Below, piece after piece: positions 1 through 37,817 of a stretch of 37,817 nt of DNA (the first letter of the stretch is position 1; every line of letters begins with the position of its first letter). Below the pieces are notes generated by a model. That model worked only from the letters and a program-made list of their open reading frames with translations, made no database searches and was not told where the DNA came from. The position numbers and the translations under genes are program-made. Origin of the DNA: a bacterium (GTDB lineage: Bacteria; Auribacterota; UBA3054); assembly GCA_017539325.1 (NCBI GenBank), contig JAFYHD010000018.1, forward strand, positions 1 to 37,817, read 5' to 3'.

Positions 1-37
1 TCACAGACCAATAATTGCCGGGCGCAGACCTTCGAGT

Positions 38-113
38 GGGGAATTAACTCAGCTGGTAGAGTGCCTGCTTTGCAAGCAGGATGTCACCGGTTCGAGTCCG
101 GTATTCTCCACCA
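38..113 (+). tRNA. tRNA-Ala (UGC anticodon)
   Basis: A complete 76-nt tRNA cloverleaf is visible. The 7-bp acceptor stem pairs GGGGAAT (38-44) with ATTCTCC (103-109), with one G-U pair. The anticodon stem CCTGC/GCAGG (64-68/76-80) encloses the loop TTTGCAA with anticodon TGC at 71-73. The T arm GGTTCGAGTCC is canonical, and the CCA end is encoded (111-113). The UGC anticodon reads Ala GCN codons. Alanine tRNAs often lie in rRNA spacers, but no rRNA sequence is recognisable in the 37 nt to its left. Confidence 0.97.
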
Positions 114-183
114 AGGGATCCAAGCTCTACCGCAATTTTCGCATAGACAAAAAACACAATTCATCCATATACGGAGAAAAAAC

Positions 184-1365
184 ATGAAAAAAAGCATGTT
201 AGTGGCAGCTTTGGTTGCCTTGGTAGCCGCGAGCAGCGTAATGGCCGATTGGCAGTATGTCCAGTTCCCGTCCGGTAACGACATTGTCCGCTATCGCGTC
301 AGCACCAAAGTGGGTCAGGATTGCTTCACGATCTACAAGGAAGTCAACTCCTACCGCGTGTACATCACTTTCCAGGGCGTCGGCTATGACGAATTCAAAG
401 CCAGCGTCGTCAAATGGAACGCCGGCACCAGACAGGCTCCCACTGATTCCGAGCTGGCTCTGGGCGCCATGACCTGCGCCACCTTGACTGACGGCTCCAT
501 GTTTGACGCCAACGGCAACGTGAAGTTCGAGGTCTACCTCGCCGACCGCTTCGCCGGCAGGAACCCGAAACTTTCCGTTGTTCTTATGCCGCGTCCCGCC
601 AACAACGCTCACAACGGCGCCTCTCCGTCTTTGACGGTCACCGCCGCGAACTGCAGCGTCGCCGGCGTTAGAGCGGTCTACAGCCCCCGTCCCGTGGATG
701 CCAGCGGCTCTCAGCTCGCTCCTGCCGGCACTGTGGCGGTCAGCACAGGAACGGTCGACTCCCAGTTCTACACCTACAATTACGGCAACGTCGGCACGAT
801 CGACGTTCTTGGCGGCCTCTTCGGCACCGTGAAGATCCGCGGCAACTGCGGCACCCTGCTTTCCCAGGCCCGCACCTGCACCATCAAGCCCGGCGGCACT
901 AAGCAGAAAGTTCTGCAGGGCGGCTCCATGGGCGACACCGAGATCTTCGTCGGCGGCCGCATCGGAACCGTTTCCGCCCGCAACGGCCTTGTCGGCGGCG
1001 GCGGCAAAGATGCCAAGAAGCGCATCGTCTCCGGTTACGTTGACGCCGCGAACCCGAAATATTACAGCGCTCCGGCTGACATTTGTCAGATCGTCGTGAA
1101 ACGCGGCTGGGACAAACCCTGCGTCGTGGCCGGCAGCGAATACAACGCCAACTACGATTCCACCGCCCCGACCTTCTACAACGGCAACATTGCGCTCTTC
1201 CGCGTCAACAACAAGGGCGACGGAACCTGCAGCGGACAGACGGGCGCCGCCTTCACCAGCGCTCTGCCTCCCCGCGTCACGGGCAAAATGAAATCCTCCG
1301 TTTCCGGCAACACCATCTATGTCCAGAGAAGGGGCAAATGCGACCTGGCGGATTTCGTTAAGTAA
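184..1365 (+). CDS. Secreted protein of unknown function
   Basis: I do not recognise a family. The 393-residue product starts with a clear Sec signal peptide (MKKSMLVAALVALVAASSVMA, cleavage expected after VMA at about residue 21), so it should be exported. The ATG at 184 is preferred over the upstream in-frame ATG at 61, because that one lies inside the tRNA and a GGAG ribosome site sits just before 184. The mature part is rich in Gly, Val, Asn and Thr. In the middle it has short recurring strands of the type GNVGTIDVLGGLFGTVKIRG and GGRIGTVSARNGLVGGGG, which suggest a beta-helix or stacked beta structure. Several cysteines (QDCF, AMTCATL, ANCS, GNCG, ARTCT, DICQ, KPCV, GTCSG, GKCDL) could form disulfides. 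It stands alone between the tRNA gene and a hairpin terminator. A surface or matrix protein is possible but is only inference. Confidence 0.85.
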   Translation: MKKSMLVAALVALVAASSVMADWQYVQFPSGNDIVRYRVSTKVGQDCFTIYKEVNSYRVYITFQGVGYDEFKASVVKWNAGTRQAPTDSELALGAMTCATLTDGSMFDANGNVKFEVYLADRFAGRNPKLSVVLMPRPANNAHNGASPSLTVTAANCSVAGVRAVYSPRPVDASGSQLAPAGTVAVSTGTVDSQFYTYNYGNVGTIDVLGGLFGTVKIRGNCGTLLSQARTCTIKPGGTKQKVLQGGSMGDTEIFVGGRIGTVSARNGLVGGGGKDAKKRIVSGYVDAANPKYYSAPADICQIVVKRGWDKPCVVAGSEYNANYDSTAPTFYNGNIALFRVNNKGDGTCSGQTGAAFTSALPPRVTGKMKSSVSGNTIYVQRRGKCDLADFVK

Positions 1366-1386
1366 AAGGAATTAGGTTTTATTGCT

Positions 1387-1418
1387 GTTGCCCCGCCGAG
1401 GCGGGGCAACGGCATTTT
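1387..1418 (+). terminator. Hairpin terminator after the secreted-protein gene
   Basis: A perfect 11-bp GC-rich inverted repeat, GTTGCCCCGCC-GA-GGCGGGGCAAC (1387-1410), lies 21 nt after the stop codon. It is followed by a weak tract (GGCATTTTGG). The stem is strong and the U-run is poor, so termination may be partial. It also separates this gene from the next. Confidence 0.7.
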
Positions 1419-1440
1419 GGCAGTATTAAAGGATGTATTG

Positions 1441-2168
1441 ATGAAAGAAACGCTGAAAAAACTTGTCGAACTTCAGGGCATCGACAGCGAAAAGCTCGAC
1501 TTGAAGTATAAAAGACAAGAAGTGCTCAATAGCCTGGTGGCCGACAAGAAGGATTACGAATCCTTGGAACGCCGCGTGGCTGATGAGAAGCAGCGTCAGC
1601 AGAGCATCAGGGAAGAAGGCCAGCGCCTAACGCGCGAACAGGCCCAGTTGGAAGCCAGGACAGCGAACTTAGAAAAAGGCTCGATATTGTTAGGAACACC
1701 GCAGAGAGCCAGGCTGTCGGCCGCGAGATCGTTGCTAACGAGAATAAGCTTCAGGAGCATTTCGAGAAGGTCGATCGTCAGAATTCCGACTTGGAAGAAA
1801 GCCTTCAGAAACTTGCCAGCCTGCAGTCCCAGTTCTTTGCCAAGAGGGCTGAACTGGCCGAAAAGATGCCGGGCATAAAGGAAACGCTGGCCGCCATGGA
1901 CAAGGAGATCGCCAAAGTCGACGCCAGGCGGAAAGCCCTTTGCGCCGGTATCCCCCAGGTCGTGCTGCATCAGTATACGGATCTTATCAGGACCAGAGCT
2001 CCATACATGGTCGTGGAAGTTCAGACGACAAGCGACGGCGACCACACCTGTTCCGGCTGCAACATCGGATTGCCGCCTCAGGTGATAGGCGACATAATGA
2101 AAGGGGATCAGCTGGTCTGCTGCGAGAACTGCGGCCGGATACTTTATCTGGCTGATAAAGAGGAATAA
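1441..2168 (+). pseudogene. C4-type zinc-ribbon coiled-coil protein, split by a -1 frameshift
   Basis: The 5' part (from ATG 1441, with AAAGGA upstream) encodes an amphipathic coiled coil starting MKETLKKLVELQGIDSEKLD. The 3' part encodes the continuation (RLDIVRNTAESQAVGREI..) and a C-terminal zinc ribbon with CSGC and CENC pairs. This is the architecture of the widespread zf-RING_7/DUF164-type family of about 240 residues. The two halves are in different frames and the switch falls at the A5 run at 1673-1677. Adding one A, or slipping back one base, joins them into a 242-residue protein without a gap. Unshifted translation runs to 1878 and gives a protein lacking the zinc ribbon. It could be a true frameshift mutation, an assembly error, or ribosomal slippage. 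A terminator follows directly, then rnpB. The family is thought to bind nucleic acid or ribosome-associated partners, but its role is not settled. Confidence 0.75.
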
Positions 2169-2174
2169 AAAAAG

Positions 2175-2195
2175 CGGCCGAGGCCGTTTTTTTTT
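2175..2195 (+). terminator. Rho-independent terminator after the zinc-ribbon gene
   Basis: CGGCC-GA-GGCCG (2175-2186) is followed by nine T residues (2187-2195), immediately after the stop codon at 2166-2168. It separates the zinc-ribbon gene from rnpB, which begins only 14 nt later. Confidence 0.85.
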
Positions 2196-2208
2196 ACTTT
2201 AGATTTTT

Positions 2209-2550
2209 GGAGATTCGTCCGGCAGTCGCCTTTCTTCGGAGGGGAGGAAAGTCCGGACTCCTGCATGCGAAACGCCGCGGGAAACCGCGGGACGCCACAA
2301 GCGGACGGATAGCGCCACAGAAAATTACCGCCGGGCAACCGGTAAGGGTGAAAAGGCGGTGTAAGAGACCACCGCCGGGAGCGGCAACGCACCGGGCATA
2401 GGCAAGCCCCGTTTGGAGCAAGATCGTATAGGGTACGCGGAGGCAACTCCGGGAACGCATGTCTTCCCAGTCGTGCCGGGTAGATCGCGTCAGTTGAATG
2501 ACTGCCTGCGTCGCAAGACGTAACAGAATCCGGCTTATGGGCGAATCTCC
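2209..2550 (+). ncRNA. rnpB: RNase P RNA, bacterial class A
   Basis: This is the catalytic RNA of RNase P, which matures tRNA 5' ends. The ends are set by the P1 helix: GGAGATTCG (2209-2217) pairs perfectly with CGAATCTCC (2542-2550). Conserved regions appear in order. GAGGAAAGTCCGGACTCC is the P4/CR-I region near 2245. ACAGAAAATTACCGCC follows, then GGGTGAAAAGGCGGTGTAAGAGACCACC. Near the 3' end is ACAGAATCCGGCTTATGG, which carries the second half of P4. The 342-nt length is normal for type A. Six T residues (2551-2556) follow the P1 3' strand, so P1 plus the T-run can act as terminator. I could not identify a convincing promoter in the 14-nt gap after the preceding terminator, so it probably lies within that region or the 3' end of the previous gene. 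Confidence 0.97.
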
Positions 2551-2561
2551 TTTTTTGCTTT

Positions 2562-3518
2562 ATGTCTGAACGAATTAAAATATTTTTATTTCTCCTTCTT
2601 TGCACCGGCGCCCTTTGGGCGGCTGGTTACGACGAAAAAGCGGGGGAGTCTTTCAACTTAGGCTTGTCCTTTGTGAGGAGCAACGATTTCCGTTCCGCTC
2701 TTCGCAGTTTCAGACAGGCGACGCAGTACGACGCTTCTTTCGCCGCGGCGTATCTCAACATCGCCGCCTGCCACGAGCGCTTGGGTGAATTCGACAAGGC
2801 CAGGCCCTTTTATGAAAAAGCTCTGAAGCTCGAGGGGGACAACGCCAATTTCGCCTTTATTTACGCGGGCGCGTTACTGCGTCACGGCGAAATTTATGAA
2901 GGGAAAAAATATCTTGAGAGCGCGGTCTACGCCGATCCGGCCAACCCCGAATATGTCTACGAACTGGGTGTGACCTGCCTCGTCCTCACCCAGAAAGTCG
3001 AGGCGGCCAAATGTTTCAGAGCCGCGGTGGACATCTCCACGAATTACAGCGCGGCCTGGTTCAGGCTTGGCGTGCTCGAACTGGAAAGCAAGAACACCAA
3101 CGAAGTTCTGAGGCTGCTTGAGAAGGTCGAACTCGACTGCGAGTTGGCTCCGCAAGCCTATCTTTTGAAGAGCCGCATAAGGAAGAAACTGAAAGATCTT
3201 CCCAGGGCCGAGAGCGACGTCAGAATGGCTCTGAAATTATCAAAGGGCTACGAGGAAGCCTACCTTACGCTGGCGCAGATCCTGCGTGAGGAAAAAAAGT
3301 ATCGCGAGGCTTGCGAACTGTTGGAGCGCGTGGAGTTGAAAGCGAGCCGCAGCAACTGGTCATCGCTTCTCGGAAGGCTGTACGAAGAGTGGGGTGACGA
3401 GCGTCTTGCGTTAGGGGAGAAAGAAACGGCGCAAACCCTTTACAGACAAGGGCTGCGCTTCCTACCGGAAGATCCGGAACTTATGAGAAAATCCGCGTCT
3501 CTCAACGGCGCGAAATGA
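2562..3518 (+). CDS. Exported tetratricopeptide-repeat protein
   Basis: The product is 318 residues. A short basic N-terminus and hydrophobic stretch (residues 5-20, IKIFLFLLLCTGALWA) form a likely signal peptide with cleavage before AGYDEK. The rest is built of TPR helices in about six to seven repeats. Typical positions are seen in AAYLNIAACHERLGEFDKA, NPEYVYELGVTCLVLTQ, SAAWFRLGVLELESK and EEAYLTLAQILREEKKYREA. TPR arrays bind other proteins, so this is probably a periplasmic scaffold. It lies just before the promoter of the pilus-like operon, on the same strand but in a separate transcription unit, and a role beside that system is possible but not shown. No strong ribosome site precedes the ATG at 2562, which is only 11 nt after rnpB. 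Confidence 0.88.
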   Translation: MSERIKIFLFLLLCTGALWAAGYDEKAGESFNLGLSFVRSNDFRSALRSFRQATQYDASFAAAYLNIAACHERLGEFDKARPFYEKALKLEGDNANFAFIYAGALLRHGEIYEGKKYLESAVYADPANPEYVYELGVTCLVLTQKVEAAKCFRAAVDISTNYSAAWFRLGVLELESKNTNEVLRLLEKVELDCELAPQAYLLKSRIRKKLKDLPRAESDVRMALKLSKGYEEAYLTLAQILREEKKYREACELLERVELKASRSNWSSLLGRLYEEWGDERLALGEKETAQTLYRQGLRFLPEDPELMRKSASLNGAK

Positions 3519-3544
3519 GGCGTGGTCTGCGTCTTGACTCTCCC

Positions 3545-3573
3545 TTGACAATAAAAGACGATTCAAGTAGAAT
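3545..3573 (+). promoter_or_regulatory. Strong sigma70-type promoter of the pilus-like operon
   Basis: TTGACA (3545-3550) and TAGAAT (3568-3573) are separated by exactly 17 nt. This is a near-consensus housekeeping promoter about 100 nt upstream of the PilM-like start. The start of transcription would fall near 3580, giving a leader of about 95 nt that holds two hairpins. Confidence 0.7.
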
Positions 3574-3588
3574 ATTCTCAAGTTTTAT

Positions 3589-3650
3589 ACGGCGGATTTT
3601 AATCTGTTTTCGCCGTGTGAATTCGTACTAACCCTTCCCGGGAGACCGGG
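3589..3650 (+). promoter_or_regulatory. Structured 5' leader of the pilus-like operon
   Basis: Two stem-loops are visible between promoter and start codon. ACGGCG (3589-3594) pairs with CGCCGT (3611-3616) around an AT-rich loop. CCCGG (3637-3641) pairs with CCGGG (3646-3650), closed by a GAGA (GNRA-type) tetraloop. Neither is followed by a T-run, so they are not terminators. They may affect translation or stability of the mRNA. No known riboswitch class is recognised. Confidence 0.4.
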
Positions 3651-3674
3651 GCTAACTCAAAACGAAGGAAAACC

Positions 3675-5351
3675 GTGGCAGACAAAAAGGTTGTGAGTAT
3701 TGACCTAGGTCGCGAAGTAGTGAAATTCGCGTTCGCGCAGGTCAGTAAAGGCAGTGCTAAGCTCACCGGATGTCAGAGCGTTACTCTTGAGATCGCTCAT
3801 GACGCCGACGACAGCACTTGGCGCGCCGCTGTTTTGGAAGTGCTCAAGCAGCAGAAAGCTGCTGGTTCTCTGGACAAGAAATCCGAAATATACGTTACTC
3901 TTCCCAACGCTCAGGTCCTCACCAGAGCCCTGAAGATCCCCACTGCGGAACTGCAGGCCCAGATCGAGGAAGAGGCTAAGAAAAACCTTCCTCTGCCCAT
4001 CGAGGAAGCCGAGTGGGGCTACAACGTCGTCGGCGAAGCCGGTGACCAGAGCCACGTCTCCCTCTTGGCCGTGAAGACCACCGTCGTAGAGGACATCAAC
4101 TCGATCTTTGAGGAAGCCGGTCTTTCCCTCGCCGGCGCCACGAGCGGCGCCCTTAACCTGGCGAACCTTCTCATCGCCGAAGGCAAAGGCAGCGTGGAAG
4201 CTCCCACGGCCGTCCTCAGCATCGGCGCTTCCTCCACGAACCTCGTCATCGCCGAGGGAACGAAAGTCTGGATGCGCGCCCTGCCCGTTTTCGGTTCGAC
4301 TCTCGTCTCCGCTCTGACTTCCGGCGGCGCCTCCTACGACGAAGCCCGCAAGACGCTCCTCGAGCAGGTCGACCTCGGCAACGCCGAATCCGACAGCAGC
4401 AAAGCCGTCGGCCAGGCTCTCTCCCGTCTCGTGATGGAGATCACCCGTTCGATCGTGAACTACCGCACGAGCCTTTCCGGCGAGAAGCCGACGCGTATCC
4501 TCCTGACCGGCGGATATGCCAAGATCAAAGGCCTCGACGCTTATCTCCAGGACAAGCTTAAAACCGACACCGCCTTCCTCGACGCCTTCTCCTTGGTCGA
4601 AGGCGAGAGCGGCGATTCCTTCGCGTTCGCGGAGGCTCTGGGCGCCCTGACGGCCGTTTCCGGCAAGAGCCCCTACAGCGTCAACCTCGTTCCCGCCAAT
4701 CTGCAGTGGCAGCGTTCCTTCGACGGCAAGAAGCCCGTCATCATCGCCGCCGTCGCCTTGCTCGCCGTTCTCTTCGGCGCTCTCTTCTTCCTCAACCAGG
4801 GCAAGATCAGCAAAGAGACCGAACAGGCCGAGACCGCTCAGCAGACGCTTGAGGAAGCCCAGAAATACGACAAGGCCATCAAGCAGATCCAGAAAGATAT
4901 CCAGACCCAGCTGGCTGAAAACGAAGTTTACGGCCGCCTGCTCTGGGAAAGGGAAGCTTACGTTTACACGATCTCCCAGCTCGCCTCCAAGATGCCGACC
5001 AACATGTGGCTCTACGGCGTCAGGAGCTTCACTCTCGGCGATATCTCCGAGGAAAACGCCCTCTCCAGCAACGCCAGCGACATCCTCGTCATCAACAATG
5101 ACGAAGACGCCAAGACGCTTGTCAGGATCGGCATCGACTGCGGTTACTACGGCAACTGGGCCGAGGCTATGGGCGACATCCAGAAGCTCGTGGCCGAGAC
5201 CGTCGGCAACGCCGGTTTCGTGGTCGGCCGCGACCTTCCCTGGCTCAAGTACACAGAACTTCAGATGGTGATCGACCTTGACTGGAACAACAACGGCAAG
5301 GACGATTTCTCCGAGTATAAAGAAAAATTCAGCCTCAAATCCGGCCGTTAA
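3675..5351 (+). CDS. PilM-PilN fusion, inner-membrane platform of a pilus-like system (Amuc_1101-like)
   Basis: The 558-residue product begins at GTG 3675 behind an AAGGA site. Residues 1-340 resemble the actin-like ATPase PilM: the first nucleotide-binding strand is KVVSIDLG, and LLTGGYAKIKGLDAYL lies near 275. Residues about 352-378 (KKPVIIAAVALLAVLFGALFFL) form one transmembrane helix. A coiled coil follows (about 378-420), then a PilN-like segment with YTISQLASKMPTNMWLYGV. PilM and PilN are normally separate genes that link the cytoplasmic ring to the inner membrane in type IV pilus and type II secretion machines. Here they are one chain. The C-terminus carries a calcium-loop-like sequence, DWNNNGKDDFSE (about residues 535-546). 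The same order followed by Amuc_1100/1099-like genes and a secretin is seen in Akkermansia. No ATPase motor (PilB/PilT), PilC or pilin gene is present in the window. Confidence 0.88.
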   Translation: MADKKVVSIDLGREVVKFAFAQVSKGSAKLTGCQSVTLEIAHDADDSTWRAAVLEVLKQQKAAGSLDKKSEIYVTLPNAQVLTRALKIPTAELQAQIEEEAKKNLPLPIEEAEWGYNVVGEAGDQSHVSLLAVKTTVVEDINSIFEEAGLSLAGATSGALNLANLLIAEGKGSVEAPTAVLSIGASSTNLVIAEGTKVWMRALPVFGSTLVSALTSGGASYDEARKTLLEQVDLGNAESDSSKAVGQALSRLVMEITRSIVNYRTSLSGEKPTRILLTGGYAKIKGLDAYLQDKLKTDTAFLDAFSLVEGESGDSFAFAEALGALTAVSGKSPYSVNLVPANLQWQRSFDGKKPVIIAAVALLAVLFGALFFLNQGKISKETEQAETAQQTLEEAQKYDKAIKQIQKDIQTQLAENEVYGRLLWEREAYVYTISQLASKMPTNMWLYGVRSFTLGDISEENALSSNASDILVINNDEDAKTLVRIGIDCGYYGNWAEAMGDIQKLVAETVGNAGFVVGRDLPWLKYTELQMVIDLDWNNNGKDDFSEYKEKFSLKSGR

Positions 5352-5371
5352 CAGATGTCAAGGATAGAGCA

Positions 5372-6208
5372 ATGAAATTTGACTTACAGAAAAACAAATT
5401 GTTCCTCGTAACTCTGGGCATCGTGGTTGTCATCGTCGTGGTGGCCCTGGTGCTCTGGCGCGGATCGGTCAACAGCCTGAACGAAGCCTCCGCCAATTTC
5501 GAAACCGCCAACAGCGACTACGAAACTCTGTGCAAGAATTACAACGGCGCCCCCTGCGAGGCCCTTCAGAAAGCCTACGAGGCCGACCTCGAAGCCCTGA
5601 AGAAGCAGGCCGGTGATTTTGTCGACGCCGTCAAGACCGAAAAACTCAACGTTCTCGATCCCTCCAACTTCAAGATCGAGCTGCGCAAGTACGACAATGA
5701 AATAAAGGAAGAGCGCGAAAAACGCAACATCAGCATCTATCCCGGCGAGGGCTTCTCTGAATTCCTGGGCGACGTGGTCGCCAAGGAAGCCGATATGCCG
5801 AAGCTCTCCTCCCAGTTCCAGACCGTGAAAGACGTCCTCGGCGTGCTGCTCGACAACGACGTTTTGGAAGTTATTTCTATAGAGAGGAACCAGGGCGAAC
5901 AGATGACCGATTACGAAGACGAGGAGGAATCCTTCGGCGGCGCCAGCGCCAAGAAGGAGGAAAAGGTCTCCAAGTACGAAGGCATCCCCGTCTACTTCCA
6001 GTTCGCCATCCGTCCGGACAAAATTTACAACGTTCTTTCCCAGCTGCGCGACAAGCCCTTCTTCTATATAGTGAGAAGCATAAGGACCGACCTTCAGCCG
6101 GACCCCGTCGGAACGGTCGAAGATCCCTCCGACATCCTGGAGCGAGTTACGGTCGACATGACTGTGGAAATGATCAAGATCAACAAGCCCGCTGAGGCCG
6201 CTAAATAA
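5372..6208 (+). CDS. Amuc_1100-like, PilO-type bitopic membrane protein
   Basis: The 278-residue product has a single N-terminal transmembrane helix (residues about 10-29, FLVTLGIVVVIVVVALVLWR). A coiled coil of about 70 residues follows, then an alpha/beta periplasmic part (about 130-270). This topology fits PilO and Amuc_1100, the Akkermansia protein known for host immune effects. Family membership is judged from architecture and gene order rather than a strong motif, because these proteins diverge quickly. An acidic loop, DYEDEEES, lies near residue 190. The gene begins 20 nt after the PilM-PilN fusion and is followed 20 nt later by the next component, so they are co-transcribed. The expected role is periplasmic alignment of the inner-membrane platform with the secretin. 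Confidence 0.8.
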   Translation: MKFDLQKNKLFLVTLGIVVVIVVVALVLWRGSVNSLNEASANFETANSDYETLCKNYNGAPCEALQKAYEADLEALKKQAGDFVDAVKTEKLNVLDPSNFKIELRKYDNEIKEEREKRNISIYPGEGFSEFLGDVVAKEADMPKLSSQFQTVKDVLGVLLDNDVLEVISIERNQGEQMTDYEDEEESFGGASAKKEEKVSKYEGIPVYFQFAIRPDKIYNVLSQLRDKPFFYIVRSIRTDLQPDPVGTVEDPSDILERVTVDMTVEMIKINKPAEAAK

Positions 6209-6228
6209 ATCAAGAGGATTGGTAAATA

Positions 6229-7212
6229 ATGAAAGCTTTAAATGAACATTGGGAAAAATTGCTTTTCGTAGTGATCCTTCTGATCGTTTTGGTAGTGGTA
6301 GGCAAGGCCTTCACAAGCCAGAACGACATCGACACCTTTGAAGCCCGCGGCGAGGCAAAGGATGTCAAGGAAAGCGCTTTGGTCGGCATTCCGGGTTTGG
6401 TCGAGATCGTCAAGGCCTCTGCGCCCAAATTGGTCAGGAACGTCTTCACCCATGACTGGCTTCAGAGAAGCACGGCCAACCAGGCCGCTCTGACGAGAAA
6501 GTGGGGGATCACCTGCGACGAGACCGGCCAGATGATCACCTATCGTCCCGACGCCGACAACGACGGCATGCCTAACGAATGGGAGCAGAAATACGGCCTT
6601 GACTGGACGAACCCCTCTGACGCTGAGGAAGACCCCGACAAGGACACCTTCACCAACATTCAGGAATACACTCTTTCCCAGGAACTCGGCGTCGAAGTGC
6701 TCCCCAAGGATCCCACCAGCCCCAACGTCGTGGCCCAGGATTGGCGCATCGGCAAGATCTACAATCCCGAACGCGAACTGCAGCTCGGCGGTTTCACGAA
6801 AGGCGCGACCCTTCGTTTCAAATACAAAGGAAAATTCCTGCCCAAGCTTGATCTGGATGCTACCCAGTTTGAAGCTGAAGAAGGCAGGATCTTCTATATA
6901 GAGAAAGTGGAAGAGCTCACCAAGCCCGACAGAAAGGGCGTCGAGAAGTTCGCCGATTATAAGGTCACTTTGAAAGATGGCACGACCGGCGAAGAGTTCT
7001 TCTGCACCAGAGATGACAAGAGTTTGGAAGCTTACGGCGTGGTCGAGTTCGTCAGCAAGGACGACGCCAACAAGAAAGTCGTTTGCAAAGTCGACGATGA
7101 GATCGACCTGCCGATGATCAAAAAGAGCGGTAAAGTGTCCAATATAGACGTTGAAAACAAGACTGTCACCGTCAATGCCAACGAGATTGACTACACAGTC
7201 ACAGCTGAATAA
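6229..7212 (+). CDS. Amuc_1099-like pilus-system protein with a calcium-binding TSP3-type repeat
   Basis: The 327-residue product has one N-terminal transmembrane helix (residues about 8-27, KLLFVVILLIVLVVVGKAF) and a large periplasmic part. From residue about 108 it contains DADNDGMPNEWE and then DPDKDTFTNIQEY, the thrombospondin type-3/dockerin-like pair that binds calcium in many PVC proteins. The C-terminal half is beta-rich (LQLGGFTKGATLRFKYKGKF and later strands) and could form small beta domains comparable to PilP/GspC HR regions, which is inference. A GAGGA-like site precedes the ATG. It sits between the PilO-like gene and the first secretin, the place usually held by the component that couples inner membrane and secretin. 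Confidence 0.78.
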   Translation: MKALNEHWEKLLFVVILLIVLVVVGKAFTSQNDIDTFEARGEAKDVKESALVGIPGLVEIVKASAPKLVRNVFTHDWLQRSTANQAALTRKWGITCDETGQMITYRPDADNDGMPNEWEQKYGLDWTNPSDAEEDPDKDTFTNIQEYTLSQELGVEVLPKDPTSPNVVAQDWRIGKIYNPERELQLGGFTKGATLRFKYKGKFLPKLDLDATQFEAEEGRIFYIEKVEELTKPDRKGVEKFADYKVTLKDGTTGEEFFCTRDDKSLEAYGVVEFVSKDDANKKVVCKVDDEIDLPMIKKSGKVSNIDVENKTVTVNANEIDYTVTAE

Positions 7213-7253
7213 AATAAATAATCAAGATATAACAACTGATGGAGTTAACGAGC

Positions 7254-9830
7254 ATGAAAAACACAAAAGCCCTGACAGTAGTTGCAGTCTCCCTGGCTGC
7301 GATCCTGCTTCTGGCGCAGAACGTGATGGCTGAAGCTGCCGTAGACCAGGCCATGAGACAGACGGCTGCTCTTCGCGCCCAGGAATTGGCCCGCGAATTG
7401 CAGATCGAACGTCAGGAACAGCGGCAGATGGCTGACCTTTTGTTCCAGCAGGCGCTTCCCTTAATCGAACAGGGTGAGTACCGCAAGGCGCACACGCTTC
7501 TGTCCGAAGCTCTAAAGCGTTGCCCGAACCATGTTGAATCCAAAGTAAAGATTGAACAGGTCAACAGCGCGCTTTATGACTACTACACCTCTGTTGCCAA
7601 CGACAGGCTTCAGCTGCGCGACTACGAATCCGCGATCAACTTCTACCGCCAGGCTCTTGAGCACAAACAGGGCGACGAAGCTCTGAAGGGCATCCAGAAA
7701 GCCCGCAAGCTTCTTGAGACCGCCGCCAGCCAGCAGCTCTCCAAGATCGTCAACACCGACCTCTCCGAAGAAGAGCAGGTCTACCAGATGATCAAGCAGG
7801 CTGAAGAGAAAGTTGTCTACGGTCAGTACGAAGAAGCCAAGAGCATCCTGAAGCAGGCCATCAAGCTTGAAAGCGAAGATCCCCGTCCCCGCCGCATGCT
7901 GAGAGACGTGATCGCCAAGCAGAACAAGCTCATCAAGAGCGATCAGGAACTCGAACGTTCCCAGATCATGCTTGAAGTGCTCCGCAAGATCTCCCCGGAA
8001 TCTTCCGAAGATACTGAAGAAGTAGGCAGCGAAGCCACCGACGCACCGGGCGAGTCCGCCCGCAAGGCTATGTGGGCCAAACTGATGACCAAGATCCCGG
8101 CTGTCAACCTTGACAACAACTCTGTCTCCGAAGCGGTCCAGTTCCTTATTGAAGAAGGCAACATTCCGATCGTCCTGGACGCCGCCGGCGTCAACGACAA
8201 GATCTCCCTGGACGCCGAAGGCCCGACGATCTTGACCGTCATTGAATACATCTGCGACACAGCGAATCTGAACTACACCGTGACCGGCCCGGCCGTCATC
8301 ATCTCCAAAGGCGAAGGCCAGATGGAGACCAGGATCTGGACGGTCTCTCCCGGCGTGGTTTCCAAAGCCTCTGAGATCGAGACCGACGACAGCAGCTCCG
8401 ACGCGTTCGGCGGCATCTTCGATACCGAGACCGGCAGCGATGAAGACTTCACCGCTATGGAGACCGAACCCGAACTGGTCCGCGCCCTGAAAGATTATAT
8501 CGGCGCCGAAGTTGAAGGCAGCTCCATCTTCCTGGAACCCGTTTCCGGCACCTTGGTCGCCCGCAACACCGTCAAGAACTTGGAACTCATCGACAGCTAC
8601 CTGAAGAACCTCGACGAAAGCGGCGATCAGGTCCAGGTCGAGATCCAGGCCAGATTTGTTCAGATCAGCGATGAAGACCTCAACGAGATCAGCTTCGGTA
8701 TGAAGCTCAAGAGCCCCTGGAAAGTCGTCAGCGCCCACAACAAGAACGGCAACGCTCTCGTGGCCAACCCGACCGACTTCACCGGCGCTCTCCGCCGCTA
8801 TACCAAAGGTTCCCGCAACAGCCGTTATGCCGATCGTCTCTCTTCTGTTATGAACATGGTCGGTTTCGGCGGCATTGGCAAGAACCAGGTCTCCGACGAA
8901 GTCATCGGCTTCTTCACCAATGCTCTGACCGATCCTGAAGTTGGTTTGATCTTCAACGCGATCGACAACAAGACCAACGCTGACATCCTTTCCGCTCCTT
9001 CAGTTACCACCGTCAGCGGCCAGCCCAGGGTCACCATCAAGCAGATCACCGAGGTCATGTACCCCGAAGATTACACGGTCTACAAACCGGCTATCATTTA
9101 CAGCCAATCCCAGAATATCAGCTTGATCGATCCGACTGTCGGCGCTCCCAATGTCAGCGCCATGCCCGGTTACGCCACGGTTGAAAGCACTCTTAAAGAA
9201 GATATAGGTATCGAACTTCAGGTCTCCCCAATCGTGGCTGATGACAAACGCACGGTCAGCATGGACATCACCTGCAAGACGTCTGCCGAGATCGAGCCCC
9301 GCACCGTCAGCGTTTACGTCGGCAACGAAGCCCTCAACGTCGACCCCATCGAACTCGACATCCCACGCTTCAAGTTCTCCGAAGTTAAGACTCAGGTCGT
9401 GGTCGCCGACGGCGAGACCGTGGTCTTGGGCGGCATGGTCACTGAAGTTCTCCGCAAGTACAAGGACAAAGTCCCCTTCCTGGGCGACCTCCCCTTGATC
9501 GGCCGCTTCTTCAGAGCTGAAGGCAGCTACAACGATAAGAAGCATCTTCTGATATTCGTCAAGACCAACATCATTACTCCGACGGGCGAGCTCTATCGCG
9601 ACCGCGTCGCCAGCAAACTGGCTTCCTCCCTCGAGCAGGAACGCGCCGACTATGAAGAAGGCGAGCAGGTCTCCGAAGCTGAAGAAGGCGAAGAAGAGAG
9701 CAGTGAAGTTGAAGATTCCGGCGAATCCGAGGAAATTTCCGAAGTAAGCGAAGCTTCCGAAGAGGAAGAGACCGAAAGCGCTTCTGAGGATGAAACCGAG
9801 GAATCCACCGAGGAATCCACTGAGGAATAA
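7254..9830 (+). CDS. Secretin 1 (PilQ/Amuc_1098-like) with TPR N-terminus and acidic tail
   Basis: The 858-residue outer-membrane channel starts at ATG 7254, chosen over 7239 because GGAG (7241-7244) is correctly spaced for it. Residues 1-27 are a signal peptide ending LLAQNVMA. TPR helices fill about 45-230. A secretin/TonB short N-terminal domain lies at about 280-350, followed by an N1-type domain. The secretin core begins near 580 (LSAPSVTTVSGQPRVTIKQ) and ends with VVVADGETVVLGGMVTE and PFLGDLPLIGRFFR, the hallmark secretin strands. The last 60 or so residues are almost all Glu, Ser and Asp, with repeats such as EESTEESTEE. That tail is not part of normal secretins. The protein would form the outer-membrane pore of the pilus-like machine. 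It lies 41 nt after the Amuc_1099-like gene and 41 nt before a second secretin. Confidence 0.93.
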   Translation: MKNTKALTVVAVSLAAILLLAQNVMAEAAVDQAMRQTAALRAQELARELQIERQEQRQMADLLFQQALPLIEQGEYRKAHTLLSEALKRCPNHVESKVKIEQVNSALYDYYTSVANDRLQLRDYESAINFYRQALEHKQGDEALKGIQKARKLLETAASQQLSKIVNTDLSEEEQVYQMIKQAEEKVVYGQYEEAKSILKQAIKLESEDPRPRRMLRDVIAKQNKLIKSDQELERSQIMLEVLRKISPESSEDTEEVGSEATDAPGESARKAMWAKLMTKIPAVNLDNNSVSEAVQFLIEEGNIPIVLDAAGVNDKISLDAEGPTILTVIEYICDTANLNYTVTGPAVIISKGEGQMETRIWTVSPGVVSKASEIETDDSSSDAFGGIFDTETGSDEDFTAMETEPELVRALKDYIGAEVEGSSIFLEPVSGTLVARNTVKNLELIDSYLKNLDESGDQVQVEIQARFVQISDEDLNEISFGMKLKSPWKVVSAHNKNGNALVANPTDFTGALRRYTKGSRNSRYADRLSSVMNMVGFGGIGKNQVSDEVIGFFTNALTDPEVGLIFNAIDNKTNADILSAPSVTTVSGQPRVTIKQITEVMYPEDYTVYKPAIIYSQSQNISLIDPTVGAPNVSAMPGYATVESTLKEDIGIELQVSPIVADDKRTVSMDITCKTSAEIEPRTVSVYVGNEALNVDPIELDIPRFKFSEVKTQVVVADGETVVLGGMVTEVLRKYKDKVPFLGDLPLIGRFFRAEGSYNDKKHLLIFVKTNIITPTGELYRDRVASKLASSLEQERADYEEGEQVSEAEEGEEESSEVEDSGESEEISEVSEASEEEETESASEDETEESTEESTEE

Positions 9831-9871
9831 CTTAAATGGCAACTAAAAAAGATATAGACTTTGGAGGTCTT

Positions 9872-12226
9872 ATGAACAAAAATATGCTGAAAATGAGCCT
9901 TATCATCGGGCTGGTCATGCTGGCGGTCTCCCCGCTTCTGGCTGACGATGAGCAGACGTTTGAGCAGAAGGAACAGCAGCTTTTGAACGCCGCTGAGCCT
10001 GAAGTCCAGACCGAAGCCAAGGCCGAGACCATCGAAATCCCCAAGGAAGTCGGTGAAGAAGACGGTTTTTGGACCAAAATCAAAAATGCCTTCGCCACCA
10101 AAGAAGAGAAGCCCGACCTTGACAACAAGACCGAGCAGGAGATCCAGGTTTTGATGTTCGAAGGCCGCACTTACTATCGTAAGGGCGAATACCAGAAGGC
10201 TCTCAACACCTTCGCGGAAGTCACCAAGCGCGACCCCTACAATCCGCTGGCCCGCCGCTACATGAGCAGCTGCAATGAAAAGCTTCTCCGTATCGAGGAG
10301 GACAACGTCGACCTGACCGCTCTCCAGCGCATCCAGGACGTTGAAAAGAGCATGCTGATCCTGACCGAAAAGCAGAAGGACCGCGACGAAGCCGTCTCCA
10401 ACGCCGGCATCTCCACCGTCACCGACGAGAAGATGAACCGCGTCATCAAAGAGCTCAGCTTCATCGACGAGCCGATGGTGAACGTTCTTGAGACCATCCG
10501 CGAGGAAGCGAATCTGAATCTGGTCATGCAGCCGGCCGCCGCCAACTCCATCCAGAACGCGACGCTGACGCTTTCCCTTTCGAACATTTCCGTGGCTGAC
10601 GCCCTTGACATGATCTGCAAGCTCAGGAAACTGAACTACAACGTGGACGGCGAATCCATCACGATCACGACTCAGGATTCAGCCCGCATCATCAGCAGAA
10701 CTTTCCGTCTGTCCCGCGGTCTCGATTCCATCGAGGTCCTGAACAAAGAATCTCTGCGCACCCCGACCGACAAGGCCAAAGAGCTTCTGCGCCGCATCGG
10801 CGTGACGGAAGTGAAAGACGCCTCCGTCGTGTACGACTCCAGAACCAACCAGCTGATCGTTCGTAACACCGCCGAGAACCTGGCCCTCATTGAGAAGTTC
10901 CTCAAGAACTTCGACAAGACGCCGTCTCAGGTCGAGATCGAAGCCCGCTTCGTGACTGTCAGCAACGACAACATGAACGAACTCGTTTTCCGTCATTTCC
11001 TGACTCACAACTATCGTTGGAACCGCAAGGACAAATACGGCGACAAGTATTATCTTGAAGCCCCCAACAAAGAGCGCGAAATGACCTCCGGCCTCCGCTA
11101 CATCCGCTCCTTCATGGATGACGACGCTTACGATCCGGTGAATTCCGCTTACAGGATGCCCTCCACTGTCGACACCGGCAGCGACTACGGCGATTATATG
11201 AGCGTTGCCCATCTGCGTCCCAATCAGCCTGCTTACGGCGCCACTACCATCAGCGACATACAGTCAATGTACTCCAGCCTGGAACAGTCCACCGGCACCG
11301 CCAACGAGTACAAGCGCAAAGCTCAGGCTTCCTACCAGGCCATGCAGAATTTCTACCGTCAGAACCAGAGCATCTTCGACAACAGCAGCGCGCCCAACAG
11401 GTCCTTCTACGTGGAGCAGCTCGGCACGCTGAGGTCCAACTACACCTCCAACGCTGAGAAATACGTTAGCGCCCTCGGCTCCATCGCTGGCAGCCAGGCT
11501 GACATCGCCAACGCGAAAGTCCAGGACACCGCCATCGATGACGGTCTCGGCAAAGTCTTCGACATCAGCGGCGTTCTCGGCCCTGCTCAGTACCGCAGCG
11601 TTATCTACGCCCTCTCCAACCAGGAAGGCGTCGAGACGATCTTCGCCCCGAAGGTGACGGTCGTTTCCGGTAACAGAGCCGAACTGAAGGAAGTCATCAG
11701 AGTCCGTTACAACAAGACCATCGAAGAAGCTGAAGACCAGGACGTCGACGTTGGTGACGCTCAGTCCGTGATCTACGACTACGCCGTTACGCCGAAAGAC
11801 TGGGAAACCAGAGAATACGGCACGAAGCTGGTCGTGACCCCGTCCGTGCAGACCGACGAGCGCACGATCGAGCTGGAAGTCAACCCCGAGGTCTCCGACC
11901 TTCTCGGCTTCCGCAGATTCGTGTCTTCCCGTAACAACGTTTACGAACTGCCCCAGTTCTTCGTCCAGAACCTGAAGACGACCGTCTTGGTCAATGACGG
12001 CGACACTCTGGTCATGGGCGGCCTTATGAAGAACGACCTCATCCGCACCAAAGACCGCACGCCCATTCTGGCTGACCTCCCCTGGATCGGTCGTTTCTGG
12101 CGCGGTGAATCTGAAGTCGCTAAGAAGTCCAACCTTCTGATCTTCATCAACGCCAAGCTCGTCGATCCCAGCGGCACGCCGCGCCGCGGCGCCACCGTCA
12201 AGACGGCTCCCACTGCTTCCCGCTAA
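9872..12226 (+). CDS. Secretin 2, a second TPR-containing PilQ-like protein
   Basis: The 784-residue product starts at ATG 9872 behind a strong GGAGG site; the upstream in-frame ATG at 9836 has none. Residues 1-24 are a signal peptide. A TPR hairpin follows near 95-150 (YYRKGEYQKALNTFAEVTKRDPYNPLA). An STN domain is near 190-255 (VLETIREEANLNLVM) and an N1-type domain comes after it. The secretin core ends with VLVNDGDTLVMGGLMKND and PILADLPWIGRFWRG. Between about 385 and 540 there is a long Tyr/Ser/Gln-rich insert (NEYKRKAQASYQAMQNFYRQNQ), which would fall inside the N-domain to beta-barrel transition. Secretins usually form homomultimers and operate one per machine, so two different ones in the same operon are unusual. 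They may form mixed rings or serve two machines. A terminator follows. Confidence 0.93.
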   Translation: MNKNMLKMSLIIGLVMLAVSPLLADDEQTFEQKEQQLLNAAEPEVQTEAKAETIEIPKEVGEEDGFWTKIKNAFATKEEKPDLDNKTEQEIQVLMFEGRTYYRKGEYQKALNTFAEVTKRDPYNPLARRYMSSCNEKLLRIEEDNVDLTALQRIQDVEKSMLILTEKQKDRDEAVSNAGISTVTDEKMNRVIKELSFIDEPMVNVLETIREEANLNLVMQPAAANSIQNATLTLSLSNISVADALDMICKLRKLNYNVDGESITITTQDSARIISRTFRLSRGLDSIEVLNKESLRTPTDKAKELLRRIGVTEVKDASVVYDSRTNQLIVRNTAENLALIEKFLKNFDKTPSQVEIEARFVTVSNDNMNELVFRHFLTHNYRWNRKDKYGDKYYLEAPNKEREMTSGLRYIRSFMDDDAYDPVNSAYRMPSTVDTGSDYGDYMSVAHLRPNQPAYGATTISDIQSMYSSLEQSTGTANEYKRKAQASYQAMQNFYRQNQSIFDNSSAPNRSFYVEQLGTLRSNYTSNAEKYVSALGSIAGSQADIANAKVQDTAIDDGLGKVFDISGVLGPAQYRSVIYALSNQEGVETIFAPKVTVVSGNRAELKEVIRVRYNKTIEEAEDQDVDVGDAQSVIYDYAVTPKDWETREYGTKLVVTPSVQTDERTIELEVNPEVSDLLGFRRFVSSRNNVYELPQFFVQNLKTTVLVNDGDTLVMGGLMKNDLIRTKDRTPILADLPWIGRFWRGESEVAKKSNLLIFINAKLVDPSGTPRRGATVKTAPTASR

Positions 12227-12237
12227 GTAGAAGCGAT

Positions 12238-12269
12238 ATCGGGCCGCTCGCATGAGCGGCCCGATTTTT
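12238..12269 (+). terminator. Terminator of the pilus-like operon
   Basis: A perfect 12-bp stem, ATCGGGCCGCTC (12238-12249) with GAGCGGCCCGAT (12254-12265), closes on a GCAT loop and is followed by TTTT. It lies 11 nt after the second secretin's stop codon. Confidence 0.93.
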
Positions 12270-12272
12270 AAT

Positions 12273-12304
12273 CCCTCCCCCTAATTTTCCCTCCCCCTAA
12301 TTTT
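12273..12304 (+). repeat. 16-nt tandem repeat, two copies
   Basis: CCCTCCCCCTAATTTT occurs twice head to tail (12273-12288 and 12289-12304), and a partial third unit (CCCTTC) follows. It lies between the pilus terminator and the next operon. A small hairpin CAGCGC/GCGCTG (12317-12334) sits just before the next start codon. No clear promoter is visible here. Confidence 0.75.
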
Positions 12305-12342
12305 CCCTTCTTTTTTCAGCGCCCGTTTGCGCTGCCCAAATC

Positions 12343-13239
12343 ATGACAAAAACCCTTTTGGCCGTAGACGGCATGGCTTATGTTTTCCGAGCTTTTTACG
12401 CCGTGCCCTATATGTGCAGCCGTTCCGGAATACCCACGAACGCCGTTTACGGTTTTCATAAATTATTGCAAAGCCTTGTCGGCGAAATAGAGCCTGATCA
12501 TCTCGTCGTGGCCTTCGACGTCGCTGAGCCGACTTTCCGCGACGAAGTCTTCAGCGACTACAAAGCCAACCGTCCCGAGGCCCCGGAGGAATTGATCTCC
12601 CAGATCGACCTGGTCAAGGAATACTTGAGGGCCATGCGGATCCCAATCCTGGAGTGCCCGGGCTTTGAAGCGGACGACGTTTTGGCGACGGTCGCCGTGA
12701 AAGCGAAAGGGGCTGGCATAAAGTCGCTCATAGCCACCGGCGACAAGGATCTCTGCCAGCTGGTGGACGACGACATTTTTATCGTCAGAAGCAGCATGCG
12801 CGAAGTCGAGATATTGGATAGGGGAGGCGTAAAAAGGCATTACGGAGTCTGGCCGGAACAGATAGTGGATTATCTTACGATCGTCGGAGATTCCGCGGAC
12901 AATGTTCCCGGCGTCAAAGGCATCGGCCAGAAAGGCGCTCGCGACCTGCTTGAAGCTTACGGCACCTTAGACAACATCTATGCCTCCATGGACAAGCTTT
13001 CTCCCGCCAATCAACGGAAATTGGAGGAAGCCAAAGACCATATCGAGGACACCCGCTTCCTTATCAAGATCAGGTGCGACGCCCCAGTTAAAATAGAACT
13101 CAAGGACACCGTTCGTTGCGAATGCGACTGCGGGCTCGTCAATGAGTTTTGCCAAAAATACGATTTCCAATCCCTGCGCGCGCCGGAAGTGAAAAAGAGC
13201 GAGGCGCCGTCTGAACCGCAGCAACAGGAGCTTTTCTAA
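12343..13239 (+). CDS. Stand-alone 5'-3' exonuclease (PolA N-terminal-like)
   Basis: The 298-residue product matches the 5' nuclease domain of DNA polymerase I: LLAVDGMAYVFRAFYAVP at the start, VVAFDVAEPTFRDEVFSDYKANRP, the acidic metal-site segments CPGFEADDVLA and IATGDKDLCQLV, and the helix-hairpin-helix region VGDSADNVPGVKGIGQKGARDLL. Such enzymes remove RNA primers and flaps during lagging-strand synthesis and repair. The protein ends after a Ser/Glu/Gln-rich tail (PQQQELF) and has no 3'-5' exonuclease or polymerase domain. The stop codon overlaps the coaE start by one base (TAATG), so the ending is not a random break. In PVC relatives a full-length polA is often expected next to coaE and rho, so this could be a shortened polA. 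It heads a run of eight tightly packed genes. Confidence 0.92.
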   Translation: MTKTLLAVDGMAYVFRAFYAVPYMCSRSGIPTNAVYGFHKLLQSLVGEIEPDHLVVAFDVAEPTFRDEVFSDYKANRPEAPEELISQIDLVKEYLRAMRIPILECPGFEADDVLATVAVKAKGAGIKSLIATGDKDLCQLVDDDIFIVRSSMREVEILDRGGVKRHYGVWPEQIVDYLTIVGDSADNVPGVKGIGQKGARDLLEAYGTLDNIYASMDKLSPANQRKLEEAKDHIEDTRFLIKIRCDAPVKIELKDTVRCECDCGLVNEFCQKYDFQSLRAPEVKKSEAPSEPQQQELF

Positions 13240-13832
13240 TGAAGAGAATAGGAATTACCGGCGGAATAGGCTGCGGCAAGAGTTTCGCCCTGGAAGTTAT
13301 CAGGGAAGCTGGATACAAGATCATTGACGCCGACGACCTCACAAAAGAACTCTGGCAGGACGAGGCGGTCGTAAAAAAGATCGGGGAGAAATTCAGGGAC
13401 TACGGTTTTCTGGAAAACGAATTCACTCCCCAGGCCGTGAGAGCTGTAGCAAAGAGAGCTTTTGAAAACATGCAGGTCATAAACGCGCTTGAGACGGTTC
13501 TGCAGCCTTTGATCCTGGAAAAACTTAATTTCTGGCTGAAGGAAAGGGAGAAAGAGGGGGAGAAGACCGTCTTCATAGTCGTACCTCTGCTTTTTGAGTG
13601 CGGCCTGCAGTATCTTTTCGACGAGACCGTCACCATAAACGTCGACAACGAGATCAGGGAGCGCAGGCTGCAGTTGTCGCGCCCTCTTTCCGCCACCGGC
13701 ATAAATTTGCGTTTCAACCGCCAGTGGGCCAACTGGGCCCGCTCGCGCTACGCCACGCACACGATAGAAAACAACGGAACCAAAGAAGAATTCAAGGAAG
13801 CTTTAAAATCTTTCTTAAGAGAAAAAATATGA
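13239..13832 (+). CDS. coaE: Dephospho-CoA kinase
   Basis: This catalyses the last step of coenzyme A synthesis, ATP-dependent phosphorylation of dephospho-CoA. The 197-residue length is typical. The P-loop GGIGCGKS is at residues 8-15, followed by the family motif IIDADDLTKELW (about 29-40). A lid region with VVPLLFECGLQYLFDETVTINVD lies in the middle. The segment where CoaE normally has a dQ..R..R motif reads NEIRERRLQLSRPLSATGINLRFNRQW. It overlaps the preceding nuclease stop by one base and the rho start by four bases (ATGA), a translational-coupling arrangement. It is cytoplasmic. Confidence 0.95.
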   Translation: MKRIGITGGIGCGKSFALEVIREAGYKIIDADDLTKELWQDEAVVKKIGEKFRDYGFLENEFTPQAVRAVAKRAFENMQVINALETVLQPLILEKLNFWLKEREKEGEKTVFIVVPLLFECGLQYLFDETVTINVDNEIRERRLQLSRPLSATGINLRFNRQWANWARSRYATHTIENNGTKEEFKEALKSFLREKI

Positions 13833-15640
13833 ACGGATATTTCAAAGTATTGACCGGAGCTCCCGGACGCCCCAAACGCTACGCAACCAAAGAAGAGATC
13901 CCGAAGGAATTGACAGACAAGTACGAAGTGGTCTTCGTTCCCGAGGACGAAAAGAAAAGCAAATGGGAGGAGGCTGTAAAAAAGCATCCCATTGAATTCA
14001 CCGAAGGCGAACCAATTGCGGGCGAAAAACCGGGCGACGAAATGGTCGAAAGGCCGGCCAAAAAGAAAAGAGGACGCAAGCCCAAAGCCCTGAAAATAGT
14101 CGAAGAAGTACCCTTCAATCCGCTTGACCCGACCGCGGAGTTTACGGAAGGCGAAACCATAGAGAACGAGACTCCCTCCGAGGTGACGGTCGGACGCCCC
14201 ATACCCATCGTCGAAGCTAAGGAGACTACCTACAGCAGGCGCCACGGCCACCGCCACCCCAAGAGCAAAAAAGAGGATGAGGGCGAAGCCCAGGCCCAGG
14301 AACAAGAACAGGAACAGGCTGCCGAAAAAGAGCCCGAGACACCCGCCGAATGCACTCCGGACGACGTCAACGTCGAGAGCGACCTTGTTAACATCTCTTT
14401 TCTTCTGAGGCAGACGAACGAGGAGCTGAGGAAGCTGGCGGCCGCCAACGGCGTGAGACGCGTGCCTGAACTCAGGCGCCAGGATCTCATCTATGAGATA
14501 ATGAGGACGGAATACGCGAAATTCGGCTTCCGCTTCGGCAAGGGCGTCCTCGACATCCAGAAATTCAACAACTACGGCTTCTTGAGGCGCAGCGAGCGCA
14601 ATTACCGCATCTGCGACGACGACGTCTACGTCTCGCCGACCCAGATCAGGCGTTTCCATCTCCAGAGAGGCGACACGATCTACGGCGTTTTCAGAAGGCC
14701 GAGATACAATGAGAAAAGCGGCGCCGTGATAAAGGTCGCGGCGGTGAACCTCGACGCCCCCGACTCCAAGGCGAACAAAACGCCCTTCGACGACCTCACC
14801 CCGCAGTTCAGCGCCGAGCGTTTGCTTTTGGAACACAGGCCGGACGGCGTCTCGACGCGCATAATGGATCTCATCTCTCCCATTGGCAAGGGCCAGCGCG
14901 GGCTTATCGTCGCGCCGCCCAGAGCCGGAAAGACGCTTCTCCTGAGGGATATCGCCAACGCCATATCGTACAACAACCCCGGCGCCGAGCTTATCATGCT
15001 TCTCATAGACGAAAGGCCCGAGGAAGTGACCGACATGCAGCGCTCCGTCAGGGGCGAAGTCATAAGCTCGACTTTCGACGAATCCGGCGACCGTCATCTG
15101 GCGGTAGCGGAGATGGTCCTGGAGAAAGCCAAGCGCCTCGTTGAGCACGGCAAGGACGTCATCATTCTCCTTGACAGCCTGACGAGGCTGGCCAGGGCTT
15201 ACAACAGCGGCCACAATTTGAGCGGCAAGACGCTTTCCGGCGGCATGGACGCCAGCGCCCTGCAGAAGCCCAAGCGCTTCTTCGGCTCGGCCAGAAGCTG
15301 CGAAGGCGGCGGCAGCCTGACGATCATCGCCACGGCCCTCATAGAGACCGGCAGCCGCATGGACGACCTTATTTACGAGGAGTTCAAGGGCACCGGCAAC
15401 ATGGAGTGCGTCCTTGACCGCCGCATCAGCGAGAAGCGCGTCTTCCCGGCCATCGACATCGACCGCTCCGGCACAAGGAAAGAGGAGCTGCTCTTCGATG
15501 CCGAGGAACTGAAGAAAGTCTGGCTTCTGCGCAATATGCTCTCCGGACTTTCTCCGCTGCAGAAGATCGAACGCCTCATAGATCAGGTCAAGCTCACTTC
15601 CTCCAACGCGGAACTCTTAATGATGCTTAGGGAGCGCTGA
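13829..15640 (+). CDS. rho: Transcription termination factor Rho with a long N-terminal extension
   Basis: Rho is a hexameric RNA helicase that ends transcription. The ATG at 13829 overlaps the coaE stop (ATGA) and gives 603 residues, against about 420 in E. coli. The first 180 or so residues are an extra, low-complexity charged region. It has an AT-hook-like patch ([11 protein letters not shown]), a duplicated FTEGE..I..E.P motif (about residues 51 and 108), a His/Arg-rich patch and a Gln/Glu run. The usual parts follow: Rho N-terminal helices (about 185-225), the RNA-binding cold-shock-like domain (about 230-305), Walker A APPRAGKT (about 361-368), [13 protein letters not shown], and the R-loop region [24 protein letters not shown]. 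Extended Rho N-termini are known in several phyla and can change RNA binding. Downstream lepB starts 2 nt after the stop. Confidence 0.97.
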
Positions 15641-15642
15641 TC

Positions 15643-16446
15643 ATGAGCAAAACGATGAAAAGCATACTCAGCACCGTCGCGCTGATCCTTCTGGCTCTGC
15701 TTCTGAAGTCCAACACGATAGAGCTCTTCAAGATCCCGACGGGCAGCATGGAGCCGACTTTGTACGGCGCCAAGGAAATGGGCCGCGGTTTCGGCGACCA
15801 CATTTTCGTTCTGCGCTGCGCCTACGGCTTCAACTGCAAAGTGAAGATCCCGCTCGTCGACTGGACGCTGCCTTTGCCGGACGGTTACTGGATGCTTCCC
15901 TGGATGCATCTTCCCGAAGTGGGGGACGTGGTCGTTTTCGAGCATCCCGCCAACCGCAACATCGACTACATCAAGCGTTGCGCAGGAACGCCTGGAGACA
16001 CCGTTATGATAAAAGACGGACGCCTTTATGTGAACGACCGGATCGTAACCAACCGACCGGCGACCGCGACGTACGTCAGGTACACCTACGACGGCATCTT
16101 CAGCAGGCAGCTGCAGACGATCGCCAACGCTCTTTTGGAAGTCGAGCGAAGGACAGGGAACAAGGAGATCTACGACGCCCTTTACATTGACGGCGTGCCT
16201 TTCCGCTCGATAAAGCCTGTGGAAGGCGAACGAAATTACGTTATGGTGGGGAATAGGAAAGTCCATGTCATAAAGGACGAAGTGACGCCCGTCGTGAAAG
16301 TCCCGGAAAACTGCTTCTTCATGCTGGGCGACAACTCCGCCCACTCCGCTGACAGCCGCTACTGGGGATTCGCCCACCGCGACACGCTTAAAGGCCGTGC
16401 GCTCTGCGTCTATCTTCCCCTTAAAAGAATAAGAACCATCATGTGA
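15643..16446 (+). CDS. lepB: Signal peptidase I
   Basis: This membrane serine protease removes signal peptides from exported proteins. The 267-residue product has an N-terminal hydrophobic helix (residues 7-21). The catalytic serine is Ser35 in IPTGSMEPTL and the general-base lysine is Lys111 in IDYIKRCAGTPGD. The box MLGDNSAHSADSRYWGF is near residue 225. A long insert (about 140-205) separates the lysine box from the C-terminal box, and a single transmembrane helix is predicted rather than the two of E. coli LepB. The ATG follows the rho stop by 2 nt, with GGGAG overlapping the end of rho as ribosome site. Its substrates here would include the secreted proteins and secretins of this window. 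Confidence 0.96.
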   Translation: MSKTMKSILSTVALILLALLLKSNTIELFKIPTGSMEPTLYGAKEMGRGFGDHIFVLRCAYGFNCKVKIPLVDWTLPLPDGYWMLPWMHLPEVGDVVVFEHPANRNIDYIKRCAGTPGDTVMIKDGRLYVNDRIVTNRPATATYVRYTYDGIFSRQLQTIANALLEVERRTGNKEIYDALYIDGVPFRSIKPVEGERNYVMVGNRKVHVIKDEVTPVVKVPENCFFMLGDNSAHSADSRYWGFAHRDTLKGRALCVYLPLKRIRTIM

Positions 16447-16451
16447 CGAAA

Positions 16452-17606
16452 ATGAAAACACCCTTACTCGCAACGCTCGTTTTGACCGCGCTGATCCTGA
16501 CCGGCTGCGGCGTCACTTCCGAAATAATCTTTCCGGTCACGGGAGCGACCATCACTAAGCAGGAGACCGTAAGGGTCGCCATCAAGAGCAAGGTGAATTC
16601 CGTCACCGTTAACATAAACGGTGCCGGCTCTTATTACGACCAGACCAGCGGAACGTACATGGGCCGCTTCGCCAAAGTGGCGAACGCAAAGATCACGGTC
16701 CAGAACGGTTTCCTTGCCATAAACGGCCAGATCGGCCAGGGCAAGTACCGCTCCTCCCGCATAATGATGATCCCGGAGGAGGGGGCTCTCATAAACGTAG
16801 ACGGTGTCAATTACCGCGGACAGATGGAATTCATCTCCAACGGGTCAAATCTGACCGTAGTCAACCATCTCGGCTTGGAAGAGTATCTCTGCGGCGTGGT
16901 GCCGAAAGAGACGTTCGCTTCCTGGCCTGCTGAAGCCCTGAAGGCTCAGGCCATATGTTCCCGTTCATATACCATCGCCAAGTGCGAGGAGAACTACCAG
17001 AAGGACTTTGATATTACTTCCCCGGGCGATCAGCTCTACGGCGGCGCCAGCGCCGAAGCGGCCTCTACCACGAAGGCTGTGTACGATACCGCGGGCAATT
17101 ACCTTGAATACAACGGCAAACCGCTGCTTACTTTCTTCCACACCTGCTGCGGCGGCGCCACGGAAGACGGAGAAAAGATCTTCACCTACGTCAGGTTCTA
17201 CCCGAGCGGCGTCACAAGTCCTTACTGCAAAGGCTGCAAGCATTACATTTGGGAATACTCGATCAGCGCCGCGGATCTGGCGGCTAAATTGAGAGCGGCG
17301 GGCTACAATCCCGGCAGCGCCGCGCCCCTTCAGATCACGAAGCGCTTCAATTCCGGCAGGGTGGCCGAAATTAAGATCGGCAGCGCTGTACTGAACGGCG
17401 AGCAACTGAGGAAGGCCGTGGGCTACGACGTCATCAAATCCACGCGCTTTTCCGTCTCGCTTTCCGGCAGCGTTTACACTTTCAAGGGCAACGGCTGGGG
17501 ACACGGCGTCGGCATGTGCCAGTGGTGTACCAAAGGAATGGCCGACCAGGGAATAAACCACGAGAAGATGCTGGAGCACTTCTACCCAGGCGCCAAGCTT
17601 AGATGA
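16452..17606 (+). CDS. SpoIID/LytB-domain lipoprotein (peptidoglycan-acting)
   Basis: The product is 384 residues from ATG 16452; a GTG at 16443 would overlap the lepB stop by four bases and is an equally possible start. A lipoprotein signal ends in the lipobox LTGC (Cys19 from the ATG), so it is anchored to a membrane. The SpoIID domain follows: LTVVNHLGLEEYLCGVVPKE, WPAEALKAQAICSRSYT, LLTFFHTCCGGATED, and the end motif GNGWGHGVGMCQWCTKGMADQG. SpoIID of sporulating bacteria is a lytic transglycosylase acting on denuded glycan strands. In non-sporulating Gram-negatives the domain is common but less studied. The signature normally reads GVGMSQYGA; here it is GVGMCQWCT, and there is an unusual number of cysteines (CKGCKH). 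Its end overlaps queA by four bases. Confidence 0.9.
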   Translation: MKTPLLATLVLTALILTGCGVTSEIIFPVTGATITKQETVRVAIKSKVNSVTVNINGAGSYYDQTSGTYMGRFAKVANAKITVQNGFLAINGQIGQGKYRSSRIMMIPEEGALINVDGVNYRGQMEFISNGSNLTVVNHLGLEEYLCGVVPKETFASWPAEALKAQAICSRSYTIAKCEENYQKDFDITSPGDQLYGGASAEAASTTKAVYDTAGNYLEYNGKPLLTFFHTCCGGATEDGEKIFTYVRFYPSGVTSPYCKGCKHYIWEYSISAADLAAKLRAAGYNPGSAAPLQITKRFNSGRVAEIKIGSAVLNGEQLRKAVGYDVIKSTRFSVSLSGSVYTFKGNGWGHGVGMCQWCTKGMADQGINHEKMLEHFYPGAKLR

Positions 17607-18676
17607 CGGAAAAGCAGGAAACATATCCCTGGTGGGATCTGAGGGCCTACGAATACGATCTGCCCAAGGAACTCATCGCCCAGCAGCCGGCGCCTGAAAG
17701 GGACCGAAGCCGGCTCATCCGCTATTCCAAAGCCAAAGGCACGATAACTGAGGGCATCTTCAAAGACATCGTCTCTTATTTCAAAGCTGGCGACGTCCTT
17801 GTATTGAACAACTGCAAAGTGATTCCGGCCAGGCTCTACGTCAAAAGGGCCGATACCGGGACGAAGATAGAGCTCCTCCTGACCAAAGAGGAGGGCGAGG
17901 GCGAATTCGTCGCCACCGTCCGCCCGGGGCACTCTTGCAAAGCGGGCGTAAAGCTTGTCTGCGGGGATTTGAGGGGTGAATTCACGGAAATACTTCCGGA
18001 CGGCCAGCGCAGGGTGCGTTTTGAGGCCTCCAGCGCCGCCGTAAACGCGTTTTTGGAAAAAGAGGGGACAGTTCCACTTCCTCCCTACATAGAGCGCCCA
18101 AAAGGCCCCTCAGAGGCTTCCGACAGGGAACGCTACCAGACGGTCTACGCTAAGAGCGGCCGGGCCGTGGCGGCCCCCACCGCCGGGCTCCATTTTACGC
18201 CCGAGATACTCAAAGCTCTGAAAGATCTTGGCGTCACGCTTCTGGAGGTCACGTTGAACGTCGGGCTAGGCACCTTTAAACCGGTGAAAGTGAACGACAT
18301 CCGCCAGCATGAGATGCACGAGGAGACCTTCACCTTCACCCCTCTTCAGGCCGAGCTCTTGAACAAAGCCAGGAGCGAGGGCAGAAGGATAATCGCGGTT
18401 GGCACGACCTCTTTGCGCGTTCTGGAATCCTGCCTGGACGAGGAGGGAAAGTTCCGCTCCGGGCTCCTTGCCACGAGCATCTTCATCCATCCGCCCCTGC
18501 AAGTCCGCTCCATCGACGCGCTCTTAACGAATTTCCATCTGCCGAAATCCACGCTCCTCATGTTGGTGGCGGCCTTGATAGGCGACGCCTGGAAGGAGAT
18601 CTACCAGCGTGCGGTCAAAGAACGCTACCGCTTCTTCTCCTACGGCGACTGCATGCCTCTGGAGGATCTGAGATGA
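17603..18676 (+). CDS. queA: S-adenosylmethionine:tRNA ribosyltransferase-isomerase
   Basis: This enzyme transfers the ribosyl part of AdoMet to the 7-aminomethyl-7-deazaguanine in tRNA to form epoxyqueuosine, the penultimate step of queuosine synthesis. At 357 residues it has the usual length. Family marks include YDLPKELIAQQPAPERDRSRL, VLNNCKVIPARLY, ERYQTVYAKSGRAVAAPTAGLHFTPEIL and the C-terminal TNFHLPKSTLLMLVAALIG. The ATG overlaps the previous stop (ATGA) and its own stop overlaps tcdA in the same way. Other queuosine genes are not in this window. Confidence 0.97.
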   Translation: MTEKQETYPWWDLRAYEYDLPKELIAQQPAPERDRSRLIRYSKAKGTITEGIFKDIVSYFKAGDVLVLNNCKVIPARLYVKRADTGTKIELLLTKEEGEGEFVATVRPGHSCKAGVKLVCGDLRGEFTEILPDGQRRVRFEASSAAVNAFLEKEGTVPLPPYIERPKGPSEASDRERYQTVYAKSGRAVAAPTAGLHFTPEILKALKDLGVTLLEVTLNVGLGTFKPVKVNDIRQHEMHEETFTFTPLQAELLNKARSEGRRIIAVGTTSLRVLESCLDEEGKFRSGLLATSIFIHPPLQVRSIDALLTNFHLPKSTLLMLVAALIGDAWKEIYQRAVKERYRFFSYGDCMPLEDLR

Positions 18677-19359
18677 CTGTTGACCGCACGGCCCTCCTTT
18701 ACAGTGAAGAAAAGACCGCTGCCTTCCGCGAAAAGAAGATCGTTCTCATCGGTCTTGGCGGCGTCGGCCTCTACGCGCTTGAGAATCTGGCGCGGGCTGG
18801 GATAAAGAGATTCGTCCTGATTGACGGCGACGTCTTCGAACCCTCGAACCTGAACCGCCAACTCTACGCCACCATTGACACGCTCGGCCAAAAAAAGGCC
18901 GAAGCCGCGAAGGCGAGGATCGCCTGTATCGACCCCGCCATCGAAGCGGAAGCCGTTGCGGAATTCCTCTCCAAGGACAACATCGACGATATCATTCCGA
19001 AGGACGCCGATTTCATAATCGACGCCGTCGACGACATTCCGGCGAAAGCGGAGATCATCCTCTTCGCCCTGAGAAACGGCATTCCCATAGTCTCCTCCAT
19101 GGGGACGGCGAGACGAACGGACCCCTCGAAAATGACCGTGACGACCCTCGGCAAGACGTCCGCTTGCCCTCTTGCCCGAAAATTGAGAAAATTACTTAGG
19201 GAAGAGCCCGCCTCAAAGGCTGTTCCCGTAGTTATGTCGAAAGAAACACCCTGCGAGGTGGAGAAGGGATCTCCTCTTCCGAGCTCCGGAATGGTCCCCG
19301 CCGCCGCAGGCATAAATTTAGCCGCCTTTGTAATCAACACCTTCTGTAAAGAACTATGA
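18673..19359 (+). CDS. tcdA: tRNA threonylcarbamoyladenosine dehydratase (TcdA/CsdL), ThiF-fold
   Basis: The 228-residue product has the E1-like ThiF fold with nucleotide motif GLGGVG (residues 27-32), DGDVFEPSNLNRQLYA, and DAVDDIPAKAEIILF. The arrangement GTARRTDPSKMTVTTLGKTSACPLARKLRKLLR is typical of TcdA, which uses ATP to cyclise t6A37 of tRNA into ct6A. A general ThiF/MoeB-type adenylyltransferase is the alternative, but no ThiS/MoaD partner gene is nearby. It lies between queA and a small lipoprotein gene with ATGA overlaps, in a run that includes another tRNA-modification gene. Confidence 0.9.
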   Translation: MTVDRTALLYSEEKTAAFREKKIVLIGLGGVGLYALENLARAGIKRFVLIDGDVFEPSNLNRQLYATIDTLGQKKAEAAKARIACIDPAIEAEAVAEFLSKDNIDDIIPKDADFIIDAVDDIPAKAEIILFALRNGIPIVSSMGTARRTDPSKMTVTTLGKTSACPLARKLRKLLREEPASKAVPVVMSKETPCEVEKGSPLPSSGMVPAAAGINLAAFVINTFCKEL

Positions 19360-19988
19360 AAAAGCTTCTCTTACTTATCTCCGTTTCTCTAATTCTCACC
19401 GCCTGCTTCGGCAAAAAAGCCGCGAAACCGGCCGCCGAGACCCTTAACTTCGCCGTCGTCAAGACTGACAACGGGAAAGCCAAATTGGAAATGCTGAAGG
19501 AAAAGCCCAAGGACGAAGACAATGACGACATGCTCTTTGTCAAAGTCAATCCGGGAACCGTGACGGTTGGCACCTTGAGCTCCGCGAACGATGAAAGCTA
19601 TTTCATCATGACGAAGCCCGTGACGCAAAAGCAGCTCTCTAACCTGATCGGCGAAGCGCACGGCGAAAACGCGGCCATTTCCGTGCCTTTCGACAGCATA
19701 GGGAAAGTCCTTGACAAGCTCTCCAAGGAAAACCCGGACGTCGTATTCTCGCTTCCCAGCGCCAAGCAGTGGGACTTCGCTTTCCTCTCCGGCAAGATCA
19801 ACGAGAACGAGCAGCCGATCTGCTGGGAATGGGCGACCATGAACGGCAGCAAAGCCTACACCTGGCGCGGCAGGATATGGCACATTATGGAGCTGTATGA
19901 GGAAGCCGAGAAGGAAAGAAGCACTGATCTTATCCAGAGCGACCTTAGCTTCCGCATAGCTTTTAAGGAGAAGAAGCCCGCGAAGTAG
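19356..19988 (+). CDS. Small lipoprotein with a reduced FGE/SUMF1-like fold
   Basis: The product is 210 residues. A lipoprotein signal ends in LTAC (Cys17). The body has a spaced-out series that matches formylglycine-generating enzyme/sulfatase-modifying-factor domains: FVKVNPGTVTVGT (usual F.M..G.F.MG), YFIMTKPVTQKQLSNLIG (usual f.i.k.pVT..qy), LPSAKQWDFAFLSGK (usual LPTEAEWEYAARGG), CWEWATMNG (usual VWEW) and SFRIAF (usual GFR). Real FGE domains are about 250 residues with catalytic cysteines. Here the core is compressed and no such cysteine pair is seen, so it is probably not a catalyst. The assignment rests on motif order only. It is the last gene of the run and ends at a convergent terminator. 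Confidence 0.7.
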   Translation: MKKLLLLISVSLILTACFGKKAAKPAAETLNFAVVKTDNGKAKLEMLKEKPKDEDNDDMLFVKVNPGTVTVGTLSSANDESYFIMTKPVTQKQLSNLIGEAHGENAAISVPFDSIGKVLDKLSKENPDVVFSLPSAKQWDFAFLSGKINENEQPICWEWATMNGSKAYTWRGRIWHIMELYEEAEKERSTDLIQSDLSFRIAFKEKKPAK

Positions 19989-20009
19989 TCTTTCTTCCCG
20001 TCAGGAAAA

Positions 20010-20064
20010 AATAAGCCCCTCTTGATTTTACTTCGTAACAAAATCTTGAGGGGTTTATTTTTTT
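20010..20064. terminator. Bidirectional terminator between convergent genes
   Basis: AATAAGCCCCTC-TTGATTTT pairs with AAAATC-TTGAGGGGTTTATT around the loop ACTTCGTAAC, giving a stem of about 18-20 bp. The right arm runs into a T-tract (TTTATTTTTTT), and A residues precede the left arm, so it can work from both sides. It ends the eight-gene operon on the plus strand. Confidence 0.88.
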
Positions 20065-20079
20065 CCCTGACCACATTCA

Positions 20080-20179
20080 GCACAAAAAAGAACACATCCC
20101 CCGTTCACGGACTACGCGCGCCTTGCCTTGATCAGCGTCCTCCGTGAGTTCACTTGGGAATGTGTTCTTTTTTTTGCGC
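20080..20179. other. 100-nt two-level inverted repeat between convergent genes
   Basis: Outer arms GCACAAAAAAGAACACATCCC (20080-20100) and GGGAATGTGTTCTTTTTTTTGCGC (20156-20179) are near-perfect complements. Inside them TCACGGA (20105-20111) pairs with TCCGTGA (20141-20147), leaving a GC-rich loop of about 29 nt. The A- and T-tracts in the arms would let it terminate transcription in either direction, and it is the only candidate terminator for the minus-strand symporter gene that ends at 20199. It is larger than a normal terminator and could be a small mobile repeat or a structured RNA. Confidence 0.6.
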
Positions 20180-20198
20180 TAAGAGGATTAGCTGCTAA

Positions 20199-21656
20199 TT
20201 ATTCCTGAGGTTTGGCGAAGGCTTTGTCGATCACTTCTTGCGGGACTTTCGAGGTGAAGGCGCTCACTATGGGCACCACCGCGAAAGGGATTATGATGGA
20301 AATGACCGAGCACATGGTGGCCGGGAGCTTCGTGACGTTCACGAGAACGAGCTGGACGCCAAGGCCGAAGATGATGCCGGCTAAGGCGCCGGCTTTCGTG
20401 ACGTTTTTGGAATAGAGTCCGTAGATGTAGGGGGCAAGGAAAGCGCCGCCCACCGCGCCCCAACTGAGGCTCATAAGGTCGACGATGAACTTGCTGTTGG
20501 TGTGCGCGATGAGGTACGAGGTCAGGAGGAACAGGGCGCTCATGATCCTCATCAGCGTTACGCTGGCGCCTTCGGAGACGTTCCTGTTGACGCAGCCCTT
20601 GTAGAAGTCGATGGCCACCGTGGAGGAGGAGACCAGAACAAGGCTGGAGAGCGTGGACATGGAGGCGGAGAGGATGAGGAGCAGGAACAGCGCCATCAGA
20701 GGACCGGGCAGCCAGGCCTTCAGCATGATGGGGACAAGCGTGTCGTAAACGCCCTTGGTGTCGGGCAACCCGGCTTGGAAGTAAAGGTGCGTCATGGCGC
20801 CGGAGAAATAGGCGGCGCAGCCTATTATGAAGGCGAAGATGGTGGTGATCACGGTGGCTTTCACGATGACCGACTCGCTTTTTATGGCGTAGTATTTCTG
20901 GATCATCTGCGGAAGGCCCCAGGGGGCGAAGGAAGTCATCAGAACGGCCGAGGCCAGCGTCCACCAGCCGAAGCTGGAGACTTCCACATGCTCGATCCTG
21001 GCGGCGGTGATGTTCTGGAAGACGCTGCCGAAGCCGCCGCCCTTGCCGGCCAATACGTAGACCAGAAGAACGGAGCCCGCCAGCATGATGATGCCCTGGA
21101 TGAAGTCGGTCAGCGTCATGGCGAGATATCCGCCCAAAAGAAGGTAGATGGCGGCCACGCCGGTCATGAGCCACAAGGCGACCTCGTAAGGGATCCCGAA
21201 GTTTTCCTGGAAGAGATAGCCGAGGCCCTTGTAGACCGAGGCGGAATAGGGGACCAAAAAGATGAAGATTATGAGAGCGGCCAGCGGCCTGAGGTATTTC
21301 GCGTCATAGCGGGTGGCGAAAAATTCCGGCATGGTCATGGCGCCAAGGTTCTGCGTCATGCGGCGCGTTCTCTTCGCCAGGACGATCCAGGCCAGAAGCG
21401 CGCCGAAGACGGCGTTGCCGATGCCGATGCTCATGGCCGGCCAGCCGAACTTCCAGCCCAAGTTTCCGGCGAAGCCGATGAAGATGACGGCGGAAAAGTA
21501 GCTGGTGCCGTAGGAAAAGGCGGAGATCCAGGGACCAACGTTGCGGCCGCCCAGAAAGAAGTCCTCAAGGCTTTTCGTGCGGCGCATGGCGTAGACGCCG
21601 GTGCAGGCCAGAAGGATTATGAAAGCGATAAGCAAAATTGCGTTGAGGGATAACAT
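20199..21656 (-). CDS. Sodium:solute symporter (SSS family)
   Basis: The 485-residue product is an integral membrane protein with about 13 hydrophobic helices. SSS marks are the N-terminal SLEDFFLGGRNVGPWISAFS, the sodium-site region YGTSYFSAVIFIGFAGNLGW, LLGGYLAMTLTDFIQGIIML, and SSFGWWTLASAVLMTSFAPWGLPQMIQKYYA. Family members bring in proline, pantothenate, sugars or carboxylates with sodium; the substrate cannot be read from sequence. It starts 3 nt after the stop of an aryl-CoA ligase gene and is the last gene of that minus-strand group. An aryl acid such as phenylacetate is therefore a reasonable guess, by context only. The start has no strong ribosome site and is probably translationally coupled to the ligase. 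Confidence 0.93.
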   Translation of the reverse strand: MLSLNAILLIAFIILLACTGVYAMRRTKSLEDFFLGGRNVGPWISAFSYGTSYFSAVIFIGFAGNLGWKFGWPAMSIGIGNAVFGALLAWIVLAKRTRRMTQNLGAMTMPEFFATRYDAKYLRPLAALIIFIFLVPYSASVYKGLGYLFQENFGIPYEVALWLMTGVAAIYLLLGGYLAMTLTDFIQGIIMLAGSVLLVYVLAGKGGGFGSVFQNITAARIEHVEVSSFGWWTLASAVLMTSFAPWGLPQMIQKYYAIKSESVIVKATVITTIFAFIIGCAAYFSGAMTHLYFQAGLPDTKGVYDTLVPIMLKAWLPGPLMALFLLLILSASMSTLSSLVLVSSSTVAIDFYKGCVNRNVSEGASVTLMRIMSALFLLTSYLIAHTNSKFIVDLMSLSWGAVGGAFLAPYIYGLYSKNVTKAGALAGIIFGLGVQLVLVNVTKLPATMCSVISIIIPFAVVPIVSAFTSKVPQEVIDKAFAKPQE

Positions 21657-21659
21657 TTT

Positions 21660-22976
21660 TTATTTTTCCTTAGGTCTGTTGTCGATTACGCGGGCCGCTT
21701 TGCCGGTGAAACGCTCGATAGACTGCGGCTGTACCAGGTCAACTTCGAAGTGGATGCCGGTGTAGGAGCGGATGGTCTCCTCCAGATTGGTCTTCAGCAT
21801 CTGCATCTCGCTCATCTTGTCCGAGAAGAAGGCGGGGCTCATCTCGACCTGGACCACGGAGCGGTCCAGCGAGCCCGGACGGTCAAGGACGATGAGGAAG
21901 TTCGGGGTGACGTCCTTGCACTGCAGAAGGGCCTCTTCAACCTGGCTTGGGAAGACGTTGACGCCCCTTATGATCAGCATGTCGTCGGAGCGGCCTTTTA
22001 TCCTGCTCATCCTCTTGGTCGTCCTGCCGCAGGGGCAGGGGGAATCTTTCACGATATAGGCCAGGTCCCTGGTGCGGTACCTTATCATCGGCATGGCTTC
22101 CTTGTTGAGGGGCGTGATGACAAGTTCTCCCAGCTCGCCTTCGGGCACGGGCTCCAAAGTTTTGGGGTCGAGGCATTCCACTAGGAAGTAGTCCTCCTGG
22201 ATGTGCATGCCGGTGTGGTAGACGCACTCGCCGGAGATGCCGGGCCCTATGACTTCCGAAAGCCCGTAGTTGTTGCAGGTGTTGACCTGGAGCCTATCCT
22301 CGATGTAGAGGCGCATCTCTTCCGTCCAGGGCTCGCTGCCCAAAAACGCGACTTTCAGATTCAAACTTTCCCTGGGGATCTTCTCGTCCTCCATGTATTC
22401 GATGAGCCTCAAAGCGTAGGTCGGGGTGCAGACCAAGAGTTCCGGCTTGAGGTCCTGAAGAAGCGTGAACTGTCTCCTGGTGTTGCCGCTGGCGGCCGGG
22501 ATGATGGAGGAGCCGATCTTCTCAAGGCCGTAGTGCAGCCCGAAGCCGCCGGTGAAAAGGCCGTAGCCGAAACTGATCTGGGCGGTGTGACCCGGGCGGG
22601 CGCCGCCGGAATAGAGAAAGCGGGCCACCATGTCGGACCACATCTCCAAATCGTTTTTCGTGTAGGCGACGAAGGTCGGCTTTCCGGTGGTGCCGGAAGA
22701 TCCGTGGAAGCGCAGAACTTTTTCCTTGGGGACCGCCATGAGGCCCAAGGGATAGTTTTCCCGCATGTCGGTCTTGGTGGTGAAGGGCAGATATTTTACG
22801 TCACTTACGCTTTTGATGTCCTCGGGGCCTATGCCCAGTTCCTTGAATTTTTTGGCGTAGAAGGGGACGTTTTGGACCCTTTTCACGGTCTCTCTCAGTC
22901 TCTGGACCTGAATACTTTCGATCTCATCCCGGGAAAGGCACTCCGACTTGTCCCAGATCTTGTTTTCCAGTTTCAT
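21660..22976 (-). CDS. Phenylacetate-CoA ligase family enzyme, copy 1
   Basis: The 438-residue product is an ATP-dependent acyl-adenylate-forming enzyme of the PaaK type. The P-loop-like SSGTTGKP is at residues 93-100. Later marks are GFGLHYGLEKIGSSIIPAASGNT, the adenylate motif NNYGLSEVIGPG, IRYRTRDLAYI, and the C-terminal GRSDDMLIIRGVNVFPSQVEEAL. A Cys pair (CPCG) precedes the hinge, as is usual in this family. The reaction expected is aryl acetate plus CoA plus ATP to aryl-acetyl-CoA, AMP and PPi. It follows an ACT-domain gene by 11 nt. A second ACT-ligase pair lies just upstream. No phenylacetyl-CoA epoxidase (paaABCDE) or iorAB genes are present, so the fate of the CoA ester is unknown. 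Archaeal and anaerobic bacterial PaaK-ACT neighbours often go with indolepyruvate:ferredoxin oxidoreductase. Confidence 0.92.
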   Translation of the reverse strand: MKLENKIWDKSECLSRDEIESIQVQRLRETVKRVQNVPFYAKKFKELGIGPEDIKSVSDVKYLPFTTKTDMRENYPLGLMAVPKEKVLRFHGSSGTTGKPTFVAYTKNDLEMWSDMVARFLYSGGARPGHTAQISFGYGLFTGGFGLHYGLEKIGSSIIPAASGNTRRQFTLLQDLKPELLVCTPTYALRLIEYMEDEKIPRESLNLKVAFLGSEPWTEEMRLYIEDRLQVNTCNNYGLSEVIGPGISGECVYHTGMHIQEDYFLVECLDPKTLEPVPEGELGELVITPLNKEAMPMIRYRTRDLAYIVKDSPCPCGRTTKRMSRIKGRSDDMLIIRGVNVFPSQVEEALLQCKDVTPNFLIVLDRPGSLDRSVVQVEMSPAFFSDKMSEMQMLKTNLEETIRSYTGIHFEVDLVQPQSIERFTGKAARVIDNRPKEK

Positions 22977-22987
22977 TTTTTATGGCT

Positions 22988-23416
22988 CTATTTGTTGGTG
23001 TTGAAAAGTTCTTGCGAGCTCAAGACGCAGAATCCGTTGGAAACGAGTTTGGAATAGGCTTTCTCAGTGTCGCTCACGCGGTAGAGGAAGATGTGGCGGT
23101 TGGCGAAGGCGTAGACGTACTCGACGTTTATCTCTTCTTTGTTCAGGATGTCCGCCACCTGGGCCAGGCGTCCCGGCTGGTTGTCGATCCTGACCGCCAG
23201 GACGTCCGCGATGTTGACCACGTAGCCGGCTTTTTCAAGCAGGGCCTTGGCGGCTTCGGAGTCTTCCACGATCATCCTTAAGATGCCGAACTGGGCCGTG
23301 TCGGCCAAGGTCAGGGTATAGATGTTCACTCCGGCTTCGCCAAGGGTGCTGCAGATCACATAGACGTTTCCGGGCTTGTTCTCCAAAAAGAGGGAAAGCT
23401 GTTTTACGGTTTCCAT
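22988..23416 (-). CDS. Tandem ACT-domain protein, copy 1
   Basis: The 142-residue product is made of two ACT domains (about 4-68 and 70-140). They start with VKQLSLFLENKPGNVYVICSTL and IADVLAVRIDNQPGRLAQVADIL, each with the ligand-site pattern N-x-P-G. ACT domains bind amino acids and regulate enzymes. Here there is no catalytic domain, so it is a free-standing sensor or partner. The ATG at 23416 follows AAAAGGAGACTTTTTCT, a strong ribosome site; a longer in-frame reading exists upstream but has no such site. By eye about 65% of positions match the second ACT gene (24854-25288). It precedes ligase copy 1 by 11 nt, so the two are co-transcribed. Regulation of the ligase by an aromatic amino acid is inference. 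Confidence 0.88.
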   Translation of the reverse strand: METVKQLSLFLENKPGNVYVICSTLGEAGVNIYTLTLADTAQFGILRMIVEDSEAAKALLEKAGYVVNIADVLAVRIDNQPGRLAQVADILNKEEINVEYVYAFANRHIFLYRVSDTEKAYSKLVSNGFCVLSSQELFNTNK

Positions 23417-23469
23417 AGAAAAAGTCTCCTTTTTGTTAAGAAGATATGTTTCTAACCTAATATAATAAC

Positions 23470-23503
23470 ATACCGGGCAAGGGGGGGTGCCCTTGCCCGG
23501 TAT
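23470..23503 (-). terminator. Hairpin between the two ACT-ligase pairs
   Basis: ATACCGGGCAAGGG and CCCTTGCCCGGTAT form a 14-bp stem around GGGGTG (plus-strand reading), just after ligase copy 2 on the minus strand. The downstream minus-strand sequence GTTATTATATTAG is AT-rich but lacks a true T-run, so this may be a partial terminator or an mRNA-stability hairpin. The same AT-rich stretch could hold a promoter for the downstream pair. Confidence 0.55.
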
Positions 23504-23526
23504 TGAGGGAGTGGAACCGGCCGCGC

Positions 23527-24840
23527 TTAGCTGTTCCTGAGGTCGGTCACGCGCTTGGCTTTGCCCATGGAGCGCTCGAGGCTTCCGGGTTCCACGGGGG
23601 TGACGGTGACCGCCAGGCCTATTATGCTCTTGATGGCGTTGCCGATCTTCTTCTGGATGACCTCGATGGAGCGGATGGTGTCGCCGAAGAGTTCCGCGGA
23701 GAGTTCCACCTGCACTTCCAGGGTGTCGAGGTCGCCATGGCGCCTGACTATGATGTGGTAGTGCGGCTGGACGCCCGGGATCGTAAGCAGGGCCGCCTCG
23801 ATCTGACTCGGGAAGACGTTGACGCCCCTTATTATGAGCATGTCGTCGTTCCTGTGGTCGATGCGTTTTATCCTTCTGATGGTGCGGCCGCATTCGCACG
23901 TGCCTTTCACGATGACGGAGATGTCCCTCGTGCGGTAGCGGATCATGGGCATGCCGAACTTGTTCAGCGTGGTGATGACCAGTTCGCCTTCCGTGCCGTC
24001 GGGCAGCGCCTCGCCGGTCTCGGGGTCGATCACTTCGGGATAGAAGAGGTCTTCGAACATGTGCAGACCGGTCCTGGCGGGGCAGTCCATGGCGACGCCC
24101 GGACCGCTGATCTCGGTAAGGCCGTAGATGTCCCAGGCCTTGATGCCGGACTCCTGCTCGATCCTCTGGCGCATCTCGCTTGTCCAGGGCTCGGCGCCGA
24201 AGATGCCGTGCCTTAATTTCATCTTCTTGAAGTCGTAGCCGAGCTGCTTGGCTTTTTCAATAATGTGGAGGAAATAGCTTGGCGTGCAGCTGATCGCTGT
24301 GACGCCGAAGTCACTCATCAGCTTTATCTGGCGCTCGGTGTTGCCGCTGGAGATGGGCAATACGGTGACGCCCAGCCCCTCGGCGCCGTAATGAAGCCCC
24401 ATGCCGCCGGTGAAAAGGCCGTAGCCGTAGGCGTTCTGAAGAATGTCGCCGGAGCCGATGCCCGCGATCATCAAAGCGCGCATGGTGGCTTCCTGCCAGC
24501 ATGCCACGTCCTCTTTGGTATAAGCCATGACAATGGGGCTTCCCGTGGTGCCGGAGCTTGCCTGCAGCCTTATGATGTTTTCCATCGGCACGCACAGAAG
24601 CCCGAAGGGATAGGTGTCACGAAGATCCACCTTCTTGAAGAAGGGGAGCTTCTGGATGTCTTTCAGCTCCTTGATGCAGGTATCGTCAAGGCCTTTCTCC
24701 TGCATGCGGGATCTGAAGAGCGCTTGGTTCTTGTAGGCGTGGGAGACTATGTTTTTGAGCCTTTTCAACTGGATGCTTTCCAGTTCGTCGCGGCTCATGA
24801 AATCTTTTTGCGCTAGGGCTTGTAAAGCTGATCTTTCCAT
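23527..24840 (-). CDS. Phenylacetate-CoA ligase family enzyme, copy 2
   Basis: The 437-residue product has the same plan as copy 1: SSGTTGSP at residues 95-102, GMGLHYGAEGLGVTVLPISSGNT, DIYGLTEISGPG, IRYRTRDISVIVKG, and HRNDDMLIIRGVNVFPSQIEAAL. A CECG cysteine pair precedes the hinge. The two ligases are clearly homologous but much more diverged than their ACT partners, so they may act on different aryl acids (for example phenylacetate, 4-hydroxyphenylacetate or indoleacetate). This gene begins 13 nt after the second ACT gene and ends just before the hairpin at 23470-23503. The substrate is not readable from the sequence. Confidence 0.92.
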   Translation of the reverse strand: MERSALQALAQKDFMSRDELESIQLKRLKNIVSHAYKNQALFRSRMQEKGLDDTCIKELKDIQKLPFFKKVDLRDTYPFGLLCVPMENIIRLQASSGTTGSPIVMAYTKEDVACWQEATMRALMIAGIGSGDILQNAYGYGLFTGGMGLHYGAEGLGVTVLPISSGNTERQIKLMSDFGVTAISCTPSYFLHIIEKAKQLGYDFKKMKLRHGIFGAEPWTSEMRQRIEQESGIKAWDIYGLTEISGPGVAMDCPARTGLHMFEDLFYPEVIDPETGEALPDGTEGELVITTLNKFGMPMIRYRTRDISVIVKGTCECGRTIRRIKRIDHRNDDMLIIRGVNVFPSQIEAALLTIPGVQPHYHIIVRRHGDLDTLEVQVELSAELFGDTIRSIEVIQKKIGNAIKSIIGLAVTVTPVEPGSLERSMGKAKRVTDLRNS

Positions 24841-24853
24841 ATTGTCTTATCTT

Positions 24854-25288
24854 TTAGTTTTCGTTTTCATTGGAGAAGAGTTCCTCGTGGGAAAGGAGCG
24901 AGAACCCGTTGCCGCTCAGGATCTGGAAGGCTTTCTCGTTGTCGCTGACGCGGAGGAGGAAGATCCTTCTCATGGCGAAGGCGTAGGCGTATTCCAGATT
25001 GATGTTTTCCTTGGACAGGAGCTCGTAGATCGTGGCCAGGACGCCCGGGCGGTTGTCGATCTTGACCGCCAGGACTTCGGTTATGTTGACGATCACTCCC
25101 GCCTTTTTAAGGATCTCGCCGGCCGCTTCGGGCTTTTCCACAATAAGGCGCAGAAGCCCGAACTGGTTCGTGTCGGCCAAGGACAGCGTAAAGATGTTTA
25201 TGCCGGCGTCGCCTAAAGTCTTGCAGATATTGTAGGCGTGGCCGGGCTTGTTCTCCAGAAAAACGGAAAGCTGTTTGGCGGTTTTCAT
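24854..25288 (-). CDS. Tandem ACT-domain protein, copy 2
   Basis: The 144-residue product has two ACT domains with the motifs LENKPGHAYNICKTLGDAG and VKIDNRPGVLATIYELL. The start at 25288 is set by AAAAGGAGACTTAC just upstream, nearly the same ribosome site as for copy 1. An upstream in-frame Met exists but lacks one. It is the first gene of the minus-strand aryl-acid group. It faces, across about 160 nt, the leader of the aromatic biosynthesis operon on the plus strand, so the two groups share one divergent control region. A role as sensor of Phe, Tyr or Trp is plausible from this context and from the same fold in prephenate dehydratase, but is not demonstrated. Confidence 0.88.
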   Translation of the reverse strand: MKTAKQLSVFLENKPGHAYNICKTLGDAGINIFTLSLADTNQFGLLRLIVEKPEAAGEILKKAGVIVNITEVLAVKIDNRPGVLATIYELLSKENINLEYAYAFAMRRIFLLRVSDNEKAFQILSGNGFSLLSHEELFSNENEN

Positions 25289-25390
25289 GTAAGTCTCCTT
25301 TTGGGTTGCTTGGGAAAACATTTTCTACAAGTTTAGCAAAATATCCGGATAAAAATCTACCGGTTAATATTTTCCTCAGGGGGGCGGCTA

Positions 25391-25419
25391 TTGCAAAATG
25401 AAAACGAAAGTGCTACCAT
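25391..25419 (+). promoter_or_regulatory. Candidate promoter of the aromatic operon leader
   Basis: TTGCAA (25391-25396) and TACCAT (25414-25419) are spaced by 17 nt, upstream of the leader-peptide ORF. Each hexamer matches the sigma70 consensus at four of six positions. Transcription would start near 25426, about 23 nt before the leader ATG. The divergent minus-strand promoter must lie between here and 25288 but is not clear. Confidence 0.5.
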
Positions 25420-25448
25420 AGTTCCCAAACAATCACGGAAAACTGAAC

Positions 25449-25523
25449 ATGAATTTCAATTTCGGCTATTGGTTCTACTTTTATTTTACCGAGCTTTCTC
25501 AAGCTGGGGGAACCTTGTCGTAG
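25449..25523 (+). CDS. Aromatic-rich leader peptide (attenuation control)
   Basis: A 24-codon ORF starts at ATG 25449, 8 nt after GGAA (25437-25440), and ends with TAG at 25521-25523. Nine of residues 3-13 (FNFGYWFYFYF) are aromatic: five Phe, three Tyr and one Trp. The rest (TELSQAGGTLS) is ordinary. Such a composition by chance in 24 codons is very unlikely. It sits directly before a terminator hairpin with a competing antiterminator and then the gene for DAHP synthase, the first step toward those amino acids. The layout is that of the E. coli pheA and pheST leaders: ribosomes stall at the aromatic codons when charged tRNAs are scarce, which lets the operon be read. The peptide itself probably has no other function. 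Both Phe and Tyr codons are present, so it should respond to either shortage. Confidence 0.88.
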   Translation: MNFNFGYWFYFYFTELSQAGGTLS

Positions 25524-25590
25524 TCGAATAGAAGAGGATTCAGAACACGAAGAGAGCCTGGCTTGAGCAAAGCCGGGCTCTTTCTTTTTT
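25492..25590 (+). promoter_or_regulatory. Attenuator: antiterminator and terminator of the aromatic operon
   Basis: Three mutually exclusive pairings are visible. Early hairpin: AGCTT (25492-25496) with AAGCT (25501-25505). Antiterminator: CTCAAGCTGGG (25498-25508) with CCTGGCTTGAG (25557-25567), 11 pairs including two G-U. Terminator: a stem of about 13 bp (25552-25564 with 25570-25582, two G-U) followed by CTTTTTT to 25590. The antiterminator uses the left half of the terminator stem, so only one can form. A ribosome held at the aromatic codons (up to 25487) would cover the early hairpin's left arm and leave 25498-25508 free. A ribosome reaching the stop codon at 25521 would cover it and let the terminator form. 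Confidence 0.82.
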
Positions 25591-25623
25591 AAGCGAACAA
25601 TAAACAACAATTAAGGAAAAACT

Positions 25624-26631
25624 ATGATAATACTTATCAAGCAAGGCGCCGAGAAAAGTCAGGTCGACAATCTGATCAACTGGCTGAAGGCTCACAATAT
25701 CGATCCGCACATCTCCGTCGGTTCTCACGAAACCCTGATCGGCTGCGTCGGCGACGTGGCTCACCTTGACATCGATCTCGTCTCCGCCCTGGACGTGGTG
25801 GCGAGCGTGCAGCGCGTGGGCGACCCCTACAAGGCCGCCAACCGCAAGTTCCATCCGGACGACTCTGTTATCGATTGCGGCGGCCCCAAGATCGGCGGCG
25901 GCAACTTCCAGGTCATCGCCGGCCCCTGCAGCGTGGAAAGCGAAGAGCAGATAATAGAGGTCGCCAAGGCGGTCAAGGCCGCCGGCGCGACGCTCCTCAG
26001 GGGCGGCGCCTTCAAGCCCAGGACCAGCCCCTACTCCTTCCAGGGCCTGGGCGTGGAAGGCTTGAAGATGCTCGTGGCCGCCAAGAAGGAGACCGGGCTG
26101 CCCATCGTCACCGAGCTGATGAACTTCTCGCAGTTCGAATACTTCAACGACGTCGACGTTATCCAGATCGGCGCCCGCAACATGCAGAACTTCGACATCC
26201 TTAAAGAAGTCGGCCACAACACCCAAAAGCCCATCCTTCTGAAGAGGGGACTTTCCTCCACTCTGCAGGAGCTTTTGATGAGCGCCGAGTACATCATGGC
26301 TTCCGGCAACCCCAACGTCATCCTCTGCGAACGCGGCATCAGGACTTTCGAGACGGCCACCAGGAACACCATAGACCTTTCCGTGGTGCCTTTGCTGCAC
26401 CAGTTCTCGCATCTGCCTGTGGTGGTCGACCCCAGCCACGCCACCGGCGTCGCCAGGCTCGTGCACCCCGTCGCGGTGGCGGCCACGGCCATCGGCGCGG
26501 ACGGCCTTATCATCGAGGTCCACAACGATCCGCCCAAGGCCAAGTGCGATGGCGCCCAGAGCCAGACGCCTGCCATGTTCGCCGAGACCATGAAGGCCAT
26601 CAAAGCGGTCCGTCCCTTCGCCTGCAAGTAA
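25624..26631 (+). CDS. aroF: 3-deoxy-7-phosphoheptulonate (DAHP) synthase, type I-beta with regulatory N-domain
   Basis: This condenses phosphoenolpyruvate and erythrose 4-phosphate, the entry step of the shikimate pathway. The 335-residue product has an N-terminal ferredoxin-like regulatory domain (about 1-70, starting MIILIKQGAEKSQVDNLINW). A TIM-barrel follows with AGPCSVES (99-106), KPRTSPYSFQG (from 131), QIGARNMQNF, KRGLSSTLQE, CERGIRTFE, VDPSHATG and the metal-binding region HNDPPKAKCDGAQSQ. This arrangement matches the Thermotoga-type enzymes whose N-domain gives feedback inhibition by Tyr or Phe. The ATG follows AAGGA. It is the first gene after the attenuator, so supply of aromatic amino acids is likely controlled at both transcription and enzyme level. 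Symbols aroF, aroG or aroA are used variably for this class. Confidence 0.96.
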   Translation: MIILIKQGAEKSQVDNLINWLKAHNIDPHISVGSHETLIGCVGDVAHLDIDLVSALDVVASVQRVGDPYKAANRKFHPDDSVIDCGGPKIGGGNFQVIAGPCSVESEEQIIEVAKAVKAAGATLLRGGAFKPRTSPYSFQGLGVEGLKMLVAAKKETGLPIVTELMNFSQFEYFNDVDVIQIGARNMQNFDILKEVGHNTQKPILLKRGLSSTLQELLMSAEYIMASGNPNVILCERGIRTFETATRNTIDLSVVPLLHQFSHLPVVVDPSHATGVARLVHPVAVAATAIGADGLIIEVHNDPPKAKCDGAQSQTPAMFAETMKAIKAVRPFACK

Positions 26632-26672
26632 GGCTAGTGTATAATATTTATTAAGCAAACTATTCCCGATTT

Positions 26673-27818
26673 ATGGACAAGGAAAACATAAGAACCGAGA
26701 TCGACGCCGTCGACGATAAGCTCGTCGACCTTTACCTGAAGCGCTTCGAGCTTGTCAAAGAGATCGCCAAGTACAAAGAGGAGAACAACGTTCCCGTCAG
26801 CGATCCGGCGAGGGAAAGGGAGATCCTTAAAAGGGTCGCCCTCAAGGCCGGACCGGAATTCGAGAACGAGGTCGCCATGCTCTTTACGGATCTCTTCAGC
26901 CTCTCCCGCGCCAAAGAGCGCCGCATGATCCTGAAAGAAAGCAAACTGGAAAGGGAGATAAACAGGGCTTTCGCCACCGCTCCCATGGAATTTCCCTCCC
27001 ACGCCACCGTCGCGTGCCAGGGGACGGAGGGCGCTTTCAGTCAGCAGGCGACCAGCGAGCTGTTCAAATTTCCCGCGATCCTTTTCTTCCATTCTTTCGC
27101 CGACATCTTCAGCGCTGTTGAGAAAGGCATGTGCCAGTACGGCGTCCTGCCGATCGAGAACTCCTCGGCCGGCTCTGTGACGGCGGTCTACGACCAGATG
27201 AGGAGCCACGACTTCAGGATCGTCAGGGCCGTCAAGCTCCACGTGTCGCACGCGCTCATGGTCAACAAGGGCGTGACGAAAAGCGACATCAAGGAAGTGA
27301 AGAGCCATCCCCAGGCGCTTTCGCAGTGCTCGATCTTCCTGCACGGCCTGAAGGGCGTCAAGCAGACTCCCGCCGCCAACACGGCCATGGCCGCCAGGGA
27401 GCTCAGGGAGAGCGGCAGGACCGACCTGGCGGTCGTAGCCTCGAAAAGCTGCGCCGAATTGTACGGCCTGGAAGTCCTTGAACCTAACATCTGCGACACG
27501 CCTTCCAACTTCACGCGCTTCATCTGCATCTCAAGGGAACTGGAGATCTACAGGGACGCCGCCAAGATATCTTTGATGCTTACCCTGCCGCACAAGCCGG
27601 GCTCCCTTGCCAATATCCTTGCGAAGTTCTCCACCATCGGCTTGAACTTGACCAAACTGGAATCCAGGCCCATACCCGGCATGGAATTCGAATTCCGCTT
27701 CATCTTCGAGTTCGAGGCCAAGCCCAACGACCAGGACGCCATAAAGCTTTTGTCCGAACTTTCCACCGATCCTGAGATCGAACAGTTCACCTTCCTTGGG
27801 GCTTATGCTGAAATTTGA
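26673..27818 (+). CDS. pheA: Chorismate mutase-prephenate dehydratase (P-protein)
   Basis: This bifunctional enzyme makes phenylpyruvate, the precursor of Phe. The 381 residues fall into an AroQ-type chorismate mutase (about 1-90, IRTEIDAVDDKLVDLYLKR), a prephenate dehydratase (about 108-285, ACQGTEGAFSQQATSELF, GVLPIENSSAGSV, and TPSNFTRFICIS with the catalytic Thr-x-x-Phe-Asn-like site region), and an ACT domain (about 295-381, LPHKPGSLANILAKFSTIGLNLTKLESRP). The ESRP motif is the known Phe-binding signature for feedback inhibition. The gap to the DAHP synthase gene is 41 nt and contains an AT-rich stretch with a TATAAT at 26640-26645, which could be a secondary promoter but has no good -35. 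The 3' end overlaps tyrA by 14 bases. Confidence 0.96.
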   Translation: MDKENIRTEIDAVDDKLVDLYLKRFELVKEIAKYKEENNVPVSDPAREREILKRVALKAGPEFENEVAMLFTDLFSLSRAKERRMILKESKLEREINRAFATAPMEFPSHATVACQGTEGAFSQQATSELFKFPAILFFHSFADIFSAVEKGMCQYGVLPIENSSAGSVTAVYDQMRSHDFRIVRAVKLHVSHALMVNKGVTKSDIKEVKSHPQALSQCSIFLHGLKGVKQTPAANTAMAARELRESGRTDLAVVASKSCAELYGLEVLEPNICDTPSNFTRFICISRELEIYRDAAKISLMLTLPHKPGSLANILAKFSTIGLNLTKLESRPIPGMEFEFRFIFEFEAKPNDQDAIKLLSELSTDPEIEQFTFLGAYAEI

Positions 27819-28605
27819 CTTTGAAAAGATCGCGATAGTCGGAATGGGACTTATCGGCGGCTCCTTTTACAAGGCCGTAAAGAAAAAGGGCCTTGCCGTA
27901 ACTGGCATCGACAAGAACGATCCCGTGGAAGTAGGGGACGCCGATCTTGTGATCATCGCTCTGCATCCGGGACTCGCGATCGATTGGCTCAAGGCGCACA
28001 ACAAAAAGATCAAGCCGGGAGCCCTTGTCTTGGACGTCTGCGGCGTGAAAGCGGCCCTGTGCAAGGCGGCCGCGGAACTGGAGAAGGACTGGACCTTCCT
28101 GGGAGGACACCCCATGGCCGGAAAAGAAGTCAGCGGCTTCGAGAATTCCAGCGCCGCGCTTTTCGAAGGGGCCTCCATGATCCTGACGCCGCAGACGGAA
28201 AAGGAAGCGGAGGCGGCGGAAAGCTTAAGACCTTTCTTCGAGTCGCTGGGCTTCGCCAGGGTCATTCTGACCACGCCGGAAAAGCACGACGAAATGATCG
28301 CCTACACCAGCCAGCTCTGCCACATCCTTTCCAACGCCTACTTAAGGGACGAGCTGGCCCTGAAGTCAAAGGGTTTCGCCGGCGGCAGCTTCCGCGACCT
28401 CACCAGAGTGGGCGCCCCGGACCCTAAGCTCTGGACGGAGCTTTTCATAATGGACAGGGAAGCTCTGCTCCCGATCATCGACCGTTTTATGGAAAGGCTT
28501 TCCGATTTCCGCTCCGCCCTGGAAAAGAAAGACGAAGAAGCCATGCGTTCCCAGCTCCGGGAGGGAACCCTAATGAAAGAAAAACTCACCTCGCAAAAGA
28601 AATGA
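27805..28605 (+). CDS. tyrA: Prephenate dehydrogenase
   Basis: This NAD(P)-linked enzyme turns prephenate into 4-hydroxyphenylpyruvate, the precursor of Tyr. From ATG 27805 it has 266 residues. The nucleotide-binding loop is VGMGLIGG (12-19), GGHPMAGKEVSGFENS follows the Rossmann part (about 102-117), and the helical C-domain carries HDEMIAYTSQLCHILSNAY and GGSFRDLTRVGAPDPKLW. There is no ACT domain and no fused chorismate mutase, so it is a monofunctional form. A TTG at 27796 is an alternative start. The start lies inside the end of pheA (14-base overlap) and the stop overlaps aroKB by four bases, so translation is coupled. Confidence 0.95.
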   Translation: MLKFDFEKIAIVGMGLIGGSFYKAVKKKGLAVTGIDKNDPVEVGDADLVIIALHPGLAIDWLKAHNKKIKPGALVLDVCGVKAALCKAAAELEKDWTFLGGHPMAGKEVSGFENSSAALFEGASMILTPQTEKEAEAAESLRPFFESLGFARVILTTPEKHDEMIAYTSQLCHILSNAYLRDELALKSKGFAGGSFRDLTRVGAPDPKLWTELFIMDREALLPIIDRFMERLSDFRSALEKKDEEAMRSQLREGTLMKEKLTSQKK

Positions 28606-29984
28606 ACACTCTCTTCCTCTACGGCCCTCCCGCCAGCGGCAAAACGACCCTGGGCAAAAAACTAGCCGAAGCCTTGAGGCGTCCTTTCTTCGACCTGGAC
28701 GATGAAATAGTCAAGGCCAAAGGGAAAAGCATCCCCAAGATCTTCGAAGCGGGCGGCGAAGCGGCCTTCCGCAAAGCCGAGTGCGAGACTTTGAGAGCGC
28801 TCGTCAAGAGGCCCGACAGTCAGGGCGCCGTTATCGCGCTGGGCGGCGGCACGCTACTTGACGCTTCCAACCGCGAACTGGCGGAAAAAGAGGGCAGAGT
28901 CTGGTGCCTTGAGGCTCCTTCGCAAGAAGAGCTGGACAGACGTTTCGCCGCCAAGCCCGGCGCCCGTCCCCTTGGCAACAAGGCCGAGGAACGCAAGGCC
29001 CACTACGCCGCCTTCCCAAGGCGCGTCGCCCAGAAATTCTTCCTCAAGGATTCCCTTGTCGTGGTGGGGGACGACCTTGGCCCTCTCAAGGGGTTCGCCG
29101 ATCTTGTCATCGCGGACGACAACGCCGCCAAAGCCAACAAGTCCGCCCTCGCCAACGCGACCATAGAGACGATCCCCAGCGGCGAGCAGTTTAAGAATCT
29201 TAAGACCGTGGAAAGGATCTGGGAATTCGCCCTCTCCCACGGATTGGGCCGCAAGAACACATTGGCCGCTTTCGGAGGCGGCGTGACGGGCGATCTGACC
29301 GGATTTGCGGCCGCGACCTTTATGCGCGGCATCAACTGGATCAACATTCCCACCACGTTGCTTTCCATGGTGGACGCCTCCACCGGCGGCAAGACCGGCT
29401 GCGATCTGCCCTGCGGCAAGAATCTAGTGGGCGCCTTCCATTTTCCCAAGCTTGTCCTCATAGACGCGGCTTATCTTAAGACATTGCCTGAAAATGAACT
29501 CAAGAACGGCCGGGCGGAAATGATCAAGCACGAGATTATCAAAGGTCTCGCTCCTGGAAATTACAAGGCCATTCCCTCCGCTCAGGAAATAGGGGACAAC
29601 CTGGCCGTGAAAGTCGAGATGGTCACGAAGGATCCCTACGAACAGAAAGGCTTCCGTCTTCTTCTCAACTGCGGCCACACCGTGGGCCACGCTCTGGAGA
29701 TCGCTACCAACTTCTCTTTCTCCCACGGCCAGGCCGTAGCCATAGGCATGGTCGAGGAAGCAAAGCTCGCTCAAAAACTCGGGCTCGCGAAACCGGAATT
29801 CGTAAATGAACTGAAAGACCGCATCGCCGCGGCGGGCCTTCCCACCGAGCTTCCCCAGGACGTCACTTTTGCCAGCTTGAAAGACATCATGCTGAAAGAT
29901 AAGAAGCACCAGGGCCGGACCGTCACCTTCGCCCTTCCCTGCGCCATGGGAGACGTGCGCGCCGTACCCATCGAACTGAAGTAA
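28602..29984 (+). CDS. aroKB: Shikimate kinase-3-dehydroquinate synthase fusion (AroKB)
   Basis: Two shikimate-pathway enzymes are joined in one 460-residue chain. Residues 1-165 are shikimate kinase: Walker A GPPASGKTT (8-16), FFDLDDEIVKAKG, and ALGGGTL. Residues about 170-460 are dehydroquinate synthase: AFGGGVTGDLTGFAAATFMRG, IPTTLLSMVDASTGGKTG, ELKNGRAEMIKHEII, DPYEQKGFRLLLNCGHTVGHALE and FSHGQAVAIGM. The kinase is the fifth step and the synthase the second step of the route. The synthase part is about 290 residues, shorter than the E. coli enzyme (about 360), as expected for the compact fusion type found in Thermotoga. The start overlaps tyrA (ATGA). It avoids the need for separate aroK and aroB genes in this operon. 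Confidence 0.96.
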   Translation: MNTLFLYGPPASGKTTLGKKLAEALRRPFFDLDDEIVKAKGKSIPKIFEAGGEAAFRKAECETLRALVKRPDSQGAVIALGGGTLLDASNRELAEKEGRVWCLEAPSQEELDRRFAAKPGARPLGNKAEERKAHYAAFPRRVAQKFFLKDSLVVVGDDLGPLKGFADLVIADDNAAKANKSALANATIETIPSGEQFKNLKTVERIWEFALSHGLGRKNTLAAFGGGVTGDLTGFAAATFMRGINWINIPTTLLSMVDASTGGKTGCDLPCGKNLVGAFHFPKLVLIDAAYLKTLPENELKNGRAEMIKHEIIKGLAPGNYKAIPSAQEIGDNLAVKVEMVTKDPYEQKGFRLLLNCGHTVGHALEIATNFSFSHGQAVAIGMVEEAKLAQKLGLAKPEFVNELKDRIAAAGLPTELPQDVTFASLKDIMLKDKKHQGRTVTFALPCAMGDVRAVPIELK

Positions 29985-29988
29985 TTAT

Positions 29989-31437
29989 ATGTCCGCTCCC
30001 AAAGTTTGCCTGACCATCACCGCCCAAATGCTCGAGGAAGCGGTCCTGCTGGCGCGCGAATACGCGCCCTTTATCGACCTCATAGAGCTAAGGGCCGATC
30101 ATCTCAAGGCAGGGGAGCGCGCCAACATTTCGAATTTTCCCAAGCAGGTCGATCGTCCCTGCATCCTAACCGTCCGCAGAAAAACTGACGGCGGCGTCTT
30201 CGAGGGCGGAGAACAGGAACGGCAGGCCTTGCTGAAAGAGCTTACTAACTTCGCTTTCGTCGATCTGGAAAAAGACATAACCGCTTCCGAGCTTGAGCAT
30301 CTCGCCGAAACTTCCGGCACCGGGATCATCAGGAGCGCGCACTATTTCGAGCCGACGTCAGCCGATCTTATTTCCGCCATCGACAGTCAGGCGAGAAGCA
30401 AAAGCGAGATCCCCAAAGTAGCCTTCACGCCCAGGAGCGCCGCGGACATGGCGGAACTTTTCACACTGGTAAAACAGCTGCCCAAGCGCGACAGGATCAT
30501 CTGCGCCATGGGCAGCGTTGGTTTCCCCTCCAGAGTTCTCGCCCAGCGCCTCGGCTCGTTCCTTACTTTCACTTCCCCCAAAAAGCTCAGCGCCAATACG
30601 GCGACACTCGGCCACACCGATCCCATAAGTCTTCAGCAGATCTACGATTTCAAAAACATCTCCGGCAAGACGGCTCTCTGCGGCGTGACCGGCTGGCCTC
30701 TGACCGTCACCTCCAGCCCCGAAGTCCACAGGAAGTTTTACGAGGAGGAAAAACTGAACGCCCTCATGCTTCCCATGCCCGCGGAAAAAATAGAGGACGC
30801 CCTTCTGCTTGCCGAGACTCTTGGCATGAAAGGCCTGGCCGTCACCATTCCGCACAAGGAGGCGCTTCTCCCGCATCTCGACGAAGCCGACGAGGCCGTC
30901 AAAATTATCGGCACCGCTAACACGGTGGTTTTCAAGGATGGAAGAAAGATCGGTCACAATACCGACGCTCCTGGTTTCGCCAAAGCCCTGAAGACCTTAA
31001 TACAGAAAGACTCCTTGAAGGGCCTGCGCACTGCCGTCCTCGGTTCCGGAGGCGCGGCCAAGGCGATAGCCTGCGCCCTCTGCAAGGAAGGAGCGGAAAC
31101 AACCGTTTTCGCCCGCGACCTCGCCAAGGCCAAAGCAGTCGCGGACAAATACGGCTTCGCTTCCGCGCTCCTAACGGATCTCACCTCCGACTTCAAGCCC
31201 GACATCATCGTGCAGTGCACTTCCGTGGGCCTGCAAGGCTCAGCCACGGAAGGCATGGACCCCATCCCTCAGTACGAATTCCAAGGACGCGAGGTCCTTT
31301 ACGATATAATCTACAAACCTGAAGCGACGCCCGTCATGCAAAGAGCCCAGGCCAAGGGCTGCCTTACTTCCAACGGCCTCTCCATGCTCATAGAGCAGGC
31401 CAAGCTTCAGCATCAATTATTCTTCCACACCATCTAA
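29989..31437 (+). CDS. aroDE: 3-dehydroquinate dehydratase-shikimate dehydrogenase fusion (AroDE)
   Basis: The 482-residue fusion performs steps three and four of the pathway. Residues 1-215 are a type I dehydroquinase: IDLIELRADHL, LTVRRKTDGG, His118 in IRSAHYFEP and the Schiff-base Lys143 in IPKVAFTP are the expected catalytic residues. Residues about 222-482 are shikimate dehydrogenase: Lys290 in VTIPHKEALLP, Asp326 in GHNTDAPGF, and the NADP loop VLGSGGAAKAIACAL. The substrate loop that normally reads G.P..HS.SP..HN is GWPLTVTSSPEVHRK here, so the usual His and first Ser are Val and Thr. That is unusual and could alter substrate binding. Plant and chlamydial enzymes have the same domain order. 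It begins 4 nt after aroKB. Confidence 0.95.
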   Translation: MSAPKVCLTITAQMLEEAVLLAREYAPFIDLIELRADHLKAGERANISNFPKQVDRPCILTVRRKTDGGVFEGGEQERQALLKELTNFAFVDLEKDITASELEHLAETSGTGIIRSAHYFEPTSADLISAIDSQARSKSEIPKVAFTPRSAADMAELFTLVKQLPKRDRIICAMGSVGFPSRVLAQRLGSFLTFTSPKKLSANTATLGHTDPISLQQIYDFKNISGKTALCGVTGWPLTVTSSPEVHRKFYEEEKLNALMLPMPAEKIEDALLLAETLGMKGLAVTIPHKEALLPHLDEADEAVKIIGTANTVVFKDGRKIGHNTDAPGFAKALKTLIQKDSLKGLRTAVLGSGGAAKAIACALCKEGAETTVFARDLAKAKAVADKYGFASALLTDLTSDFKPDIIVQCTSVGLQGSATEGMDPIPQYEFQGREVLYDIIYKPEATPVMQRAQAKGCLTSNGLSMLIEQAKLQHQLFFHTI

Positions 31438-31441
31438 AATT

Positions 31442-32461
31442 ATGTCTTCCTCTTTCGGCAAAAATCTCAAGGTCACCATCTTCGGAGAATCCCACGGACC
31501 GGCAATTGGCTGCGTCTTAGAGGGCTTCCCGGCGGGCTTTGCCCCGGACATGGACAAAGTAACCGCCTTCATGCAAAGAAGAGCTTCCCGGGGACAAGCC
31601 GGCGCCACCGCCCGATCCGAGGAGGACCTCCCGGAAGTTCTCTCCGGCCTCTTCGAGGGAAAGACCTGCGGCACGCCCATCGCCGCGGTCATAAGGAACA
31701 ATAACACCCAATCCCAGGACTACGCCAACCTCAACGTCTGCCCCCGCCCGGGCCATGCGGACCTTACCTGGAACGCCAAGACGAAAGGCGCCAATGATTA
31801 CCGCGGCGGCGGCCACGCTTCTGGCAGACTAACCGCGCCCATGTGTTTCGCCGGCGCCCTGGCCAAGCAGTACCTGGAATCCCAAGGCGTCGCCGTCAAC
31901 GCCAGCATATGCTCCATCAAAGACCATCAGATCTCTGATAACCAAGACGAATTCGGTCTCGACGAGGAAGCCAGGAAAATCATCGAGGAAGCCCAAAAGG
32001 CAGGGGACAGCGTAGGCGGCATTATCGAGTGCGCCATAACAGGCCTTCCCATGGGTCTTGGATCTCCCATCTTCGACGGCGTGGAGAATAAGCTTAGCCA
32101 AGCCATCTTTGGCATCCCGGCCGTCAAGGGCATAGAATTCGGCAGCGGCTTCTCCGGCACCAAGCTTATGGGCTCGCAAAACAACGACGCCTTCGCTTAC
32201 AAGAACGGCAAGCCCGTTACCAAGACCAACAACGCGGGCGGAATATTAGGCGGCATCACCAACGGCATGCCCGTCACCTTCAGAGTCGCCGTCAAGCCCA
32301 CGCCTTCCATCGCCAAAGAGCAGCAGACCGTCGACCTTGACAAGAAGAAAGACGCCTCCCTTGAAATCAAAGGCCGCCATGACGCCTGCATCGTTCCCAG
32401 GGCGCTTCCCGTGGTGGAAGCCGTAGCCGCTCTTGTCGCACTCGATTTGCTCCTGGATTGA
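31442..32461 (+). CDS. aroC: Chorismate synthase
   Basis: This FMN-dependent lyase removes phosphate from EPSP to give chorismate. The 339-residue product has the three family signatures: FGESHGPAIGCVLEGFPAG (14-32), RPGHADLTWNAKTKGANDYRGGGHASGRLTA in two adjacent blocks, and near the end KGRHDACIVPRALPVVEA. RRASRGQAGATARSEED gives the basic phosphate-binding patch. It lies 4 nt after aroDE and 2 nt before aroA, deep inside the operon. Reduced FMN is needed, which suits an anaerobe, but no flavin reductase is in the window. Confidence 0.97.
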   Translation: MSSSFGKNLKVTIFGESHGPAIGCVLEGFPAGFAPDMDKVTAFMQRRASRGQAGATARSEEDLPEVLSGLFEGKTCGTPIAAVIRNNNTQSQDYANLNVCPRPGHADLTWNAKTKGANDYRGGGHASGRLTAPMCFAGALAKQYLESQGVAVNASICSIKDHQISDNQDEFGLDEEARKIIEEAQKAGDSVGGIIECAITGLPMGLGSPIFDGVENKLSQAIFGIPAVKGIEFGSGFSGTKLMGSQNNDAFAYKNGKPVTKTNNAGGILGGITNGMPVTFRVAVKPTPSIAKEQQTVDLDKKKDASLEIKGRHDACIVPRALPVVEAVAALVALDLLLD

Positions 32462-32463
32462 TT

Positions 32464-33552
32464 ATGTCTCTCACGCTTCCAATAGGCAAAAGAAAAGGCA
32501 CCGTTACGCCGCCTTTTTCCAAATCCCACCTTCACCGCCTTTTGATCGCGGACTTCCTGGGCGGGAACTTCCAGCGTCTGGCTCCCAGCCCAACGGACTC
32601 GGAAGATATTGCCGCCACCAAGCGCTGCCTCCTGGCTCTCGGAGAAGACACGAATACTCCCGTCCTCGACTGCGGCGAATCCGGCTCCACCCTGCGTTTC
32701 CTGAAACCCGTCGCCGCGGCCCTAAAAAAGCACCCCCGGTACGTCACCAAGGGCCGTTTAGCCGAGTGCCCTGGTATCGACTACCCTGAACTTGAATGCG
32801 GCCTCCACGAGCTTCCAGGCAACGTTTCCTCCCAGTTCGCCACCGGCCTCCTTTTCGCCCTGCCCATTCTCAAAGGCGATTCTGAGATAAGATTCAACAC
32901 GCCGCTGGAATCCAGAGGCTACGTTGACATGACGCTCCAGGTCTTAAGGCAAAGCGGTGTCACCATAACCGAAACACCAAGAGGCTTCCTCGTTCCCGGG
33001 AATCAGACTTACACAGCACCCGTAAACGTCGAGCCCGAGCGCGACTGGTCCGGCGCCTCCTTCTTCATTGCCATGAACTATCTTGGCTCCGAGATCAAAA
33101 TAAACGGCTTAAACGATGGTTCCTTGCAGCCCGACCGCGCTCTTCCCGAGCTTCTGAAAAAGCAGGGCGAAGTAATCGACGTCTCCCAGTGCCCGGACAT
33201 CTTCCCGCCATTGGCCGTCGCTTTTGCCGGCAAACCCGGAACCACCACCATCACCGGCATCAGAAGGCTGCGCCTTAAGGAATCCGACCGCGTGAAATCA
33301 ACTTCCGATCTGCTCACAAACCTCAACGTCAAACATGAGATTGCCGAAGACGCTTTCACGATCCAGGGCCAATCCCAACCCTTCTCTCCCAACCCAACCA
33401 CGATTCTAACCTACGGCGATCACCGCCTTGCCATGTCCGCCGCTGTCGCCGCCACCAATTCGCAAAACCCGATCGCCATCGACGACGCATCCTGCTGCGC
33501 AAAATCCTACCCCTCCTTCTTCGCGCAGTTCTCTTCCCTGGCTCTCATTTGA
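32464..33552 (+). CDS. aroA: 3-phosphoshikimate 1-carboxyvinyltransferase (EPSP synthase), short form
   Basis: This adds the enolpyruvyl group from PEP to shikimate 3-phosphate. The ATG at 32464 is chosen over a TTG at 32458. The product is 362 residues, about 60 fewer than E. coli AroA. Expected segments are present: PFSKSHLHRLLIADFLGG (the usual Lys-Ser-x-x-x-R start), DCGESGSTLRFLKP, SSQFATGLLFALP, LESRGYVDMTLQVL, ERDWSGASFFIAM, PDIFPPLAVAFA, RLRLKESDRVKST and YGDHRLAMSAAVA. The region between the first and second motifs and the loops of domain 1 are shortened. It is the last gene of the aromatic operon; no clear rho-independent terminator follows, only a small GCGCT/AGCGC hairpin (33575-33588) without a T-run. 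Confidence 0.95.
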   Translation: MSLTLPIGKRKGTVTPPFSKSHLHRLLIADFLGGNFQRLAPSPTDSEDIAATKRCLLALGEDTNTPVLDCGESGSTLRFLKPVAAALKKHPRYVTKGRLAECPGIDYPELECGLHELPGNVSSQFATGLLFALPILKGDSEIRFNTPLESRGYVDMTLQVLRQSGVTITETPRGFLVPGNQTYTAPVNVEPERDWSGASFFIAMNYLGSEIKINGLNDGSLQPDRALPELLKKQGEVIDVSQCPDIFPPLAVAFAGKPGTTTITGIRRLRLKESDRVKSTSDLLTNLNVKHEIAEDAFTIQGQSQPFSPNPTTILTYGDHRLAMSAAVAATNSQNPIAIDDASCCAKSYPSFFAQFSSLALI

Positions 33553-33627
33553 TCGCGTTGCCTTGATTTTAAAAGCGCTCGCAAGCGCCAACTCCGCAAC
33601 CCCGTTTGAATATAGGGATTTGGGGGC

Positions 33628-33656
33628 TTGCGCCATTTCCCGCTTTTAATTATAAT
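33628..33656 (+). promoter_or_regulatory. Promoter at the left edge of the AT-rich island
   Basis: TTGCGC (33628-33633) and a perfect TATAAT (33651-33656) are separated by 17 nt, about 75 nt upstream of the next gene. It marks the point where base composition changes from GC-rich to AT-rich. Confidence 0.55.
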
Positions 33657-33729
33657 AATTGCAAAATTACAAAATAATGTTACGCCTTGCGCGCAAGACA
33701 TTTTTGATCGAATTTCAGGGGAAAAATCC

Positions 33730-34650
33730 ATGTCAAAGAAATGGTTATATTCTGTAGCTTTGGGGGCTTTGTTGATGGCTGGAGATGCCTTTGGTATCAC
33801 CGTGCATGAGGTGTTGTCTAACGGATTTTGGTCGGCAGAACAACGGGGAACATTTGAATATGCTAAAAAAGCAACAGACGGATACAGAAGCTTTACTCGA
33901 AAGAAAGAAAAAGAGTTTTTTATAGATGATGCCGGTATAGGACATTACTCTTTTATGGATGTTTATTCTGCCCCGAAAATCAGTGGCATGCGCTGGAAAA
34001 CTAAAAGATGGTATAATTGGAAGATAGATAATGAAGGAAGCTATACTCAGTTGGATTTATTAAAATCAAGTTTTGTGCGTCAAAACCACAAAGAAAAAAC
34101 GACGACAGATCTGCAGGAAGTGGGTAGGCTTGTAAATAATATATATGAATTTACGACACAACACGAAGAAACTGTTTATATGAATAAGCCAAAGAAAAAA
34201 GAGGCGCGTCCCATAGGCCCCTATGTTGTGGACGATTGGTTTCCGGGTGCTATGGAAAGTCGTTCTTGGCGGAAAACTCAATTTTATGGCACGGAGCACA
34301 CGGCTGTTACTAATATCATTTCGGACAATGAGGCCTATATCACGGGGAACATTTCTCAAACCGGCCATATAGACGAATATGACGGATATATAGTGAATGA
34401 GGATACTTCTTTATTGCGCACTTATACACAACATATTACAACGGATGCGGATCACGTGTATGTTGAACAGGAGATTACGGAAGACGCCAAAAACGCTCTG
34501 ATGTCTAATCGCCAAAATACCTATCAAACGCAATATACGGCCACCTTTAAAAAGGGGCGCTGGAAAGGGGAAACCGAAACCATAACCGTAACACAAAATT
34601 CCCAAATCACCGATTGGTTTCTGAAATATTGGGGCCAAAACACCCGTTAA
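33730..34650 (+). CDS. Secreted protein of unknown function in AT-rich island
   Basis: I do not recognise a family. From ATG 33730, behind an AGGGG site, the product is 306 residues with a signal peptide (MSKKWLYSVALGALLMAGDAFG). The mature part is rich in Thr, Tyr, Trp, Lys and Glu, with many short alternating hydrophobic strands such as HTAVTNIISDNEAYITGN and TYQTQYTATFKKGRWKGETETITVT, so it is probably beta-rich. The longer reading from 33628 starts inside the promoter and is rejected. Codon use is AT-rich and unlike every gene on either side, a sign of transfer or foreign origin. A strong terminator follows, and then, in the opposite direction, the end of a serS fragment. Confidence 0.82.
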   Translation: MSKKWLYSVALGALLMAGDAFGITVHEVLSNGFWSAEQRGTFEYAKKATDGYRSFTRKKEKEFFIDDAGIGHYSFMDVYSAPKISGMRWKTKRWYNWKIDNEGSYTQLDLLKSSFVRQNHKEKTTTDLQEVGRLVNNIYEFTTQHEETVYMNKPKKKEARPIGPYVVDDWFPGAMESRSWRKTQFYGTEHTAVTNIISDNEAYITGNISQTGHIDEYDGYIVNEDTSLLRTYTQHITTDADHVYVEQEITEDAKNALMSNRQNTYQTQYTATFKKGRWKGETETITVTQNSQITDWFLKYWGQNTR

Positions 34651-34679
34651 GGCGTTTATTTCTTCGGTGCAATTTTTCA

Positions 34680-34708
34680 AAAGGGAGCCTTCCGGCTCCC
34701 TTTGTTTT
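34680..34708. terminator. Bidirectional hairpin terminator
   Basis: AAAGGGAGCC (34680-34689) pairs perfectly with GGCTCCCTTT (34694-34703) around TTCC, followed by GTTTT. It ends the island's secreted-protein gene on the plus strand and lies just beyond the serS-type stop codon on the minus strand, so the two genes were probably convergent neighbours in their source genome. Confidence 0.88.
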
Positions 34709-34790
34709 ACTTCTTCGGGGTGATTTCCGTCTGTCCGCCCATATACGGCTGCAACGCTTTCGGGATCAAAATCCGCCCGTCTTCCTGCAA
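34707..34790 (-). pseudogene. serS 3' fragment A (seryl-tRNA synthetase C-terminus)
   Basis: Read on the minus strand this 84-nt piece encodes the last 27 residues of a SerRS, LQEDGRILIPKALQPYMGGQ then TEITPKK, and a TAA stop. PYMGG near the end is the C-terminal signature of bacterial SerRS (for example DGS..IPE.LRPYMGG). The fragment stops exactly where the first 70-nt direct repeat begins (34791), so the repeat seems to mark the break. The remaining 400 or so codons are missing. It cannot be functional. Confidence 0.75.
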
Positions 34791-35007
34791 TCATATAGTT
34801 AGTGTTAAAAATGTCTGGGCAATCCTCTGGGGAATTTTTCTGATATCGACTATCACTAACTAAATATCAGTCATATAGTTAGTGTTAAAAATGTCTGGGC
34901 AATCCTCTGGGGAATTTTTCTGATATCGACTATCACTAACTTCCTTTTATTTTTACGGTTAGCATCAAAAATGTCTGGGGAATCCTCTAGACAATTTATT
35001 TAGTGTG
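34791..35007. repeat. 70-nt direct repeat, two identical copies and one decayed copy
   Basis: Copies at 34791-34860 and 34871-34940 are identical over 70 nt, with a 10-nt spacer (period 80). A third, shorter and diverged copy lies at about 34958-35007 (ATGTCTGGGGAATCCTCTAG against ATGTCTGGGCAATCCTCTGG). Each full copy is bounded by the inverted ends GTTAGTG and CACTAAC and carries an inner AAAAAT/ATTTTT pair, so it can fold into a hairpin. This looks like a small non-coding mobile or recombinational repeat. The third copy's decay and the identity of the first two suggest a recent duplication. Confidence 0.85.
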
Positions 35008-35063
35008 TTTTTCAATTATAATGTTTGGATGATTTTAATGAATATTTTGAAAAGACAGGACAA

Positions 35064-35135
35064 AAATCAGTTGAAGAAAAGAGGGGGAAATCAGTTGAGG
35101 GAATGAGGGGCAAATCGGTTGAGGGAAGAAGAAAA
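35064..35135. repeat. 24-nt tandem repeat, three imperfect copies
   Basis: Units starting at 35064, 35088 and 35112 have the shared core AAATC(A/G)GTTGA followed by a purine-rich tail. The period is exactly 24 nt. No open frame of note crosses it. From 35008 to 35164 I see no other feature except AT-rich sequence downstream of the truncated nuclease-family gene. Confidence 0.75.
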
Positions 35136-35164
35136 ATTATCTGTATTAGGGCCAAAAACTTGTA

Positions 35165-35842
35165 TTAGGAATTGTAATATATTGCGGTATTGAAGTACAA
35201 TGCATCGATATCCTCAACATTGACAAAATCAAGCAAGTATTCGTCTTTAAACATTCTGATAGCCGCAAGGGAATAATTTTTGCATGGAATAGACTCTGCA
35301 AAATTATTCGCTATTTTTCCCGAATGCTGATAATCATCTGCTTTTAGATGATTTCGTAATTCTCGTTTCGTCCATGCTCCGCTTTTTGCCTGAGCAATGT
35401 AATATATGCATTCTTCGAATGATTTAACTTTCGTTATGATTTCCAAATGTAATGAGAAACTTATTGAAAAGAAGTTGTCAAGCTTTTTGTTTAGATAAGC
35501 ATCTTTTTCCTCAACATTTATTCTGAGTAGATCTGTGTTGCCCAAATCGGCAGCCACTGGCTGCCGATTTAGAAAAGGTGACCAGAACTCGTAGAAAATA
35601 CGCATGTTTTTAATATTCCTTTCTCCAAAGCCACGCAATCCTGGCATCTCTTTTTGTAACCTTTCGCTAATTTCGCTAATTGCGCCTGTTCCCCACGTCC
35701 CTTTGCGTGAATTTGTTGAAACATAACCACCAATTTCATAGTAGAGCAATAATAAAGTTCGGTTTGTTTCCCTTAAAGTGTTCGCTTGTGATTTAAGGAT
35801 TGAAGCTTTGATTATCGATACAGCTTTTGATATATAATCCAT
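35165..35842 (-). CDS. DUF1016/YhcG-type protein, N-terminal part only
   Basis: The 225-residue product matches the N-terminal domain of the DUF1016 (YhcG) family: LLLLYYEIGGYVSTNSRKGTWGTGAI, MPGLRGFGERNIKNMRIFYEFW, ISFSLHLEIITKVKSFEE and the segment AAIRMFKDEYLLDFVNVED. Full-length members are about 340-370 residues and have a C-terminal PD-(D/E)XK-type nuclease domain after the FKDPYVLDFL-like motif. Here translation ends soon after that motif, so the nuclease domain is missing. Full-length homologues are often found with restriction systems, integrons and genomic islands. The start has a good site (GGGAG, 6 nt before ATG). A 10-bp perfect palindrome (AAATCGGCAG/CTGCCGATTT, 35544-35570) lies inside the gene and encodes part of its linker. 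AT-rich codons match the island, not the host genes. Confidence 0.8.
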   Translation of the reverse strand: MDYISKAVSIIKASILKSQANTLRETNRTLLLLYYEIGGYVSTNSRKGTWGTGAISEISERLQKEMPGLRGFGERNIKNMRIFYEFWSPFLNRQPVAADLGNTDLLRINVEEKDAYLNKKLDNFFSISFSLHLEIITKVKSFEECIYYIAQAKSGAWTKRELRNHLKADDYQHSGKIANNFAESIPCKNYSLAAIRMFKDEYLLDFVNVEDIDALYFNTAIYYNS

Positions 35843-36009
35843 ATTTGCTCCCTGCTTTTTAATCTGCTGTTAATTATTATGTGCATATATTAGGATATTT
35901 CAATAAGTTAATCTGTCTTCCAAATCGGAAACCACCTGTAGGAAAACAGGGGACAAAACGTAGGAAAAAGCTGACAAAAACAGCTTCTCGCTACAATAAA
36001 ATGCTCTGC

Positions 36010-36162
36010 CTTTTTCGGCGCAATCTCTGTCTGTCCACCCATATACGGTTGTAACGCTTTCGGGATCAAAATACGTCCATCCGCTTGTAAGTTGTTTTCG
36101 ATAAACGCAATCAGCATACGCGGTGTTGCCACGACCGTATTATTCAACGTGTGCGGGAAGTA
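36010..36162 (-). pseudogene. serS 3' fragment B (second SerRS C-terminus)
   Basis: On the minus strand this encodes HTLNNTVVATPRMLIAFIEN, then LQADGRILIPKALQPYMGGQ and TEIAPKK, about 51 residues of SerRS including the HTLN motif of the third class II signature region. Over the 27 codons shared with fragment A, about 65 of 81 bases match, and most differences are silent, so the two come from different but related functional genes rather than from one recent duplication. Unlike A it has no stop after KK: the frame runs on into unrelated sequence to about 35908. Upstream homology ends near 36162, where the host-like sequence before lipA begins. Confidence 0.75.
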
Positions 36163-36225
36163 CTTTTTCGCCTTGGCGGGCTTTTTCTTTTGATATTGAG
36201 GGAATAGGGGATAAGGCACAGGGTT

Positions 36226-36234
36226 TGGTATAAT
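36226..36234 (+). promoter_or_regulatory. Extended -10 promoter before lipA
   Basis: TGGTATAAT (36226-36234) is a perfect extended -10 element (TGnTATAAT). No good -35 is seen at the usual distance, which is acceptable for extended -10 promoters. The start would be near 36241, about 28 nt before the lipA ATG. The right border of the AT-rich island falls here, so lipA may now be driven from the island's edge. Confidence 0.5.
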
Positions 36235-36268
36235 AAAAAATAGTGTGTAAATATATGCATTTTTTATT

Positions 36269-37117
36269 ATGCCGGAAAAACCAAGGATAAAGGTGCCCGC
36301 AAGAGCGGAGCGCGAAAAAGTCAGGTCTCTCATCGAGGGACTCGGCTTGAACACCGTCTGCAAAGAGGCGGCGTGCCCCAATATTTGGGAATGTTTCCAA
36401 CGGCATACGGCGACTTTCATGATCATGGGGGACATCTGCACTAGGAACTGCCGTTTCTGCAACGTGAAGACGGGACGCCCCGCACCGCTCGATCCGGAGG
36501 AGCCGGCTCGTTTGGCTTCCGCCATAAAGGAGCTTGGGCTTAAGTACGCGGTCATCACCTGCGTGACAAGGGACGACCTGCCGGACGGCGGAGCGGAGCA
36601 TTTCGTCAAGACGATAGAGGCAATAAGGGCGGTATCTCCGGAGACAAAGGTCGAGATACTGACCTCTGATTTCGCGGGCAACAGTTTTGCCCTGGAAAAA
36701 GTTTTGAAAGCCGATCCGGCGGTCTTCAACCACAATTTGGAAACGGTCAGAAGGCTGACGCCGATTTTGCGGACCAAAGCGACGTATCTGCGGTCCTTGG
36801 CGGTCCTGAATTACGCCGCTAGGATGTTCCCTGAGATACCTGTGAAGAGCGGCATCATGGTCGGCTGCGGGGAGAGTATGGAAGAGGTCTTCGAGACTCT
36901 CCGCGATCTGCGCGAGGCCGGCTGCTCCATCCTTACGGTCGGGCAGTACCTGGCGCCGGATGAGAAGTGCCATCCCGTCGAGAAATATTACAGCGAAGCG
37001 GAATTCGCGGAAATTAAAGCTTACGCTCTGGAATTGGGCTTTGCCGGGGCGGCCTGCGGGCCGCTGGTCAGAAGCTCGTACAGGGCTGGCGAAATGGCGG
37101 AGAAGGTCTATGGCTGA
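36269..37117 (+). CDS. lipA: Lipoyl synthase
   Basis: This radical-SAM enzyme inserts two sulfurs into octanoyl groups on lipoyl domains. The 282-residue product has the auxiliary cluster cysteines C31, C36 and C42 (CKEAACPNIWEC), the radical-SAM cysteines C57, C61 and C64 (CTRNCRFC), TSDFAGN, FNHNLETV and the C-terminal RSSYRAGE with the serine that binds the auxiliary cluster. It is of normal length, with GC-rich host-type codons that contrast with the island to its left. Its stop overlaps the next gene by eight bases. LipB/LplA and lipoyl-dependent enzymes are not in this window. No strong ribosome site precedes the ATG. Confidence 0.97.
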   Translation: MPEKPRIKVPARAEREKVRSLIEGLGLNTVCKEAACPNIWECFQRHTATFMIMGDICTRNCRFCNVKTGRPAPLDPEEPARLASAIKELGLKYAVITCVTRDDLPDGGAEHFVKTIEAIRAVSPETKVEILTSDFAGNSFALEKVLKADPAVFNHNLETVRRLTPILRTKATYLRSLAVLNYAARMFPEIPVKSGIMVGCGESMEEVFETLRDLREAGCSILTVGQYLAPDEKCHPVEKYYSEAEFAEIKAYALELGFAGAACGPLVRSSYRAGEMAEKVYG

Positions 37118-37817
37118 TTTTTCCGCCAAACTGAAAGCGCCCGTTTACGTCTGCCTTCTTACTTACGGCTGCCAGATGAACATTCTGGACAGCCAGATCC
37201 TTTCGGGCAGCCTTGCGCGCCAGGGTTTCGTCGTTACGGAAGACGAAACCGCCGCGGACGTCGTTTTGTTCATTACCTGCAGCGTGAGGGACCTGGCGGA
37301 AAGAAAAGTTTTGGGAAAGGCCGGGAAACTGAACGTCAAAAGGAACCGCAGGCCCGAAGTGGTATTGGGCGTGACGGGCTGCATGGCGGAACTGAAAGGC
37401 GAGGCGCTTATTGGCGGCAAGAATGTTTTCGATTTCGTGGCCGGAACACACAAGCGCCATCTTATCCCGGAATTGATACTGCGCGCGCTGTGCAAACGCG
37501 TGGCCGCGGCTGAGGTCACTTCCGTCAACGCGGAGGCTTTGGAAAGGCTGGGCATCGCGCTGGCGCCTTACATGGATGAATGTCTTCCCGCCGAAGGGAA
37601 GCTTTTCGCCGTGGGCAGAGACGAGGCGGAAGCCAGGCTCGACGAGCTGGAGGCCATGCGTCCGAGACCCTGGCAGGCTTTCGTCGAGATCATGAGAGGC
37701 TGCAGCAACTTCTGCTCCTACTGCGTCGTGCCTTATGCCAGAGGGCCGGAAGTGAGCCGGCCGGCGGACGAGATACTTGCGGAACTTAGAACCTTGGCTT
37801 CGAGCGGCTGCGTGGAA
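37110..37817 (+). CDS. miaB: tRNA methylthiotransferase MiaB, 5' part (cut by window end)
   Basis: This radical-SAM methylthiotransferase converts i6A37 to ms2i6A37 in tRNA. The frame is open for 236 codons up to the window end. The N-terminal cluster cysteines are Cys21 (TYGCQMN), Cys57 (ITCSVRD) and Cys91 (GCMAE). The radical-SAM cysteines are Cys198, Cys202 and Cys205 in RGCSNFCSYCVVPYARG, followed by EVSR. MiaB is favoured over RimO or MtaB because of YGCQMN and the VVPYARGPEVSR motif. The stretch between Cys91 and the SAM motif is longer than usual (about 107 residues), with an added charged segment near 130-185. The ATG lies inside the lipA end (eight-base overlap). Confidence 0.93.
   Translation, partial: MADFSAKLKAPVYVCLLTYGCQMNILDSQILSGSLARQGFVVTEDETAADVVLFITCSVRDLAERKVLGKAGKLNVKRNRRPEVVLGVTGCMAELKGEALIGGKNVFDFVAGTHKRHLIPELILRALCKRVAAAEVTSVNAEALERLGIALAPYMDECLPAEGKLFAVGRDEAEARLDELEAMRPRPWQAFVEIMRGCSNFCSYCVVPYARGPEVSRPADEILAELRTLASSGCVE

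Follow-up and report, generated by a model that had tools for sequence, protein, structure and literature searches.

Leader-peptide attenuation is a textbook mechanism, known mostly from Proteobacteria and Actinobacteria with scattered cases in Firmicutes, and Lopatovskaya et al. are said to have surveyed attenuators across bacteria in 2010. The closest described systems are those of E. coli pheA (leader pheL) and pheST (leader pheM), in which a run of Phe codons in a short ORF goes with a terminator and with an antiterminator that shares the left arm of the terminator. Upstream of aroF, a candidate leader ORF named uORFC-13-1 carries at least one Phe codon, promoter elements and a terminator, and attenuation has been proposed for it; its 24 sequences come from Acholeplasma and environmental DNA only (PMC8632094). 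In 2010, leader-peptide attenuators were described as unknown outside Proteobacteria and Actinobacteria except for a his leader in bacilli (PMC2965389), and further his attenuators have been reported from Firmicutes, with one operon, in Lutispora, proposed to have been transferred together with its attenuator (PMC9413887). The sequence-only reading of the present locus had called this kind of attenuation best known from Proteobacteria and Actinobacteria; cases in Firmicutes were already reported as well (PMC2965389, PMC9413887).

Here we describe a leader in front of an aromatic biosynthesis operon in a stretch of 37,817 nt (the window). As in E. coli pheA and pheST, a short ORF with a run of sensing-type codons precedes a terminator whose left arm also takes part in an antiterminator, but here DAHP synthase heads an aro/phe/tyr operon of seven genes, the hosts belong to other phyla, and the leader would read Phe and Tyr plus one Trp. 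The locus is like uORFC-13-1, going by the published description, in placing a candidate Phe-codon leader before a DAHP synthase gene, and unlike it in having a run of Phe, Tyr and Trp codons rather than at least one Phe codon (PMC8632094). It shares with the Firmicutes his leaders an occurrence outside Proteobacteria and Actinobacteria (PMC2965389, PMC9413887), but those leaders have histidine codons and his genes, and the transfer proposed for them is within Firmicutes rather than between phyla. The best sub-threshold Rfam match, RF01859 Phe_leader, extends over the full 125 positions with 24.8 bits against a gathering score of 55 (E 0.03); the leader works like Phe_leader and is not a member of that family by its gathering score. 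We favor ribosome-mediated transcription attenuation by Phe and Tyr (perhaps Trp) codons over DAHPS-pheA-tyrA-aroKB-aroDE-aroC-aroA, with a probability of roughly 0.94. The mechanism is of a known kind, and descriptions of its hosts, transfer and recoding were not found in the literature searched; a text search, with most subscription papers outside its reach, returned nothing on such attenuators in Kiritimatiellia.

The leader ORF and the operon

The elements upstream of the operon are as follows.

25391-25419, plus strand: promoter-like TTGCAA, 17 nt, TACCAT, with an extended -10 TG, about 30 nt before the leader ATG
25449-25523, plus strand: leader peptide ORF, ATG 25449 to TAG 25523, encoding MNFNFGYWFYFYFTELSQAGGTLS
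25455-25487, plus strand: candidate sensing codons 3-13 (5 Phe, 3 Tyr, 1 Trp)
25489-25508, plus strand: 1:2 hairpin (CC.AGCUU-UCUC-AAGCU.GG), competing with the antiterminator
25498-25508, plus strand: antiterminator left arm, within the 3' part of the leader ORF
25551-25590, plus strand: intrinsic terminator, stem-loop 25551-25583 followed by CTTTTTT
25557-25567, plus strand: antiterminator right arm, overlapping the terminator left arm

Translation of 25449-25523 gives the same 24-codon ORF that the sequence-only reading had reported, with the same nine aromatic residues among residues 3-13 (F3, F5, Y7, W8, F9, Y10, F11, Y12 and F13). Of 502 tiles of 300 nt covering both strands of the window, the one with this leader is alone in having an ATG ORF with nine aromatics within 12 residues, the runner-up tile reaching only five, and at least seven aromatics are found in 0 of 140 shuffles of the upstream regions of the genus. 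The aromatic leader at the aro operon is a genuine observation and is confirmed. The claimed promoter-like hexamers, TTGCAA at 25391 and TACCAT at 25414, are also present; they score 8 of 12 and on their own stand little above shuffles, but across the genus their spacing and the extended -10 TG are kept, and the trpE leader has them as well. The ribosome site that had been claimed is there as well, as a weak GGAAAA at 25437-25442. As for joint reading of Phe, Tyr and Trp, the Phe and Tyr part is supported and Trp is reduced to a possible minor input through one codon. Codons for Phe and Tyr dominate. Trp is present in 28 of 39 distinct Kiritimatiellia leaders, nearly always as one codon, and in 5 of 48 leaders of Clostridia and Anaerolineae; plausibly, Trp contributes a little to the sensing by Kiritimatiellia-type leaders, this one included.

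The genes downstream were assigned with Pfam and NCBIfam.

25624-26631, plus strand: DAHP synthase (type I, PRK08673 / TIGR01361)
26673-27818, plus strand: pheA, chorismate mutase-prephenate dehydratase
27796-28605, plus strand: tyrA, prephenate dehydrogenase
28602-29984, plus strand: aroK-aroB fusion, shikimate kinase and 3-dehydroquinate synthase
29989-31437, plus strand: aroD-aroE fusion, type I dehydroquinase and shikimate dehydrogenase
31442-32461, plus strand: aroC, chorismate synthase
32458-33552, plus strand: aroA, EPSP synthase

One gap of 41 nt apart, neighboring genes overlap or are separated by 4 nt, and because DAHP synthase and the six genes after it are spaced this tightly, control of all seven by one attenuator, as had been proposed, is a fair inference, resting on presumed co-transcription.

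Competing RNA structures

Three competing pairings had been claimed, and a terminator, an 11-bp antiterminator and a further hairpin are indeed present. The terminator was found mechanically, with a stem of 14 pairs, a loop of 5 and a T run to 25590, and the leader RNA folds better than 200 of 200 shuffles (z -4.65). Base-by-base checking of the antiterminator pairing, 25498-25508 with 25557-25567, gives 11 bp, of which 9 are Watson-Crick and 2 G-U. The core of the 1:2 hairpin (AGCUU-UCUC-AAGCU, 25492-25505) takes up most of the antiterminator left arm. A terminator follows 94 of the 99 leaders having at least 6 aromatics. Taken as medians over the Kiritimatiellia leaders, the distance from the first base of the final aromatic codon to the start of the antiterminator arm is 9 nt, and that from the end of the arm to the end of the stop codon is 11 nt.

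Co-variation was assessed by partner swapping and on a small genus-only alignment; partner swapping was used because MAFFT, given all Kiritimatiellia leaders at once, puts the antiterminator arm of the genus in the wrong place. In 42 Kiritimatiellia-type leaders the antiterminator arm fits its own partner with a mean of 23.9 versus 19.0 for swapped partners, and in 43 other leaders with 19.4 versus 15.3; 0 of 2000 permutations reached the own-partner mean in each of the two sets. Only 23 of 43 Clostridia and Anaerolineae antiterminators lie above the 95th percentile of their own shuffles. Within the genus (aro and trpE leaders, six rows only), all pairs of the 1:2 hairpin are kept through two two-sided changes and the antiterminator shows one two-sided change; the terminator right arm lies one base out of register between aro and trp leaders in this alignment and was not counted. 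Judged by these sequence comparisons, the antiterminator arms co-vary between species. In many Kiritimatiellia terminators (L145-L152, L199, L201 and L210) the stem retains a C-A mismatch (CCCCGCUC opposite GAGCGAGG), whereas the antiterminator arm can pair without this mismatch, as if the balance between the two structures were tuned.

Predicted effect of ribosome position

Folding with a stalled ribosome assumed a footprint reaching back 12 nt from the P site and forward to 11 nt past the first base of the A-site codon, on a transcript ended at the antiterminator right arm. The predicted probability of the antiterminator is 0.95-0.99 with the ribosome stalled at codons 3-13, 0.46 at codon 15, 0 at codons 16-24 and 0.12 at the stop codon, compared with 0.66 for the ribosome-free RNA. 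Since this probability is high at codons 3-13 and zero at codons 16-24, the aromatic codons fill the permissive stall positions, and because the ribosome-free RNA still gives 0.66, a leader that is not being translated would be shut off only in part. Under the assumed footprint, a stalled ribosome is predicted to free the antiterminator arm and a ribosome further on to cover it. The probability falls likewise, two to three codons past the aromatic run, in most of ten further leaders; L059 and the trp leaders are less clean. For the full transcript at equilibrium the terminator wins whatever the position of the ribosome (P 0.92), so timing must decide, as in the classical model.

Occurrence of the leader in relatives

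A leader was counted when a 12-residue stretch ahead of the DAHP synthase gene held at least 7 aromatics. Each of the seven genomes of the genus with DAHP synthase of this type has the leader (shuffles, 0/140), G005 in the variant form MLNRINYGYWYFYFTGLSQVGVLCRI; in the eighth genome the gene is absent from an incomplete assembly. Leaders also stand at 39 of 87 DAHP synthase loci in Kiritimatiellia (shuffles, 1/1740) and at 43 of 58 loci in Clostridia and Anaerolineae (shuffles, 7/1160), and one Lentisphaerae leader has 6 aromatics. The upstream regions of orthologous aro loci, the comparison proposed at the outset, thus bear aromatic-rich short ORFs again and again, with co-varying arms, while the peptide sequences vary freely between species and keep their aromatic content. 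At many leaderless Kiritimatiellia loci DAHP synthase lies close behind another gene, and in L021 the operon begins with pheA and has the leader in front of that gene; the leader seems to belong to the operon head rather than to one particular gene. No aromatic leader was found upstream of pheS in the genus and the Kiritimatiellia tried, several start positions being poorly placed. The data point to attenuation as the control of aromatic amino acid synthesis in Kiritimatiellia of the rumen and gut, in many Clostridia, in Anaerolineae and in one more small phylum.

Phe/Tyr-run leaders precede most of the Clostridia and both of the Anaerolineaceae DAHP synthase genes examined among L038-L097, and many of these share a second structural type with terminator arm GCAGTGAAA and antiterminator arm TTTTGCTGC. 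G003 has the DAHP synthase locus with its leader twice (C1:3515-4519 and C5:30114-31118) with identical upstream sequence, which is either a true duplication or an assembly overlap.

Origin of the operon

The host belongs to a small phylum, represented by 44 genomes in the collection compared, with 15 for its class. In the rpoB tree it groups with its order-mate, apart from Kiritimatiellia (the G026 row of this tree and the L264 row of the TrpE tree have wrong or overlong frames and were disregarded). The sequence-only reading had spoken of a PVC example, and it needs correcting in that the host, by rpoB, is not a Kiritimatiellia genome; what looks Kiritimatiellia-derived is the operon. Its DAHP synthase is 81-82% identical to those of Kiritimatiellia G044, G045 and G206, and in the DAHP synthase tree the genus is nested in Kiritimatiellia as sister to G045 and G206 (support 97/84). 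G045 has leader-DAHPS-pheA-tyrA-aroKB-aroDE in the same order.

Vertical inheritance of the operon, or misbinning of the contig, would make transfer from Kiritimatiellia unnecessary. A DAHP synthase tree that groups the genus with its class-mates is indeed not rejected (p-AU 0.36), the class-mates sitting on one long branch. However, the class-mates have a distant DAHP synthase, only 53-56% identical and without a leader, as against the up to 82% identity to Kiritimatiellia, and a Kiritimatiellia clade without the genus is rejected (delta lnL 24.9, p-AU 0.018; other rows Clostridia and Anaerolineae). The AroK-AroB fusion is matched at full length in Kiritimatiellia (51-61%) but not in class- and phylum-mates, where only unfused AroB matches well. 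The locus is, moreover, found in seven genomes of the genus, once on a 458-kb contig. We consider vertical inheritance or misbinning improbable. Because DAHP synthase nests in Kiritimatiellia and the aroK-aroB fusion is Kiritimatiellia-like, transfer is the best reading, and the operon with its leader probably reached the genus from Kiritimatiellia, another phylum.

A Trp-codon leader at trpE

In the same genus, trpE (L233, L230 and L232; L233 is G000:C71, with trpE near 12306) is preceded by MNAKLNFWWWYAFTGLFQAGLFPRS or close variants, with an antiterminator and a terminator. This leader carries FWWWY, and from promoter to terminator its alignment with the aro leader scores far higher than shuffles do (z 23-37); the upstream 75 nt of both also align (z 7-17). 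The aro leaders of Kiritimatiellia resemble only the leader part of the genus trpE region (z 4-16). The WWW run, antiterminator and terminator are like those of proteobacterial trpL, a likeness of architecture, whereas by sequence the leader is homologous to the aro leader of its own genus. Since a homologous leader holds FWWWY at trpE, the leader codons follow the pathway.

Four Kiritimatiellia genomes (L231, L235, L236 and L237) have Trp-rich leaders with terminators at trpE, for example MICIAHNFNGWWWRNCGFGFAVCRAV, with no clear sequence relation to the trpE leaders of the genus, and in the TrpE tree the genus lies outside the Kiritimatiellia TrpE clade. No Trp-run leader was found at trpE in 19 class- and phylum-mates. 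Apparently, one leader unit was copied within the genus and its sensing codons were replaced, from aro to trp or the reverse. We would put even odds on a portable attenuator that crossed phyla with the aro operon, after which the promoter-leader-terminator unit was copied to the resident trp operon and re-aimed by putting a Trp run where the Phe/Tyr codons had been (or the other way round). The aro and trp leaders of one genome, alike from promoter to terminator and differing in their codons, amount to a natural codon-swap experiment, and through this pair one could test directly how attenuators originate, spread and acquire a new specificity.

Proposed mechanism and alternatives

The attenuation logic proposed from the sequence is strongly backed by conservation, by co-varying arms and by aromatic codons that fit the stall window, that is, codons matching the stalls that permit antitermination, together with the ORF and the three competing pairings as computed. 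For the transcription start, translation, pausing and the response to amino acids, we infer the following course. RNA polymerase would start near 25426, and a ribosome would begin to translate the leader ORF. If charged tRNA-Phe or tRNA-Tyr (perhaps tRNA-Trp) runs short, this ribosome would stall within codons 3-13, blocking the 1:2 hairpin and leaving 25498-25508 free to pair with 25557-25567 once this is made, so that the terminator would not form and the seven aro/phe/tyr genes would be transcribed. With the aromatic tRNAs charged, the ribosome would pass codon 15 and cover 25498-25508, and the terminator would form.

Attenuation might be real and yet answer to arrest by the nascent aromatic peptide, or to stalling by an antibiotic, rather than to tRNA charging. 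Attenuators that respond to antibiotics likewise use short leaders before terminators, as in the ribosome-mediated attenuator of BmrC/BmrD (PMC4191407), but here the peptide sequence is free to change among species so long as it stays aromatic, the downstream genes make exactly these amino acids, and Trp codons appear instead in the leader at trpE. Such a trigger is very unlikely.

The aro genes of Firmicutes are often under T-box control, which could speak for a metabolite riboswitch, a T-box or an RNA-binding protein driving the terminator, with the ORF secondary; tyrosine T-boxes are cited in PMC1262725. Scanning the window at Rfam thresholds gave no T-box or riboswitch match, and relaxing the limits for the leader gave none either. 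The roughly 23 nt between the inferred start site and the leader ATG are too short for an aptamer, and the conserved feature is the aromatic codons, exchanged for Trp at trpE, so we give control of this sort hardly any weight relative to tRNA-dependent attenuation.

That the leader is a chance ORF in a T-rich stretch before a constitutive terminator is scarcely credible, for although a single hairpin with a T run is expected 0.5 times per 500 nt of shuffled sequence, the leader is conserved across species and phyla and nearly absent in shuffles, the antiterminator arms fit their own leader's partner better than those of others, and there is no upstream transcript to terminate because the upstream gene lies on the opposite strand.

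On that opposite strand beside the aro operon (20199-25321 of the window and L018:1-2698) are phenylacetate-CoA ligase-like genes, a gene with a pair of ACT domains and a sodium:solute symporter, which may form an arylacetate salvage or uptake cluster. L018 holds a second ACT-PaaK pair.
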